Positions 1 through 64,000 of a stretch of 64,000 nt of DNA are shown piece after piece. The notes under the pieces are model-generated. The model had not been told where the DNA came from. It was given only the letters and a program-made list of their open reading frames with translations, and did not search any database. The DNA lies in assembly GCF_001879715.1 (NCBI RefSeq), contig NZ_MNBW01000006.1:186001-250000 (forward strand). The letters run 5' to 3'. Each line of letters starts with the position of its first letter. The first letter of the stretch is position 1. The translations under genes were made by a program, and so were the position numbers. This DNA comes from Nioella nitratireducens (GTDB lineage: Bacteria > Pseudomonadota > Alphaproteobacteria > Rhodobacterales > Rhodobacteraceae).

Positions 1-1
1 A

Positions 2-673
2 CTGAAGCCAGGCCAGAACGTGCTGGTTTGGGGCGCGTCTGGCGGGCTGGGGTCTTTCGCGATCCAGTTGATCAACACCGCGGGCGCGAATGCCATCGGT
101 GTGATCTCGGACGAGGACAAGCGCGACTTCGTGATGGACCTTGGCGCCAAGGGTGTCATCAACCGCAAGGATTTCGATTGCTGGGGCCAGTTGCCCACGG
201 TGAACACCCCCGAATATGCCGCGTGGTTCAAGGAGGTGCGCCGCTTCGGCAAGGCGATCTGGGACATCACCGGCAAAGGCAACAACGTTGACATCGTATT
301 CGAACATCCCGGCGAAGCGACTTTCCCGGTTTCCACCTTCGTCTGCAAGAAGGGCGGCATGGTGGTGATCTGCGCGGGCACCAGCGGCTTTAACTGCACC
401 TTCGATGTGCGCTACATGTGGATGCACCAAAAGCGCCTGCAAGGCAGCCATTTCGCGCATCTCAAACAGGCGGCGGCGGCCAACAAGCTGATGGTCGAGC
501 GCCGTCTCGACCCCAGCATGTCGGAAGTCTTCCCTTGGGCCGAACTGCCCGACGCGCATCTCAAGATGCTGCGCAACCAGCACAAGCCCGGCAACATGTC
601 GGTTCTGGTACAGGCGCCGCGCACCGGGCTGCTGACGCTGGAGGATGTGCTGGAAGCCGGGCCGACCAAGTAA
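2..673 (+). CDS. ccr: Crotonyl-CoA carboxylase/reductase, C-terminal part (5' truncated by window edge)
   Basis: This is the last 223 codons of crotonyl-CoA carboxylase/reductase. The enzyme reductively carboxylates crotonyl-CoA to ethylmalonyl-CoA with NADPH and CO2, the key step of the ethylmalonyl-CoA pathway for acetyl-CoA assimilation. The reading frame is open from base 2, so the gene starts outside the window; the full family protein is about 430 residues. The visible part is the MDR nucleotide-binding half, opening with VLVWGASGGLGSFAIQL (Rossmann glycine motif). It continues through the family-typical stretches with FEHPGE and KKGGMVVICAGTSG to a C-terminus with MSVLVQAPRTGLLTLEDVL. 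The pattern FEHPGE plus the long insert with PEYAAWFKEVRRFG separates Ccr from ordinary quinone oxidoreductases. A strong terminator follows the stop. Family recognition is from memory of Ccr sequences. Confidence 0.95.
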   Translation: MKPGQNVLVWGASGGLGSFAIQLINTAGANAIGVISDEDKRDFVMDLGAKGVINRKDFDCWGQLPTVNTPEYAAWFKEVRRFGKAIWDITGKGNNVDIVFEHPGEATFPVSTFVCKKGGMVVICAGTSGFNCTFDVRYMWMHQKRLQGSHFAHLKQAAAANKLMVERRLDPSMSEVFPWAELPDAHLKMLRNQHKPGNMSVLVQAPRTGLLTLEDVLEAGPTK

Positions 674-694
674 GGCCCTGTCCGCGCCCGCGCG

Positions 695-734
695 ACCGCC
701 CCGGGGAGGAGGAGTCCCGGGGCGGTTTTCTTTT
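695..734 (+). terminator. Rho-independent terminator after ccr
   Basis: A perfect 11-bp stem, ACCGCCCCGGG at 695-705 with CCCGGGGCGGT at 716-726, encloses a 10-nt purine-rich loop. It runs straight into TTTTCTTTT. It lies 22 nt after the ccr stop codon. Confidence 0.9.
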
Positions 735-860
735 GTCTGGTCGGCCTTCTCGCCAAAGGCGCTTCGGCAAAGGGCGTTCGGCGGGGGTATTCGGGGCGGG
801 AAGAGCGACAGGCGCGCATTTCGCGTGGCGCCCGTTTGCGGCCCAAAGTAGGGTGCACAC

Positions 861-2393
861 ATGGAAAAGCAGCCCATTACATATTCCGAGGATCAGGCCG
901 CGGCCTTTGACCGTCTGACCGAAGCATTGCGCGGCATGGGCGTGGATCTGGATGCCGAAACGCTGGTGCCCGCCGCCGAAGGCAAGGCGCAGGTGCTGGC
1001 GGTGATCGGCAAGGCGGGTAGTGGCAAAACCATGCTGCTGGCCGAGCTTGTTAAGGCGCTGGAAGAAACCGGCGTCGATATCGTTTCGGCCGATTGGGAG
1101 GGCAAGCGCCGCAAGGACCGGCGCACGCTGGCCGTGCTGGCACCGACCAACAAGGCCGCCAGTGTGCTGCGCCGCCGGGGCGTGCCCGCGACCACCATCC
1201 ACCGCATCCTGTACACCCCGGTCTATGACCCGGAATACGAGAAGGTGGCGGAATGGCTGGCGGGGCAGGGCGAGCGGCCCGAGATCGAGGCGCTGACCGA
1301 CGCGGCACTGGACCGGGCCAAGGCGGTTTACGAGGCGCATAAATCGGTGCCCGCGGCCTTGGCGTCGGCAGGCTTGCGGGGGTCGGATTTCATTACCGGC
1401 TGGAAACGGCGTGAAGACCCGCTCGATATCGGGTTCGTCGATGAAAGCTCGATGTTGGACGAGCGTCAGTTCGACGACCTGCGCGAGATCTTCCCGATGC
1501 TGGTGCTGTTCGGCGACCCCGCGCAGTTGGCCCCGGTTGGACAGTCGGGCGAGATGGTCTTTGACAAGCTGGCCGAGCCCGCCCGGCTGATGTTGCGCCG
1601 CATTCACCGGCAAGAAGCGGACAACCCGATCCTTGACCTGGCCCATGCCCTGTCCGACCCCGAGCTGCGTTTCGAGCAGTTCGAGCGAATGGTGGAAGAG
1701 GCTGCGACTCGTGACAGCCGTATCGTCATCAGTGGCCGCGCCGATAGCGATCTGATGGCGCGCAGCCCGGTTCTGGTCTGGCGCAATGCCACCCGTATCC
1801 GGCTGATCCGCGCATTTCGTGTTGCCCATGGCGCGCCGGAAGACGCCCTGTTGCCCGGCGAGCCGCTGGTTTGTGACGGGATCGAACTGCCCGTGAAACA
1901 CCGCAAGAAGCGCATCGACCTAGAGGCGCGCGGCCTGATCAAGGGCGCGCAGGTGGTCTATCTGGGCCCCGGTCGCAAACCCGGATTTTCCCGCTTGCAC
2001 GTTGTCGGGGCAGAGGCCCCGCGGTTCTCGGCGGCCTCGATCGTCAAGATCGAGAAGCCGGACGAGGAAGAGCCCTTCATTCCCTATGCGGCGCGCATGG
2101 GGGCGGCCTTCCTGCACGGGGCGGCGGTGACGATCCACAAGGCGCAAGGCTCGCAGTGGCGGGATGTGCAGGTCTTTGCGCCTGATATCTATGCCGCCAG
2201 CCGAGCGGGCCGGATCGAAGCGGGGCAGGCGTTGTGGAAGCGGTTGGCCTATGTGGCCATCACCCGCGCCGAGGAGCGGCTGATCTGGATCACGCGCTAT
2301 CGCCTGTCCAAGCCGCAAGAGCCGCTGACCACCGCGGACTTGCAAGCCCCGGCTGCGCCGCTGACACTGGAAGCCGAGGAGGACGGGATATGA
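861..2393 (+). CDS. RecD/Dda-like superfamily 1 ATP-dependent DNA helicase
   Basis: A 510-residue single-stranded-DNA-driven helicase of the SF1B RecD/Dda type, probably acting in DNA repair or replication restart. Visible motifs in order are Walker A GKAGSGKT (residues 50-57), Walker B DESSM (from residue 194), motif III GDPAQLAPVG, motif V TIHKAQGSQW and motif VI YVAITRAEERL near the C-terminus. The sequence between Walker A and B has a TNKAASVLRRRG stretch typical of motif Ia. It lacks the long N-terminal region of RecD2 and there are no recB or recC genes nearby, so it is a stand-alone helicase and not RecBCD. The start is the ATG at 861, the first good start after the ccr terminator. Its stop overlaps the next gene's ATG (ATGA), so the two are probably translationally coupled. 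Confidence 0.85.
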   Translation: MEKQPITYSEDQAAAFDRLTEALRGMGVDLDAETLVPAAEGKAQVLAVIGKAGSGKTMLLAELVKALEETGVDIVSADWEGKRRKDRRTLAVLAPTNKAASVLRRRGVPATTIHRILYTPVYDPEYEKVAEWLAGQGERPEIEALTDAALDRAKAVYEAHKSVPAALASAGLRGSDFITGWKRREDPLDIGFVDESSMLDERQFDDLREIFPMLVLFGDPAQLAPVGQSGEMVFDKLAEPARLMLRRIHRQEADNPILDLAHALSDPELRFEQFERMVEEAATRDSRIVISGRADSDLMARSPVLVWRNATRIRLIRAFRVAHGAPEDALLPGEPLVCDGIELPVKHRKKRIDLEARGLIKGAQVVYLGPGRKPGFSRLHVVGAEAPRFSAASIVKIEKPDEEEPFIPYAARMGAAFLHGAAVTIHKAQGSQWRDVQVFAPDIYAASRAGRIEAGQALWKRLAYVAITRAEERLIWITRYRLSKPQEPLTTADLQAPAAPLTLEAEEDGI

Positions 2394-3127
2394 GCAAGGT
2401 GATCGTTGTCACCGGCGCCAGCGCCGGTATAGGCCGCGCGGTGGCCGAACGGTTCCTGGACGGGGGCTGGACCGTGGCCCTGCTGGCCCGGCGCGCCGCG
2501 CCGTTGCAGGATCTGGCCAAGGCGCACAAGCGCGCACTGGCGTTGCCCTGCGACGTTACCAACGAAGAAGAGGTGGCCGGCGCCTTCGCGGACGTCGTCA
2601 AGACGGCCGGGCGGATTGACACGCTGTTCAACAACGCGGGCAGCTTCGGCCCCTCTGGCCCGATCGACGAGATCAGCCTGAGGGATTGGCGCTCGGTGCT
2701 GGATGTGAACCTGACCGGCATGTTCCTGTGTGCCCGCGCGGCGTTTGCGCAGATGCGGGCGCAATCGCCAGCGGGCGGGCGGATCATCAACAACGGCTCG
2801 ATTTCCGCCCATGTGCCCCGCCCCGGATCGGTCTGCTACACGACGACCAAGCACGGCGTCAGCGGGCTGACCAAGACGCTCAACCTTGACGGGCGGCGCC
2901 TTGGCATTTCCGCCGGGCAGATCGACATCGGCAACGCCGCGACCGAGATGACCACGGGCATCGCACAGGGGGCGCGGCAGGCCGATGGCAGCATTCGCGC
3001 CGAAGCGGTGATGGAGGCAAGCGACGTGGCAGACGCGGTCTGGTACATGGCCAACCTGCCGCCCGAGGCCAACGTGCCGAGCCTGACGGTCATGGCCAAC
3101 GAAATGCCCTTCATCGGGCGCGGCTAG
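2390..3127 (+). CDS. Short-chain dehydrogenase/reductase (SDR)
   Basis: A classical SDR oxidoreductase of 245 residues, predicted cytosolic and NAD(P)-dependent; the substrate cannot be told from sequence. The cofactor motif TGASAGIG is at residues 8-15 and NNAG follows in the middle of the fold. The active-site serine lies in NGSISAH, and the catalytic pair is Y150 and K154 (YTTTK). The true start is the ATG at 2390, which overlaps the stop of the helicase gene by 4 nt; the frame is open further upstream but that part is only a shadow of the helicase. SDR and helicase are unrelated in function, so the coupling probably reflects expression and not a pathway. A 106-nt tail after the stop shows no clear terminator. 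Confidence 0.88.
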   Translation: MSKVIVVTGASAGIGRAVAERFLDGGWTVALLARRAAPLQDLAKAHKRALALPCDVTNEEEVAGAFADVVKTAGRIDTLFNNAGSFGPSGPIDEISLRDWRSVLDVNLTGMFLCARAAFAQMRAQSPAGGRIINNGSISAHVPRPGSVCYTTTKHGVSGLTKTLNLDGRRLGISAGQIDIGNAATEMTTGIAQGARQADGSIRAEAVMEASDVADAVWYMANLPPEANVPSLTVMANEMPFIGRG

Positions 3128-3233
3128 GTCGAATCTGCACGGATGCGGTGCCGGGGTCGCGCTTTCCGGACATGTCAGATCGAGACAGGAGGCGTGCCGC
3201 GCCACACCGCAACCACATGCGCCCCGATCCGCC

Positions 3234-4046
3234 TTACCCGGCGCGGATGTAGCGGAAAACGGCCGAGGCCATCCACCCGGCGATGACGGCAATGACGATC
3301 GACAGCAGCCCGTAGATCACCGGCTGTTCGTAGGCGAGATTGTAGAGCATCCGCTCCAGCCCGACCTTGCGCACGGCGATATGCGACTCGTAGCTGGCCA
3401 CCACTTCGCGCGAGCGGGTCAGGAAAATCCGCGCCGTGTAGTCCCCCTCGACCAGGTTCGAGGGAAGCCGGATCGACGTATCAAACAGGGTCTGGTTGCG
3501 CAGGGTCACGGCGCCTTCCAGCAATTGATACAGCCCCTCATGGGTGCGGATGCGGATCACGGCCTGCGTGAAATCGCGCTGGTTCGCGGTGGCCGTATCG
3601 ACGGCCCGGATCGCGCGCGGGATGGAAATGCGATGCCGTAAATCCTCGGTGTCGCTGACGATGTCTGTGAACGGCGCGGTCGTGGTCACGGCATAGAAGG
3701 TCGGGGCCGCGTCGATCTGCACCTCCTCGGTGTTCATCCAGATTCCATATTGGCGATCCATCCGGCGCACCGTGACCGGGTGGTCGGGGCCTTCCACGGT
3801 GATGATGACCTCCAGCGGGTCGCCGCCGACGGGCAAGGGCGCGTAGCGTTCGACCGCCCCGAAGATCAGGATCGACGAACCGTTGAAATTCGCGGTGATC
3901 GACACCTCGTTCTGGCTCAGCCCCGCCACGACAGACTCGGCCCGCGCGGCGGTTTCGGCCCAGATCAGGGCGCACAGCACCAGCAGCCCGCGAAGCAGCC
4001 CGGCCGGTGTGATATGACGCACCATCATGCCCCCGCCCCCGATCAT
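3234..4046 (-). CDS. TIGR02186 family membrane-anchored protein (TauE partner)
   Basis: A 270-residue exported protein of the alphaproteobacterial TIGR02186 (Alph_Pro_TM) family of unknown biochemical role. It has an N-terminal signal segment (GLLVLCALIWAETAARA) and a large periplasmic, beta-rich region with the family-typical opening VVAGLSQNEVSITANFNGSSI. Near the C-terminus is one membrane helix (PVIYGLLSIVIAVIAGWMASAVF). The start at 4046 overlaps the stop of the upstream TauE gene (ATGA); an ATG at 4028 is a possible alternative start just before the signal peptide. The coupling to a TauE/SafE sulfite or sulfonate exporter is a recurrent arrangement in this group. This suggests that the protein serves that exporter, for example as a periplasmic accessory; this role is inferred. 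Confidence 0.8.
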   Translation of the reverse strand: MIGGGGMMVRHITPAGLLRGLLVLCALIWAETAARAESVVAGLSQNEVSITANFNGSSILIFGAVERYAPLPVGGDPLEVIITVEGPDHPVTVRRMDRQYGIWMNTEEVQIDAAPTFYAVTTTAPFTDIVSDTEDLRHRISIPRAIRAVDTATANQRDFTQAVIRIRTHEGLYQLLEGAVTLRNQTLFDTSIRLPSNLVEGDYTARIFLTRSREVVASYESHIAVRKVGLERMLYNLAYEQPVIYGLLSIVIAVIAGWMASAVFRYIRAG

Positions 4047-4948
4047 GACAGACCGAAGAGTTCGGCCGGGCGCAGCACCAGCTCCAGTGCGATCTTGCCG
4101 CTGACCATCAACACGAGGCTTGCCAGCAGCACGCGCAGGTATTCGGCCTTCAGCTTGACCCCGATGCGGGCGCCGAACTGCGCGCCGATGACCCCGCCAA
4201 GGATCAGCATCAACGCCAGAACCATGTCGACGCTCTGGCTGGTGATGGCGTGCATCAGCGTGGTGAAGGCGGTGACGAAGATGATCTGGAACAGCGAGGT
4301 GCCGACAACGACCTTGGTCGGCATCCCCAGCAGATAGATCATCGCGGGCACCATGATAAAGCCGCCGCCCACGCCCATGACCGCCGACAGGATCCCCACG
4401 GCCAGCCCCACCAAAAGCGGTGGAATGGCCGAGATATAGAGGCCGGAACTGCGGAACCGCATCTTGAAGGGCAGGGCATGGACCCAGCCCCGTTGCCGCC
4501 GTGGGGCCGGTGCGCCGCCCGACCGCTTCGAGGCCCGGATTGCGCGGATGCTCTCGATCAGCATCATCGCGCCGATGATGCCGAGGAAGACGACATAGCA
4601 AAGCCGAACCAAGAGATCGACCTGCCCGATCCGTTCCAGCGCGGCAAAGACCTGCACCCCAAGCGCCGCGCCGACGAGGCCGCCGATCAACAGCACGATC
4701 CCCATCTTCAGATCGACCGTCTTGCGTTGGAAATGGGCGATCACGCCGGAAATGGACGATGCAACGATCTGGTTGGCCGAGGTCGCCACGGCAACCACCG
4801 GCGGTATGCCCGCAAAGAACAGAAGCGGCGTGATCAGGAACCCGCCGCCGACCCCGAACATGCCCGACAGGATGCCCACCAGCCCACCGATTCCGAACAG
4901 CAGAAACGCGTTCACGCTGACTTCGGCAATGGGCAGGTAGATTTGCAT
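4043..4948 (-). CDS. TauE/SafE family sulfite/sulfonate-type anion exporter
   Basis: A 301-residue inner-membrane transporter of the TauE/SafE (formerly DUF81) family, which exports small organic or inorganic sulfur anions. Two repeated halves are visible. Each begins with a long hydrophobic run carrying the family signature: GILSGMFGVGGGFLITPLL near the N-terminus and GILSAVMGVGGGFIMVPAM in the second half. About eight membrane helices are expected, with a basic cytoplasmic linker (ESIRAIRASKRSGGAPAPRRQRG) between the halves. It is followed with a 4-nt overlap by the TIGR02186 partner gene, making a two-gene operon. Substrate is not determined by sequence; sulfite or sulfoacetate are known for relatives. 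Confidence 0.88.
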   Translation of the reverse strand: MQIYLPIAEVSVNAFLLFGIGGLVGILSGMFGVGGGFLITPLLFFAGIPPVVAVATSANQIVASSISGVIAHFQRKTVDLKMGIVLLIGGLVGAALGVQVFAALERIGQVDLLVRLCYVVFLGIIGAMMLIESIRAIRASKRSGGAPAPRRQRGWVHALPFKMRFRSSGLYISAIPPLLVGLAVGILSAVMGVGGGFIMVPAMIYLLGMPTKVVVGTSLFQIIFVTAFTTLMHAITSQSVDMVLALMLILGGVIGAQFGARIGVKLKAEYLRVLLASLVLMVSGKIALELVLRPAELFGLS

Positions 4949-5044
4949 CGGCGGACTCTCTTGACTTGCTGAGTTTCCTTACTGCGCTCTTGTGACGCTT
5001 TCTAGGTCATGCCGCCGTGCCGCGCCTGCGACAGATCGGAACAG

Positions 5045-6010
5045 TTAACGTTCCTTAACATACGGCTCGCCTCCTGCGCGCGGTGGAATGGCCTTGCCGA
5101 CGAAGCCTGCAAGGATCACCACGGTCAGGATGTAGGGCAGGGCCTGCATGAACTGGACCGGAACACTGATGCCCGCGACATGGATGTTCTGGAACAGGCT
5201 GCCGGTGGCATCAAGCAAGCCGAACAGAAAACACGCCATCAGCGCATACCACGGCCGCCATTTCGAGAAGATCAGCGCCGCCAACGCGATAAAGCCACGG
5301 CCCGCGCTCATCTCTCGCACAAAGCCAGCCGACAGGCCGGTGGCCAGGTAGGCGCCGGCAATCCCGCAGAGCACGCCGCAGATGATCACTGCCGTATAAC
5401 GCATCCGCACAACCGAGATGCCCGCCGTGTCCACTGCCGCGGGGTTCTCGCCGACCGCGCGCAGGCGCAAGCCGAACCGGGTGCGGAACAGCACCCACCA
5501 TGTCAGCGGCACCAAAAGGAACCCCACATAGACGAGGATCGAGTGCCCCGAGAGTAGGTCGTGATAGATCGCGCCAAGCACCGGCACGTCACGCACCTGC
5601 TCGGCAAAGGGCAGGGTCAGGTTCTGAAACCGCGCGTGCCCTTCCAATTGCGGGGTGCGCCCGCCGATCTGGAACCAACTGTCGCCCAGAACCACCGTCA
5701 TCCCCGACGCGAGGAAATTGATCGCCACGCCGGAAATCAACTGGTTGCCGCGGAACGTGATAGAGGCCAACCCGTGCAACAGGGCAAAAACGATTGACGA
5801 TCCGATCCCCGCCAGCAGCCCGATCCAAACACTCCCGGTAAAGGCCGCAACCGCAGCCGAGAAAAAGGCCGAGACCAGAATCTTGCCCTCAAGCCCGATG
5901 TCGAAAATCCCGGCCCGCTCGGAAAACAGCCCTGCCAGACAGGCCAGCAAAAGGGGCGTCGCCAGTCGGACAGAGGAGTCGAGCAGTTGCAGCAGCATTG
6001 CAAGATCCAT
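5045..6010 (-). CDS. BMP-type nucleoside ABC transporter, permease 2 (YufQ/NupC-like)
   Basis: A 321-residue inner-membrane permease subunit of a BmpA-family ABC importer for nucleosides or purines, the smaller of two permeases. Eight to ten hydrophobic segments are visible. So are the BPD_transp_2 hallmarks: an N-terminal ATPLLLACLAGLFSERAGIFDIGLEGKIL stretch and the EAA-like loop region FGLRLRAVGENPAAVDTAGI that contacts the ATPase. It is the last gene of a four-gene minus-strand operon (binding protein, ATPase, permease 1, permease 2), 3 nt after the stop of permease 1. The next 96 nt downstream separate it from the TauE gene. Confidence 0.9.
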   Translation of the reverse strand: MDLAMLLQLLDSSVRLATPLLLACLAGLFSERAGIFDIGLEGKILVSAFFSAAVAAFTGSVWIGLLAGIGSSIVFALLHGLASITFRGNQLISGVAINFLASGMTVVLGDSWFQIGGRTPQLEGHARFQNLTLPFAEQVRDVPVLGAIYHDLLSGHSILVYVGFLLVPLTWWVLFRTRFGLRLRAVGENPAAVDTAGISVVRMRYTAVIICGVLCGIAGAYLATGLSAGFVREMSAGRGFIALAALIFSKWRPWYALMACFLFGLLDATGSLFQNIHVAGISVPVQFMQALPYILTVVILAGFVGKAIPPRAGGEPYVKER

Positions 6011-6013
6011 GGC

Positions 6014-7102
6014 TCAGCTTCCTTTCCGCAGGCTCAGGAACAGACGTTCCACCGGCATCCGCACCATGTTGTCGAGCGCGCCGGTAAAGAGGATGACAAG
6101 CGCCTGAATGACCAACAGCATTTCGCGGCTGACCGCAGGCATTTCGAATTCCAGTTCGGCCCCGCCCTGGTAAAGCATCCCGAACAGCAGCGCGGCAAGG
6201 AACACGCCCACCGGGTGCGAGCGGCCCATCAGGGCCACCGCGATCCCGACGAAGCCCGCCCCCTGCACCGGGTCGATCACCAGCCGTTCGGCTTCGCCCA
6301 TCACGCCGTTGATCGCCATCATTCCCGACAGCCCGCCGGAAATCAGCATCGAGATCATGATGATCCGCACCGGGTTGATCCCGGCATAGACCGCCCCGGT
6401 CTGGGAATGGCCATAGGCGCGAATTTCATAGCCCAACCGGGTTTTCCAGATCAGCAGCCAGACAAAAACGCAGGCAGCGATGGCCAGCAGGAACGATACA
6501 TTCAGCGGCGTCGACCGGCTGAAGCCAAGCCACGGCGCGATGTCATAGCCATTGGGCAGGCGCGCGGCTTCCGCAAAGCGCGCGGTTTCCGGCGCCATCG
6601 AGCCGGGCACGCGAAACACGTTGACCAGCAGATAAACCAGCAGCGCCGAGGCGATGAAGTTGAACATGATCGTGGTGATCACGATGTGGCTGCCACGCTT
6701 GGCTTGCAGATAGGCCGGGATCGCCGCCCAAGCCGCGCCAAAGGCCGCCGCGCCGATCACGGCGGCCAGCAGCGCGATGGACCAATGCGGCCACGGGATC
6801 AGCAAGCAGACCATTGCCACGCCAAGCCCGCCAAGCGCCGCCTGCCCCTCGCCGCCGATGTTGAACATCTTGGCGTGAAAGGCGACCGCGACGCCAAGCC
6901 CGGTGAAGATGAAGTTGGTGGCATAAAACAGCGTATAGCCCCAGCCATAGGGGCTGCCGACCGAGCCGCGCACCATGATCTTCATCGCTTCCCACGGGCT
7001 TTCCCCGATATACAGGACGACCAGCCCCGACACGACCAGTGCCAGCAGCAGGTTGATGAAGGGAATCAGGACGATATCCGCCCATCTTGGCATCTTGTCC
7101 AT
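6014..7102 (-). CDS. BMP-type nucleoside ABC transporter, permease 1 (YufP/NupB-like)
   Basis: A 362-residue inner-membrane permease of the same nucleoside importer, longer than permease 2 as is usual for this pair. Recognisable segments are the FTGLGVAVAFHAKMFNIGGEGQAALGGLG stretch, where NIGxEGQ is a signature of BPD_transp_2 permeases, and the ATPase-contact loop TRLGYEIRAYGHSQTGAVYAGI. The first codon overlaps the stop region of the ATPase gene by one base (7102), so the two are translationally coupled. Together with permease 2 it forms the heterodimeric channel. Confidence 0.9.
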   Translation of the reverse strand: MDKMPRWADIVLIPFINLLLALVVSGLVVLYIGESPWEAMKIMVRGSVGSPYGWGYTLFYATNFIFTGLGVAVAFHAKMFNIGGEGQAALGGLGVAMVCLLIPWPHWSIALLAAVIGAAAFGAAWAAIPAYLQAKRGSHIVITTIMFNFIASALLVYLLVNVFRVPGSMAPETARFAEAARLPNGYDIAPWLGFSRSTPLNVSFLLAIAACVFVWLLIWKTRLGYEIRAYGHSQTGAVYAGINPVRIIMISMLISGGLSGMMAINGVMGEAERLVIDPVQGAGFVGIAVALMGRSHPVGVFLAALLFGMLYQGGAELEFEMPAVSREMLLVIQALVILFTGALDNMVRMPVERLFLSLRKGS

Positions 7103-8658
7103 TACGCGGCCCCCTTGGTGACACCGGCCATCAGCAGGCCCAACTCGCCTTCATCCGTCTCGTCGGGCAGGCGTTCCCCCATGATTCTGCCGTCGAACAT
7201 GACGGCGATGCGGTCGCTCAGCGACATGATCTCATCCAGTTCGACCGAGACCAGCAGGATTGCCTTGCCCTGATCGCGCAGAGCGATGATCTGTTTGTGA
7301 ATGAACTCGATGGCGCCGATATCGACGCCCCGCGTCGGCTGGCCGACCAGCAACAGGTCCGGGTTGCGCTCGATTTCGCGCGCGACGACGATCTTCTGCT
7401 GGTTGCCTCCGGAAAAGTTCTTGGCCTGCAACATCGGGTTCGGGGGGCGCACGTCGTAGCTTTCCATTTCCGTCGCGGTGATCCGCTTGAGCGCCGCGTT
7501 GTCCATGAACAGCCGGTTTTTCTGGTAGGCCGGATCGTGATGATAGCCGAAGGCGATGTTTTCCCACGCCATGAAGGGCATGATCAGCCCCTCGCGCTGC
7601 CGGTCTTCCGGCACATGGGCAATGCCGCGCGCGCGGCGGCTTTGGCCGTCTGAATGCTTGCCGCTCAGGTCGATCTCTTGTCCGTTCACGCTGATGCTGC
7701 CGCCTTGGGCCGTCATCATCCCGCCAAGCACCTCCAACAGTTCCGACTGCCCGTTGCCCGCCACGCCCGCCACGCCAAGGATTTCTCCGGCCCGGATATG
7801 CAGGGAAATGCCGCGCAGCTTTTCGACCTTGTGCTCGTCGATGACCTTCAGGTCAGTCACGTCCAGCACCACGTCGCCGGGCCTGGCCGGCTGCTTGTCG
7901 ACCCGCAACAGCACTTTGCGGCCCACCATAAGCTCGGCCAGTTGCTCGGGGCTGGTCTCGGCGGTCTTGACCGTCGCCGTCATCTCGCCCCGGCGCATCA
8001 CGCTGACCGTATCGGTCACTTCCATGATCTCACGCAGCTTGTGGGTGATCAGGATGATGGTCTTGCCCTCGTCCTTCAGCCCATTGAGGATGCGGAACAG
8101 GTGATCGGCTTCGGACGGGGTCAATACGCCCGTCGGCTCGTCGAGGATCAGTACATCGGCCTGCCGGTAAAGCTGTTTCAGGATTTCCACCCGCTGCGCA
8201 TGGCCGACGCTCAGGTCTTCGACGACGGCATCGGGATCGACATGCAACTGGTATTCCTCGGCCAGTTGTTTCAGCAGCTTGCGCGCCTTGTTGACCGACG
8301 GGGTCAGCATCGCGCCATCTTCCGCGCCCAGAATCACGTTCTCGACCACGGTGAAATTCTCGACCAGTTTGAAATGCTGGTGAACCATGCCGATCCCGGC
8401 GCTGATCGCGGCCTGACTGTCGGGGATCGTCGTGGGGGTGCCATTGATCAGGATCTCGCCCGCGTCGGCCTTGTAAAAGCCGTAGAGGATCGACATCAGC
8501 GTCGACTTTCCCGCCCCGTTTTCGCCTACGATCCCGTGGATCGTGCCCTTGCGGACCTGAAGCGAGATGTCCTTGTTGGCCTGAACCGGCCCGAAGGCCT
8601 TGGAAATGCCCTTCAGCTCGATGGCGAAAGGCGCGGCGTCGGTCGCTGTCTCTGTCAT
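7102..8658 (-). CDS. BMP-type nucleoside ABC transporter, double ATPase (YufO/NupA-like)
   Basis: A 518-residue ABC ATPase with two nucleotide-binding domains in one chain, typical of sugar and nucleoside importers. The N-terminal domain has Walker A GENGAGKST, an atypical signature LSVGHAQRVEIL and Walker B VLILDEPTGVL. The second domain has a degenerate P-loop GVAGNGQSE and an intact signature SGGNQQKIVVAREI followed by LLLVGQPTRGVD. Asymmetry of this kind is normal in the family. It is the second gene of the operon, 160 nt after the binding-protein gene; that spacer carries a strong hairpin that may lower downstream expression. Confidence 0.92.
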   Translation of the reverse strand: MTETATDAAPFAIELKGISKAFGPVQANKDISLQVRKGTIHGIVGENGAGKSTLMSILYGFYKADAGEILINGTPTTIPDSQAAISAGIGMVHQHFKLVENFTVVENVILGAEDGAMLTPSVNKARKLLKQLAEEYQLHVDPDAVVEDLSVGHAQRVEILKQLYRQADVLILDEPTGVLTPSEADHLFRILNGLKDEGKTIILITHKLREIMEVTDTVSVMRRGEMTATVKTAETSPEQLAELMVGRKVLLRVDKQPARPGDVVLDVTDLKVIDEHKVEKLRGISLHIRAGEILGVAGVAGNGQSELLEVLGGMMTAQGGSISVNGQEIDLSGKHSDGQSRRARGIAHVPEDRQREGLIMPFMAWENIAFGYHHDPAYQKNRLFMDNAALKRITATEMESYDVRPPNPMLQAKNFSGGNQQKIVVAREIERNPDLLLVGQPTRGVDIGAIEFIHKQIIALRDQGKAILLVSVELDEIMSLSDRIAVMFDGRIMGERLPDETDEGELGLLMAGVTKGAA

Positions 8659-8770
8659 GGGGTGCAGCCCGTCCCTGTCGCTTGTTCTTGTCGCGGGCCG
8701 TGCGGGCGCGCGATTGGGAAAACTGTGACCAAAGCGCGGGCATCTGTCCAGAGAGGCCCGCCGAAATGAA

Positions 8771-8795
8771 ACGGGCCGCCGGTCGGGCGGCCCGT
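8771..8795 (-). terminator. Intercistronic hairpin between bmp and the ABC ATPase gene
   Basis: A perfect 10-bp stem (ACGGGCCGCC with GGCGGCCCGT) and 5-nt loop lies 23 nt after the binding-protein stop codon on the minus strand, followed by a short TTTCATTT. It could be a leaky terminator or a 3' stabiliser that lets the binding protein be made in excess over the membrane parts, as is common for ABC importers. This role is inferred. Confidence 0.65.
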
Positions 8796-8818
8796 CGTGT
8801 CATCTGTCGTCCGAGCGA

Positions 8819-9817
8819 TTATTGCACCGGGCAGGCGCCGTCATCGGAATAATTGTGCACCTCGATCTCGCCCGCGATGATTGCGTCCCGCGCTGCATCG
8901 ACACGCGCCATCATCTCTTCGGTGATCAGGCTCTCGTTGTTTTCGTCCAACGCATAGCCAACGCCGTTCTCGGCGAGGCCAAGGGTGACGATGCCGGTTT
9001 CCAGCGTGCCGTCCATGCCATTGGTGAAGGCATCATAAACGGCCACGTCGACGCGCTTGAGCATCGAGGTCAGGACCGAGCCGGGGTGCAGGTAGTTCTG
9101 GTTGGAATCGACGCCGATCGAGAAGATGCCTTCATCTTCCGCGGTCTGCAAAACCCCAAGGCCGGTGCCGCCAGCAGCGGCAAAGACCACGTCTGCCCCT
9201 TGTGCGATCTGGGCGCGGGTCAGTTCACCGCCGCGCACCGGGTCGTTCCATGCGGCGGGCGTGGTGCCGGTCATGTTCTGGATGATGGTCGCATCGGGGT
9301 TCACAGCGCGCACACCCTGCGCATAGCCGCAGCCAAAGCGCGAGATCAGCGGAATGTCCATGCCGCCGACAAAGCCGACAACGCCGGTCTCGGAGGCCAT
9401 GCCAGCCAGCATCCCGACGAGGTAAGACCCCTCGTGCTCGGCGAAGATGATCGAGCGCACGTTCGGCTCATCGACCACGCCGTCGATGATGACGAAGGTC
9501 GTGTCGGGATAGTCGGGGGCCACCACCGACAGCGCCGAGGCCTGGCTGAAGCCCGCCATCACGATCGGGTTCGACCCTGCTTCGGCCAGACGACGCATCG
9601 CCTGTTCGCGCTGTGCGTCGGATTGCAGTTCGATTTCACGATAGCTGCCGCCGGATTCTTCCGCCCACCGTTCCGCGCCGTTATAGGCCGCTTCGTTGAA
9701 CGAACGGTCGAATTTGCCGCCGAGGTCGAAAATGATGGCAGGATCTTGCGCCGCGGCTGCCGTGGCCGTCAGCGTCAAGGCCGCAGCAGCCCCGAACAGT
9801 TTCTTGAAAAGAGTCAT
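8819..9817 (-). CDS. BMP family nucleoside ABC transporter substrate-binding protein
   Basis: A 332-residue periplasmic binding protein of the Bmp/Med family, expected to bind nucleosides or purine derivatives. Residues 1-22 or so are a signal peptide (MTLFKKLFGAAAALTLTATA, cleaved before QDP). The family pattern is clear: an early AIIFDLGGKFDRSFNEAAYNGAERW segment, the middle GSYLVGMLAGMASETGVVGFVGGMDIPLI stretch with the GYAQGVRAVNPD continuation, and VGVDSNQNYL near the ligand hinge, here IGVDSNQNYLHPGSVLTSMLKRVD. There is no lipobox, so it is soluble in the periplasm. It is the first gene of the operon, with a good ribosome site (GGGAGAG) before the ATG. Confidence 0.93.
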   Translation of the reverse strand: MTLFKKLFGAAAALTLTATAAAAQDPAIIFDLGGKFDRSFNEAAYNGAERWAEESGGSYREIELQSDAQREQAMRRLAEAGSNPIVMAGFSQASALSVVAPDYPDTTFVIIDGVVDEPNVRSIIFAEHEGSYLVGMLAGMASETGVVGFVGGMDIPLISRFGCGYAQGVRAVNPDATIIQNMTGTTPAAWNDPVRGGELTRAQIAQGADVVFAAAGGTGLGVLQTAEDEGIFSIGVDSNQNYLHPGSVLTSMLKRVDVAVYDAFTNGMDGTLETGIVTLGLAENGVGYALDENNESLITEEMMARVDAARDAIIAGEIEVHNYSDDGACPVQ

Positions 9818-9907
9818 GTTTATCTCTCCCGGTTGGATATCGGCAGGCTGTTATGTGCCAATGGGCGCGCCTTGCCTGAAAAAAAGATCAGTAGATCCCC
9901 ACCGGGA

Positions 9908-9936
9908 ATTAGGGCAAAGGCCGGTCGCAGGGTCAA
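9908..9936 (-). promoter_or_regulatory. Predicted sigma-70 promoter of the BMP operon
   Basis: On the minus strand TTGACC (9936-9931) and CCTAAT (9913-9908) are separated by exactly 17 nt, giving a start site near 9901 and a leader of about 85 nt before the binding-protein ATG. Match is 5/6 and 4/6 to the consensus. The rest of the 204-nt gap to rimI holds nothing I recognise. Confidence 0.55.
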
Positions 9937-10021
9937 CCGTCTTCTCGCGTAAACTTTCTCGGGCGGGGTGATCTCGGTGCGATAATCGTCGCGGGGGCGT
10001 TTGGGGCTGGCCGCAAAGGCC

Positions 10022-10432
10022 CTAGATCGCCCGCGCCATCAGCACCGCGTCGACGCGCTGCCCGTCTGGCTGGCGGTAGTATCCCGCGCGGCGTCCCACT
10101 GCGGAAAACCCGGATGATTCATAAAGCCAAATGGCCGGGCGGTTGTCGGCGGCGACCTCCAGAAACATCTCGTCGGCGCCTTTGGCCCGCGCTGCCTGCA
10201 CGGCCTGCCCCAGCACCGCCCGCCCCAGCCCCTGCCGCCGCGCCTCGGGCGCGACCGCGATGGTCAGCAACTCGCTTTCGCCGGCAATGGTGCGGATCAG
10301 GGCGAACCCGGCCTCGGCGCTTACCAGATCACAGAAATCCGAGGCCAGAAGCCCGGCGAATTCCTTTGCACTCCATGGTCGGGGAAAGGTGAAGCAACTT
10401 CCATGCAGATGGGCGAGGGCGTCTGGCGTCAC
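10022..10432 (-). CDS. rimI: Ribosomal-protein-alanine N-acetyltransferase RimI-like (GNAT)
   Basis: A 136-residue GNAT acetyltransferase, RimI type, which acetylates the N-terminal alanine of ribosomal protein S18 in E. coli. The acetyl-CoA pyrophosphate loop RRQGLGRAVL follows the beta-4 strand ELLTIAVAPEA, and the C-terminal NRPAIWLYESSGFSAVGRRAGYY is the typical GNAT motif B. The start is a GTG at 10432 that overlaps the tsaB stop (GTGA). The tsaB-rimI pairing is widespread, supporting the RimI call over a generic GNAT. It is the last gene of nfuA-tsaB-rimI. Confidence 0.82.
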   Translation of the reverse strand: MTPDALAHLHGSCFTFPRPWSAKEFAGLLASDFCDLVSAEAGFALIRTIAGESELLTIAVAPEARRQGLGRAVLGQAVQAARAKGADEMFLEVAADNRPAIWLYESSGFSAVGRRAGYYRQPDGQRVDAVLMARAI

Positions 10433-11082
10433 GGCAACATCACCGGCCCCGGGGCGCGGGCGGGTGCGGCATCGGGCGCGCGCAGGTAAAGGGGCGCCGG
10501 ACGCGCGGGGGCATTGTGCCAGCGGGTGGCAGCAATGCGGGCAATGGCCTCGGCCGGGCCGAAGACCGCTTGCGCCGCGGTGGCGCCAAGCGCGTTGGCC
10601 ACCTCGTCTGCCCGTTGGCCAATGCAGGTCAGGCCGGGCAGGGCCCATTCATCGACCTCGGCGAACGGCACCAGCGCAGGCCCCTTGTCTGCCCCGTCGG
10701 CAAAGCGTTGCAGGTAGAGGTGATCGCGCCGCGCATCAAGGCAGGCCAGCACCGAGCCTTCGGCCCCGAGCGTCAACGCCTCCAGCAGCGACACGCCCAC
10801 AGCCGGAATGCCAAGCGCCAACGTCAGCCCCCGTGCGGCGGCCACGGAAATGCGGATACCGGTGAAATTGCCCGGCCCGACGCCGACGCCAACGGCGCCC
10901 AGTTCGCTCAGCGCAACCCCGGCCTCTGCCAGAACCTGTTGAACAAGCGGCATCAGCCGCTCGGCCTGCCCCTTGGCCATCTCTTCGTGGGCGGCGGCCA
11001 GGACCGTGTCGCCCGACAGCAAAGCGGCCGCGCAATGCGCGGCCGATGTGTCAAAGCCAAGGATCAGCGGGTCAGACGGCAA
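10429..11082 (-). CDS. tsaB: tRNA threonylcarbamoyladenosine biosynthesis protein TsaB
   Basis: A 217-residue ASKHA-fold protein that acts with TsaD and TsaE to make the universal t6A37 modification of ANN-decoding tRNAs. The N-terminal LILGFDTSAAHCAAALL strand-turn-strand motif and the VGVGPGNFTGIRISVAAARGLTLAL segment are diagnostic for TsaB. The start is a TTG at 11082, the only in-frame start compatible with the N-terminal strand; it overlaps the upstream nfuA-like stop by 11 nt. The weak start codon suggests expression by translational coupling. No tsaD or tsaE is in the window. Confidence 0.9.
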   Translation of the reverse strand: MPSDPLILGFDTSAAHCAAALLSGDTVLAAAHEEMAKGQAERLMPLVQQVLAEAGVALSELGAVGVGVGPGNFTGIRISVAAARGLTLALGIPAVGVSLLEALTLGAEGSVLACLDARRDHLYLQRFADGADKGPALVPFAEVDEWALPGLTCIGQRADEVANALGATAAQAVFGPAEAIARIAATRWHNAPARPAPLYLRAPDAAPARAPGPVMLP

Positions 11083-11632
11083 CGGGCCGCACCTCGATCA
11101 CCTCGGGGATATAGTGGCGCAGCAGGTTCTCGATGCCCATCTTCAGCGTTACGGTGGACGAGGGGCAACCCGCACAGGCACCTTGCATATGCAGGTAGAC
11201 GATGCCGCGATCAAAGCCGTGAAAGGTGATGTCGCCCCCATCCTGCGCCACGGCGGGGCGCACGCGGGTGTCGAGCAATTCTTTGATCTGGCCGACGATT
11301 TCCGCATCTTCGCCCTCATGCGCGGCATGGCCGCCAGCGGCGTCGCTGCCTTCCATCACCGGGGCGCCGGATTGGAAATGCTCCATGATTGCGCCGAGGA
11401 TAGCGGGTTTCACATGGTCCCATTCCACCGCCTCGGCCTTGGTCACGGTCACGAAATCGGTGCCGAGGAAGACGCCCGCAACACCGGACACGCCAAAGAT
11501 GCGGCTCGCCAGCGGCGACGTCCCGGCGGTGTCGGCGGCGGGGAAGTCGGCAGTGCCGGACTCAAGCACTTGCTGGCCCGGCAGGAATTTCAGCGTCGCG
11601 GGGTTCGGCGTGGATTCGGTCTGGATGAACAT
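11072..11632 (-). CDS. NifU-domain iron-sulfur carrier (NfuA-like)
   Basis: A 186-residue Fe-S scaffold or carrier protein. The N-terminal Nfu_N domain opens with FIQTESTPNPATLKFLPGQ, typical of mitochondrial NFU1 and alphaproteobacterial relatives. The C-terminal NifU domain carries the cluster-binding CAGCPSS motif within HMQGACAGCPSSTVTLKMGIENLLRHYIPEV. A clear ribosome site (AAGGAG) precedes the ATG at 11632. The gene lies directly behind a perfect Irr box, so it is probably repressed when iron is short. It starts a three-gene cluster with tsaB and rimI, overlapping tsaB by 11 nt. Confidence 0.92.
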   Translation of the reverse strand: MFIQTESTPNPATLKFLPGQQVLESGTADFPAADTAGTSPLASRIFGVSGVAGVFLGTDFVTVTKAEAVEWDHVKPAILGAIMEHFQSGAPVMEGSDAAGGHAAHEGEDAEIVGQIKELLDTRVRPAVAQDGGDITFHGFDRGIVYLHMQGACAGCPSSTVTLKMGIENLLRHYIPEVIEVRPVAV

Positions 11633-11690
11633 GGGAAAGCTCCTTCGCGGCTCTGCCGTGATATGCGGTTCCTGACCGGCGAAGTCAAGA

Positions 11691-11707
11691 TTTAGAACCG
11701 TTCTAAA
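11691..11707. promoter_or_regulatory. Perfect Irr box / iron control element upstream of nfuA-like gene
   Basis: TTTAGAA-CCG-TTCTAAA is a perfect 7+3+7 inverted repeat. It exactly matches the ICE consensus TTTAGAANNNTTCTAAA recognised by Irr in Rhizobiales and Rhodobacterales. It lies 58-75 nt upstream of the nfuA-like start and only 3 nt past the universal stress protein stop. Irr at such sites commonly represses genes for iron-rich proteins under iron limitation. Confidence 0.85.
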
Positions 11708-11710
11708 GGA

Positions 11711-12166
11711 TCAGGTGATCGCTTCCAGCTGTTCCTTCGACAGTTCTCCGGGCACGATCGTGATGGGAACGGGCAGGGTGCCGGCGTTCTTGGTCAGGGC
11801 TGTCACCAGCGGCCCCGGCCCCTTGCGCTCGGTGCCCGCGCCCAGAACCAACACCCCGATTTCCCGATCGTCCGAGACCTGGCTCAGGATCTCGTCCAGC
11901 GGCTCGCCCTCGCGGATCACCAGTTCCGGGTCGATATTCTGCTTGTCGCGCATCCACTTGGCGAAGACGTCGAAATGCGCCTCGATCCGCTCGCGCGCCT
12001 CGGCCCGCATGACCTCGCCAACACCGATCCAATGGTTGAATTCATCGGGCGGAATGACCGACAGGATTTGCACCCCGGCCCCTGTATGCGCCGCGCGCAT
12101 CGCAGCGAAGCGCATGGCGTTCAGGCATTCGCGGGAGTCGTCGAGGACGACAAGGAATTTGCGCAT
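11711..12166 (-). CDS. Universal stress protein (UspA family)
   Basis: A 151-residue single-domain universal stress protein. It starts with the hydrophobic strand KFLVVLDDSREC and ends with a nucleotide-loop region resembling the ATP-binding subtype: VLGAGTERKGPGPLVTALTKNAGTLPVPITIVPG, where the usual G-x2-G-x9-G(S/T) is loosely kept. Its function is likely stress signalling or ATP binding in the cytoplasm; no specific partner is visible. It is transcribed in the same direction as ilvE (65 nt upstream) and nfuA but is probably separate from nfuA, whose Irr box begins right after its stop. Confidence 0.85.
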   Translation of the reverse strand: MRKFLVVLDDSRECLNAMRFAAMRAAHTGAGVQILSVIPPDEFNHWIGVGEVMRAEARERIEAHFDVFAKWMRDKQNIDPELVIREGEPLDEILSQVSDDREIGVLVLGAGTERKGPGPLVTALTKNAGTLPVPITIVPGELSKEQLEAIT

Positions 12167-12231
12167 GTGAGGGTCCTCGGTTCACCGGCGCACATCATGA
12201 CCGAGGTCGGCGGCGCAGGCAATCATTGTGT

Positions 12232-13095
12232 TTACCCTTCGCTCTTGGCCCAGTCCCAATACAGTTTCAAGGCGTCACGGGCGACGGGGCCGACCTGGTA
12301 AGAGGTGCCGTCGAATTCCACCACCGGCGTGACCTTGGTCATGTTGCCCGACAGAAAAACCTCGTCCGCGTCGCGCACATCGTCAAAGCTCAGCACCTTT
12401 TCCTGCACGTCGTACCCGGCGGCGCGCAGGTTCTTGATATGGCGCGCGCGGGTGATGCCCGACAGGAAAGTGCCGTTGGGGATCGGGGTCTGCACGACGC
12501 CGTCCTTGGCGATGAAGACGTTGGCGGTGGCGCTTTCGGCGACATTGCCCATGGCATCGGCCACCAGCGCATTGTCGAACCCCTTGGCCCGCACTTCGGC
12601 CAGCATCCGGGCATTGTTGGGGTAGAGGCAGCCCGCCTTGGCGTTGGTCACGTTGTCGGCCAGCACGGGGCGGCGGAATTGGGTGCTGCACAGGCGCGCC
12701 GTCGCGTCGGGCGACGACAGCGGGATTTCTTCCAGACAGACGCAGAACCCGGTGGAGTCGGACTTGGGAACGATGGCCGAGGGGCCGCCGTCGATGCTCC
12801 AGTACATTGGCCGGATATACAGCGCGGTATCGGCATCATAGAGGCGGATACCCTGCCACACGATGTCGAAAATCTGCTCTGCGCTATGGGTCGGCTCCAT
12901 CATCAGGGCGCGGGCAGAGCGGTTGATCCGTTCGCAATGGGCCATCAGGTCAGGGGCCAGCCGATGCGCATAGCGGGCGCCGTCGAACACAGTCCCCCCC
13001 AGCCACGCGCCGTGGTCGGCGGCGTGCATGATCGGCACGTTGCCGTCATGCCATTTGCCTTCGAAATAGGTGCGGATATTGGTGCCGGTCGCCAT
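12232..13095 (-). CDS. ilvE: Branched-chain amino acid aminotransferase
   Basis: A 287-residue class IV PLP aminotransferase catalysing the last step of Leu, Ile and Val synthesis or the first of their breakdown. The PLP lysine lies in NVTNAKAGCLYPNN, and the E-x-T/S-x-x-N motif typical of class IV is seen in NVAESATANVFI. The start is the ATG at 13095, chosen because AGGAGG sits 6 nt upstream; the ten codons before it are a shadow. It belongs to the branch of about 285-300 residues common in alphaproteobacteria. A possible small gene with a nested hairpin lies just upstream and could belong to its leader. Confidence 0.88.
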   Translation of the reverse strand: MATGTNIRTYFEGKWHDGNVPIMHAADHGAWLGGTVFDGARYAHRLAPDLMAHCERINRSARALMMEPTHSAEQIFDIVWQGIRLYDADTALYIRPMYWSIDGGPSAIVPKSDSTGFCVCLEEIPLSSPDATARLCSTQFRRPVLADNVTNAKAGCLYPNNARMLAEVRAKGFDNALVADAMGNVAESATANVFIAKDGVVQTPIPNGTFLSGITRARHIKNLRAAGYDVQEKVLSFDDVRDADEVFLSGNMTKVTPVVEFDGTSYQVGPVARDALKLYWDWAKSEG

Positions 13096-13133
13096 TGAGT
13101 CCTCCTGATCTTTGGCGACCAACATGCGTCGTT

Positions 13134-13265
13134 TTAGGTCAGAGGTCCAGACGTAAACCCGAGCTGGTATCCCATCGTCACCGGACGTTCCGGTGCCTCG
13201 GGTTTAGGCGTGGAGCCCTGACCTTTTCCCTGAACGGGCAGTGAAGCGGACGTTGCCTTTTGCAT
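13134..13265 (-). CDS. Possible small protein of 43 residues upstream of ilvE
   Basis: This short frame is below usual ORF cut-offs. GGAG stands 6 nt before the ATG at 13265 and the frame runs 43 codons to TAA, ending 38 nt before the ilvE start. The predicted protein is polar with a Pro-rich middle (KPEAPERP) and ends TMGYQLGFTSGPLT; it has no signal peptide, membrane helix or known motif. Third-position GC is only about 57 percent, clearly below neighbouring genes. It is either a small unassigned protein, a leader peptide of ilvE, or a non-coding structured leader; it is not rich in Ile, Leu or Val codons as a classical attenuator peptide would be. Coding status is uncertain. Confidence 0.45.
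   Translation of the reverse strand: MQKATSASLPVQGKGQGSTPKPEAPERPVTMGYQLGFTSGPLT
13154..13206 (-). promoter_or_regulatory. Nested inverted repeat in the ilvE leader
   Basis: TAAACCCGAG at 13154-13163 pairs perfectly with CTCGGGTTTA at 13197-13206. Inside it ACCGGA (13180-13185) pairs with TCCGGT (13189-13194) across a 3-nt loop. The structure lies within the possible small gene upstream of ilvE and has no T-run, so it is more like a regulatory fold than a terminator. Confidence 0.6.
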
Positions 13266-13424
13266 GGCATCTCCTTCGATATCAGGTTTTCAGAAAAATA
13301 CGCGCCTTGGGTGGTCACGTGTATGGCGCGCGGTTGTTAAGGAAATATGAACCGCGCTTCACATAAATATGCGTGCAGGCGACACGATCAAGAGATGTGA
13401 CGCAACGGCAGGCGCGGAATCGGA

Positions 13425-13445
13425 CCGGGCCCACGCGGGGCCCGG
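13425..13445 (-). terminator. GC hairpin downstream of trpS
   Basis: CCGGGCCC and GGGCCCGG form a perfect 8-bp stem with a 5-nt loop, 32 nt past the trpS stop on the minus strand. No T-run follows, so termination strength is doubtful. The rest of 13271-13476 is AT-richer and probably holds the promoter of the small gene and ilvE, but I see no confident -35/-10 pair. Confidence 0.5.
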
Positions 13446-13476
13446 CCCAGACCGTGCTGTCGACAAGTATCCGCGC

Positions 13477-14499
13477 TTAGCTGCGCACCATGCCAACGAT
13501 GTCGTAGGTCTTTTCCAGGATCGGCGTTGCGATTTCGCGCGCACGCTCGGCCCCGCGGCCAAGAATGCGGTCAATCTCGGCAGGCTCTTCCATCAGCCGC
13601 GCCATCTCGGTCGAGATCGGGGCAAGCTTCTCGACCGCCAGCTCCGCGAGGTCTTGCTTGAAATAGCCAAACATCTTGCCCGCGTTCTGCGCCACCACGT
13701 CCTCGACGGTCTGATCGGCAAGCCCGGCCCAGATATTCACCAGGTTGCGCGCCTCGGGTCGGCCTTCCAGCCCTTCGGCGGTTTCGGGCAGCGGGTCGGG
13801 GTCGGTCTTGGCCTTCTTGATCTTCTTGGCGATCTCGTCGGCGGTGTCGGTCATATTGATGCGGGTGCGGTCCGACGGGTCGGATTTCGACATCTTCTTG
13901 GTGCCGTCCTGAAGGTTCATCACCCGCGTCGCGGCGCCTTCGATCACCGGTTCGGTGATCGGGAAGAAATCGACACCGAAGTCATGGTTGAACTTCGTCG
14001 CCACGTCCCGCGTCAGTTCCAGATGCTGTTTCTGGTCCTCGCCCACGGGCACATGCGTCGCGTGGTAGATCAGGATATCTGCCGCCATCAGCGCCGGATA
14101 GGCGAACAGCCCCAGCGACGCCGCCTCGGCATTCTTGCCCGCCTTGTCCTTCCACTGGGTCATGCGGCCCATCCAGCCCATGCGCGCCACGCAGTTGAAG
14201 ATCCAGCCCAGTTGTGCGTGCTCGGGCACCTGGCTTTGGTTGAACAGGATGCTCTTTTCGGGGTCGATCCCGGCGGCGATGAAACCGGCGCAAAGCTCTC
14301 GCGTGTTGCGGGTCAGCGTCGCGGGGTCTTGCCAGACAGTGATCGCGTGCAGATCGACCATACAATAGATCGTCTCATGCGTTCCCGCATCCTGCATGTC
14401 CACGAAGCGCTTCATTGCACCGAGGTAATTGCCAAGCGTCAGCCCGCCAGAGGGCTGAATGCCGGAAAAGACCCGCGGCTTGAAAGTCGTGTCGCTCAT
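13477..14499 (-). CDS. trpS: Tryptophan--tRNA ligase
   Basis: A 340-residue class I aminoacyl-tRNA synthetase that charges tRNA-Trp. The N-terminal [21 protein letters not shown] contains the HIGH-equivalent region (TLGN) and the KMSKS signature is intact in [16 protein letters not shown]. Further family landmarks are DLHAIT and [21 protein letters not shown]. The ATG at 14499 is chosen over a GTG three codons earlier because AAGGTGA is suitably placed before it and the family N-terminus starts here. It is divergent from the rhomboid-like gene. Confidence 0.95.
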
Positions 14500-14606
14500 C
14501 GCTGTCACCTTTGCCTGCCCCTGCGCGAAAAGGGCGTCTGGTCATCCGCGCGCGCTTCGCTTACCCACGGGGGGCAGGCCCGTCAACCTAGAGGGAAAGA
14601 CGCAGC

Positions 14607-15287
14607 ATGGAGCAGAGCCGTTCTCCATTCAACGCCTTGCCGCCGGTGGTGGTGGCGCTCGCTGTCGTGATCGGCGGGCTAGAGGTCATGTTCCAGCTTG
14701 CCACCGCTGGTTTTCTGGGCGGGCAGGGCGGCGTCGGCTGGCGTCTGGCGGCGTTGCAGGACTACGCGGTTCTCGACTCCGTGTGGGAATGGATGCTGGC
14801 CAACCGCAGCTTCCCGCTGCAACAGATGGCGCGTTTCGTCACCTATCCGCTGATCCATAGCGGCTTTGTCCACGCGGCCTTCGTCGTGGTTTTCATCCTC
14901 GCCATCGGCAAGATGGTGGCCGAGGTGTTTTCGTCGCTCGCCTTCCTCGCGATATTCTGGGTCTCGGCCGTTTTCGGGGCGTTTGCCTTTGTTCTGTTCC
15001 TGAACTCGCCCTATCCGCTGCTTGGCGGCTATCCCGGCGTCTACGGGCTGATCGGGGCGTTTTCCTTCCTGCGATGGGTCAGCCTTGCCCAGACAGGCCA
15101 GAACCAGGCCTCGGCGTTCGGGTTGATCGGGATGCTTCTGGGCATCCAGTTGGTGTTCGCGGTGTTGCAGGGCAATTACGGCCATGTGGTCGCCGATCTC
15201 AGCGGTTTCGCTGCCGGGTTCCTGCTGTCCTTCGTGGTCAGCCCCGGCGGTTGGCATCGCCTTTTGGTGCGTTTGCGGCGGCGGTAA
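14607..15287 (+). CDS. Rhomboid-like membrane protein lacking the catalytic dyad
   Basis: A 226-residue protein with about six membrane helices and the general plan of a rhomboid protease. An L1-like loop and H-rich second helix (RFVTYPLIHSGFVHAAFVVVFI) are recognisable, as are the fourth and sixth helices. The active-site motif that should read G-x-S-G is GYPG (residues 141-144), with Pro at position 143 in place of the nucleophilic Ser. The helix-6 histidine of the A-H-x-x-G motif is Asp197 (ADLSG). It is therefore predicted to be a non-proteolytic rhomboid pseudo-enzyme. A serine or histidine elsewhere could conceivably substitute, but the alignment is straightforward. It lies between divergent trpS and convergent murJ and seems to be a single gene. 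Confidence 0.78.
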   Translation: MEQSRSPFNALPPVVVALAVVIGGLEVMFQLATAGFLGGQGGVGWRLAALQDYAVLDSVWEWMLANRSFPLQQMARFVTYPLIHSGFVHAAFVVVFILAIGKMVAEVFSSLAFLAIFWVSAVFGAFAFVLFLNSPYPLLGGYPGVYGLIGAFSFLRWVSLAQTGQNQASAFGLIGMLLGIQLVFAVLQGNYGHVVADLSGFAAGFLLSFVVSPGGWHRLLVRLRRR

Positions 15288-15340
15288 CCGCCACGACTGA
15301 GCGGCCACGGCGCGCGCCCAAGCGGCGGCGATCACGCGCT

Positions 15341-16891
15341 TTACCCGCCGCGCCGCATCCCCTTGCGCAGGTCCGACAACCGGAACGCCCCGGTCACCTG
15401 TGCCGCGCCACCGTAGACGACGACCCCGACCCCCACGAGGCCAAGGAAAGCCAGGTAGCGCAGCCCGCCTGTCGCCAACGCCCCTTGCAGCCCAAGCGCC
15501 GCCCCCCAGACCGCCGCGCCCATGATCAACGAGGCCAGCAGGATGCGCGGGCTGGACCGCCGCGCCTTGGCATCCAGCTTGACCGCATCGCCAAAGCGCC
15601 GCGCGCCCAGCCACAGCAGGCCGGTCATTGTCCACGCCGCCGTGGTTGCGGCCACGGCGGGCGCAAGCCAGCCGATCATTGGCATCAGCCCAAAGGCCAG
15701 CACGGCGTTGATGACCATGGCCACCAGTGCGAAGCGAAACGGTGTTGTCGTGTCCTCGCGGGCGAAGAACACCGGCTGTTGCAGCTTTTGCAGCACGAAG
15801 GCCGGCAGCCCCAGCCCATAGATCGCCACCGCGCTGGCGATATTTGCCGCGTCGCCCGCGTCGGTCTGGCCGCGCTCGTAAAGCACCGACACGATGGGCA
15901 GCGGCACCAGCAGGAACACCACGGCGCAGGGCACGGTCAGGATCAGGGCGAATTCCAGCGCGCGCGACAGCGAATGCCGCGCACCGGCGGCATCCCCGGC
16001 CTTCAGCCGCCGGGACAATTCCGGCAGCAACACGATGCCGATGGCGATGCCCACCACCCCAAGCGGCAATTGGTACAGGCGGTCGGCGGCAAAAAGCCAG
16101 CTGATCGCGCCCTCGGTCTTCGACGCCACCAATTGCCCCACCACGAGGTTGATCTGCGCCACGCCGTTGGCCAGCGCCGCCGGCAGGCCCACGGCGACAA
16201 GGTGCTTCATCTCGGGGGTCCAGCGCGGGCGTCCGGGGCGGATATGCACCCCGGCGCGGCCCGTTGCCGTCCAGACCAGTGCCAACTGCGCCACCCCGGC
16301 CACCGGGATCGCCCAGACCAGCCAGAGGATCACGGCCTGCCCCAGCAGGTATCCGGTCAGCATCGCGGCAATGACCAGGATGTTCAGCATCACCGGCGCC
16401 GCCGCCGCCGCCGCGAAGCGCCCGTGAGAGTTCAGGACGCCCGAAAACAGCGCCGCCAGCGACATGAAGAAGATGTAGGGAAAGACGACATGGCCAAAGC
16501 CCACGGCCAGATCGAACCGCGCATCGCCGACGAATCCGCCCGCCGTGGCCCAGACCAGCGCGGGCATGAAGATCATGCCAAGCGCCACCAGAGCCAGCAC
16601 CACCGCCCCCAGCCCCGACAGCGCGTCGCGGGCGAACCCCGCGGTGTCCTCGTCCGCTTCGGCCTTCTTGGAATACATCGGCACAAAGGCCGCGTTGAAC
16701 GCGCCTTCGGCAAAGAACCGGCGGAACAGGTTGGGCAGGCGGAAGGCGGCCACGAAGGCATCCATCAACGGCCCCGGCCCGATCAACGCGGTGATCATGA
16801 TTTCCCGCACGAACCCGAGAATCCGGCTGGCCATGGTCCAGCCGCCGACGGTCACGAACCCGGCGACCAGCCGGATAGGGCGCGGCGTCAT
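15341..16891 (-). CDS. murJ: Lipid II flippase MurJ (MviN)
   Basis: A 516-residue polytopic inner-membrane protein that flips lipid II for peptidoglycan synthesis, of the MOP/MviN family with about 14 helices. The N-terminal GGWTMASRILGFVREIMITALIGPGPLMDAFVAAFRLPNLFRRFFAEGAFNAAFVPM region holds the conserved charged residues of MurJ (RILGFVRE, DAF, R-x-P-N-x-x-R, EGA). In the centre, ATTAAWTMTGLLWL and YERGQTDAGDAANIASA are also typical. Its ATG overlaps the glnD stop (ATGA), giving the common alphaproteobacterial glnD-murJ pair. Confidence 0.95.
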   Translation of the reverse strand: MTPRPIRLVAGFVTVGGWTMASRILGFVREIMITALIGPGPLMDAFVAAFRLPNLFRRFFAEGAFNAAFVPMYSKKAEADEDTAGFARDALSGLGAVVLALVALGMIFMPALVWATAGGFVGDARFDLAVGFGHVVFPYIFFMSLAALFSGVLNSHGRFAAAAAAPVMLNILVIAAMLTGYLLGQAVILWLVWAIPVAGVAQLALVWTATGRAGVHIRPGRPRWTPEMKHLVAVGLPAALANGVAQINLVVGQLVASKTEGAISWLFAADRLYQLPLGVVGIAIGIVLLPELSRRLKAGDAAGARHSLSRALEFALILTVPCAVVFLLVPLPIVSVLYERGQTDAGDAANIASAVAIYGLGLPAFVLQKLQQPVFFAREDTTTPFRFALVAMVINAVLAFGLMPMIGWLAPAVAATTAAWTMTGLLWLGARRFGDAVKLDAKARRSSPRILLASLIMGAAVWGAALGLQGALATGGLRYLAFLGLVGVGVVVYGGAAQVTGAFRLSDLRKGMRRGG

Positions 16892-19716
16892 GCGCCCGCC
16901 CGTTCTGCAACCCGCGCCACCGCGTCGCGCAGTTTTTTCTCCAGCGCCTCCTGCCGGTGCCTCGCGTGCAGTTTCAGCCCGAACATGTCCTTGACGTAGA
17001 AGGTGTCGACCACCTGTTCGCCATAGGTCGCAATCACGGCGCTGGCGATATAGATGTTGCTGGCCGCCAGCGTCTTGGCGAGATCATAGAGCAGGCCGGG
17101 CCGGTCGCGGGTATCCACCTCGATGATCGTGTAGATTTCCGAACCTTCGTTGTCGAAGGTGATGTTGGTGGCCACGTTGAACGGCCGCTCGCGCTTCTTG
17201 ATCTTGTCGCGCTTGTCGAGGGCGTGGCTCGCCACCACCTCGCCGCTCAGGGTCTTTTCGATCATGCCCTTGAGCCGTGGCAGGCGGCTGGCCTCGTAGG
17301 GGTGGCCTTCGGCGTCCTGCACCCAGAACACAGCCGTGGCGAAACCGTCCTTCGAAGTATAGGTGCGGGCATCGACCACGTTTGCGCCCACAAGGCTCAG
17401 CGCCCCCGCGAGTCGCGAGAAGATGCCGGGGTGGTCGGCCAGGGCAAAGCAAACCCGCGTCGCGTCGCGGTCGATGTCCTGATCGGTGTCGATCCTGATC
17501 TCGTTATCCGCGATCCCGCGCAAGAGGCCCGCGAAGACCACTTGGCTGTCAGTGTCCAGCCCTTGCCAATAGGGCCCGTAATGCCTGTCGGTCTCGGCCT
17601 TGAGGGCCTTGCGCTCCCAATCTGCCAGCCGCTCGCGCAGGGCGCGTTTGGATTCATTCTGGCGCTTGTCGCGGTTCAGGTCTTCCAACCCGGTTTCCAG
17701 CGCCGTCGCCGTCGCCCGGTAAAGGCCGCGCAGCAAGGTGGCCTTCCAGTTGTTCCAGACGCTCGGCCCGACGCCGCGAATGTCGCAAACCGTCAGCACC
17801 GTCAGCAGGTCGAGCCGTGTCTTCGTCTTCACCGCCTTTGCGAAATCGCGCACCGTGCGCGGGTCGGACAGATCGCGCTTCTGGGCCATGTCCGACATCA
17901 GCAGGTGATAGCGCACCAGCCACTCGACGGTCTCGGACTCGTCGGGTTTCAACCCCAGACGCGGGCAGATCACCCGCGCCAGACGCGCGCCGAAAATCGA
18001 ATGGTCCTCGTCCCGGCCCTTGCCGAGGTCGTGGATCAGGCAGGCGAGGTAGATCACCTTGCGATTGACCCCGTTCCTGAGGATGCGCGAGGCGATCGGC
18101 AGTTCTTCGATCAACTCTTCGCGCTCGATCTGCGCAAGGGTCGAAATCACCTGAATGGTGTGCTCGTCCACGGTGTAGCTGTGATACATATTGAACTGCA
18201 TCATCGCCACGACCGGGCCGAATTCGGGAATGAAGGCGGCCAGGACGCCAAGCTCGTTCATCCGCCGCAGGGCACGTTCGGGATTGCCGTGTTTCAGCAG
18301 CAGGTCAAGAAAGATCCGCGTCGCCACCTTGTTGCTGCGCATGTCGTCGTCGATCAGGTCCAGATTGGCCGTCACCAGCCGCATCGCGTCGGGGTGGATC
18401 AGTAGTCCGGTGCGCAGGCCCTCCTCGAACAGCCGCAGCAGGTTCAGCTTGTCCGACAGGAATTCAGCCTCGTCCGAGATATCCAGCCGCCCCTGCCGCA
18501 CTTCGTAGCCCGGTTTCAGCTTCTTGCGGCGGCGGCGCCCCTTCAGCAGCCCGATCAGCAGCGGCTCGGGCTTGACATGCGCGGCCTCCATCGCGGTCAG
18601 GAAGATGCGGGTCAACTCGCCCACCTGCGTGGCGTGCAGAAAGTAATCCTGCATGAAATGCTCGACCGCGCGGCGCCCGCCCCGGTCGGAATAGCCGATC
18701 CGGTTGGCCACCTCGACCTGAAGGTCGAAGGTCAACTGGTCCTGCGCCCGGCCCGACAGCAGGTGGATATGGCAACGCACCGCCCAGAGGAACCGCTCGG
18801 CAGCGTCGAACTCGTCGAACTCCTCTTGCGTGAACACGCCGATGCGCACCAGATCCGCGACCTTGTCGACGCCATGCTCATACTTGGCGATCCAGTAGAG
18901 CGTTTGCAGATCGCGCAAGCCCCCCTTGCCCTCTTTCACATTGGGCTCGACCATGTAGCGCTGGCCGCCTTGTTTGCGGTGCCGCTCGGCGCGTTCGTCC
19001 AGCTTGGCCTCGATGAATTCGCTGGCGGTGCCCCGGAACAGCTGCTCGCGCAGGGTGGTCTGCAACGCGTCGCCGATCTCGGCGTCGCCGGTCAGGAACC
19101 GCATCTCCAGCAACGAGGTGCGGATCGTGTAGTCGCCCTTGGCCAACCGAAGGCAATCGGGGATCGAGCGGCTGGCATGGCCGACCTTCAGATGCAGATC
19201 CCACAGGATGTAGAGGCTGGATTCAATGACGCTCTCGGCCCATCCGGTCATCTTCCATGGCAGCACGAACAGCAGATCGACATCGGAAAACGGCGCCATC
19301 TCGCCCCGGCCATAGCCGCCTACGGCCATCACCGCCATGCGCTCGCCCTCGGTCGGGTTGGGGTTGGGATGCAGGTAGGTGGTGGCGATCCGGAGCGCCT
19401 CGCACACCATCCCGTCGGTCAGGTAGGCATAGGCCCGCGTGACCCGCCGCGCCAGCAGCGGCGAGGCGTCGAACGCCGCCTCGATCGCCGCCCGCCCGGC
19501 CTTTTGGGCCGCTGACAATTCGGCCACGGTCGCGGCGCGGATCGTGCCGGGGTCGGTCTTGCCGATCAAAACGGAATCCAGCCGCGCGCGCACGCCCGCG
19601 ACGTCGAAAATGTCCCCCTCGGGAAGGATCAACTCCCCCGAGGCAGACCCGGTTTTCGGTAGGCGCGGCTGGTTCTCAGAAGCCGGCGGCGCCAAGGCGT
19701 CCTGGGGCAGGGTCAA
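16888..19716 (-). CDS. glnD: [Protein-PII] uridylyltransferase / uridylyl-removing enzyme
   Basis: A bifunctional nitrogen sensor of up to 942 residues that uridylylates and de-uridylylates PII proteins in response to glutamine. The nucleotidyltransferase motif GGYGRG with acidic pair D145 and D147 (FSDVDLLF) is intact. The HD hydrolase domain has HDLGKGRDEDHS with H562 and D563. Two C-terminal ACT domains follow (FSRLAGALSLVGANVVDARTY and RPGLLYDLAKTLAASNIYI). The annotated start at 19716 is a TTG that overlaps the preceding lpoA-like gene by 41 nt; no ATG is available before the conserved part, so the exact start is uncertain by up to about 20 codons. It is coupled to murJ downstream. Confidence 0.93.
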   Translation of the reverse strand: MTLPQDALAPPASENQPRLPKTGSASGELILPEGDIFDVAGVRARLDSVLIGKTDPGTIRAATVAELSAAQKAGRAAIEAAFDASPLLARRVTRAYAYLTDGMVCEALRIATTYLHPNPNPTEGERMAVMAVGGYGRGEMAPFSDVDLLFVLPWKMTGWAESVIESSLYILWDLHLKVGHASRSIPDCLRLAKGDYTIRTSLLEMRFLTGDAEIGDALQTTLREQLFRGTASEFIEAKLDERAERHRKQGGQRYMVEPNVKEGKGGLRDLQTLYWIAKYEHGVDKVADLVRIGVFTQEEFDEFDAAERFLWAVRCHIHLLSGRAQDQLTFDLQVEVANRIGYSDRGGRRAVEHFMQDYFLHATQVGELTRIFLTAMEAAHVKPEPLLIGLLKGRRRRKKLKPGYEVRQGRLDISDEAEFLSDKLNLLRLFEEGLRTGLLIHPDAMRLVTANLDLIDDDMRSNKVATRIFLDLLLKHGNPERALRRMNELGVLAAFIPEFGPVVAMMQFNMYHSYTVDEHTIQVISTLAQIEREELIEELPIASRILRNGVNRKVIYLACLIHDLGKGRDEDHSIFGARLARVICPRLGLKPDESETVEWLVRYHLLMSDMAQKRDLSDPRTVRDFAKAVKTKTRLDLLTVLTVCDIRGVGPSVWNNWKATLLRGLYRATATALETGLEDLNRDKRQNESKRALRERLADWERKALKAETDRHYGPYWQGLDTDSQVVFAGLLRGIADNEIRIDTDQDIDRDATRVCFALADHPGIFSRLAGALSLVGANVVDARTYTSKDGFATAVFWVQDAEGHPYEASRLPRLKGMIEKTLSGEVVASHALDKRDKIKKRERPFNVATNITFDNEGSEIYTIIEVDTRDRPGLLYDLAKTLAASNIYIASAVIATYGEQVVDTFYVKDMFGLKLHARHRQEALEKKLRDAVARVAERAGA

Positions 19717-20845
19717 TGATGGAAACCTGATTGTCTAAGACCTCGGCGATGGCCATGGCGCGTTCCACGGTGCCATCGGGGCGAAGGCGGAAAACCCCGT
19801 TGGCCCCGGCAAAGCCGGGCGAGGCGGTCAGATCGGCGGCCCCGAGGGCCCCCGCATCGGCGGCGGTCTCTGCAATCGCGCGCATCGCGTCATAGGCGAT
19901 GGGGGCCAGCACATGGGGTCCGTCGCCATAGGCGGCGGTATAGCGGGCGTTGAAGGCGGCGGTGGCATCGGGGTCGGGCAGGGCGAACCAGCCCCCCTGC
20001 AAGCCCGACAGTTCCAGCGTTTGCGACGGCACATCCCACCGGGTCAGGCCCATGACCTGCACCTCCTCGGTGTCGAGCCCGTTTTCCGGCAAAAGCTGCG
20101 CGAAAAGCGGCAGCGCCGCCGAGGCGTCAGAGGTATAGATCAGCCCGTTCGCCCCGGAACTGCGCACCTGCGCCATGATCTCGGGCAGTGCCTGCACCAC
20201 GCCCTGTTGCGAGAATTCGTAGCTGGCAACGCCCGCGACGGTGCCGCCCGCCGCCCGCACGGCACTGGCCACCGCGTCGCGCGCGACCTCGCCCGACAGG
20301 TTCTGCGCGTGCAGGATCATGATCCTGTCCCGGCCATTGGCCACGGCATAGCGCGCGATCCGGGCGGCACTGTTGGCATAGGTGTGGCCCAGAACGAAGA
20401 CGTTGCCCCCGGCGATCTCGGTGTTGTTGGAGAAGCTCAATACGCTGATATTGCTGTTGGAAACCGCCACGCCAACGGCAGCCGCCGCATCCGAGCGCAG
20501 CGGCCCCGCGATCACGCGGGCCCCTTGCTGCACGGCCTGCCGCGCGACGGTTGCGGCCTGTGCCGGGTCGGCGGCGGTGTTGTAGACGGTCACGTTCAGC
20601 TGCACGCCCTCGATCTCCGAAGCGGCCAGCCGCGCCGCGTTTTCCAGACTGCGCGCAACGATCTCATCGCCCGGGCTGCCCGAGCCATAGGGGAGCAGCA
20701 GGGCCACGTTGACCGGCGCGCCACTACGCACCTGCGGGCCGCCGCCGATGGGCAGCCCGGCCTGGCAGGCGGCCAGCAATCCGGCCGTGAGACACAGCAG
20801 CACAGCGCGCCGCGACTTGCGAAGAATGCGGAAAGAAGAGAACAT
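19676..20845 (-). CDS. LpoA-like penicillin-binding protein activator lipoprotein
   Basis: A 389-residue lipoprotein with a periplasmic-binding-protein (type I) fold, resembling the substrate-binding half of LpoA (YraM), which activates PBP1A from the outer membrane. The signal peptide ends in a lipobox (AGLLAAC, with the Cys as future lipidated residue). The mature part reads VNVALLLPYGSGSPGDEIVARSLENAARLA, typical of the family, followed by AVIAGPL-like sections. The start at 20845 is the ATG right before the basic FSSFRILRKSRR n-region. Divergence from rsmI with yraN beyond it copies the E. coli yraL-yraM-yraN order, which supports the assignment; the N-terminal TPR half of E. coli LpoA is absent. 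Confidence 0.82.
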   Translation of the reverse strand: MFSSFRILRKSRRAVLLCLTAGLLAACQAGLPIGGGPQVRSGAPVNVALLLPYGSGSPGDEIVARSLENAARLAASEIEGVQLNVTVYNTAADPAQAATVARQAVQQGARVIAGPLRSDAAAAVGVAVSNSNISVLSFSNNTEIAGGNVFVLGHTYANSAARIARYAVANGRDRIMILHAQNLSGEVARDAVASAVRAAGGTVAGVASYEFSQQGVVQALPEIMAQVRSSGANGLIYTSDASAALPLFAQLLPENGLDTEEVQVMGLTRWDVPSQTLELSGLQGGWFALPDPDATAAFNARYTAAYGDGPHVLAPIAYDAMRAIAETAADAGALGAADLTASPGFAGANGVFRLRPDGTVERAMAIAEVLDNQVSIIDPAPGRLGAAGF

Positions 20846-20933
20846 GAAGGGCCGTCTCCAGAAGGCGCAAGAAATGGATCGAGCGGACCCTACGCGGTCG
20901 CGCGAAACAAGTAAACGCCAAGAGGCCCAGCCC

Positions 20934-21809
20934 ATGTCCGATCAGCCCTCCCCCGCCGGTGCCGCCCGGCTTGCCGCCGGTTTGTACCTCGTGGCCACCC
21001 CCATCGGCAGCGCCCGCGACATCACCCTGCGCGCGCTCGATATCCTCGCCGGGGCCGATGCGATTGCCGCCGAAGACACCCGAACTGCGCGAAAATTGAT
21101 GGAAATTCATGGGGTTGCTACGGCAGGCCGCCCGTTGATCGCCTATCACGACCATTCCGGCCCCGGCACCCGCGACAAGATCGCGGCGCTGATCGCCGAG
21201 GGCAAGAGTGTTGCGTATGTGTCCGAGGCGGGCACGCCGCTGGTGGCGGATCCGGGCTATCAACTGGGTCGCGCGGTGATCGAGGCGGGGCTGCCGGTCT
21301 GGTCCGCGCCGGGGGCGTCGGCGGTGCTGGCGGCGCTGTCGGTTTCGGGCCTGCCGAGCGACCGGTTCCTGTTCGCCGGCTTCCCGCCGCAGGCCAAGGG
21401 CGCGATGACGAAATGGCTGGCGGAGCTTGCCCCGGTCGAGGCCACGCTGATTCTCTATGAATCTCCGCGCCGCGTTCACCGTTTGTTAGATGTTTTGGGC
21501 GAAACCTTGGGAGATGATCGGCAAATTGCGCTCTGCCGGGAATTAACCAAACGCTTCGAAGAGGTCTTGCGTGGATCCGTCCTTGACGTACGAAATGCCA
21601 TCGCGGATCGCAGCCTGAAGGGCGAGGTGGTGCTGGTGGTTGGCAAGGGCACCCCACAAGCGGTGTCCGCCGAGCGTGTCGATGATGCCTTGCGCGCGGC
21701 CTTGGAAACCCTCTCGGTCAAGGACGCGGCGGCAGAGGTCGCCAAGACAATGGGCCTGCCCAAGCGCGATGTCTATCAGGCTGCGCTGCAACTGGAGAAG
21801 AAGAGATGA
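20934..21809 (+). CDS. rsmI: 16S rRNA (cytidine(1402)-2'-O)-methyltransferase
   Basis: A 291-residue SAM-dependent methyltransferase of the tetrapyrrole-methylase fold that methylates the ribose of C1402 in the 16S rRNA P-site. The sequence has the family markers YLVATPIGSARDITLRALDIL near the N-terminus and IAAEDTRTARKLM. These are followed by ISPSGYSA-type changes to YVSEAGTPLVADPGYQL and APGASAVLAALSVSGLP. The ATG at 20934 is chosen from the family N-terminus. The gene starts a plus-strand run, with its stop overlapping yraN (ATGA), and is divergent from the lpoA-like gene with 88 nt between. Confidence 0.94.
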   Translation: MSDQPSPAGAARLAAGLYLVATPIGSARDITLRALDILAGADAIAAEDTRTARKLMEIHGVATAGRPLIAYHDHSGPGTRDKIAALIAEGKSVAYVSEAGTPLVADPGYQLGRAVIEAGLPVWSAPGASAVLAALSVSGLPSDRFLFAGFPPQAKGAMTKWLAELAPVEATLILYESPRRVHRLLDVLGETLGDDRQIALCRELTKRFEEVLRGSVLDVRNAIADRSLKGEVVLVVGKGTPQAVSAERVDDALRAALETLSVKDAAAEVAKTMGLPKRDVYQAALQLEKKR

Positions 21810-22159
21810 GCGGATCGGTCAGCTACTACGCGGGGCTTTCGGCGGAAGATCAGGTGGCGCGGCGCTATGCCCGCAACGGCCATGTGATCCTGTCGCGCCG
21901 CTGGCGGGGACGGGGTGGCGAGATCGACCTCGTCGCGCAAAAGGATGGCGACGTGATCTTCATCGAGGTCAAGAAAAGCCGCAGCCATGCCCGTGCTGCT
22001 GCCCGTGTCTCGCCCCGGCAACTGAGCCGCATCTTCCTGTCTGCCGAAGACTACCTTGGCCACCTGCCCGCCGGTGCCAACACGCCCTGCCGGGTGGATG
22101 TGGCGCTGCTCGACGATGCGGGCCAGATCGACATTCTTCCGAATGTGCTGTGTGCATGA
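21806..22159 (+). CDS. yraN: YraN family (UPF0102) nuclease-like protein
   Basis: A 117-residue protein of the UPF0102/YraN family with a Holliday-junction-resolvase-like endonuclease fold. The core motif is intact: RWRGRGGEIDLVAQKDGDVIFIEVKKS, where the E-I-D and E-V-K residues would hold metal. The biochemical role is not established. It overlaps rsmI by 4 nt, and its genomic link to rsmI and lpoA is very widely conserved. A 75-nt gap follows before gshB. Confidence 0.88.
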   Translation: MSGSVSYYAGLSAEDQVARRYARNGHVILSRRWRGRGGEIDLVAQKDGDVIFIEVKKSRSHARAAARVSPRQLSRIFLSAEDYLGHLPAGANTPCRVDVALLDDAGQIDILPNVLCA

Positions 22160-22234
22160 CGGCACAGTGACGGCATTGCACCTTTTCCCGCCGCGGGCCA
22201 TGTAGGACCAAAGCCCGGGAATGGAGACGCCCCT

Positions 22235-23179
22235 ATGCCGCTCAAGGTTGCCATCCAGATGGACCCCATCGGCCCGATCGACATCGACGCCGACAGCACC
22301 TTTCGAATTGCCGAAGAAGCGCAGGTGCGCGGGCACGAGCTGTTCTATTACACGCCCGACATGCTGGCCTATCAGGAAGGCCGTGTCACTGCCCGTGGCT
22401 GGCCGCTGACCGTCCGCCGCGAGAAGGGCAACCATTTTTCCCTTGGCCAGATGCAGGAGATCGACCTTGGCGCGGATGTAGACGTGCTCTGGTTGCGGCA
22501 GGATCCGCCCTTCGACATGGGCTATATCACCACGACGCATATCCTCGACCGCATTCATCCCGACACGCTGGTCGTGAACGATCCGTTCTGGGTGCGCAAT
22601 TACCCCGAAAAGCTGATGGTCCTCGATTTCCCGGACCTGACGCCGCCCACCACCATCGCCCGCGACCTCGAAACGCTGAAGGCGTTCAAGCACAAGCATG
22701 GCGATATCATCCTCAAACCGCTTTACGGCAATGGCGGCGCCGGGGTGTTCCGGCTGGACCCCAATGACCGCAACCTCAATTCGCTGCATGAGCTTTTTGC
22801 GGGCATCAACCGTGAACCGTTGATCGCGCAGAAATTCCTGCCCGACGTGTCGGCGGGCGACAAGCGGGTGATCCTTGTGGATGGCGAGCCCGTGGGCGCG
22901 ATCAACCGGGTGCCGGCCAGCGGTGAAACCCGCTCGAACATGCATGTGGGCGGGCGCCCCGAAAAGGTGGCTTTGTCCGACCGTGACCGCGAGATTTGCG
23001 CCCGCATCGGGCCGCTTCTGCGCGAAAAGGGGCAGATTTTCGTCGGCATCGACGTGATCGGCGGCTGGCTGACCGAGATCAACGTGACCTCGCCCACCGG
23101 CATTCAGGAACTTGAACGCTTCGATGGCATCAACGTGGCCGAGACAATCTGGCAAGCGATCGAGGCGCGCCTGGCATGA
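22235..23179 (+). CDS. gshB: Glutathione synthase
   Basis: A 314-residue ATP-grasp ligase that joins gamma-glutamylcysteine and glycine to give glutathione. The N-terminal domain has [27 protein letters not shown], and the [15 protein letters not shown] segment is diagnostic of bacterial GshB. The ATP-grasp part is visible as [17 protein letters not shown] and [26 protein letters not shown], with the metal-binding Glu and Asn in EINVTSP. A GGAG precedes the ATG. The hydrolase gene starts inside its stop codon region. Confidence 0.95.
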
Positions 23180-24084
23180 GCCGCCGGGCCGCGATCCTCA
23201 ACACCTGGCTGCGGCTGGTGGAACGCCCCGCTCTGGCGCGGCTGAATGTCGAGGATCTGGCCCGCGTTCGGCGACGGTTCGAATGGCAGGCGCGGATGCT
23301 GTTTCCGCTGCCAAGGGGGCAGGCCTGGCGCTGGACAGATCGGGCGGAGATGCCCGTGTTCGAAATCGGGCCGACAGACGGCGCGCGCCTGCTTTATCTG
23401 CATGGCGGCGGCTATGTCTTCGGCAGCCCGCGCACACACAAGGGGCTGGCGGGCCGGTTGGCCGCCCGCACCGGGATCGGCGCGGTCGTGCCGGATTACC
23501 CGATGGCCCCGGAGCATCCCTTCCCCGCCGCGCCCGCCGCGGTGCTGCGGCTCTATCGCCAGATGGTGACGGAAGCACCCGTGATCCTTGCCGGGGACAG
23601 CGCCGGGGGTGGGCTGGCCCTGTCGCTTCTGGCGCAGATCTGCGCCGATCCCACCTTGCCGCAACCGCTGGCAACGCTGGTTCTGTCGCCGTGGACGGAC
23701 CTGAGCCTGTCGGGCAGCAGCTTTGCCACGAACGACCAAACCGAAATGCTGCTGCCCGCCGGCGGGATCACCGAATCGCGCGACGTCTATCTCGCGGGGG
23801 CCGATCCCGCCGACCCGCTGGCCAGCCCGCTTTTCGCCGATTTCGCCGGAGCCGCGCCGGTGCGGATCTGGGTCGGGGATGGCGAGATGTTGCTGGATGA
23901 CAGCCGCCGCATGGCCTCTCGCCTGACCGCGCAAGGGATCGACACGTCGCTGACGGTCGAGCACAACCTGCCCCATGTCTGGCCGTTGTTCCCCGGCTGG
24001 CTGCTGCCCGAGGCCGAAAGAACGCTGGACCAGATGGGCGCGGAAATCCGGGCCACGTTGCCGTTGGGCCAGGATGCCGATTGA
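23176..24084 (+). CDS. Alpha/beta hydrolase, HSL (hormone-sensitive lipase) family
   Basis: A 302-residue esterase-like hydrolase of family IV. It shows the oxyanion-hole motif [13 protein letters not shown], then the nucleophile elbow GDSAGGG with the catalytic Ser. A later acidic residue stands in [12 protein letters not shown] and a late His in [10 protein letters not shown] completes the triad. No signal peptide is evident, so it should act in the cytoplasm on small acyl esters; the natural substrate is unknown. Its ATG overlaps the gshB stop (ATGA), suggesting translational coupling. It converges on yifB across a bidirectional hairpin. Confidence 0.85.
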
Positions 24085-24138
24085 CCCTGCGAGGGTTCCC
24101 GACCAGTGGCAAGATACCGCCCGCCGCCTTATGCCGCC

Positions 24139-24160
24139 ATGGGCCCTGTGCGGGGCCCAT
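24139..24160. terminator. Bidirectional hairpin between convergent hydrolase and yifB genes
   Basis: ATGGGCCC and GGGCCCAT form a perfect 8-bp stem with a 6-nt loop midway between two convergent genes. No T-run is present on either side. It may still mark the ends of both transcripts. Confidence 0.55.
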
Positions 24161-24176
24161 GCGTTGGAGGGGAGCA

Positions 24177-25715
24177 CTAATTCTTGCCGGCAATCAGCCG
24201 AAACCCGAGCGCCTCTGCCACATGCGGCAGGCGCACATCCGCCGCGCCGTCCAGATCGGCAATGGTGCGCGCCACCCGTAGCACCCGGTGATAGCCGCGT
24301 GCCGACAGGCGAAACCGCTCGGCGGCCTTGATCAGCATGTCGCGTCCTTCGGAATCGGGCGCAGCGATCTGGTCCAGCAACGCGCCTTCCGCATCGGCAT
24401 TGATCCGTGCGGCGGCCCCGAGCGCCTCGAACCGGGCGCTTTGCCGGTCCCGCGCGGCCTTGATCCGGGCGGCCACGGTGGCGCTGGTATCGCCCGATGC
24501 GGGCAGGTCGAGATCGGTGAATGTCACTGGCGGCACCTCCAGCCGCAGGTCGAACCGGTCCATCAGCGGCCCGGATATGCGCCCCAGGTAGTCTTCTCCG
24601 CAGGCGGGCGCGCGGCCACACGCCTGGTCGGCCTCATACAGGTGGCCGCAGCGGCACGGGTTGGCCGCCGCGATCAGCAGGAACCGGCAGGGATAGGTCA
24701 CATGCGCATTGGCCCGCGCGATCACCACGTCGCCGGTCTCAATCGGCTGGCGCAGGGTTTCCAGTACCTGCCGAGGGTATTCGGGGAACTCGTCGAGGAA
24801 CAGCACCCCGTTATGGGCCAGGCTGATTTCGCCCGGTTTCGCGCTGCGCCCGCCGCCGACAATGGCAGGCATCGAGGCCGTGTGATGCGGCGCGCGGTAG
24901 GGTCTTGTGCGGGAAATCCCGCCCTCGTCCAGCAACCCGGCAAGGGAATGGATCATCGAGGTTTCCAGCGCCTCGGTCGCCGTTAACGGCGGCATCAGGC
25001 CGGGCAACCGCGCTGCCAGCATGGATTTGCCCGATCCCGGCGCGCCCACCATCAGGAAATGGTGGCGCCCGGCGGCCGCAATTTCCAACGCGCGCTTGGC
25101 CCGTTCCTGCCCGCGCACCTCGCTCAGATCCTTGGTCGTGACCTCGCCCAGCACTTCGCCCGGTTCCGCCGGGGGCAGGGGCGCGCGGTCGGTCAGGTGG
25201 TTGATGATGTCGGTCAGGGTCCGGCCCGCGTAAACCGGTGTCGCGCCGACCCATGCCGCCTCGGCCCCGCAGGCGGCGGGACAATACAGCGCGCGGCCAT
25301 CCTCGCCCGCCGCCAGCGCCGTGGGCAGTGCCCCGATCACCGGCACCAGCGCCCCGTCGAGCGACATTTCCCCAAGGCTCATCGCGCCTTCCACCGCGTC
25401 GCGGGGCACCACGCCGAGCGCGGCCAGCAAGGCCAGTGCAATCGGCAGATCGAAGTGAGACCCCTCTTTCGGCAGATCGGCGGGCGACAGGTTGATGGTG
25501 ACGCGTTTCGAGGGCAGCGCGATGGCCATGGTCGACAACGCCGTGCGCACCCGGTCGCGCGCCTCGCCCACGGCGCGGTCGGGCAGGCCGACGATGGAAA
25601 AGGCGGGCAGGCCCGGCGTGACGGCGCATTGCACCTCGACCCGGCGCGCCTCCAACCCTTCGAAGGCGACGGTATAGGTGCGCGCGAGGCTTTCGGGTCG
25701 GGCGGCGTCCAGCAT
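24177..25715 (-). CDS. YifB family Mg chelatase-like AAA ATPase (ComM-like)
   Basis: A 512-residue AAA+ helicase of the YifB/ComM family; ComM promotes branch migration during natural transformation. The N-terminal domain is the Lon-protease-like fold (ARTYTVAFEGLEARRVEVQCAVTPGLPAFSIVGLPD). Then come Walker A GAPGSGKS (residues 224-231) and Walker B GVLFLDEFPEY, followed by a loop with several Cys residues (CRCGHLYEADQACGRAPAC) that may bind metal and is typical of the family. The C-terminal Mg_chelatase_C region contains LSARGYHRVLRVARTIADLDG. The start is the ATG at 25715. It appears to be a single gene. Confidence 0.92.
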   Translation of the reverse strand: MLDAARPESLARTYTVAFEGLEARRVEVQCAVTPGLPAFSIVGLPDRAVGEARDRVRTALSTMAIALPSKRVTINLSPADLPKEGSHFDLPIALALLAALGVVPRDAVEGAMSLGEMSLDGALVPVIGALPTALAAGEDGRALYCPAACGAEAAWVGATPVYAGRTLTDIINHLTDRAPLPPAEPGEVLGEVTTKDLSEVRGQERAKRALEIAAAGRHHFLMVGAPGSGKSMLAARLPGLMPPLTATEALETSMIHSLAGLLDEGGISRTRPYRAPHHTASMPAIVGGGRSAKPGEISLAHNGVLFLDEFPEYPRQVLETLRQPIETGDVVIARANAHVTYPCRFLLIAAANPCRCGHLYEADQACGRAPACGEDYLGRISGPLMDRFDLRLEVPPVTFTDLDLPASGDTSATVAARIKAARDRQSARFEALGAAARINADAEGALLDQIAAPDSEGRDMLIKAAERFRLSARGYHRVLRVARTIADLDGAADVRLPHVAEALGFRLIAGKN

Positions 25716-25739
25716 GGTAAACGCTTGCCCGAAAACCCT

Positions 25740-26609
25740 TTACGATTGGTAAATATCCATGAAGGCGGGCCACGCTGCGGGATCGGCCACGGTCTTGTCG
25801 CGGCAAAAGGCGTTGCAAAAGCCGAAGACGCGGCCATCCATCTCAAGGAAGTGGGTCACGGGGGCGCCGGAATAGGGGCAGGTCGCGTTTTCCGAGGGGC
25901 CGCTCTCGACCGCCTGTGCCGCCAACGGCGGCGGCGCGGGGAAGGGGCGTCGGTCAAGCGCCATGTCGTAGAACGGCTGCTCCGGCCCCTCGACCAGGCC
26001 CATGGCACGCCACTGGCGAAACGCCGGGTGCGCCACATGCGCCTTGGCATAGGCCAGCGCCGCGCTCGAAACCGGCAGGTCATAGGTCAAAATCCGCGTC
26101 GCCACCGGGGCGAAGAACACGTCGGCCAGCGAATAGGCCCCACACAGCCATGGTCCCCCGAACCGGTCCATCGCGCGGGACCACAGCAGGTCGAGCCGGG
26201 CAAGGTCGGCGGTCACCGCATCCTCCGGCGCAAACCCCGCCCACCCGGTGCGCAGGTTCATCGGACAGGCGCCGCGCAGCCCGGTCAGGCCGGAATGCAT
26301 CTCGGCCACAAGACTCATCGCCTCGGCGCGCGCGGCGGGGTCTTCGGGCAACAGGCCGTGATCGGGGAACGCCCCGGACAGGTGCCATGCGATGGCGAGC
26401 GAGTCGGTCAGCACCCCGCCCTGCGGCGTCTTGACGATGGGCACGGTGCGGGTGTCGGGGGCGAAGGCGGCCAGATCCTTGCGGAACTGGTCGCAATACA
26501 TGCGCGTGGTCCGCACCTCGACGGGAATGTCGAAGGCGCGGAAGGCAAGCCAGCCGCGCAGCGACCAGCTTGAATAGGATTTGTCGGCAATCAAGAGGAT
26601 ATGGGTCAT
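25740..26609 (-). CDS. Glutathione S-transferase with C-terminal YHS-like metal-binding tail
   Basis: A 289-residue protein. Residues 1-230 or so form a GST: a thioredoxin-like N-terminal part starting ILLIADKSYSSWSLRGWLAF and continuing with TVPIVKTPQGGVLTDSLAIAWHL (the cis-Pro and Glu/Asp-Ser region), then the all-helical domain. The end is unusual: C244-P-Y-S-G, then about 16 residues, then FGFC265-NAFC269-RDK and VADPAAWPAFM. This resembles a YHS/TRASH metal-binding element (CxxxG...FCxxxC...DPxxW). The tail could sense or bind a soft metal or an iron-sulfur cluster; this is inferred. The gene stands between yifB and a phosphatase gene in the same direction. Confidence 0.78.
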   Translation of the reverse strand: MTHILLIADKSYSSWSLRGWLAFRAFDIPVEVRTTRMYCDQFRKDLAAFAPDTRTVPIVKTPQGGVLTDSLAIAWHLSGAFPDHGLLPEDPAARAEAMSLVAEMHSGLTGLRGACPMNLRTGWAGFAPEDAVTADLARLDLLWSRAMDRFGGPWLCGAYSLADVFFAPVATRILTYDLPVSSAALAYAKAHVAHPAFRQWRAMGLVEGPEQPFYDMALDRRPFPAPPPLAAQAVESGPSENATCPYSGAPVTHFLEMDGRVFGFCNAFCRDKTVADPAAWPAFMDIYQS

Positions 26610-26668
26610 GACCGCCAGCTAAGCCTGCCCTGCGCGGCCTGTCCAATGCCATTTTCTGACGCGGCGCA

Positions 26669-27247
26669 TCACGGGCGGTGATTGATCGCTTCGACCCGCC
26701 ATGTGCCTGACTCATGGGCAAGTCGGGTCACCGAAAGGTTGTCGATCTTGTGCCCGAGCGCGGCATAAGCCGAGCCGCCAGAGGCGCGCTGCACCTGCGT
26801 CAGGATCACCCCGATATGGGCCACCGCGACGATATGGGCTTTCGGGTAGACGGCGTTCAGCGCATCCACCACCGCGCGGACGCGGTTGGCGGCGGCGTTC
26901 CAGCTTTCGCCCTCTGGTGCGGCCACCTCGCCAGGGTCTTCCCAGTAGCGGCGGCTGAGGTCGGGGTCGCGCGCGGAAACCTCGGTGAAATGCAACCCGT
27001 CCCACGCCCCGAAGTCGAACTCTCTGAGCCCATGCGCATCGGGCAGGCGCGTGCGGCCCTCGCCCAGCACATCCGCCGTGGCGCTGGCGCGGATCAGATC
27101 AGACGCGATCAGCAGCGCGGGGCGCGGCAGCGCTGCGTCGAGCCGCGCGACCTGCGCGGTATCGGACAGGTCGGCGGGCACGTCGCGCCAGCCCACGAAC
27201 GTCTTTTCATGCGTCGGCCCGTGCCGCACCCAGTGCCACGTGGTCAT
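26669..27247 (-). CDS. Histidine phosphatase, possibly alpha-ribazole phosphatase
   Basis: A 192-residue phosphatase of the histidine-phosphatase superfamily. The phosphohistidine motif is RHG (WVRHGPTHEK) and the second catalytic His sits in VAVAHIGVI. A charged GE-rich loop (EFDFGAWDGL) precedes it, as in CobC. It lies 122 nt downstream of cobU in the same direction, so the best specific guess is the alpha-ribazole-5'-phosphate phosphatase of cobamide synthesis; a general small-molecule phosphatase is also possible. The apparent ribosome site AAGGGG before the ATG comes from a dispersed intergenic repeat (copy A). Confidence 0.75.
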   Translation of the reverse strand: MTTWHWVRHGPTHEKTFVGWRDVPADLSDTAQVARLDAALPRPALLIASDLIRASATADVLGEGRTRLPDAHGLREFDFGAWDGLHFTEVSARDPDLSRRYWEDPGEVAAPEGESWNAAANRVRAVVDALNAVYPKAHIVAVAHIGVILTQVQRASGGSAYAALGHKIDNLSVTRLAHESGTWRVEAINHRP

Positions 27248-27253
27248 GCCGCC

Positions 27254-27328
27254 CCCTTCTTCTTGGTGAAAATACTCTGGGGGAGTCGCCGCAAGGCGAC
27301 GGGGGCAGCGCCCCCGCCGGTCGGCGCC
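27254..27328 (-). repeat. Dispersed intergenic repeat, copy A
   Basis: On the minus strand this copy reads: GCGCCGACCGGC, hairpin GGGGGC-GCT-GCCCCC, hairpin GTCGCC-TTGC-GGCGAC, then TCCCCCAGAGTATTTTC and ACCAAGAAGAAGGGGGC. The ATG of the histidine phosphatase follows within 10 nt, so the element donates its ribosome-binding site. It matches copies B (31334), C (45661), D (40749) and E (49416). Confidence 0.8.
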
Positions 27329-27368
27329 GAAGGCGACGAAACCCGGAATGGACCCGCGCAGGCCACGA

Positions 27369-27896
27369 TCATTCGGCCGGTCCCTTCAACACCAAGGGCA
27401 GCCCCGCGATCACCGCGATCACCCGGTCGGCGCGGGCGGCCAGCATCTGGTTCAGCTCGCCCTGTGCCTGCCGGAACCGCCGTGCGAGCGCGTTTTCGGG
27501 GACGATTCCCTGGCCTGTTTCATTGCTGACGACGACCACCGGCGCGGCGCAGGTTTCCAACGCCGTCAGCAACGCCGCGGCTTCGGTCCGCCAGTCGCGC
27601 TCGGCCAACAGCAGGTTGCTCAGCCAGAAGGTCGCGCAGTCGAGCAGAACGACCTCGCCCGCGCGGGCCCCGGTCAGCGCCCCCGCCACGTCCAGCGGCG
27701 CCTCGACCGTGCGCCAGCCGTGGGCGGCCCTGTCGGCCTGATGGCGGGCGATCTTGGCCCGCATTTCATCGTCATAGGCCTGCGCGGTCGCGATATAGAC
27801 CCGCGCCCCCGGCATTGCCCGCACCTGCGCCTCGGCATGGGCCGATTTGCCCGAGGCCGCGCCGCCGATCACCAGTGTCAGGGAAGGGTCCGCCAT
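27369..27896 (-). CDS. cobU: Bifunctional adenosylcobinamide kinase / guanylyltransferase
   Basis: A 175-residue enzyme of cobalamin assembly and salvage. It phosphorylates adenosylcobinamide and transfers GMP from GTP to give adenosylcobinamide-GDP. Walker A is GGAASGKS near the N-terminus, and ARVYIATAQAYDDEMRAKIARHQADR is a hallmark segment. The C-terminal VVSNETGQGIVPENALARRFRQAQGELNQ closes with AGLPLVLKG. The start is the ATG at 27896 preceded by AGGAGG; the upstream frame is a shadow. It is divergent from the rpoH gene, sharing a 75-nt region, and is followed by a possible CobC-type phosphatase. Confidence 0.93.
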   Translation of the reverse strand: MADPSLTLVIGGAASGKSAHAEAQVRAMPGARVYIATAQAYDDEMRAKIARHQADRAAHGWRTVEAPLDVAGALTGARAGEVVLLDCATFWLSNLLLAERDWRTEAAALLTALETCAAPVVVVSNETGQGIVPENALARRFRQAQGELNQMLAARADRVIAVIAGLPLVLKGPAE

Positions 27897-27914
27897 CTTT
27901 TTCCTCCTTGAAAG

Positions 27915-27941
27915 TGATCCGGGCAAGCGGCCCGCCCGTAA
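27915..27941 (+). promoter_or_regulatory. ECF11 / RpoE-type promoter of the rpoH gene
   Basis: TGATCC (27915-27920), a 16-nt spacer and CGTAA (27937-27941) match the promoter form read by RpoE-ChrR (ECF11) sigma factors in Rhodobacter. The start site would fall near 27948, 24 nt before the rpoH ATG, with AGGAGG at 27961. In R. sphaeroides rpoHII is a direct RpoE target under singlet oxygen; the match here is from memory of the consensus. Confidence 0.7.
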
Positions 27942-27971
27942 CCTTAAAAAACCAGCCAACAGGAGGGCGTT

Positions 27972-28850
27972 ATGGCACTCGACCTAGACCCTGGCCAGTC
28001 ACTTTCCCGCCACGCCCGCGCGGCGGAATTGCTTGACGCGGAGACGGAGCGTGATCTTGCCATCGCGTGGCGTGACCACCGCGACGAAGCGGCGCTGCAC
28101 CGATTGATCACCGCCTATATGCGTCTCGCCATTTCGATTGCATGGAAATTCCGGGGCTATGGCGCTTCGATGAATGACCTGATCCAAGAGGCGGGGCTTG
28201 GCCTGATGAAGGCCGCCGACCGCTTTGACCCCGACCGGGGGGTGCGGTTTTCCACCTACGCGGTGTGGTGGGTGCGCGCGGGCATGCAGGATTTCGTGAT
28301 GCGGAACTGGTCGATGGTGCGCACCGGCTCGACCTCTTCGCAGAAGAGCCTGTTTTTCAACATGCGCCGGGTGCGCGCCCGGATCGAGGCCGAGGCCGCA
28401 ACCGATGGCATAGAGCTTGATTCGCATCAGGTGCGAGAGATGATCGCCAGCGAGATCGGCGTTGCGCTCAAGGATGTTGAGATGATGGAGGGCCGACTGG
28501 CCGGCACCGACTTCTCGCTTAACGCTGTGCAAGGCGATGGCGAGGACGGGCGCGAGTGGATCGAGCTTCTGGAAGACGACTCGGAACAGGCCAGCGAGCA
28601 TTTCGAACGTGCCCGCGACACCGCGCGGCTGCGGGAATGGTTGGGCGACGCGTTTGACGTGCTGACCGAGCGTGAGCGCCGGATCGTGACCGCGCGAAAG
28701 CTGACGACGCCCGCGCGCACGCTGGAAAGCCTTGGCGAAGAGCTGAACCTGTCGAAAGAACGGGTGCGCCAGATCGAGGCCGCCGCATTGGAAAAGCTGC
28801 GTCGCCAATTGTCGCCCCGAGAAGAGGAATTGCGCGCATTGATGGCGTAG
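27972..28850 (+). CDS. RNA polymerase sigma-32-type factor, RpoHII-like
   Basis: A 292-residue alternative sigma factor of the heat-shock group. Region 2 has LITAYMRLAISIAWKFRGYGASMNDLIQEAGLGLMKAADRFDP and VRFSTYAVWWVRAGMQDFVMRN. The RpoH box is present as QKSLFFNMRRVRARI, and region 4 ends with LGEELNLSKERVRQIEAAALEKLR. Compared with RpoHI it lacks the usual N-terminal LNRYM-x-E opening and has a more divergent middle, which together with the RpoE-type promoter just upstream points to RpoHII. That factor directs repair and antioxidant genes in photo-oxidative stress. The next gene, chaN, is 39 nt downstream. Confidence 0.85.
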   Translation: MALDLDPGQSLSRHARAAELLDAETERDLAIAWRDHRDEAALHRLITAYMRLAISIAWKFRGYGASMNDLIQEAGLGLMKAADRFDPDRGVRFSTYAVWWVRAGMQDFVMRNWSMVRTGSTSSQKSLFFNMRRVRARIEAEAATDGIELDSHQVREMIASEIGVALKDVEMMEGRLAGTDFSLNAVQGDGEDGREWIELLEDDSEQASEHFERARDTARLREWLGDAFDVLTERERRIVTARKLTTPARTLESLGEELNLSKERVRQIEAAALEKLRRQLSPREEELRALMA

Positions 28851-28889
28851 GCGGTTGTCCCTGCTGCCGATTGCCGTTTGAGTGCGTGC

Positions 28890-29738
28890 ATGTTGAAAAT
28901 CCTTGCAACCTGTCTGGCCCTTGCCCCCGCGATTGCGGCGGCGGGGCCTTTTTCGTCCGTGGATCAATTGCGTGGCGCGGATGTGGTGGTTCTGGGCGAA
29001 GTGCATGACAATCCCGCGCATCATGTCTGGCAGGCAGAGATGCTGCGCGCATTGACCCCGGCGGCGGTGGTGGTCGAGATGCTGACGCCCGATCAGGCGG
29101 CGCGGATCACCCCCGCGTTGCGTGACGACCCCGATGCGCTGGGCGTGGCCGTTGGCTGGGCCGGGTCGGGCTGGCCGGACTATGCGCTCTACCGCCCGGT
29201 GTTCGCGGCACTGGGAGCGGCGGAGGTCTATGGCGCGGCGCTGCCGATAGACGACGTGCGGGGGGCGATTGGCACGGGCGCTGCGGCGCAATTCGCGGGC
29301 GATCCGTCGCGGTTCGGGCTGGACCGGGCGCTGCCCGGCGCGCAACAGGCCGAGCGCGAAGCGATGCAGCGCGCGGCCCATTGCGGGATGCTGCCCGACG
29401 GAATGCTGGGCGGTATGGTCGAGGCGCAACGTCTGCGCGATGCCGCCTTTGCCGCGACGGTGCTGCGCGCCCTGGATGAGACCGGCGGGCCGGTGGTGCT
29501 GATCACCGGCAACGGCCATGCGCGCACGGATTGGGCGGTGCCCTTCATGATCGGGCAGGCCGCGCCGGAGGTGGACGTGATCGCCGTCGGGCAATTCGAG
29601 ACACCGCCTGACGCGGCCGTGCCATTCGATCAGTGGCGAGTGACGGACCCGGTGGATCGCAACGATCCTTGTTCCGTCTTCGACGAGTCCCGGGCCGGTC
29701 GGGCCGTTTCGGGAAAAGGCGGGACCAGCCGGGGCTGA
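28890..29738 (+). CDS. ChaN family haem/iron-related exported protein
   Basis: A 282-residue protein of the ChaN superfamily; a Campylobacter ChaN lipoprotein binds haem and helps iron uptake. It begins with a signal sequence (MLKILATCLALAPAIAAAG) without a lipobox Cys, so it is likely periplasmic. The domain opens with VVVLGEVHDNPAHHVWQAEML, the conserved GE-x-H-x-x-x-x-H region, and ends with GPVVLITGNGHARTDWAVP, both landmarks of the family. The ATG at 28890 is chosen since it begins the signal peptide; a TTG four codons earlier is less likely. It lies 39 nt after rpoHII and may share its transcript. Confidence 0.8.
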   Translation: MLKILATCLALAPAIAAAGPFSSVDQLRGADVVVLGEVHDNPAHHVWQAEMLRALTPAAVVVEMLTPDQAARITPALRDDPDALGVAVGWAGSGWPDYALYRPVFAALGAAEVYGAALPIDDVRGAIGTGAAAQFAGDPSRFGLDRALPGAQQAEREAMQRAAHCGMLPDGMLGGMVEAQRLRDAAFAATVLRALDETGGPVVLITGNGHARTDWAVPFMIGQAAPEVDVIAVGQFETPPDAAVPFDQWRVTDPVDRNDPCSVFDESRAGRAVSGKGGTSRG

Positions 29739-30131
29739 GGCATTCTCGGGCTGGGACGGTGCGGGTGGGGCCAGAGGGCCCGTTGCGCAGGAAAAAAGCG
29801 GCGCCGCTTCAGGGGCGCGCGGACTGTGGTCATTTGCGAAAGCTTTCGGTGCCGATGCTGCCTGCACCCTCATCGGGTGGTCTTTGGCGGCGGGCAGACC
29901 GTGCCACGCTGATCTTTGGTATACCGCGGGTGATCTTGGCACGGATTTCCGAAGAAACCGTTAACGTTGGTTTGTGAGTGTGGTTTCGACGCGCTGACGC
30001 GCGCCGACCGGCGCGGCCCCGTTGCCTGACGCCGGGTGCTTTGGGGACCAACCCAGGGGGACGGTGGCTTGTCGCGCTGACCGGGGCGGAATAGGTTGAC
30101 CGGCAGGACGAGACCCAAGGGCGGAGACCCC
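29739..30131. other. 393-nt intergenic region between chaN and coaBC
   Basis: No gene is supported here. It holds the palindrome AAGCGGCGCCGCTT at 29796-29809 (possible chaN end). It also holds a GC block at 29989-30018 beginning CGCGCTGACGCGCG, which recurs with one mismatch at the head of repeat copy C (45661-45690). No convincing promoter pair was found for coaBC. Confidence 0.6.
29989..30018 (+). repeat. GC-rich 30-nt block shared with the head of repeat copy C
   Basis: The block begins CGCGCTGACGCGCG and continues CGACCGGCGCGGCCC. The same 30 nt occur at 45661-45690 with one substitution, where they lead into a full copy of the dispersed repeat. Here the rest of the repeat is absent. 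Confidence 0.65.
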
Positions 30132-31331
30132 ATGCTGGCGGACAAGCGCATTCTTTTGATCATCGGCGGCGGAATCGCGGCCTTCAAGGCGTTGGACCTG
30201 ATCCGCCGCCTGCGCGAGCGCGGGGCCAGCGTGACCCCGGTGCTGACCAAGGCTGCGGAGGAGTTCGTGACGCCGCTGTCAGCCTCGGCCCTGGCGGCGC
30301 ACAAGGTTTATCGCGATCTGTTCGACCTGACCGACGAGGCCGAGATGGGCCATATCGAGCTGAGCCGCGCTGCCGATCTGGTGGTGGTGGTGCCCGCCAC
30401 CGCCGACCTGATGGCGAAAATGGCGCAGGGCCATGCGAATGATCTGGCCTCGACCCTGCTGATGGCCACCGACAAGCGCGTGCTGATCGCGCCCGCGATG
30501 AACGTGAAGATGTGGGACCATCCGGCGACCCAGCGAAATCTAGCGACCTTGCAGGGCGACGGTGTGCTGGTGGCGGGGCCGGTCGAGGGCGCGATGGCCT
30601 GCGGCGAGTTCGGGCCGGGGCGCATGATCGAGGTGCCGGAGATCGTGGTGGCGATTGACGCGGCGCTGTCGGACGGGCCGCTTTCGGGACGCAAGGTGCT
30701 GGTGACCTCGGGGCCGACGCATGAGCCGATTGACCCGGTGCGCTATATCGCCAACCGCTCGTCCGGCGCGCAAGGCACGGCGATTGCCGCCGCGTTGCGC
30801 GATCTGGGGGCGAAGGTGACGTTTGTCACCGGCCCTGCCTCTGTCGCGCCGCCTGCGGGGGTGCGGGTGGTAAAGGTCGAGACCGCGCGCGAGATGCTGG
30901 CGGCGGTCGAGGCGGGCTTGCCCGCCGATGCGGCGGTGTTCGCCGCCGCCGTGGCCGATTGGCGCGTCGCCAATGCGGCCGACCGCAAGATGAAAAAGAC
31001 CGAGGGCGCAGGCAGCCCGGCGCTGGAGTTCGCCGAGAACCCCGACATCCTGAAGACCGTTGCGCAGATGGAGGTGGGGCGGCCCGGCCTTGTGGTGGGC
31101 TTTGCCGCCGAAACCCACGATGTCGAGGCCAACGCCACCGCCAAGCGCGCCCGCAAGGGCTGTGACTGGATCGTGGCCAACGATGTCTCGCCCGCGACCG
31201 GCATCATGGGCGGCGCAGAGAACAAGGTTTCGATCGTGACGGCGGACGGGGTGGAGGACTGGCCGCGCCTGTCCAAGGACGAGACCGCCCGGCGGCTGGC
31301 CATCCGCATTGCCGAGGCGATCTCTGGCTGA
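30132..31331 (+). CDS. coaBC: Bifunctional phosphopantothenoylcysteine decarboxylase / phosphopantothenate--cysteine ligase
   Basis: A 399-residue two-domain enzyme making 4'-phosphopantetheine on the way to coenzyme A. The flavin-binding CoaC half opens [21 protein letters not shown] and includes [28 protein letters not shown] and the catalytic-Cys motif [10 protein letters not shown]. The CoaB half begins [24 protein letters not shown] and has AAAVADWR and a KMKK lysine patch. The ATG at 30132 follows GGCGGAGA. It is followed by dut, a neighbour often linked in bacteria, with a repeat copy between them. Confidence 0.95.
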
Positions 31332-31333
31332 GA

Positions 31334-31373
31334 GCGGGGCCGCAGGCGGGAGTATTTTTGCCAAGAAGAAGGG
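31334..31373 (+). repeat. Dispersed intergenic repeat, copy B (short)
   Basis: The copy reads GCGGGAGTATTTTTG then CCAAGAAGAAGGGG, with only a remnant of the GC-rich leader. It fills almost the whole 49-nt gap between coaBC and dut. AAGGGG sits 6 nt before the dut ATG, so the repeat supplies its ribosome site. Confidence 0.75.
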
Positions 31374-31380
31374 GATCGGG

Positions 31381-31848
31381 ATGGTGCTGACCATCAAGGT
31401 GATGCAGGAAGACTGGGCCGACCCCGAGGTGGCCCTGCCGCGCTATGAAACGACCGGGGCGGCGGGGGCGGACCTGCGCGCCAACCTGCGGCCCGAAGAG
31501 CGGGCGGAGGGGATCGTTCTGGCCCCCATGGACCGGCGGATCGTGGCGACAGGGCTGCGGGTGGAGATTCCCGAAGGTTACGAGATGCAGATCCGGCCGC
31601 GCTCGGGGCTGGCCTTCAAACACGGGGTGACGCTGGTCAATACGCCGGGGACGATCGACAGCGACTATCGCGGGCCGCTTGGGGTGTTGATGGTCAATCT
31701 CGGGGCAGAGCCGTTCCGGGTGACGCATGGCGAGCGGATCGCGCAGGCGGTGATCGCACCGGTGGTGCAAGCGGCGTTCGACGTGGGGGTGGACCTGTCC
31801 GACAGTGCACGCGGCGCCGGTGGCTTCGGATCGACGGGGCAGGGCTGA
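31381..31848 (+). CDS. dut: dUTP diphosphatase (dUTPase)
   Basis: A 155-residue homotrimeric dUTPase that removes dUTP and yields dUMP for thymidylate synthesis. All five conserved motifs are visible: AGADLRA (I), [11 protein letters not shown] (II), [16 protein letters not shown] (III), [12 protein letters not shown] (IV) and the flexible C-terminal [12 protein letters not shown] (V). The start is the ATG at 31381 behind AAGGGG from repeat copy B. Its stop overlaps the start of the next gene by one base (TGATG). Confidence 0.95.
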
Positions 31849-32903
31849 TGGCGCTGGTTCTGGCGATGGCAGCGGGGCTGTGGGGCCTTGGCTGGGTCAT
31901 GAAGGTGCCGGGCCGGACGCGGGCGCTGATGCTGCTGCTTTTGTATGCGGCTGTGCTGGTGGTGCAGGTGGCGCTGCCCGAAGGGCATCCGCTGCGCGAG
32001 GCGACCGGCGGGTCGGCGGCGCAATGGCTGGTGCTGGGCGGCATGGTCGCGCTGGTGGCTGTCTATCGCGCGGGGTTGCTGCGGTTGCGCGCGCGGGCCG
32101 AGGGTGTGGACGCGGCGCGGGAGGCGGACGCGCCGAAACCGGCAGCGACGTTTTCGGGCGAGGAACTGGAGCGCTATGCGCGCCACATCACCCTGCGGGA
32201 AATCGGCGGACCCGGGCAGAAGAAGCTGAAACACGCCAAGGTGTTGGTGGTGGGGGCCGGGGGGCTTGGCTCGCCGGTGCTGATCTACCTGGCGGCCGCG
32301 GGCGTGGGGCGGATCGGGGTGATCGACCATGACGTGGTGGACCTGAGCAATCTGCAACGCCAGATCATTCACACCGACGGGTCGCAGGGGATGCCCAAGG
32401 TGTTTTCCGCAGAGCAGCGGATCAAGGCGTTGAACCCGCATGTGGAGGTGCGCCCCTATCACCGCGAATTGACCGCCGAGATCGCCGAAACGCTGTTTGC
32501 CGACTATGACCTGATCGTCGATGGCACCGATGCGTGGCCAATCCGCGACCTGATCAACCGGGCCGCCGTGGCAACGGGCAAGCCCGTGGTCTCGGGCGCG
32601 ATTTCGGCGTGGGAAGGGCAGGTGACGATCTATGACCCCGCCCATGGCGCGCCCTGCATGGCGTGCGTTTTTCCCGAACCGCCCGCGCCGGGGATGGCGG
32701 CGACCTGTTCGGAAACAGGGGTGATCGGGGCGATGCCGGGCGTGGTGGGCGCGATGATGGCGACCGAGGTGATCAAGTGGATCGCCGGCGCGGGTGAGCC
32801 GCTGACCGGGCGAATGCTGATCTATGATGCGCTTTATGCGGATACCCGGCTGATCACGTTGAAGCGGGCTGCGGATTGCGCGGTCTGCGGGGCGGTTGGT
32901 TGA
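31848..32903 (+). CDS. Membrane-anchored HesA/MoeB/ThiF family adenylyltransferase
   Basis: A 351-residue E1-like enzyme. Residues from about 110 onward are a full MoeB/ThiF domain. They contain ERYARHITLREIGGPGQKKLKHAKVLVVGAGGLGSPVLIYLAAAGVG (adenylate-binding glycine loop with Arg finger region), DHDVVDLSNLQRQIIH and two zinc-binding Cys pairs (CMAC and CAVC). The first 75 residues or so hold three hydrophobic segments (1-18, 25-43, 57-75), so the enzyme is predicted to be fixed to the inner membrane, unlike E. coli MoeB. Its protein partner, a MoaD- or ThiS-like sulfur carrier, is not in the window. It is coupled to dut by a one-base overlap. Confidence 0.87.
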   Translation: MALVLAMAAGLWGLGWVMKVPGRTRALMLLLLYAAVLVVQVALPEGHPLREATGGSAAQWLVLGGMVALVAVYRAGLLRLRARAEGVDAAREADAPKPAATFSGEELERYARHITLREIGGPGQKKLKHAKVLVVGAGGLGSPVLIYLAAAGVGRIGVIDHDVVDLSNLQRQIIHTDGSQGMPKVFSAEQRIKALNPHVEVRPYHRELTAEIAETLFADYDLIVDGTDAWPIRDLINRAAVATGKPVVSGAISAWEGQVTIYDPAHGAPCMACVFPEPPAPGMAATCSETGVIGAMPGVVGAMMATEVIKWIAGAGEPLTGRMLIYDALYADTRLITLKRAADCAVCGAVG

Positions 32904-32955
32904 GCGCGGTCCGATCGATTCCTCGCCCCGCGCCGGGTTTGCGCCGGGTGACCCC

Positions 32956-32983
32956 TTGCCCTTGCGACAAGCCGCGCCATACT
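32956..32983 (+). promoter_or_regulatory. Predicted sigma-70 promoter of the amino-acid ABC genes
   Basis: TTGCCC and CATACT are 16 nt apart (4/6 match each), giving a start near 32990 and a short leader before the ATG at 33016. AGGGAG precedes the ATG as ribosome site. The match is moderate. Confidence 0.45.
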
Positions 32984-33015
32984 GCCCAGAATAACAGAAC
33001 AGGGAGCCTGACCAA

Positions 33016-33813
33016 ATGAAACGCCTTGCTGCTGCCGCGTTGGCCTTTGCGCTTGCGCCTCTTTCCGCCCATGCCGACAGCCACATGAGCCTGCCCGATC
33101 TGGGCGGGCGAGAGGTGGTGATCGTCACCGAGAACGCCTATCCGCCGCTGCAATTCGTCGATCCCGCGTCGGGCGAGGCCATCGGCTGGGAATATGACGC
33201 GATGGAGATCATCGCCGAGCGGCTGAACATGACCGTGAGCTATCAGAACATTTCGTGGGACGCGATGATCCCGGCGGTGTCGGAAGGCCAGTTCGACATG
33301 GGCATGACCGGGATCACCATCCGCGAGGATCGTGCCGAGATGGTGGACTTCTCGGACACCTACATGACCAGCCAGATGCGGATGCTGGTGCGGGCCGATG
33401 AAGACCGATTCACCGATGCCGAGGGTTTTGCCGCGAACGCGGATTTCCTCGTTGGCAGCCAAGCGGGCACGACGCCGTTCTATGTCGCGGTCTATGACAT
33501 CCTTGACGGCAACGAGTCCAACCCGCGCATTCAATTGTTCGAAACCTTCGGCGCAGCCGTACAGGGGCTGATGACCGAGGATGTGGACATGGTACTGACC
33601 GACTCGACCGGGGGCGAAGGTTATGTCCGGTCGTATCCCGATCGGCTGAAGATCATCGGCGAGCCGCTTGGCACCGAGGATTTCGGTTTCATCTTCCCGC
33701 GCGGATCGGATCTGGTCGCGCCGATCAATGCCGCCATCGCCTCGATGCAGGCGGACGGGACGATGGATGAGTTGAACCAGCGTTGGTTCGTCGATTACTC
33801 CATGGGCCAGTAA
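33016..33813 (+). CDS. Amino-acid ABC transporter substrate-binding protein
   Basis: A 265-residue periplasmic binding protein of solute-binding family 3 (polar amino acids). A signal peptide is clear ([20 protein letters not shown], cleaved before DSH). The domain then shows [39 protein letters not shown] and the hallmark [24 protein letters not shown]. The middle linker contains [18 protein letters not shown], and the ligand Asp area resembles [11 protein letters not shown]. Its partner permease is 49 nt downstream, but no ATP-binding gene is adjacent. Confidence 0.9.
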
Positions 33814-33862
33814 CAGGCCAGGCACCCGGCCCGCATTGCGTGGGGCCGGGCGCCGTTTTCGC

Positions 33863-34663
33863 ATGATGCATTCCCCCGATTCCGACAAGGACTTCCCGTG
33901 GTGGCTGGTCATCGTGGCCGCGCTCGGGCTGTTCGCCTTTTGGCAAGTGCTGGCCGATGAGCAGTATCGGCAGGTTCTGACCACGCTGAAACGCGGCGTG
34001 TGGATCACGCTCTTCGTCACCTTGGTGTCCTACGGGCTTGCGGCCGCGACCGGGCTTGGCCTTGCGCTGGCGGCGCTGTCGCGTTCGCGCGTGCTGCGGC
34101 AGGCGGCGCGGGTCTATGTCGAGATCATACGGGGCATCCCGATCCTTGTGCTGCTGCTCTACGTGGCCTTCGTTCTGGCGCCGGCACTGGTGGCGGCCTA
34201 CAATTGGGTGGCTGAAAGCATCGGGGCTGGCACGATCCGCACACGGGATTTCAGCCTGCTGTGGCGGGCCATCCTGGCGCTGTCCATCGGCTATTCCGCC
34301 TTTCTGGCCGAGGTGTTCCGGGCTGGCCTTCAATCCATTGACAAGGGCCAGATCGAGGCGGCCGAGGCGCTTGGCCTGAACCGACGGCAACGCTTTCGGC
34401 TGATCGTGTTTCCGCAGGCGATCCGGGTTATCCTGCCGCCGCTCGGCAATGATTTCGTGGCGATGGTGAAGGACTCTTCGCTGGTTTCGGTGGTGGGTGT
34501 TCTGGATATCACACAACTTGGCAAGGTCACGGCGGCGGGGAATTTCCGCTATTTCGAGACCTATAACGTCGTGGCGCTGATCTACCTGACGATGACGATC
34601 ACGCTGTCGCTCGGGTTGCGGCGGCTGGAGAAATCGCTGCGGCGCGGGCATGAGCGGACCTAG
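33863..34663 (+). CDS. Amino-acid ABC transporter permease (HisM/GlnP type)
   Basis: A 266-residue inner-membrane permease of the polar amino-acid uptake family. After a first helix it has RGVWITLFVTLVSYGLAAATGLGLAL and EIIRGIPILVLLLYVAFVLAPA. The EAA loop is EAAEALGLNRRQRFRLIVFPQAIRVILPPLGNDFVAMVKDSSL, which is highly typical. The ATG at 33863 is chosen (an in-frame ATG is also at 33866; the TTG further upstream is unlikely). The cassette lacks an ATPase gene, so it must use one encoded elsewhere. It is convergent to the ArsR gene. Confidence 0.88.
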   Translation: MMHSPDSDKDFPWWLVIVAALGLFAFWQVLADEQYRQVLTTLKRGVWITLFVTLVSYGLAAATGLGLALAALSRSRVLRQAARVYVEIIRGIPILVLLLYVAFVLAPALVAAYNWVAESIGAGTIRTRDFSLLWRAILALSIGYSAFLAEVFRAGLQSIDKGQIEAAEALGLNRRQRFRLIVFPQAIRVILPPLGNDFVAMVKDSSLVSVVGVLDITQLGKVTAAGNFRYFETYNVVALIYLTMTITLSLGLRRLEKSLRRGHERT

Positions 34664-34720
34664 GGACGCCGAGATCGCCCCGCCCAGGGCCCGACCGAGG
34701 GGTGGAGGCGTTGGCGCGTG

Positions 34721-35050
34721 TTACCCGTCGCTTGGCAATTCGCGTTCAAGAAACGCCTCGAACGCGTCCAGGTTCACGGCTTCGAACTGGCCAAAGCTTT
34801 GCATCCAGATCGAGGCGTCGCGCAGGGCGTCGGGTTCCAGTTTGCACCATTTCACCCGACCGCGCTTTTCCTGGGTTATCAGGCCCGCCCCCGCGAGGAT
34901 GACAAGGTGCTTGGAAATCGCGGCCAGCGACATTTCAAAAGGATCGGCCACATCGCTGACCGCCATGTCGTCTTCCAGCAGCATCGACAGGATGCGGCGG
35001 CGGGTAGGGTCGGCGAGGGCCGAAAAGACCGTGTCGAGATCGGCGGGCAT
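34721..35050 (-). CDS. ArsR-family winged-helix transcriptional regulator
   Basis: A 109-residue repressor of the ArsR/SdpR group. The HTH region is complete: FSALADPTRRRILSMLLEDDMAVSDVADPFEMSLAAISKHLVILAGAGLI, followed by the wing TQEKRGRVKWCKLE. The metal-binding ELCVCDL motif of ArsR/SmtB is missing, so this is not a classical arsenic or zinc sensor; its signal may be redox or protein based. It is likely autoregulated through the stacked dyads 30-67 nt upstream of its start. No SRPBCC partner gene, common for this subgroup, is next to it. Confidence 0.85.
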   Translation of the reverse strand: MPADLDTVFSALADPTRRRILSMLLEDDMAVSDVADPFEMSLAAISKHLVILAGAGLITQEKRGRVKWCKLEPDALRDASIWMQSFGQFEAVNLDAFEAFLERELPSDG

Positions 35051-35079
35051 CAGGGGGACTCCGTCGGCAGGGCAAACTT

Positions 35080-35117
35080 AACCGTTCGGTTGATTATATC
35101 ATCAACCATATGGTTGA
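35080..35117. promoter_or_regulatory. Cluster of three overlapping dyads, probable ArsR operators
   Basis: Three inverted repeats overlap: AACCG-TT-CGGTT (35080-35091), GGTTGAT-6nt-ATCAACC (35088-35107) and the perfect 16-bp palindrome TCAACCATATGGTTGA (35102-35117). They share the AACC/GGTT half-site. Their place between the ArsR start and the atp promoter suggests autoregulation and possibly influence on the divergent atp operon. Confidence 0.75.
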
Positions 35118-35229
35118 ATATGGGAAATGGCCCCACAGCGCCGCCATGGGCCGCGACGCGATTGTCGCACGGAAATAAAATCATTTAAAAACAACTATTT
35201 AAAACTTTCCCGCACGGTTAAACTACGCG

Positions 35230-35258
35230 TTGACTCAGGGGGGAGACCTGCCTAGGTT
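35230..35258 (+). promoter_or_regulatory. Predicted sigma-70 promoter of the atp (Fo) operon
   Basis: TTGACT and TAGGTT are separated by 17 nt, giving a start near 35265, 25 nt before the atpI ATG. An AT-rich stretch with TTTAAAAACAACTATTTAAA at about 35183-35202 lies upstream and could act as an UP element. The spacing is ideal, and the -35 matches 5/6. Confidence 0.6.
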
Positions 35259-35289
35259 CCGCCCGAACCTCGAAGGGGTGCGTTTTGTG

Positions 35290-35622
35290 ATGTCCGATGG
35301 GCCTGATCCCGACCGGCTGAAAGACCTGGATGCTCGGTTGAGCCGCCTGAAGTCTGGCCAAGGCACCGCGAAACCCCATACCGAGGAGCACTATTCCATG
35401 GCGCAGCACGCCTGGCGGATGGTGATCGAGCTTGTGGCCGGTCTTGGGATCGGGTTCGCCATAGGTTTTGGGCTGGATACCCTGTTGGGAACCCTGCCTT
35501 GGCTGATGGTGGTGTTTACGGTGCTGGGTTTCATGGCGGGCATCAAGACGATGATGCGATCCGCGCAGGAAATGCAGCGAGAGAACGAAGCGGCGAATGC
35601 CGCGCGCGATGAGAGGGAATGA
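35290..35622 (+). CDS. atpI: ATP synthase subunit I (AtpI/AtpZ family)
   Basis: A 110-residue small membrane protein of the AtpI family, thought to help assemble the c-ring or supply ions during Fo assembly. It has a charged N-terminal segment (DPDRLKDLDARLSRLKSGQ), two hydrophobic helices (MVIELVAGLGIGFAIGFGLDTLLG and LPWLMVVFTVLGFMAGIKTMM) and a charged tail. The ATG at 35290 follows no strong Shine-Dalgarno. It is the first gene of the Fo operon, 3 nt before atpB. A TTG start 20 codons upstream is possible but falls in the promoter. Confidence 0.85.
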   Translation: MSDGPDPDRLKDLDARLSRLKSGQGTAKPHTEEHYSMAQHAWRMVIELVAGLGIGFAIGFGLDTLLGTLPWLMVVFTVLGFMAGIKTMMRSAQEMQRENEAANAARDERE

Positions 35623-35625
35623 GAC

Positions 35626-36456
35626 GTGTCTGGAGAAGCAGAGACTCACGGTGAAGACGCCCTGGCCGCAACCGGTGCGGATGCCGCAGCAGCGCATGGC
35701 GCCGACGCGGCCCATTCCGCGAATAGCGGTCTTCAGATTCACCCGATGGATCAGTTCGTTGTGCACCCGCTCTTCGGCGACGGCCCGATCCATTGGTATA
35801 CCCCAACCAACGTGACCCTCTGGATGGCCATTGCCGTTCTGCTGATCGCGCTGATGATGGTTGTCGGCACCCGTGGCCGCGCGATCGTGCCCTCGCGCTT
35901 CCAGTCGATCGCCGAACTGGCCTATGGCTTCGTGCGCAAGATGGTCGAGGATGTGGCAGGCAAGGATGCGCTGCCCTTCTTCCCCTATATCATGACGCTG
36001 TTCATGTTCATCGTCTTCGCCAACTTCCTTGGTCTTGTGCCGATGAGCTTCACGACCACCGCCCATATCGCCGTTACCGCGATGCTGGCCCTGGCCGTGT
36101 TCCTGACCGTGACCATTGTCGGCTTCGTCAAGAACGGAACCAAGTTCCTCGGGCTCTTTTGGGTGTCGTCCGCGCCGCTGCCGCTGCGGCCGATCCTCGC
36201 AATCATCGAGCTGATTTCCTACTTCGTCCGTCCTGTCAGCCACTCCATTCGTCTTGGAGGCAACATGATGGCCGGTCACGCCGTGATCAAAGTGTTCGCC
36301 GGGTTTGCGGGTGTGCTGGGCGTGGGCGCCGTCGCCCCGATCGCCGCCATCACCGCGATCTACGGTCTCGAAATTCTTGTGGCCTTCATTCAGGCCTACG
36401 TCTTCACCATCCTGACATGCGTTTATCTGAAAGACGCGCTGCATCCGTCGCACTGA
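35626..36456 (+). CDS. atpB: ATP synthase Fo subunit a
   Basis: A 276-residue proton-channel subunit. It begins with a GTG codon at 35626 (ribosome site GAGGGAATGA). The polar N-terminal region is rich in Ala, His and Asp; the six-helix domain follows. The functional Arg lies in [23 protein letters not shown], the hallmark of subunit a. The proton half-channel residues sit in [25 protein letters not shown] near the C-terminus. Fo genes in this order without F1 genes are the normal split arrangement in Rhodobacterales. Confidence 0.95.
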
Positions 36457-36509
36457 GCGGCGGACGGGATAGAAATCTACAGCCAATTCCAACGTAAGGA
36501 GAAACGGAA

Positions 36510-36746
36510 ATGGAAGGCGATATCGCACAACTGGGTCAATTCATCGGTGCCGGCCTTGCAGCCATCGGTTCGGGCGCATCGGCAATCGGTGTGGGCCATG
36601 TGGCAGGCAACTTCCTGGCCGGCGCCCTGCGCAACCCCTCGGCCGCGGCCGGTCAGACCGCGACTCTCTTCATCGGCATCGCATTTGCAGAAGCACTGGG
36701 GATCTTCTCGTTCCTCGTCGCTCTGCTGCTGATGTTCGCCGTCTAA
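36510..36746 (+). CDS. atpE: ATP synthase Fo subunit c
   Basis: A 78-residue hairpin of two membrane helices that forms the rotating c-ring. The first helix carries the glycine-rich [28 protein letters not shown]. The polar loop is RNPSAAAGQ, and the second helix contains the proton-carrying E61 in [33 protein letters not shown] precedes the ATG as a strong ribosome site, consistent with the many copies needed per complex. A hairpin just after the gene may protect its mRNA. Confidence 0.96.
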
Positions 36747-36770
36747 GCCTTTCGCGAACCATCCTTACGG

Positions 36771-36803
36771 CCGGGCCGCTTGCCATGCGTGCGAGCGGTC
36801 CGG
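36771..36803 (+). ncRNA. mRNA hairpin between atpE and atpF'
   Basis: CCGGGCCGCT (36771-36780) and AGCGGTCCGG (36794-36803) form a 10-bp stem with one G-U pair and a 13-nt loop, 24 nt after the atpE stop and 26 nt before the next ATG. There is no T-run. It is a candidate processing or stabilising element that raises c-subunit output over its neighbours; this is inferred. Confidence 0.5.
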
Positions 36804-36829
36804 TGTAACCAGGTTCCACGGAGGACAAG

Positions 36830-37357
36830 ATGGCCGTTGACGCACACGACGCAGCTGCTTCTGCCCCCGGCATGCCGCAGCTCGACATTACTACCTTCCC
36901 GAACCAGATCTTCTGGCTCGTGGTCACCATCGTGGTGATCTACCTGATCCTGTCTCGCGTCGCGCTGCCCCGTATCGGGGCTGTCCTGGCCGAGCGTCAG
37001 GGAACCATAACGAATGACATCGCCGCCGCCGAGGACCTGAAGCGTCAGGCCGCAGAGGCAGAGGACGCCTATAACAAGGCCCTCGCCGAAGCACGGTCGG
37101 AAGCGCAAACCATCGCCGCCGAAGCCCGCGCCGAGATCATGGCGGAACTGGCGGATGCCACCGCGAAGGCCGACGCAGAAATCGCAGCCAAGGCCGCCGA
37201 GTCCGAGGCCCGCATCGCGGAAATCCGTGAAGGCGCCCTCGCGGCAGTCGAAATCGTTGCCAAGGACACCGCGTCCGAGCTGGTTGCGGCGCTTGCGCCG
37301 ACCGCCTCTGACGACGCGGCGCTTGCGGCAGCCGTTTCCGAGCGGTTGAAAGGATAA
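36830..37357 (+). CDS. atpG: ATP synthase Fo subunit b'
   Basis: A 175-residue peripheral-stalk subunit of the b' type found in photosynthetic and alphaproteobacterial lineages (also called atpF2). It has an Ala-rich N-terminus, one membrane helix ([25 protein letters not shown]) and a long charged coiled-coil tail with heptad Ala/Glu repeats ([38 protein letters not shown]). Together with subunit b it makes a b/b' heterodimer. A GGAG ribosome site precedes the ATG. The b gene starts 5 nt after its stop. Confidence 0.92.
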
Positions 37358-37362
37358 GTGCC

Positions 37363-37917
37363 ATGAAACGCCTTGCTGTTCTCTTTGCACTGACCGCCTC
37401 GCCCGCCATGGCGGCGACCGGTCTGTCCTTCTCGCTTTACAACACCAACTTCGTGGTGTTGCTGGCGTTCCTCTGCTTCATCGGCGTGCTGTTCTACTTC
37501 AAGGTGCCGGGCATGCTGACGAAGATGCTCGATGCCCGTGCCGAGCAGATTCGCACCGAACTGGACGAAGCCCGCGCTCTGCGGGAAGAAGCCCAGACCA
37601 TCCTCGCCTCGTATGAGCGCAAGCAACGGGAAGTGGCTGACCAGTCCGACCGCATCATCGCCCATGCCCGTGAAGAGGCGACGCTGGCGGCCGAACAGGC
37701 CAAGCAGGATCTGAAGGACTCGATTGCGCGCCGTCTGGCCGCCGCCGAGGATCAGATCGCCTCGGCCGAGGCTGGCGCGCTGCGCGAAGTGCGTGACCGT
37801 GCCGTTTCCATCGCCGTGGCAGCCGCCGCCGATGTGATCGCCGCAAAAACCAGCGCCGCCGATCAGAACAAGCTGATCGACGCTGCTATCGACGAGGTTG
37901 GCGCGCGCCTGCACTAA
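37363..37917 (+). CDS. atpF: ATP synthase Fo subunit b
   Basis: A 184-residue peripheral-stalk subunit. The N-terminal [20 protein letters not shown] looks like a cleavable signal or extra hydrophobic segment. It is followed by the main anchor helix ([25 protein letters not shown]) and a long coiled coil ([27 protein letters not shown] onward). It ends the Fo operon, and a terminator follows. The F1 genes atpHAGDC must lie elsewhere in the genome. Confidence 0.93.
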
Positions 37918-37944
37918 GGCCGCTCTGCCCGCATCATCGGATTG

Positions 37945-37983
37945 CCCCCGGCTGACGTGATGTCAGGCCGGGGGTTTCCTTTT
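37945..37983 (+). terminator. Rho-independent terminator of the atp operon
   Basis: CCCCCGGC (37945-37952) and GCCGGGGG pair around an inner TGAC/GTCA stem with a single bulge, followed by TTTCCTTTT. It lies 28 nt after the atpF stop. Confidence 0.85.
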
Positions 37984-38040
37984 CCGGGAATGCCTGCGGT
38001 CCTATATCGAACCTTCACAGGAACCGACGCGAGGCCCCCA

Positions 38041-39060
38041 ATGCCCCTTCCCGATACGATGACCGCCCTGATCCTGCGCCATGATGGCTATGCCAAGGAT
38101 CGCTCGACCGGCACGCCGACAGACCTGTCGCCTTTCCTTGAGCTGGCAGAGGTGCCCGTGCCGCAGCCGGGGCCAGGGCAGGCCCTGATCAAGGTGGCGC
38201 GGGCCGCGGTGAACCCGTCCGACGTGATGTTCGTGGCCGGGCTTTACGGGCAACCCCGCAAGGCAGGCCAGCCCGCCGGGTTCGAAGCCGTGGGCGAGGT
38301 CGTCGCGGGCGATACCCCGCTGATGGGGCAAAGGGTCAGCTTTTCCGGCGCGGGGCTGGGCACATGGGCGGATTATGCACTGGCCGATGTCAGCGGCCTG
38401 ATCCCCCTGCGCCCGGATGTGACGGATGAAGATGCCGCCGGGCTGATCGTGAACCCGCTGACGGCGATGGCGATGTTCGACATCGTGCAGCAAGATGGGG
38501 CTGACGGCTTCCTGTTCACCGCCGGGGGCTCGCAACTGGGGAAATTCCTGACTGCGCTTGGCCGAGATAGTGGCGTGGCCCCGATCCCGGTGGTCCGGCG
38601 CGAGGCGCAGGTTGGCCCGCTCAAGGCACTTGGCGCGGCCGAGGTACTGGTCACGACCGACCCCGATTTCCCCGAGCGGATGGCCGACGTGATGAAGACC
38701 TATGGACCCCGCATTCTGTTGGATGCGGTGGCCGACCAGATTTCAGCCGACCTGTTCTTTGCCATGCCGCGCGGCGCGCGCTGGATTCCCTATGGGCGGC
38801 TGTCGACCGAGGCCCCCCGTCTGGACCAGATCGGGCAGTTCATCTTCATGGACAAATCGGTGCAGGGATTCTGGCTGGCCAAGTGGTTCACCACCACCCC
38901 GCCCGAGCAGGTGGGCAAGGCTGTCGCGGCAGTGCAGGAACGGTTTGCCAGCGGCAAATGGACCACCGATATCTCGGCGGTCTTGCCGTTGCGCGACGCG
39001 CTGGATCGCTTGCCCGAGGCCCTGGCGGCGAAGGACGCAAAGATCCAGCTGGCGCCCTGA
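38041..39060 (+). CDS. Zinc-independent MDR oxidoreductase (quinone reductase-like)
   Basis: A 339-residue medium-chain dehydrogenase/reductase. It has the GroES-like fold opening (VPVPQPGPGQALIKVARAAVNPSDVMFVAGLYG) and an NADPH-binding Rossmann domain. The nucleotide motif is loose (FLFTAGGSQLGKFLTAL). The catalytic zinc ligands (Cys, His) of alcohol dehydrogenases are missing, which places it with quinone or enoyl reductases. The substrate is unknown. The start at 38041 fits the family length; an ATG at 38059 is possible. It follows the atp terminator and converges on an exported-protein gene. Confidence 0.8.
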   Translation: MPLPDTMTALILRHDGYAKDRSTGTPTDLSPFLELAEVPVPQPGPGQALIKVARAAVNPSDVMFVAGLYGQPRKAGQPAGFEAVGEVVAGDTPLMGQRVSFSGAGLGTWADYALADVSGLIPLRPDVTDEDAAGLIVNPLTAMAMFDIVQQDGADGFLFTAGGSQLGKFLTALGRDSGVAPIPVVRREAQVGPLKALGAAEVLVTTDPDFPERMADVMKTYGPRILLDAVADQISADLFFAMPRGARWIPYGRLSTEAPRLDQIGQFIFMDKSVQGFWLAKWFTTTPPEQVGKAVAAVQERFASGKWTTDISAVLPLRDALDRLPEALAAKDAKIQLAP

Positions 39061-39105
39061 TGACCGGGTCGGCCCGCCGCGCCACGGGGCGGGCCGCGAC
39101 CAAGG

Positions 39106-39681
39106 TCACATGCCGAAAGACATCATCTCGCGAAAGTCCATGCTTTCCAGCGTCTGTTGCATGGTGTCGGTGTCGCCATCCTCGGCCTGAATCAGGATGC
39201 GGTTGCCGACCAGCGCCGACAGGTTGCCGTCCTGGTTGAGGAAGCTCTGGCGGTTGATCCGCACGATCTGACCCATCGAGGCCATCATCTGCGAATTGCC
39301 CAACATGGCCCCCATCGAGGTGACCATCGGGTTATCGGCCATCAGCGTGATGGTAAATCCGCGCCCCGGCCCGGTATATTCACCGCGCGCGATGGTGCCG
39401 CCGCCCATGAACGCCATGCCTTGCCCCGCTTCCTGGTCGATGGTCATGGTCCAGCCATCCAGCGGTTCGGGCAGGTAGGCCTGCAAGCCTTCGGCGACAA
39501 GGCCGTTCAGCAATTGCTGCGCATAGGCCAGTTCGTCCAGCGCGTATTGAATATCGCCGTCGGCATAGGCATCCATGGCGGATTGCAGGGTGGCGGTGAT
39601 TTCATCCTCGTGACTGTCGGCCAGCGCGGGCAGCGGGGCGAACGCGAGGGTGGCGGCAGCGGCAAGTGCTGTGAGTCGCAT
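39106..39681 (-). CDS. Conserved exported protein, Met-rich, function unknown
   Basis: A 191-residue protein with a clear signal peptide (MRLTALAAAATLAFAPLPALA, cleaved before DSH). The mature part starts with a helical region rich in Asp and Tyr (AMDAYADGDIQYALDELAYAQQLLNGL). Then comes a beta-rich region (WTMTIDQEAGQGMAFMGGGTIARGEYTG) with many methionines, ending LESMDFREMMSFGM. Met clusters of this kind occur in periplasmic copper proteins, but no full metal motif is present. I do not recognise a characterised family. It appears to be a single gene transcribed towards the MDR gene; GGAGAT stands before its ATG. Confidence 0.7.
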   Translation of the reverse strand: MRLTALAAAATLAFAPLPALADSHEDEITATLQSAMDAYADGDIQYALDELAYAQQLLNGLVAEGLQAYLPEPLDGWTMTIDQEAGQGMAFMGGGTIARGEYTGPGRGFTITLMADNPMVTSMGAMLGNSQMMASMGQIVRINRQSFLNQDGNLSALVGNRILIQAEDGDTDTMQQTLESMDFREMMSFGM

Positions 39682-39750
39682 GGGACATCTCCTTGACCGA
39701 ATGGGAATTGACCGGCCAAAGCGTAACGCCTGCTGGCCTGTCGTCCAAGC

Positions 39751-40740
39751 CTATCCGAACCGCGCCGCCCATGTCGGCAGCGGATCACCCGGCGCAGGGG
39801 TGGCGTGATAGACGCCCCGCGCAACGGCCCGCGACAGGCAAAGCGCGGCCGCGTGGCCAAGGTGCAGCGCGTCCCAGACCGGGTCTTGCAACCGGCGGTC
39901 GCCGGTCGCGGCGGCAAAGACCAGGTCGCCATCCATCGGCGTGTGGCTGGGATAGATGGCACGCGCCATGCCGTCATGGGCCGCTGTCGCCATGCGCGTG
40001 GCCTGCGCCTGCGTCAGGTCTGCGTCGGTGGCGACAATGGCGATGGTCGTGGCGGCGCCCGGCCCGCCCTTGTGGCGCGGCGATTGGCTGGCGTCGAAGC
40101 CGGGGGCCGGGCCGAGAGCGCCGAACTCGCCACCCATTTCAAAGGGCGCGGCCCAGAAATGGCCGCTGTCGCCAACGGTGACCTGCCCGAGCGCGTTGAC
40201 CACGACCAGCGCACCCACGGTATGGCCCGAGGGCAGGACCACCGAGGCAGATCCCAGCCCGCCCTTGAGGTCGGCGATGATCGCACCGGTGCCCGCGCCT
40301 GCGGTGCCAAGGACAAAATCCACGCCCGCCGCCGCCGCCGCTGCGGCCCCCAGCCGTTTATAGGGGTTCTCGGGCCAGTCCTTGTGACCGCCGTTGACCA
40401 GGTCAAAGACGATGGCCCCGGGCACGATCGGCACAAGTTGATCGCCCACGGCAAAGCCCCGGCCTTGGGCCCGCAGCCAGTCCGCCGCGCCGGACGCCGC
40501 GTCCAGCCCGAAGGCCGAGCCTCCCGCCAGCATCAGCGCATCGACCTCTTGCACCGTCTTGTCCGGGGCCAGCAGGTCGGTTTCCCGTGTGCCGGGCGCG
40601 CCGCCCATCACATGCACCGCCGCCGTGAAGGGGGCGTCGCCAAGCAGCACGGTCGCGCCGGTCTTGATGCCGTGATCCTCGGCATTTCCGACGCGCAGGC
40701 CGGGCACATCGGTGATCAGGTTTCTGGGGCCGGGATGCAT
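39751..40740 (-). CDS. P1 family (S58, DmpA-like) peptidase
   Basis: A 329-residue Ntn-type hydrolase of the P1/S58 family, which includes D-aminopeptidase DmpA and 6-aminohexanoate oligomer hydrolases; these mature by self-cleavage. The N-terminal GLRVGNAEDHGIKTGATVLL and the GGSAFGLDAASGAADWL region are typical. The GGLGSAS segment (in DLKGGLGSASVVLPSGHTVGALVVVNALG) marks the likely autocleavage point, with Ser as new N-terminus and nucleophile. No signal peptide is seen. The start at 40740 is directly behind repeat copy D. Its physiological substrate is unknown; a peptide, beta-peptide or amide is expected. Confidence 0.85.
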   Translation of the reverse strand: MHPGPRNLITDVPGLRVGNAEDHGIKTGATVLLGDAPFTAAVHVMGGAPGTRETDLLAPDKTVQEVDALMLAGGSAFGLDAASGAADWLRAQGRGFAVGDQLVPIVPGAIVFDLVNGGHKDWPENPYKRLGAAAAAAAGVDFVLGTAGAGTGAIIADLKGGLGSASVVLPSGHTVGALVVVNALGQVTVGDSGHFWAAPFEMGGEFGALGPAPGFDASQSPRHKGGPGAATTIAIVATDADLTQAQATRMATAAHDGMARAIYPSHTPMDGDLVFAAATGDRRLQDPVWDALHLGHAAALCLSRAVARGVYHATPAPGDPLPTWAARFG

Positions 40741-40748
40741 CACGCCTT

Positions 40749-40798
40749 GCTTTCTCCTTGTAAAAATACTCCGGGGGTCCGGGGGCTGGCCCCCGGCC
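40749..40798 (-). repeat. Dispersed intergenic repeat, copy D
   Basis: On the minus strand this copy reads GGGGGCCAGCCCCC (hairpin), GGACCCCCGGAGTATTTTT, then ACAAGGAGAAAGC, ending 9 nt before the P1 peptidase ATG. It lacks the GTCGCC-GGCGAC hairpin of copies A and C. AAGGAG here is a variant of the AAGAAGAAG end. Confidence 0.75.
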
Positions 40799-40804
40799 CG
40801 ACCT

Positions 40805-41545
40805 TCAGATACAGCGCCCGCCATCCACTTCCATCGCCACGCCTGTCACCATGCTGGCTTCGTCCGAGCACAGGTAAAGCGCGGCATTGGCGATGTCCTC
40901 GGGTGTCGAGAAACGGCCGAGCGGGATGGTGGAGATGAACTTGGCCCGCATTTCGGGCGTGTCCTCGCCCATGAAGCTTTTGAGCAGTGGCGTTTCCCCG
41001 GCCACCGGGTTCACGGCGTTGACGCGGATGCCGAAGGGGGCAAGCTCTACCGCCATCGCCTTGGTGGCGGTGATCATCCAGCCCTTCGACGCGTTGTACC
41101 AGTTGAGGTTGGGCCGGGGAGAAACGCCTGCCGTCGAGGCCACGTTCAGGATCGCGCCTTTGCCCGCGTCTTTCATATGCGGAACCAGTTCGCGCGCGGT
41201 CAGGTAGACCGACTTGGCGTTGACGTTCAGGACGCGGTCGAACTCGTCCTCGGTTACGGTTTCCAGCGGTTTCGGCAGGTGGGTGATGCCTGCGTTGTTG
41301 ACGAGAATGTCGACCCGACCCCACGCGGCAAGGGCGGCTTGGGCCATCGCCTTGACGCTGTCGCCATCGGCCACGTCCGTTTCCTGCGCGATGCCGCCGA
41401 TTTCTTGTGCAATGGCTCCGGCCGCCTCGGCATTGAGGTCGGCGACCATCACCGTCGCGCCCTCTGCCGCGAAACGCCGCGCGATGCCCGCGCCAAAGCC
41501 CGATCCCGCGCCGGTCACGATCGCGGTTTTTCCGTCCAGTCTCAT
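40805..41545 (-). CDS. Short-chain dehydrogenase (SDR, FabG/glucose dehydrogenase-like)
   Basis: A 246-residue classical SDR. The cofactor motif is TGAGSGFG near the N-terminus, with NNAG and the catalytic Ser in NVASTAG. YNASK carries the active Tyr and Lys, and the C-terminal end is SMVTGVAMEVDGGRCI, common to SDRs that act on sugar, alcohol or acyl substrates. The start is the ATG at 41545 because GGGAGGTGA sits right before it, not the GTG two codons earlier. It lies between a P1 peptidase and a LuxR-type regulator; no defined pathway is visible. Confidence 0.87.
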   Translation of the reverse strand: MRLDGKTAIVTGAGSGFGAGIARRFAAEGATVMVADLNAEAAGAIAQEIGGIAQETDVADGDSVKAMAQAALAAWGRVDILVNNAGITHLPKPLETVTEDEFDRVLNVNAKSVYLTARELVPHMKDAGKGAILNVASTAGVSPRPNLNWYNASKGWMITATKAMAVELAPFGIRVNAVNPVAGETPLLKSFMGEDTPEMRAKFISTIPLGRFSTPEDIANAALYLCSDEASMVTGVAMEVDGGRCI

Positions 41546-41605
41546 GCTCACCTCCCTTTGGTTGCGGCGATGTTTCCACGAAACCGGCGGGGCGGAAAGG
41601 GGGTG

Positions 41606-42382
41606 TCAGGCAGGTGTGCCAAGGATCATGGCCGTCAGCGCGGTGGCCGAGCCGACGCCAAGTCGCCGATAGGCCCGTTTGCGAAGGGTTCGGACAGAGT
41701 TTTCCGAGATGCCCAGTTCCAAAGCCGTTCCCGCCACCGACAGCCCCCGCGCGGCATGGTCGCACACCTCGGCCTCGCGCGGGGTCAGCGCGGCGAAACG
41801 GCCAAGGTTGCGAAGCCGCAGATCGCTGGCGGTGCGGGCGGGCAGGGGCGTGGTGCCGACGATACGGTGGCGCAGGCCGATCAGTTCGTGGGCCAGCGGC
41901 AGGACACGATGCAGGCCGGTAATATCTGTATCTGACAGCCAGCCAGACTGCACCGCGCGCAGGTAGAACGAGACAAAGCCGCCGCGCCCCATGCGCGAGG
42001 CGACCGAGACGCGTTCGATCACCTGGTCGCGGGCGTAGATCGGGGCGCGAGGGTCGCCCTCGGGCGGGTGCCAGCGGTCGATCACCAGCCCCTGAGACGG
42101 CGCGCGGCGAATGCGGTCGGCAAAGTCGCGCCGCAGGCTGTCATGCGAGGTGATGGTGCGGGCGTTGCGGTTGAACCAATAGTCGCTCATCCGGCCCGAC
42201 CAGACCGTCAGCACCGGTTCCGGGCGGCGCAGGTCGGGCACGTAGAAGGCACCGAAATTGGCGATCTCGGTGGCGCTGCGGATATGGGCCAACAGCGCCG
42301 CGCCAAAGCCGTCGGTCGGCACGGTGGCGACAAGGCGGGCCACCGCGTCGCGGACCAGGGGGGTTGGGGCAATGTCATCCAT
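41606..42382 (-). CDS. LuxR-family (C-terminal HTH) transcriptional regulator
   Basis: A 258-residue regulator. The C-terminal LuxR-type HTH is complete: LTPREAEVCDHAARGLSVAGTALELGISENSVRTLRKRAYRRLGVGSATAL. The N-terminal 190 residues look like a sensor domain with a few aromatic residues (WSGRMSDYWFNRNARTITSHDS) but lack an evident autoinducer-binding or receiver signature. It is divergent from the reductive dehalogenase gene, with only 70 nt between the two starts. It is therefore the likely regulator of that gene and may sense a phenolic or halogenated compound; this is inferred. The start is the ATG at 42382 which fits the family. Confidence 0.8.
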   Translation of the reverse strand: MDDIAPTPLVRDAVARLVATVPTDGFGAALLAHIRSATEIANFGAFYVPDLRRPEPVLTVWSGRMSDYWFNRNARTITSHDSLRRDFADRIRRAPSQGLVIDRWHPPEGDPRAPIYARDQVIERVSVASRMGRGGFVSFYLRAVQSGWLSDTDITGLHRVLPLAHELIGLRHRIVGTTPLPARTASDLRLRNLGRFAALTPREAEVCDHAARGLSVAGTALELGISENSVRTLRKRAYRRLGVGSATALTAMILGTPA

Positions 42383-42452
42383 TCGGGTGACAGCATAGGG
42401 CGTGGGCGTCGGGTATTGCAAGACGGCTACCCCACCAGACCCGGAGCCGCCT

Positions 42453-45400
42453 ATGACTCGCCTGTTTTCTGACCGCAACCGCCCGGTGCATCTGGGGCCG
42501 TTCCCGCTGGAGCGGTTGGCGCGGCAGGACAGTGCCGATCTGTCGGCGGTGCCGCAGATGCGCGCGGTCAGCTTTAACCGCCCCGATGCGCCGGACAGTA
42601 TCGTGAACGCGATGCGCGACTATCAGGCGATGCTGGACGCGATCCGCGATGGTCTGGTGAACCCGGTGCCGTCCGAGATACCCGCCGATCCGGTCGAGCG
42701 GGCCAATCACCTGAAGGCGTTCGGGTATTTCAACGATGCCGCGATGGTGGGGATTTGCCACCTGCCCGAGGCCGCCCTGTTGGCCGATCCCATCCGCAAC
42801 CCGGACATTGACCGGCTTGCCGAGGGGCTGCGCACGCGCCAGACCAAGACGCTGGCCTCGGGGATCGACGTGATCATGGCCGACCTCAAGGACAGCATCG
42901 ACGCGCCGCCGACCACGGTCGAGGGGCATACCCATGCCAACGTCTATCTCTACGAGAACCCGCGCGACCCGGATGAAGGCGAAGACGGCTGCGATTGGCT
43001 GGCGGGTGCGCTGGAGGCCCGCGCGTGCCTGCGGGCCAATGAAACCGCCAGTGTGATTGCGAACTACCTGCGGCTTCTGGGGTTTCCGGCCAAGGCGCAT
43101 TCGGGCGCGGCCACGGATGTGGACCTGAACCGCCTGACTGTTGCCGCAGGGTTGGCGCGGGTCGAGGGCGGGAACCTCGTTGCCCCCTATATCGGGGGGC
43201 GCTTCGGTGTGGCGGCAGTGACCTGCCGAATGGAGTTGGCCTGCGACAAACTGCTGGCCGACCGGCCCGGATCGGGCGGGGTGGCATGGGCGCTTGGCAC
43301 CGGGGTGCAGCGCTCGGCCCTCAATCGCAACCCGTTCGACAAGCGGCGTTTCGTGGACGGCGGGCACCCGTTTGAAAAGCTCAAGCGCGTGGACAGTCCA
43401 ACGACCTATATCGACGAGGCCCGTGTGGCCCGCGTGCCCAAACGCGCCGACATGTTCGCCCGAGCGCAGTTCGGCGACATGGGCAAGACCCTGCAAGACG
43501 GGGCCAAGGGCGGCTACTACGCCCGCAAATCCGCGCCGTCCTACGCGCAGCGCCGGGCGCTTGGCGCTTTTGTTCTTATACAAGATGGCGAGCCGAACCA
43601 GAACGGACCGCGCCCGACCGACGCCGCCCGCAACGCGGCCAATATCAAGGCCGCGAGCTATTTCCTTGGCGTCGATGCTGTGGGGCTGTCGCGCTGCCCC
43701 GACTGGACATGGTATTCGCACGATGCCGTGGGCGATCCCATCGACCCGCCGCACGATCAGGCGATCAGCATGATCATCGACCAAGGCTATGAGACGATGG
43801 AAGGGGCGTCGGGCGACGATTGGATTTCCGTCGCCCAATCCATGCGCGCCTATCTGCGGTTTTCCCTACTTGGCGGCGTCATCGCGCAGCAGATCCGCAA
43901 TCTGGGCTACAAGGCCAAGGCCCATACGGTGATGGACGGCGAGGTTCTGCAACCGCCGCTTCTGCTGCTGTCGGGACTGGGCGAGGTCAGTCGCATCGGC
44001 GAGGTCATCCTCAACCCCTATCTCGGCCCGCGCCTGAAGTCGGGCGTGGTGACAACGGATATGCCGCTGGCCCATGACAAGCCGATTGATTTCGGGCTGC
44101 AACGCTTTTGCGAGAGCTGCAACAAATGCGCCCGTGAATGCCCGTCCGGCGCGATCACCGCCGGGCCGAAGCTGATGTTCAACGGCTACGAGATCTGGAA
44201 ATCCGACAGCCAGAAATGTGCCACCTACCGGATCACGACCAAGGGCGGCGCGATGTGCGGGCGCTGCATGAAGACCTGCCCGTGGAACCTTGAGGGGCTC
44301 TTCGCCGAAAAGCCCTTCCGGTGGGCCGCGATGAATATGCCCGGAACCGCGCCGCTTCTGGCCCAGCTGGATGATGCCGTGGGTAATGGCGGGCTGAACG
44401 ACGTCAAGAAATGGTGGTGGGATATCGAGCTGGAGCCTGACGGGGCCTATCGCCCGTCGCAGCACCCACTCAATCGGCGCGATCTGCAAAAAGACCTGGA
44501 TCTGAAATACGAGGACCAGACGCTGGCGGTATACCCCGCCCCGCTGGCCCCGCACCCGTGGCCCTATCCCTTCCCGATGGACCGCGAAAAGGGGATCGAG
44601 GCCTATCAGGCGATGGTCACGGCGCAGGAATACAAGCTGCGCCTGACGCAGGGAGAGACCGGCCACCTGCACGAATACAAGCTTCCCGGCGACGCGCCGG
44701 TGATCCGGGTGGAGGTGACAAAGGCCGAGAGGATGACGCCGGGCGTTACCAAATACGAATTTCGGTCGCTCGATGGCGCGGACCTGCCCGCGTGGACGGC
44801 GGGCGCACATCTGGATATCGTTGTCGCGCCGGAATTCCTGCGGCAATATTCCATGTCGGGTGACCCTGCGGACCGGTCCGTCTACCAGATCGGCGTGTTG
44901 CGAGAGGATGCGGGGCGCGGGGGATCGGCCTTGATGCACCGGATCTTTGCGCCGGGGCGCAAGATATTCATCTCGAAGCCGATCAACCATTTCGAGCTGG
45001 ATAGCGCTGCGACCCGGACGCTGCTGATGGGCGGTGGCATCGGTATCACGCCGATGATCGCCTTTGCCCATACGCTGAACCGCGAGGGTCGTGATTTCGC
45101 GCTGCACTATTCCTGTTCCTCCCGCGCGGCGGCGGGCTATCTGGAGGAACTTGCGCAGGTGCCATGGGCCGACCGGGTGCATCTGCATTTTTCGGATGAG
45201 GGCACGCGCGCCGATCTGGATGCGCTGATGGCGGGCTACCGGCCCGGCTGGCATGTCTATACCTGCGGACCGGATCGCTACATGAACGCGGTGATCGAGG
45301 CGGCAGAGCGGGTTGGCTTCCCCGAAGAGGCGCGGCACCTGGAATATTTCTCGGTCCCCGAGCAGCCCGCGTATGAAAACCACCCCTTCACCCTGCGTCT

Positions 45401-45644
45401 CAGGGATGGGCGCGAATTGCCCGTCGCCGAGGATCAGACAGCCGCAGAGGTGTTGCAGGCGGCGGGCATTCCGCTGGACATCAAGTGCGACGACGGCATC
45501 TGCGGGGTCTGCAAGTGCGGGGTGATCTCGGGCGAGGTGGAGCACCGCGATTTCGTGCTGTCCAAGGCACAGCGGGCCGGGGCAATGATCACCTGCCAGA
45601 GCCGCGCGGCCGAGCCGGGCGGGGTAATCGAGCTGGATCTCTGA
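42453..45644 (+). CDS. Self-sufficient catabolic reductive dehalogenase (RdhA fused to NAD(P)H reductase)
   Basis: A 1063-residue fusion resembling BhbA and the cytosolic NpRdhA group, which remove halogens from phenols with cobamide and do not respire them. Residues 1 to about 690 are the RdhA part: a vestigial first repeat (VIANYLRLLGFPAKAH, from residue 201) and a cobamide-binding second repeat (VIAQQIRNLGYKAKAH, from residue 476) with RIGEVILNPYLGPRLK. It holds two [4Fe-4S] motifs, C553-x2-C556-x2-C559-x3-C563 and C589, C602-x2-C605-x3-C609. Residues from about 750 to 960 are a ferredoxin-reductase module with flavin motif RQYSMSG, nucleotide loop GGGIGITPM and YTCGPDRYM. The last part is a plant-type [2Fe-2S] domain (C1012, C1017, C1020, C1048). 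No Tat signal or RdhB anchor is present, so it is cytosolic. The ATG at 42453 is the best start. Exact substrate is unknown. Confidence 0.9.
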   Translation: MTRLFSDRNRPVHLGPFPLERLARQDSADLSAVPQMRAVSFNRPDAPDSIVNAMRDYQAMLDAIRDGLVNPVPSEIPADPVERANHLKAFGYFNDAAMVGICHLPEAALLADPIRNPDIDRLAEGLRTRQTKTLASGIDVIMADLKDSIDAPPTTVEGHTHANVYLYENPRDPDEGEDGCDWLAGALEARACLRANETASVIANYLRLLGFPAKAHSGAATDVDLNRLTVAAGLARVEGGNLVAPYIGGRFGVAAVTCRMELACDKLLADRPGSGGVAWALGTGVQRSALNRNPFDKRRFVDGGHPFEKLKRVDSPTTYIDEARVARVPKRADMFARAQFGDMGKTLQDGAKGGYYARKSAPSYAQRRALGAFVLIQDGEPNQNGPRPTDAARNAANIKAASYFLGVDAVGLSRCPDWTWYSHDAVGDPIDPPHDQAISMIIDQGYETMEGASGDDWISVAQSMRAYLRFSLLGGVIAQQIRNLGYKAKAHTVMDGEVLQPPLLLLSGLGEVSRIGEVILNPYLGPRLKSGVVTTDMPLAHDKPIDFGLQRFCESCNKCARECPSGAITAGPKLMFNGYEIWKSDSQKCATYRITTKGGAMCGRCMKTCPWNLEGLFAEKPFRWAAMNMPGTAPLLAQLDDAVGNGGLNDVKKWWWDIELEPDGAYRPSQHPLNRRDLQKDLDLKYEDQTLAVYPAPLAPHPWPYPFPMDREKGIEAYQAMVTAQEYKLRLTQGETGHLHEYKLPGDAPVIRVEVTKAERMTPGVTKYEFRSLDGADLPAWTAGAHLDIVVAPEFLRQYSMSGDPADRSVYQIGVLREDAGRGGSALMHRIFAPGRKIFISKPINHFELDSAATRTLLMGGGIGITPMIAFAHTLNREGRDFALHYSCSSRAAAGYLEELAQVPWADRVHLHFSDEGTRADLDALMAGYRPGWHVYTCGPDRYMNAVIEAAERVGFPEEARHLEYFSVPEQPAYENHPFTLRLRDGRELPVAEDQTAAEVLQAAGIPLDIKCDDGICGVCKCGVISGEVEHRDFVLSKAQRAGAMITCQSRAAEPGGVIELDL

Positions 45645-45660
45645 GAGGGCGCGGTGTCGC

Positions 45661-45766
45661 CGCGCTGACGCGCGTCGACCGGCGCGGCCCGTGAACGGGC
45701 CGCGGGTGGGGCGCTGCCCCCGTCGCCTTTGGCGACTCCCCCGGAGTATTTGGACAAAGAAGAAAG
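45661..45766 (+). repeat. Dispersed intergenic repeat, copy C (longest)
   Basis: The longest copy starts with the 30-nt block shared with 29989-30018 and a GCGGCCCG-TGAA-CGGGCCGC hairpin. Then come GGGGCGCTGCCCC, GTCGCC-TTT-GGCGAC, TCCCCCGGAGTATTTGG and ACAAAGAAGAAAG. It fills most of the gap between the dehalogenase and the transglycosylase gene. Confidence 0.8.
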
Positions 45767-45867
45767 CGGGCGGCGGCGCGGCTTTCTGCCGGGTGGATGA
45801 TGCGGCTGTTGCCGAGGCCTGCGGGAACGGGCAGGCTGAGGGGATATTCAGACACGAGAGGTCTCTC

Positions 45868-47112
45868 ATGCCGATCCCCCTGTCTCGCCGCGCAGTTTCC
45901 CTCGGCTTGTCGTCGCTGGCGCTGTCGGCCTGCGTCGCGGGGGGCACCAGTTCCGTGTCCCGAAATGATTGGCGGTCGGTGACAAATGCCGAGTTCGACC
46001 GCTGGCTGGAGGGGTTCAAGGGGCGGGCCGTCTCGGAGGGGATTTCACAAACCACCGTAATGCGCGCCTTTCAGGGCGTGGGCTATGTTCCGCTGGTGAT
46101 CGAGCGCGACCGCAACCAAGCCGAGTTCAACCGCACGATGGAGGATTACCTTGCCATCGCGGCCTCGGAGGAGCGGATTGCCATGGGCCGCGCCAAACTG
46201 CGCCAGCACGGGGCGGTGCTGGACCGGATCGAGGCACGGTTCGGGGTCGAGAAGGAGGTGATGTGCGCGGTCTGGGGGATGGAGAGCTTTTACGGCACCC
46301 AGATGGGCGATGCGCCGGTGATCGCGGCGCTGGCCACCCTGACCTATGACGGGCGGCGCGGGCGGTTTTTCGGCAGCCAGCTGATGGCGGCGCTGCGCGC
46401 CCTGGACCGGGGCGACGCGACCGTGGCCCGGATGCGCGGGTCCTGGGCGGGGGCCATGGGCCATACCCAGGTGATGCCCGAGGTGCTGGAAGATTACGGC
46501 GTCGATTTCGACGGTGACGGGCGGCGCGGGGTCTGGGACGCGGACCCCACCGACGCCCTGGCGACAACGGCCAATTACCTTGCGCGGCATGGCTGGCGGC
46601 ACGGCCAGCCATGGGCGGTCGAGGTGCAGGTGCCCGAGGGGTTCGATGCGGGGCTGGCCGGGCGACGGCGGACCCGCTCGGTCGCGTCGTGGATGGGCAT
46701 AGGCGTGCGCGACATGGATGGAAACCGCGTGCCCGACCATGGCGCTGCGGCCATTCTGCTGCCCATGGGCGCGGCCGGCCCGGCGCTGATGATCTTTTCC
46801 AATTTCACTGCGATCTGGCGCTATAACCCTGCGGAAAACTACGTGATCGGCATCGGCCACCTGTCGGACCGGCTGGCAGGCGGTCCGCCGATCCGGGGCA
46901 GCTTTCCGGCGGATGAAAACGGCCTGACACGGGCGGGGCGCATGGAAGTGCAGCGCCGACTGACCGCGCAAGGCTATGACACCGGCGGCAGCGATGGCGT
47001 GATCGGCCCGGCCAGCCGCACGGCCATCCGCGCCTATGAGCAGGCGCAAGGATTGCCGGAAACCGGGGTCGCCACCGACGACCTGCTTGCAAGGCTGCGC
47101 CAGACGGGGTGA
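45868..47112 (+). CDS. Lytic murein transglycosylase (MltB-like) with peptidoglycan-binding domain
   Basis: A 414-residue GH103 lytic transglycosylase that cleaves peptidoglycan to anhydromuropeptides. A twin-Arg-like n-region ([19 protein letters not shown]) ends in a lipobox (LALSAC), so it is probably an outer-membrane lipoprotein. The catalytic Glu sits in [15 protein letters not shown]. The SLT_2 fold continues with [31 protein letters not shown]. The C-terminal 65 residues are a PG_binding_1 domain ([40 protein letters not shown]). The start at 45868 begins the signal sequence. Confidence 0.9.
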
Positions 47113-47183
47113 GCATGGTGCACGCCCGAGTCACGGGATCACACGACATAGTCGGCCATCGGGCCGCACCACGGGGAGGCCCC

Positions 47184-48371
47184 ATGAGCAACGCCTTTAT
47201 CGACCACCTGACGCAAGAGCTGGACGCCCTGCAAGACGCGGGCCTTTTCAAGCAGGAACGGGTTATCACAACGCCACAGGCGGGCACTGTGGGGTTGGCC
47301 TCGGGGCGCGAGGTGATCAACATGTGCGCCAACAATTACCTCGGGCTGTCCGATCACCCCGATCTGGTGGCGGCGGGGCATGACGCGCTGGACCGCTACG
47401 GCTATGGCATGTCGTCCGTGCGCTTCATCTGCGGCACGCAGGAGGAGCATAAAGAGCTGGAGGCGCGGCTTTCGCGGTTTCTGGGGCACGAGGATACGAT
47501 CCTCTATTCGTCTTGCTTCGACGCCAATGCGGGACTGTTTGAAACGCTGCTGGGGCCAGAGGACGCGATTATCTCGGATGCGCTCAATCATGCGTCCATC
47601 ATCGACGGGGTGCGCCTGTGCAAGGCCAGGCGCCTGCGCTACGCCAATTCCGACATGGCCGACCTGGAGGCGCAGTTGCAGGCCGCCGAGGGCGCGCGAT
47701 TCAAGATGATCGCCACCGACGGCGTCTTTTCCATGGACGGCTATATCGCGAAACTGCCGGAAATCTGCGATTTGGCCGATAAGTATGGTGCCATGGTCAT
47801 GGTCGATGACAGCCACGCCGTGGGTTTCATGGGCGCAGGTGGGCGCGGCACGCCGGAACATTGCGGCGTTGCGGATCGGGTCGACATCCTGACCGGCACG
47901 CTCGGCAAGGCGCTTGGCGGGGCCTCGGGCGGCTATACAAGTGGTCGCAAAGAGGTTGTGGAGTGGCTGCGCCAGCGGTCCCGCCCCTATCTGTTTTCCA
48001 ACACGCTCGCGCCGGTCATCGCCGCAACCTCGCTCAAGGTGCTGGACATGCTGGAGGCCTCGACCGACCGCCGGGATCAGTTGATGGCGAACGCTGCCCA
48101 TTTCCGCGAGCGGATGGGTGCGGCGGGGTTTGACCTTTTGCCGGGGCAACACCCGATCATCCCGGTGATGCTGCGCGACCCGAAGCTGGCGCAGGACATG
48201 GCGGCGCGGTTGGATGCGAAGGGCGTATATGTCGCCCCGTTCAGCTTTCCGGTGGTGCCCAAGGGGCAGGACCGGATCCGCACCCAGATGAGCGCGGGCC
48301 ACAGCCGCGAGGAACTGGACCGTGCCATTGACGCCTTTATCGCCGTTGGCCGCGACATGGGGGTGATCTGA
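47184..48371 (+). CDS. kbl: Glycine C-acetyltransferase (2-amino-3-ketobutyrate CoA ligase)
   Basis: A 395-residue PLP enzyme of the alpha-oxoamine synthase family that splits 2-amino-3-ketobutyrate with CoA into glycine and acetyl-CoA. Landmarks are [14 protein letters not shown], the cofactor-binding [39 protein letters not shown], and the Schiff-base Lys in [18 protein letters not shown]. The start is the ATG at 47184 behind GGGGAGGC. It is followed 1 nt later by tdh, forming the threonine degradation operon. Confidence 0.95.
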
Positions 48372-48372
48372 C

Positions 48373-49410
48373 ATGCGCAACGAGATGAAGGCCCTGGTCA
48401 AAGCCCGCCCTGAACCCGGCCTGTGGATGCAGCATGTGCCGGTCCCCGAACCGGGGCCCCAGGACGTGCTGATCAAGGTCCGCAAGTCGGCGATCTGCGG
48501 CACCGATGTGCATATCTGGAAATGGGACGAGTTCAGCGCCAAGACCGTTCCGGTGCCCATGGTCGTGGGTCACGAGTTCTGCGGCGAGATCGTCGACATG
48601 GGCGCGGCGGCCATGAAATACAAAATCGGTCAGCGGGTCTCGGGCGAGGGGCACATCACCTGCGGCACCTGCCGCAATTGTCGCGCCGGGCGGGGGCATC
48701 TGTGCCGCAACACCAAGGGTGTCGGCGTTCATCGCCCCGGCAGCTTTGCCGAATACCTCTGCATCCCGGAATCCAACGTGGTGCCGATCCCCGATGATAT
48801 CCCCGATGAAATCGCGGCGATCTTCGATCCCTTCGGCAACGCGGTGCACACCGCGCTCAGCTTTGATCTGGTGGGCGAGGATGTGCTGGTCACCGGCGCG
48901 GGCCCCATCGGCATCATGGGCGCGCTTGTGGCGCAGAAGGCGGGGGCGCGAAAGGTGGTGCTGACCGATATCGCGCCCTACCGGCTGGACCTTGCCCGGC
49001 AGCTTGGCGTGCAGCACGTGGTCGATACCTCGGCCGTGACGTTGCGCGAGGTGATGGCCGATGTCGGCATGACCGAAGGCTTCGATGTCGGCCTCGAAAT
49101 GTCGGGCGCGGCGGCGGCGATGCGGCAGATGATCCACCGCATGAACAATGGCGGCAAGATCGCGCTTCTGGGCATTGCGCCGACGGAATTCGCCGTGGAC
49201 TGGAACGAGATCATCTTCAAGATGCTGACCGTGAAGGGCATCTATGGGCGTGAGATGTACGAAACATGGTACAAGATGATCGCGCTGGTGCAATCGGGGC
49301 TCGACCTGACCGGTCTGATCACGCACCGAATCGCAATCGACGCCTACGCGGAGGGCTTTGCCGCCATGCTCTCGGGGCAGGCGGGCAAGGTGGTGATGGA
49401 CTGGGGCTGA
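48373..49410 (+). CDS. tdh: L-threonine 3-dehydrogenase
   Basis: A 345-residue zinc MDR enzyme oxidising L-threonine to 2-amino-3-ketobutyrate with NAD, the substrate of Kbl. Catalytic-zinc residues are in [11 protein letters not shown] and GHEFCGEI. The structural-zinc loop is [15 protein letters not shown], and the NAD motif is [18 protein letters not shown]. The ATG at 48373 starts one base after the kbl stop; an in-frame ATG four codons later matches the E. coli start. The kbl-tdh pair is a well-known operon. Confidence 0.94.
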
Positions 49411-49415
49411 GCCGG

Positions 49416-49476
49416 TTCTTCTTGCTTTTCAAAACACCTCGGAGGAGTTTCCGCCGGTGACGGGGGCAGAGCCCCG
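49416..49476 (-). repeat. Dispersed intergenic repeat, copy E
   Basis: On the minus strand this copy reads GGGGCTCTGCCCC (hairpin), CGTCACCGGCGGAAAC, TCCTCCGAGGTGTTTTG and AAAAGCAAGAAGAACC. It lies directly after tdh, in opposite orientation to that gene, and diverges most from the other copies. The rest of the gap to the secE promoter shows no gene and no tRNA. Confidence 0.65.
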
Positions 49477-49603
49477 CCGCACCCCTTCTGGGGCGCGGGG
49501 ATCGGCGCCGAAGACGTCGACCCCCACCCCGGACAAATCGCCGCCAGAGCGGGGGCGGGCGGTGTGCAACGGGGCCGGGCTGAAATGCCCTGCCCGAGCC
49601 GCC

Positions 49604-49632
49604 TTGCACCCGGGGCGGGCCTTGCGTATATA
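49604..49632 (+). promoter_or_regulatory. Predicted sigma-70 promoter of the secE-nusG-rpl-rpoBC cluster
   Basis: TTGCAC and TATATA are separated by exactly 17 nt, giving a start near 49639, 30 nt before the secE ATG. It is the strongest sigma-70-like pair I can see in the window, fitting a highly expressed locus. Confidence 0.7.
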
Positions 49633-49668
49633 CCCACGGTCAGACGCACGCATACGGATCTCATCGAC

Positions 49669-49872
49669 ATGGCCATCGTGAACCCGCTTCAGTTCCTGCA
49701 ACAGACCCGCTCCGAGGTTTCCAAGGTCTCTTGGCCCGGTCGCCGCGAGGTTCTGCTGACCACGGTGATGGTGTTCGCCTTGGCCGGTCTGGGCGCTGCT
49801 TTCTTCTCGGTGGTCGATATCCTGATCAAGCTCGGGCTTGAATGGGTTCTGACTTTCGCCGCCGGACAGTAA
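49669..49872 (+). CDS. secE: Preprotein translocase subunit SecE
   Basis: A 67-residue single-helix SecE, the short form usual in alphaproteobacteria and about half the E. coli length. The amphipathic, conserved region is NPLQFLQQTRSEVSKVSWPGRREVLLTTVMVFA, in which the SKVSWPxRxE core is diagnostic, and the membrane helix follows. The start at 49669 is fixed by the family N-terminus; the longer open frame upstream overlaps the promoter. It clamps SecY in the translocon. Downstream comes nusG, as in most bacteria. Confidence 0.95.
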   Translation: MAIVNPLQFLQQTRSEVSKVSWPGRREVLLTTVMVFALAGLGAAFFSVVDILIKLGLEWVLTFAAGQ

Positions 49873-49879
49873 CGAAAAC

Positions 49880-49923
49880 GCGTCACCCCCTTGATTTTCC
49901 GCTTGGCGGGGGGTAGGTGACGC
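49880..49923 (+). terminator. Hairpin after secE
   Basis: GCGTCACC (49880-49887) pairs with GGTGACGC (49916-49923), with further C-G pairs inside. No T-run follows, so it is more likely an attenuator or processing site than a full stop, as nusG is normally co-transcribed with secE. Confidence 0.45.
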
Positions 49924-50021
49924 CTCACTTTCCCGTAAATGGCGTGCGTCGATTCGTGATGCGCGCTGTTTTTTGTTCGGCTGAAATTGGCCGAAGGCCC
50001 GGGAAAACAAAGGAAATTTTA

Positions 50022-50035
50022 GGGTCTTCGGACCC
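50022..50035 (+). ncRNA. UUCG tetraloop hairpin in the nusG leader
   Basis: GGGTC-TTCG-GACCC is a short perfect stem closed by the very stable C(UUCG)G tetraloop, 21 nt before the nusG ATG. It may set mRNA stability or ribosome access between secE and nusG. Confidence 0.55.
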
Positions 50036-50055
50036 GGACTTGAGGAACGGGCAGT

Positions 50056-50589
50056 ATGGCGAAACGGTGGTATTCGGTCTCGGTGCTTTCGAATTTCGAA
50101 AAGCGCATTGCCGAACAGATCAGAACTGCCGTGGAAGAAGGCGGCCTTCAGGACGAGATCGAAGAGGTTCTGGTTCCCGAAGAAGAAGTGATCGAGGTGC
50201 GCCGGGGCAAGAAAGTTACCGTGCCGCGCCGGTTCATGCCGGGCTACGTTCTGGTTCGGATGGAACTGACCGATCGCGCCTATCACGCGATCAACTCGAT
50301 TCCGCGCGTCACCGGGTTTCTGGGGCCGCAGGGCCGCCCGATGCCGATGCGCGACGCCGAGGTGAATTCGATCCTGAACCGGGTCGAAGAAGGTGAGGCG
50401 CAGCCGCGCTCGACCATCACCTACGAAGTGGGCGAGAAGGTCAAGGTCAACGAAGGCCCGTTCGAGGACTTCGACGGCATGGTCGAGGACGTCGATGAAG
50501 AGCATCAGCGCCTGAAGGTGACGGTGTCGATCTTTGGCCGGGAAACCCCGGTCGAACTGGAATTCACGCAGGTCACCAAGCAGACCTGA
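50056..50589 (+). CDS. nusG: Transcription antitermination/termination factor NusG
   Basis: A 177-residue NusG that binds RNA polymerase and links it to Rho or the ribosome. The NGN domain starts [20 protein letters not shown] and includes [34 protein letters not shown]. The KOW domain is [50 protein letters not shown]. The length is standard. It is separated from rplK by 171 nt without a clear terminator. Confidence 0.96.
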
Positions 50590-50760
50590 GGAATGGTTCA
50601 TCCGGTCCGCGAGGCCGCCTTCGCGCAGCGAAGCAAGCCCCGCAGGATTTGATGAGCGCACAACGTGGGAGGCGATCCGGGCGCGCCCGGAAGACCAGAC
50701 CACGGCAACGAAGCCCGGCCGACGCGTCGGTTTGGGTGTTGAGAAAAAAGGAGAGGCCAG

Positions 50761-51213
50761 ATGGCCAAGAAACTCGTTGGCAAGATGAAGCTGCAGATTC
50801 CTGCAGGTCAAGCCAACCCGTCGCCGCCGGTGGGCCCCGCCCTCGGTCAGCGCGGGATCAACATCATGGAATTCTGCAAGGCGTTCAACGCCAAGACGCA
50901 GGAGATGGAGCAGGGGTCGCCTTGCCCGACCATCATCAGCTACTATCAGGACAAGTCCTTCACCATGGACATCAAGACGCCGCCCGCGTCTTTCTACCTG
51001 AAACGAGCTGCTGGCCTGAAGTCGGTTGGCAAGCGCAATCGCCCCCGTGGCGCAGAAGCGCCGGGCCGCGAGACGATCGGGACCGTGACCGCCAAGCAGG
51101 TCCGCGAAATCGCGGAAGCCAAGATGAAAGACCTCAGCGCGAACGACGTCGAGGCCGCAATGAAGATCATCGTCGGTTCTGCCCGCTCGATGGGCATCGA
51201 GGTGAAAGGGTAA
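50761..51213 (+). CDS. rplK: 50S ribosomal protein L11
   Basis: A 150-residue protein of the GTPase-associated centre. It has the family opening [44 protein letters not shown] and the C-terminal RNA-binding domain with [41 protein letters not shown]. The AAGGAGA ribosome site before the ATG is strong. It is followed 3 nt later by rplA, the classic L11 operon. Confidence 0.97.
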
Positions 51214-51216
51214 GTC

Positions 51217-51915
51217 ATGGCAAAGCTCGGTAAACGTACCCGCGCCGCCCGCGAAGCCTTCGCAGGCAAGGAAGACATCACCGTCGAGGAAGCCGTCGCG
51301 CTGATCAAGGGCAATGCGAACGCCAAGTTCGACGAGTCGATCGAAATCGCGATGAACCTCGGCGTCGACCCCCGCCACGCAGACCAGATGGTTCGCGGCA
51401 CAGTGACCCTGCCGAACGGCACCGGGAAATCCGTGCGCGTCGCCGTCTTCGCCCGTGGCGCCAAGGCCGAAGAAGCCCAGGCCGCCGGTGCCGACATTGT
51501 CGGCGCAGAGGATCTGATGGAAACCGTCCAGGGCGGCACCATCGAGTTCGATCGTTGCATCGCAACCCCTGACATGATGCCGGTTGTCGGCCGTCTGGGT
51601 AAGGTGCTCGGCCCCCGGAACCTGATGCCGAACCCCAAGGTCGGCACCGTGACCATGGACGTGAAAGAAGCCGTTGAAGCCGCCAAGGGCGGTCAGGTGA
51701 CCTTCCGCGCCGAAAAGGCCGGTGTCGTTCATGCGGGCATCGGCAAAGTGTCCTTCGACGCCGACAAGCTGGCCGAGAACATCCGCGCCTTCGTGGACGC
51801 GGTGTCCAAGGCCAAACCGGCCGGCGCCAAGGGGGCCTACATGAAGCGCGTCTCGCTGAGCTCGACCATGGGCCCGGGCGTGTCTGTGTCGGTCGATAGC
51901 GCGACCGGCAACTGA
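51217..51915 (+). CDS. rplA: 50S ribosomal protein L1
   Basis: A 232-residue L1 stalk protein, which also represses the L11 operon mRNA in E. coli. It shows [58 protein letters not shown] and the strictly conserved [26 protein letters not shown]. The start is 3 nt after the rplK stop. A hairpin follows the stop. Confidence 0.97.
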
Positions 51916-51920
51916 TCGAC

Positions 51921-51938
51921 GGTGGGGTGAACCCCACC
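51921..51938 (+). terminator. Hairpin after rplA
   Basis: GGTGGGG and CCCCACC form a perfect 7-bp stem with TGAA loop, 5 nt after the rplA stop. There is no T-run, so it may be a weak terminator or a processing site before the rplJ leader. Confidence 0.55.
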
Positions 51939-51989
51939 CTACGAAATTTGGCGCCTTGTGCGTCGAATGGCGGGGCCTACAATGTCGGC

Positions 51990-52182
51990 CCCGTCCTGTC
52001 CGAGACGGAGGGTTGGGTTAAGACCCAATAATTCCTTCCCGAGATGGGAAACGAGACTAGGAGTTTCCGAGGATTTCCTCGGGCGATCTGATGGCTCGGG
52101 ACCCTGACTTGGACCCGAAGGGACCGGAACGTTTCCGGTCTGTAACTGAGCCGGGGGGTGACCCCCAAACTGGAGTGAAACT
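51990..52182 (+). promoter_or_regulatory. rplJ leader RNA (L10/L12 autoregulation region)
   Basis: The 190-nt stretch before rplJ has no ORF but several stems: CCGAGG-ATTT-CCTCGG (52067-52082), GACCGGAA-CGT-TTCCGGTC (52122-52140) and GGGGG-TGA-CCCCC near 52155. It is placed like the L10 leader that the L10-(L12)4 complex binds to repress its own translation. Assignment rests on position and folding, not on a consensus match. Confidence 0.6.
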
Positions 52183-52701
52183 GTGGATAGAGCCCAGAAA
52201 GAGAAAGTGGTCGAGGAACTCGGCCAGATCTTCGAAAGCTCTGGCGTCGTTGTGGTATCCCACTACGAGGGCCTCACGGTTGCTGAGATGCAGGACCTGC
52301 GCGCACGCATGCGTGAAGCGGGTGGGTCCGTCCGCGTCGCCAAGAACAGGCTCGCCAAGATCGCCCTTGATGGAACGCCGTGCCAAGGCATTGCTGACCT
52401 GATGACGGGCATGACCGTGTTGTCCTTCTCCGAGGATCCTGTGGCTGCGGCCAAGGTTGCCGAGGACTACGCCAAGTCGAACGACAAGTTCGAAATTCTT
52501 GGCGGTGCCATGGGCGATACGATCCTGGACCGGGCCGGTGTCGAGGCCGTGTCGAAAATGCCGTCGCGCGAGGAGCTTATCGCTTCCATCGTCGGCTGCA
52601 TCGGCGCACCTGCTTCGAACATTGCCGGGGCCATTGGCGCACCTGCTTCGAACATCGCGGGCATTCTTTCGACCGTCGAAGAGAAGGCGGAAGCCGCGTA
52701 A
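52183..52701 (+). CDS. rplJ: 50S ribosomal protein L10
   Basis: A 172-residue base of the L7/L12 stalk. It starts with a GTG at 52183 (ribosome site GGAGTGA). The N-terminal RNA-binding part is [54 protein letters not shown]. The tail has an 11-residue exact tandem unit with GAPASNIAG, followed by the L12-binding helix. The tandem unit is also encoded by a nearly exact 33-nt repeat at 52603-52655. A GTG start and a long leader suit translational control. Confidence 0.96.
52603..52655 (+). repeat. 33-nt tandem duplication in rplJ
   Basis: GGCGCACCTGCTTCGAACAT occurs at 52603-52622 and again at 52636-52655, giving two GAPASNIAG units in the L10 tail. The same duplication seems common in related L10 proteins, so it is probably old. 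Confidence 0.8.
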
Positions 52702-52771
52702 GCAACCCGAGACCCGTCGTAGGACTTACCTTGCGACGTTGGAACACATACCTAGATACGGAACCTGAAAA

Positions 52772-53152
52772 ATGGCTGATCTGAAAGCACTGGCCGAACA
52801 AATCGTTGGCCTGACCCTCCTGGAAGCCCAGGAACTGAAAACCATCCTCAAAGACGAGTATGGCATCGAGCCCGCCGCTGGCGGCGCTGTCATGGTTGCT
52901 GGCCCCGCCGGTGACGCCGGTGGCGAAGCCGCCGAAGAGCAAACCGAGTTTGACGTGATCCTCAAAGCCGCTGGCGACAAGAAGATCAACGTCATCAAAG
53001 AAGTCCGCGGCATCACCGGCCTGGGCCTCAAAGAAGCAAAAGAGCTGGTCGAAGCCGGCGGCAAAGCCGTCAAGGAAGGCGTCGACAAAGCCGAAGCAGA
53101 AGACATCAAAGCCAAGCTGGAAGCAGCTGGCGCCGAAGTCGAGCTCAAGTAA
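52772..53152 (+). CDS. rplL: 50S ribosomal protein L7/L12
   Basis: A 126-residue stalk protein present in several copies per ribosome; it recruits and stimulates translation GTPases. The N-terminal dimerisation helices ([31 protein letters not shown]) lead to an Ala-rich hinge. The C-terminal domain is [71 protein letters not shown], which is highly conserved. It has very low use of rare codons. A 249-nt gap with two hairpins separates it from rpoB. Confidence 0.97.
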
Positions 53153-53158
53153 TCCGTG

Positions 53159-53218
53159 CCCGGGCCTGCCCGGGGGGATTGAATACAGGCTGGATCCGGG
53201 GATTTCTCGGGTCCAGCC
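53159..53218 (+). terminator. Two hairpins in the rplL-rpoB spacer (attenuator/processing candidate)
   Basis: CCCGGGC and GCCCGGG (53159-53174) form a compact hairpin 7 nt after rplL. GGCTGGATCCG (53188-53198) and CGGGTCCAGCC (53208-53218) form an 11-bp stem with one G-U pair and a 9-nt loop. In E. coli the matching spacer has a partial terminator and an RNase III site that set the ratio of L12 to RNA polymerase; a like role is inferred here. The remaining 180 nt to rpoB show no gene. Confidence 0.6.
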
Positions 53219-53401
53219 AAGCGCGTCTTAGCGAAGGCCCCTTTGCCGGACCTTCCCTTGGACGCGGTTCATGGATCGGGAGCCCGCCGGTGGGACGGCA
53301 GGCATGAATTGATCCGAACCCGTTTGGTTTCAGTGCGGCGTGTGGCCGGTGCCCCGACGGCCCGTGCGACCGCATGAGACAACAGAAAGGTGTTTGAGAG
53401 C

Positions 53402-57535
<4,134 letters not shown>

Positions 57536-57590
57536 GGGGCCTCGCCCCTTCTTTCCCCCCACCTGTCCGCACGAAATCTGAGGTATCAAG

Positions 57591-61817
<4,227 letters not shown>

Positions 61818-61842
61818 TCGGCCTCGCAGCCCCAGACAATCG

Positions 61843-61876
61843 CCCCCGCCGGTCCGCCCGGCGGGGGTTTTTCTTT
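61843..61876 (+). terminator. Rho-independent terminator after rpoC
   Basis: CCCCCGCCGG (61843-61852) and CCGGCGGGGG (61858-61867) form a perfect 10-bp stem with a 5-nt loop and TTTTTCTTT after it. It lies 26 nt past the rpoC stop. Confidence 0.95.
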
Positions 61877-61957
61877 GCCGGTCAGGGATTAACAGATCGT
61901 GGCCTTTCCAATAGGCTTGCGCCGAGCTGAGACCGACAGGCCGGGAAGGGTAGGGAC

Positions 61958-62821
61958 ATGGGCGCAGGTTTTGACAACCAGATCGTGGGAGTCTGCCGGT
62001 TTTCCTATCTTGGATCGGGCGGGTTCGAGGCGTCCAGGCTGTCGCCGGAGGATCTGGAAACGATGCTCTACGATCAGACCCGCATGAACCGGCGTTTCGC
62101 CTTTTTCGAAAAGCTCTGCCTGCCCTCGCTGGCGGCGCAGACCGACCCCGATTTCCGGCTGGTGGTGCTGATCGGCACCTCGATGCCGATGCGCTATCGC
62201 AAGCGGCTGAAAGGGCTGGCTGATCAGTATCCCTTTCTTCAGGTCTGCGCGCTTGACCCGTACGGACCGCTCAACGCCACCAAGCGCGCCTATCGTCGGG
62301 GCCTGCCGGACGGGGCCGATTTCATCACCGGGTTTCGCATCGACGACGACGACGCGGTGGCCATCGACTATATCGAAAAGACGCGGACGGTTGCCGAGAA
62401 GCTGATCGAGATGGGGTGGGCCGACGCGGACAACCCCGCCGTTATCGCCTTTCACCGGGGCATCTATTGGGACATGACCGACCAGGATCATCCGTTCCAC
62501 GATTTCCGGGAAATCGGGCCGCTGGGGCTGGCCAGTGCCATGGTCACAAAGGCTGACGACCAATCTAACATGTTTCGCTGGAACCACCGCCGGGTGGCGG
62601 CCCATGTGCGGCTGTGGTCGGACCCGACCGACCTGATGTTCGTGCGGACCCTGCACCAGCACAACGACTCGGGCCGGTCGATCCCGCCAGGGGCCGAGGA
62701 AATCGGCAAACCCAAGGCAAGGGCGTTGCTGGCCGAGCGGTTCGGGCTTGACCCGGACGACGTCCTGCCGCTGATGTGGCGCAGGTTTGGCCCTGCATCG
62801 GATGGCGACGAAGAAGAATGA
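61958..62821 (+). CDS. Putative rhamnosyltransferase (PF11316-like), first copy
   Basis: A 287-residue protein of the family annotated as putative rhamnosyl transferase in Rhodobacterales. It starts VGVCRFSYLGSGGF and includes AFFEKLCLPSLAAQTDPDFRLVVLIG, a glycosyltransferase-like fold opening. It has a DDDD metal/nucleotide-sugar motif in ITGFRIDDDDAVAIDYIEK and a late HQHNDSGRSIP stretch. No membrane helix or signal peptide is seen, so it acts in the cytoplasm. The activity has not been shown, and sugar and acceptor are unknown. Its stop overlaps the next gene (ATGA). Confidence 0.75.
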   Translation: MGAGFDNQIVGVCRFSYLGSGGFEASRLSPEDLETMLYDQTRMNRRFAFFEKLCLPSLAAQTDPDFRLVVLIGTSMPMRYRKRLKGLADQYPFLQVCALDPYGPLNATKRAYRRGLPDGADFITGFRIDDDDAVAIDYIEKTRTVAEKLIEMGWADADNPAVIAFHRGIYWDMTDQDHPFHDFREIGPLGLASAMVTKADDQSNMFRWNHRRVAAHVRLWSDPTDLMFVRTLHQHNDSGRSIPPGAEEIGKPKARALLAERFGLDPDDVLPLMWRRFGPASDGDEEE

Positions 62822-63702
62822 CCCTTTCCCCCAATCTCAAGGGCGCGGCTCTGATGATGGGCAGCATGGCGGCCTTCACCTTCAACGACACCTGCATAAA
62901 GCTGGTGTCAGCGGATCTGCCGCTGTTCCAAATCGTGTTCCTGCGCGGGGTGCTGACCACGGTGGCCATCGGCCTGTTGGCGTGGGCCTTCGGGCTGCGC
63001 AGCCTGCGCCTGCCGCGCGGTGACATCTGGAAAGTGGCCGGGCGCACGGCGGCCGAGATCGGGTCGATGTGCGCGTTTCTTTATGCGTTGAAGAACATGC
63101 CGCTGGCCAACGTGACCGCGATCCTTGCGGCGCTGCCGCTGATGGTGACGCTGGCCGGGGCGTTGTTTCTGGGCGAGCCGGTGGGGTGGCGCCGGTTCGC
63201 GGCAATCTCGGTGGGTTTTGTGGGCGTGATGTTGATCGTGAAACCGGGGGCCGAAGGGTTCAACGCCTATTCGCTGCTGGCGCTGCTGGCCGTTTTGCAG
63301 GTGACCGCGCGCGATCTTTTTACCCGGTCCATGTCCGATGGCGTTCCCTCGATGGCGCTGGCGGTGATCACGGCGGCTTCGGTCGGGCTGTTCGGGGGCG
63401 TGGCCATGCTTTGGCAGGGATGGACGCAGGTCACCCCGCACTCTGCCGGGCTGGTCGCCGGGGCGTCGGCGTTTATCGTGGGGGGCTACCTGTTCTCCAT
63501 CATGGTGATGCGCGTGGGCGAGATCGGGTTCGTCGCGCCGTTTCGCTACACCGGCCTGCTTTGGGCGCTTGTGCTTGGCTGGTTCATCTTCGGCGATTGG
63601 CCGTTGCCCACAACGCTGATCGGGGCGGCCATCGTGGTCAGCACCGGGATTTTTACCCTCTACCGCGAACGGGTGCAAAAAGAAGAGGTTGCCCATGCCT
63701 GA
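62818..63702 (+). CDS. DMT superfamily (EamA) transporter
   Basis: A 294-residue inner-membrane protein with ten predicted helices in two EamA repeats. The N-terminal repeat holds GAALMMGSMAAFTFNDTCIKLVSADLPLFQIVFLRGVLTTVAIGLL and the second ends FVAPFRYTGLLWALVLGWFIFGDWPLPTTLIGAAIVVSTGIFTLYRE, both typical of drug/metabolite exporters. The substrate is unknown. It overlaps the preceding rhamnosyltransferase-like gene by 4 nt and the following one by 8 nt, so all three are translationally linked. Confidence 0.85.
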   Translation: MTLSPNLKGAALMMGSMAAFTFNDTCIKLVSADLPLFQIVFLRGVLTTVAIGLLAWAFGLRSLRLPRGDIWKVAGRTAAEIGSMCAFLYALKNMPLANVTAILAALPLMVTLAGALFLGEPVGWRRFAAISVGFVGVMLIVKPGAEGFNAYSLLALLAVLQVTARDLFTRSMSDGVPSMALAVITAASVGLFGGVAMLWQGWTQVTPHSAGLVAGASAFIVGGYLFSIMVMRVGEIGFVAPFRYTGLLWALVLGWFIFGDWPLPTTLIGAAIVVSTGIFTLYRERVQKEEVAHA

Positions 63703-64000
63703 TCCGGCGGTTCAGGTGCTGGGGCTGTGCCGGTTTTCCTACCCTGCAGAACTGGAGGGGTTCCAAACCCGCCACGAAACGATGGACCAGCGGCGCGCGG
63801 CGCTTTACGCTCTGGAGCGGATGGAAACGCGGCTTTTCTGGTTCGAACATATCGCGCTGCCGGGGATCAAGGCGCAAAGCCACCCCGATTTCACCCTGCT
63901 GCTGTTGATGGGCGAGGATATTCCCGACCCTTGGCACAGCCGCCTGCGCGCCCTGATTGATCCGGTGCCGCAGATCGTGCCGGTCTATCGCCCGACCGGC
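63695..64000 (+). CDS. Putative rhamnosyltransferase (PF11316-like), second copy, 3' truncated by window edge
   Basis: The first 102 residues of a second member of the family seen at 61958. It starts with VQVLGLCRFSYPAELEGFQTRHETMDQRRAALYALERMETRLFWFEHIALPGIKAQSHPDFTLLLLMGEDIPDPWHSRL. The LCRFSY, LFWFEH-x-x-LP and HPDF-x-L-L-L-x-G positions match the first copy (VCRFSY, FAFFEK-x-x-LP, DPDF-x-L-V-V-L-I-G). The gene starts 8 nt before the transporter stop and runs off the window, so its end is unknown. Confidence 0.75.
   Translation, partial: MPDPAVQVLGLCRFSYPAELEGFQTRHETMDQRRAALYALERMETRLFWFEHIALPGIKAQSHPDFTLLLLMGEDIPDPWHSRLRALIDPVPQIVPVYRPTG

Follow-up and report, generated by a model that had tools for sequence, protein, structure and literature searches.

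Does the rpoHII gene of Nioella nitratireducens answer to RpoE as it does in Rhodobacter (Cereibacter) sphaeroides, and is the gene behind it part of the same response? The window analysed here, a stretch of 64,000 nucleotides, carries a short element directly before a gene for a sigma-32-family factor, with chaN following it. In R. sphaeroides rpoHII is known to depend on RpoE, according to passages of PMC6852236 and PMC3441632, and predicted RpoE promoters precede many regulon members across species, as a passage of a review covering the 2008 analysis by Dufour has it. The preliminary description of this DNA proposed the same wiring here, with the chaN product as a possible part of the same response.

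The promoter element and the genes around it

An ECF11-type promoter, made of TGATCC, a 16-nt spacer and CGTA, lies 57 to 31 nt upstream of the rpoHII ATG at 27972; the preliminary description had TGATCC-N16-CGTAA 31–57 nt 5' of the ATG, which is exact to the base on the sequence read at 27900–27980. The intergenic region is 75 nt long and common to rpoHII and the divergent cobU, whose ATG (27894–27896, minus strand) is separated from the −35 element by 18 nt. The features of the locus are:

27369–27896, minus strand: cobU (cobP), divergent neighbour (NF004469, 187.7 bits)
27915–27920, plus strand: −35 element TGATCC of the ECF11 (RpoE) promoter, read in the sequence
27937–27941, plus strand: −10 element CGTAA, after a 16-nt spacer, read in the sequence
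27948, plus strand: predicted transcription start, about 7 nt past the −10 element
27961–27966, plus strand: Shine-Dalgarno-like AGGAGG of rpoHII, read in the sequence
27972–28850, plus strand: rpoHII, sigma-32-family factor of RpoHII type, 292 aa (NF005693, 404.4 bits, cut-off 315)
28890–29738, plus strand: chaN, ChaN/Tiki-superfamily protein, 282 aa (PF04187, 1.6e-39)
30132–31331, plus strand: coaBC, next conserved gene downstream (TIGR00521, 387 bits)

The predicted start at 27948 is placed by the usual distance from the −10 element to +1, and the figure of 24 nt for the leader presupposes a start at about this position. From CGTA to the ATG the window and closely related loci have about 31–33 nt, whereas Ruegeria and many others have about 57 nt; the short form also occurs in L235 (window 27915–27972 compared with L015–L032). 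A search of 26500–31500 against Rfam returned no family at gathering score, and a riboswitch or other RNA element at the locus was rejected on that result. The spacing of the element is identical to that of the R. sphaeroides promoter form TGATCC(N15)GCGTA given in a passage of PMC5036791.

The gene at 27972 was assigned to the RpoHII type, as first described, because its 404 bits with NF005693 (RNA polymerase factor sigma-32, PRK07500) beat the 293 and 257 bits of the two RpoH matches that come next in this genome. Its product contains Pfam sigma regions 2 and 4 and reaches 271 bits with the rpoH equivalog TIGR02392, under the cut-off of 323. At least three genes of the RpoH family are present in the genome (G000), two further ones being at C12:132640-133437 and C3:29357-30136; the third copy, on C3, has an NF005693 score (257 bits) that sets it off from the RpoHII gene as well as from the C12 copy. 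A cobC-like phosphatase gene sits behind cobU. Downstream, coaBC (queried with TIGR00521 from an upstream TTG at 30096) starts 393 nt after chaN, and its membership in the transcript is no part of the claim made here.

Conservation of the element before rpoHII

Conservation was assessed in the 80 nearest rpoHII loci in named genomes, among the matches listed. TGA[TA]CC-N15-17-CGTA occurs 56–110 nt before the start in 77 of these 80 listed loci, and the spacer is exactly 16 nt in 76 of the 77 site-bearing loci listed, though 15 to 17 were allowed. The −35 box in those 77 is TGATCC in 60 and TGAACC in 17, and the three loci lacking the strict site (L039, L071 and L087) show variants at the same place, judged by eye. 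CobU is divergent in 60 of the 80 nearest matches listed.

Position and conservation carry the evidence, and the bare string is weakly informative. In the 64-kb window TGATCC-N15-17-CGTAA has a single match, and 100 dinucleotide shuffles of the window gave a mean of 0.03 matches, with at least one match in 3/100. Genome-wide, TGATCC-N15-17-CGTAW has 12 sites versus 0 for a reversed control that contains the rare CTAG, while the loose TGAWCC-N15-17-CGTA has 24 sites versus 24 control sites, showing no enrichment; the loose motif thus failed as a genome-wide regulon finder. When 21 of these 24 loose sites were examined for downstream starts (L141–L143 were left out), six sites and the rpoE site had a start codon within 220 nt downstream, counting ORFs of at least 70 aa with a Shine-Dalgarno-like box. 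Placed near a start, the motif becomes rare by chance: shuffles of the related upstream regions yield TGA[TA]CC-N15-17-[CT]GTA near the start at about 0.001 per region (about 0.1%), and the 160-nt regions 5' of other ATG-initiated ORFs of at least 150 aa in the same 80 loci contain the motif in 2/1068 cases.

RpoE-ChrR and the joint loss of site and regulator

The preliminary description depended on the genome encoding an ECF11 sigma factor, and rpoE-chrR was found. There is one ChrR match (TIGR02451, 194.5 bits, cut-off 124.5), which scores 143.7 bits with the narrower model NF051881, under its cut-off of 300, and an ECF sigma gene lies directly upstream of chrR. This sigma factor is above the cut-off of the general sigma70-ECF model and below those of narrower models; its assignment as the putative RpoE (ECF11) comes from the ChrR neighbour and not from an ECF11-specific model. 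A flavin amine oxidase gene is divergent from rpoE, with two opposed ECF11 sites in the interval that separates them, and another site lies 80 nt upstream of folE2. The flavin oxidase gene occupies the position of the RSP_1087-1091 operon of R. sphaeroides and is, by this position, a putative RSP_1091 homologue. The published 15-gene RpoE list of R. sphaeroides includes rpoE, chrR, RSP_1091, folE2 and rpoHII (PMC7074977, Table 1, a part of that source).

Whether the site goes with ChrR was surveyed in the window's family. The family sample comprised 395 genomes, with ChrR over the cut-off in 315 and any ChrR match in 337. The ChrR-lacking set (n=75) combined the 58 genomes that have no match at all with 17 of the 18 whose matches were weak, G150 being left out, and the ChrR-positive set consisted of 38 hand-picked genomes. 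RpoHII over the cut-off is kept in 33/38 ChrR-positive versus 37/75 ChrR-lacking genomes (20/37 plus 17/38; Fisher p 8e-5). The ECF11 site precedes rpoHII in 26/33 sampled ChrR-positive loci (23/30 plus 3/3), whereas it does so in 8/37 ChrR-lacking loci (5/20 plus 3/17), a difference with a Fisher p of 3e-6. Seven of the 33 ChrR-positive genomes lack the strict site, and two of these have TCATCC in its place, by eye. RpoE itself was matched at E 1.4e-49 or better in 15/15 ChrR-positive genomes tried; among the ChrR-lacking genomes 10/37 show a match when the threshold is E 1e-20, but only two show one better than E 1e-30 (G314, 50% identity; G457, 42%).

Since relatedness could inflate these counts, independent pairs were compared on the RpoHII tree. 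The best tree (68 rows) holds about 22 independent pairs differing in ChrR (mean of 500 runs), of which 12.7 differ in the site the same way, 1.5 the opposite way and 7.8 show no difference (median p 0.003, range 0.0005–0.057). The site is conserved before the orthologues and lost with RpoE-ChrR, with supported branches alone giving 4 independent pairs (0.7 same, 1.0 opposite), too few to decide. As read from these genomes, the family-wide sign is that genomes retain or give up the promoter along with the sigma factor.

Eight ChrR-lacking genomes keep an ECF11-like site (G119, G451, G460, G291, G457, G286, G342 and G205; loci L145, L148, L152, L156, L159, L179, L187 and L190). An RpoE-like match at E 1e-20 is found among them only in G457 (L159, 42%) and, weakly, in G205 (L190, 37%), and the sites may be relics, may reflect missed regulators or may serve another ECF sigma factor.

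A class-wide set, with each locus from another family and the window's own genome included, gave the site in 12/22 ChrR-positive versus 1/8 ChrR-lacking loci (p 0.09); the other 10/22 ChrR-positive genomes are without the strict site before their best rpoHII-type gene. In G028, the one ChrR-lacking genome that breaks the pattern, two contigs end in fragments of ChrR, and counting it as ChrR-positive gives 13/23 versus 0/7 (p 0.01). A TCGASTCGA-like element was seen by eye within about 160 nt upstream of the RpoH genes in L102, L115, L116 and L118 of the class-wide set.

chaN as a probable second gene of the unit

The rpoHII gene ends at 28850 and the chaN ATG is at 28890, a gap of 39 nt, as had been described. 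ChaN follows rpoHII directly in 68 of the 80 nearest loci listed; in the 12 listed loci without an adjacent chaN, coaBC comes straight after rpoHII in nine and further off in one, chaN lies further off in one, and neither gene is found in one. An ATGA overlap joins the rpoHII stop to the chaN start in 47 of the 68 adjacent pairs listed, in 14/20 of the ChrR-positive pairs and in 12/23 of the ChrR-lacking pairs; gap lengths were computed from the most upstream start and so lean to overlaps, and the ATGA count is stricter. These overlaps suggest co-transcription and translational coupling of the two genes. Given the adjacency and the ATGA overlaps, chaN probably belongs to the RpoE-driven rpoHII unit, a reading that synteny in relatives supports.

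It is unlikely, by our estimate, that chaN stands outside the response, as a gene merely downstream with its own promoter or silent. Such an arrangement would fit the gap in the window, which has no stop/start overlap, the 12 of 80 listed loci in which chaN is not adjacent, and the linkage itself, which is about as common without ChrR (23/37 sampled loci) as with it (20/30). Against it stand the ATGA overlaps, found with and without ChrR, and the 39-nt gap, in which a terminator-like site was looked for and not found. Judged from gene order, the linkage of chaN to rpoHII is independent of the ECF11 wiring.

The product belongs to the ChaN / Cofac_haem_bdg family: it scores 136.6 bits with PF04187 (cut-off 27.7), and the best fold match of its AlphaFold model (mean pLDDT 89) is the ChaN of C. 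jejuni (2g5g; E 6.4e-10, TM 0.61/0.66), followed by HopBA1 and erythromycin-esterase-like proteins. A profile search against the PDB also returned 2g5g (E 3.2e-13), and a single-sequence PDB search gave no match. The C. jejuni protein, a haem-binding lipoprotein, thus shares the Pfam family and the fold, but identity over the fold alignment is 18%. The N-terminus looks, by eye, like a signal peptide. Across 17 aligned ChaN rows G36, E37, H39, D40, H44, H45, H164, C165, G207, G209 and H210 are invariant; these GE.HD...HH, HC and G.GH positions of the rpoHII-linked group fit a metal or haem site in the predicted protein. We propose, tentatively and with more doubt than confidence, that chaN is a conserved, often coupled second gene of an RpoE-driven rpoHII operon in Rhodobacteraceae, and that ChaN would be an effector, exported from the cytoplasm, that handles haem or metal (or is a hydrolase of the Tiki type) and acts in concert with RpoHII to limit the oxidant damage caused by free haem, even where there is no photosynthesis.

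Other readings of the element

It is very improbable that a different sigma factor accounts for most transcription of rpoHII, with the TGATCC site secondary. The candidates would be EcfG, acting in general stress through a GGAAC-type box (GGAAC is the −35 box of EcfG/RpoE2), or RpoH itself. A GGAAC-N15-18-[CT]GT[AT] box does occur in 9/37 ChrR-lacking and 5/30 ChrR-positive sampled rpoHII loci, compared with 0.8–1.4% in shuffles, and in 2 of the 80 nearest loci listed; in the held-out ChrR-lacking set it is present in 4/17, again above shuffles. The window has TTGAAA at 27908–27913, just upstream of TGATCC. However, the 75 nt between cobU and rpoHII show no GGAAC box, a search of the window's genome for NepR found none, and among tree-based pairs the box is unrelated to ChrR (4.8 same, 4.0 opposite, p 1). 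Nor is TTGAAA kept in the close relatives L010–L012 and L027, on which ground autoregulation by RpoH through this hexamer was rejected, and no sigma-70-like site was found in 27800–30200. A swap of sigma factors, with a GGAAC/EcfG box replacing the ECF11 site in ChrR-lacking relatives, was also considered. NepR is present in all nine ChrR-lacking genomes with the box (loci L144, L149, L157, L161, L162, L174, L176, L180 and L181), but overall it is found in 32/37 ChrR-lacking and 21/30 ChrR-positive genomes; because NepR is common anyway and the box fails to track ChrR, the swap is not claimed.

That the element is a chance match or belongs to cobU is scarcely credible: the intergenic region is short and shared with cobU and the loose motif is no commoner genome-wide than its control, but in 77 of the 80 listed loci the site keeps its place before rpoHII, its spacing and its orientation, which already argues against both, and the site is kept also where no cobU was found adjacent (L014, L034 and L044).

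Proposed wiring and its setting

We return to the ECF11-type promoter read by RpoE, a reading that we hold with high confidence. RNA polymerase with RpoE (sigma-E) would recognize the element at 27915–27941 once RpoE is released under stress from ChrR, the anti-sigma factor encoded behind rpoE; ChrR would be the sensor here and would be broken down when singlet oxygen or organic hydroperoxides stress the cell. Freed RpoE would then transcribe its own operon, the divergent flavin oxidase gene, folE2 and rpoHII; chaN would be read from the rpoHII transcript, and RpoHII would in turn switch on a larger second tier. The R. sphaeroides-like wiring of the preliminary description gains support from rpoE-chrR in the genome, from the site in 77/80 listed loci and from its tracking of ChrR, all of which are genomic observations.

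The cascade of R. sphaeroides matches this one in the TGATCC-N16-CGTA form of the promoter, in rpoE-chrR with a divergent target and in folE2 and rpoHII as targets. It differs in its setting, as R. sphaeroides is a phototroph whereas a PF00124 search found no photosynthetic reaction-centre protein in this genome; singlet oxygen from the organism's own photosystem is therefore unlikely, and need not be the signal. The bearer of the genome is probably non-phototrophic, and the phototrophic setting of R. sphaeroides probably does not carry over. Passages of PMC6852236 report that ECF11 systems respond to organic hydroperoxides as well and are present in species that do not photosynthesize. The second difference is chaN, which lies behind rpoHII here and is absent from passages of PMC4344238 and PMC7074977, including the published 15-gene RpoE list in the latter. 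In the literature searched, as far as its passages go, we found no report of an rpoHII-chaN unit, which does not prove that none exists. The Rhizobiales, in which rpoH2 is under sigma-24 control (a passage of PMC4843759), likewise place a second RpoH gene under an ECF sigma factor. The locus studied here differs by its TGATCC −35 box, where EcfG/RpoE2 promoters have GGAAC, and NepR was not found in this genome.

The wiring of RpoE to rpoHII is already known, and this locus is an ordinary, sound further case that leaves the understanding of the RpoE response as such unchanged. With it, a cascade that was proved in a single phototroph reaches a relative that is apparently not phototrophic, and chaN is singled out as a likely partner of RpoHII: the response may have an unstudied arm in this neighbouring gene for a haem-type protein, which usually follows in the rpoHII unit.
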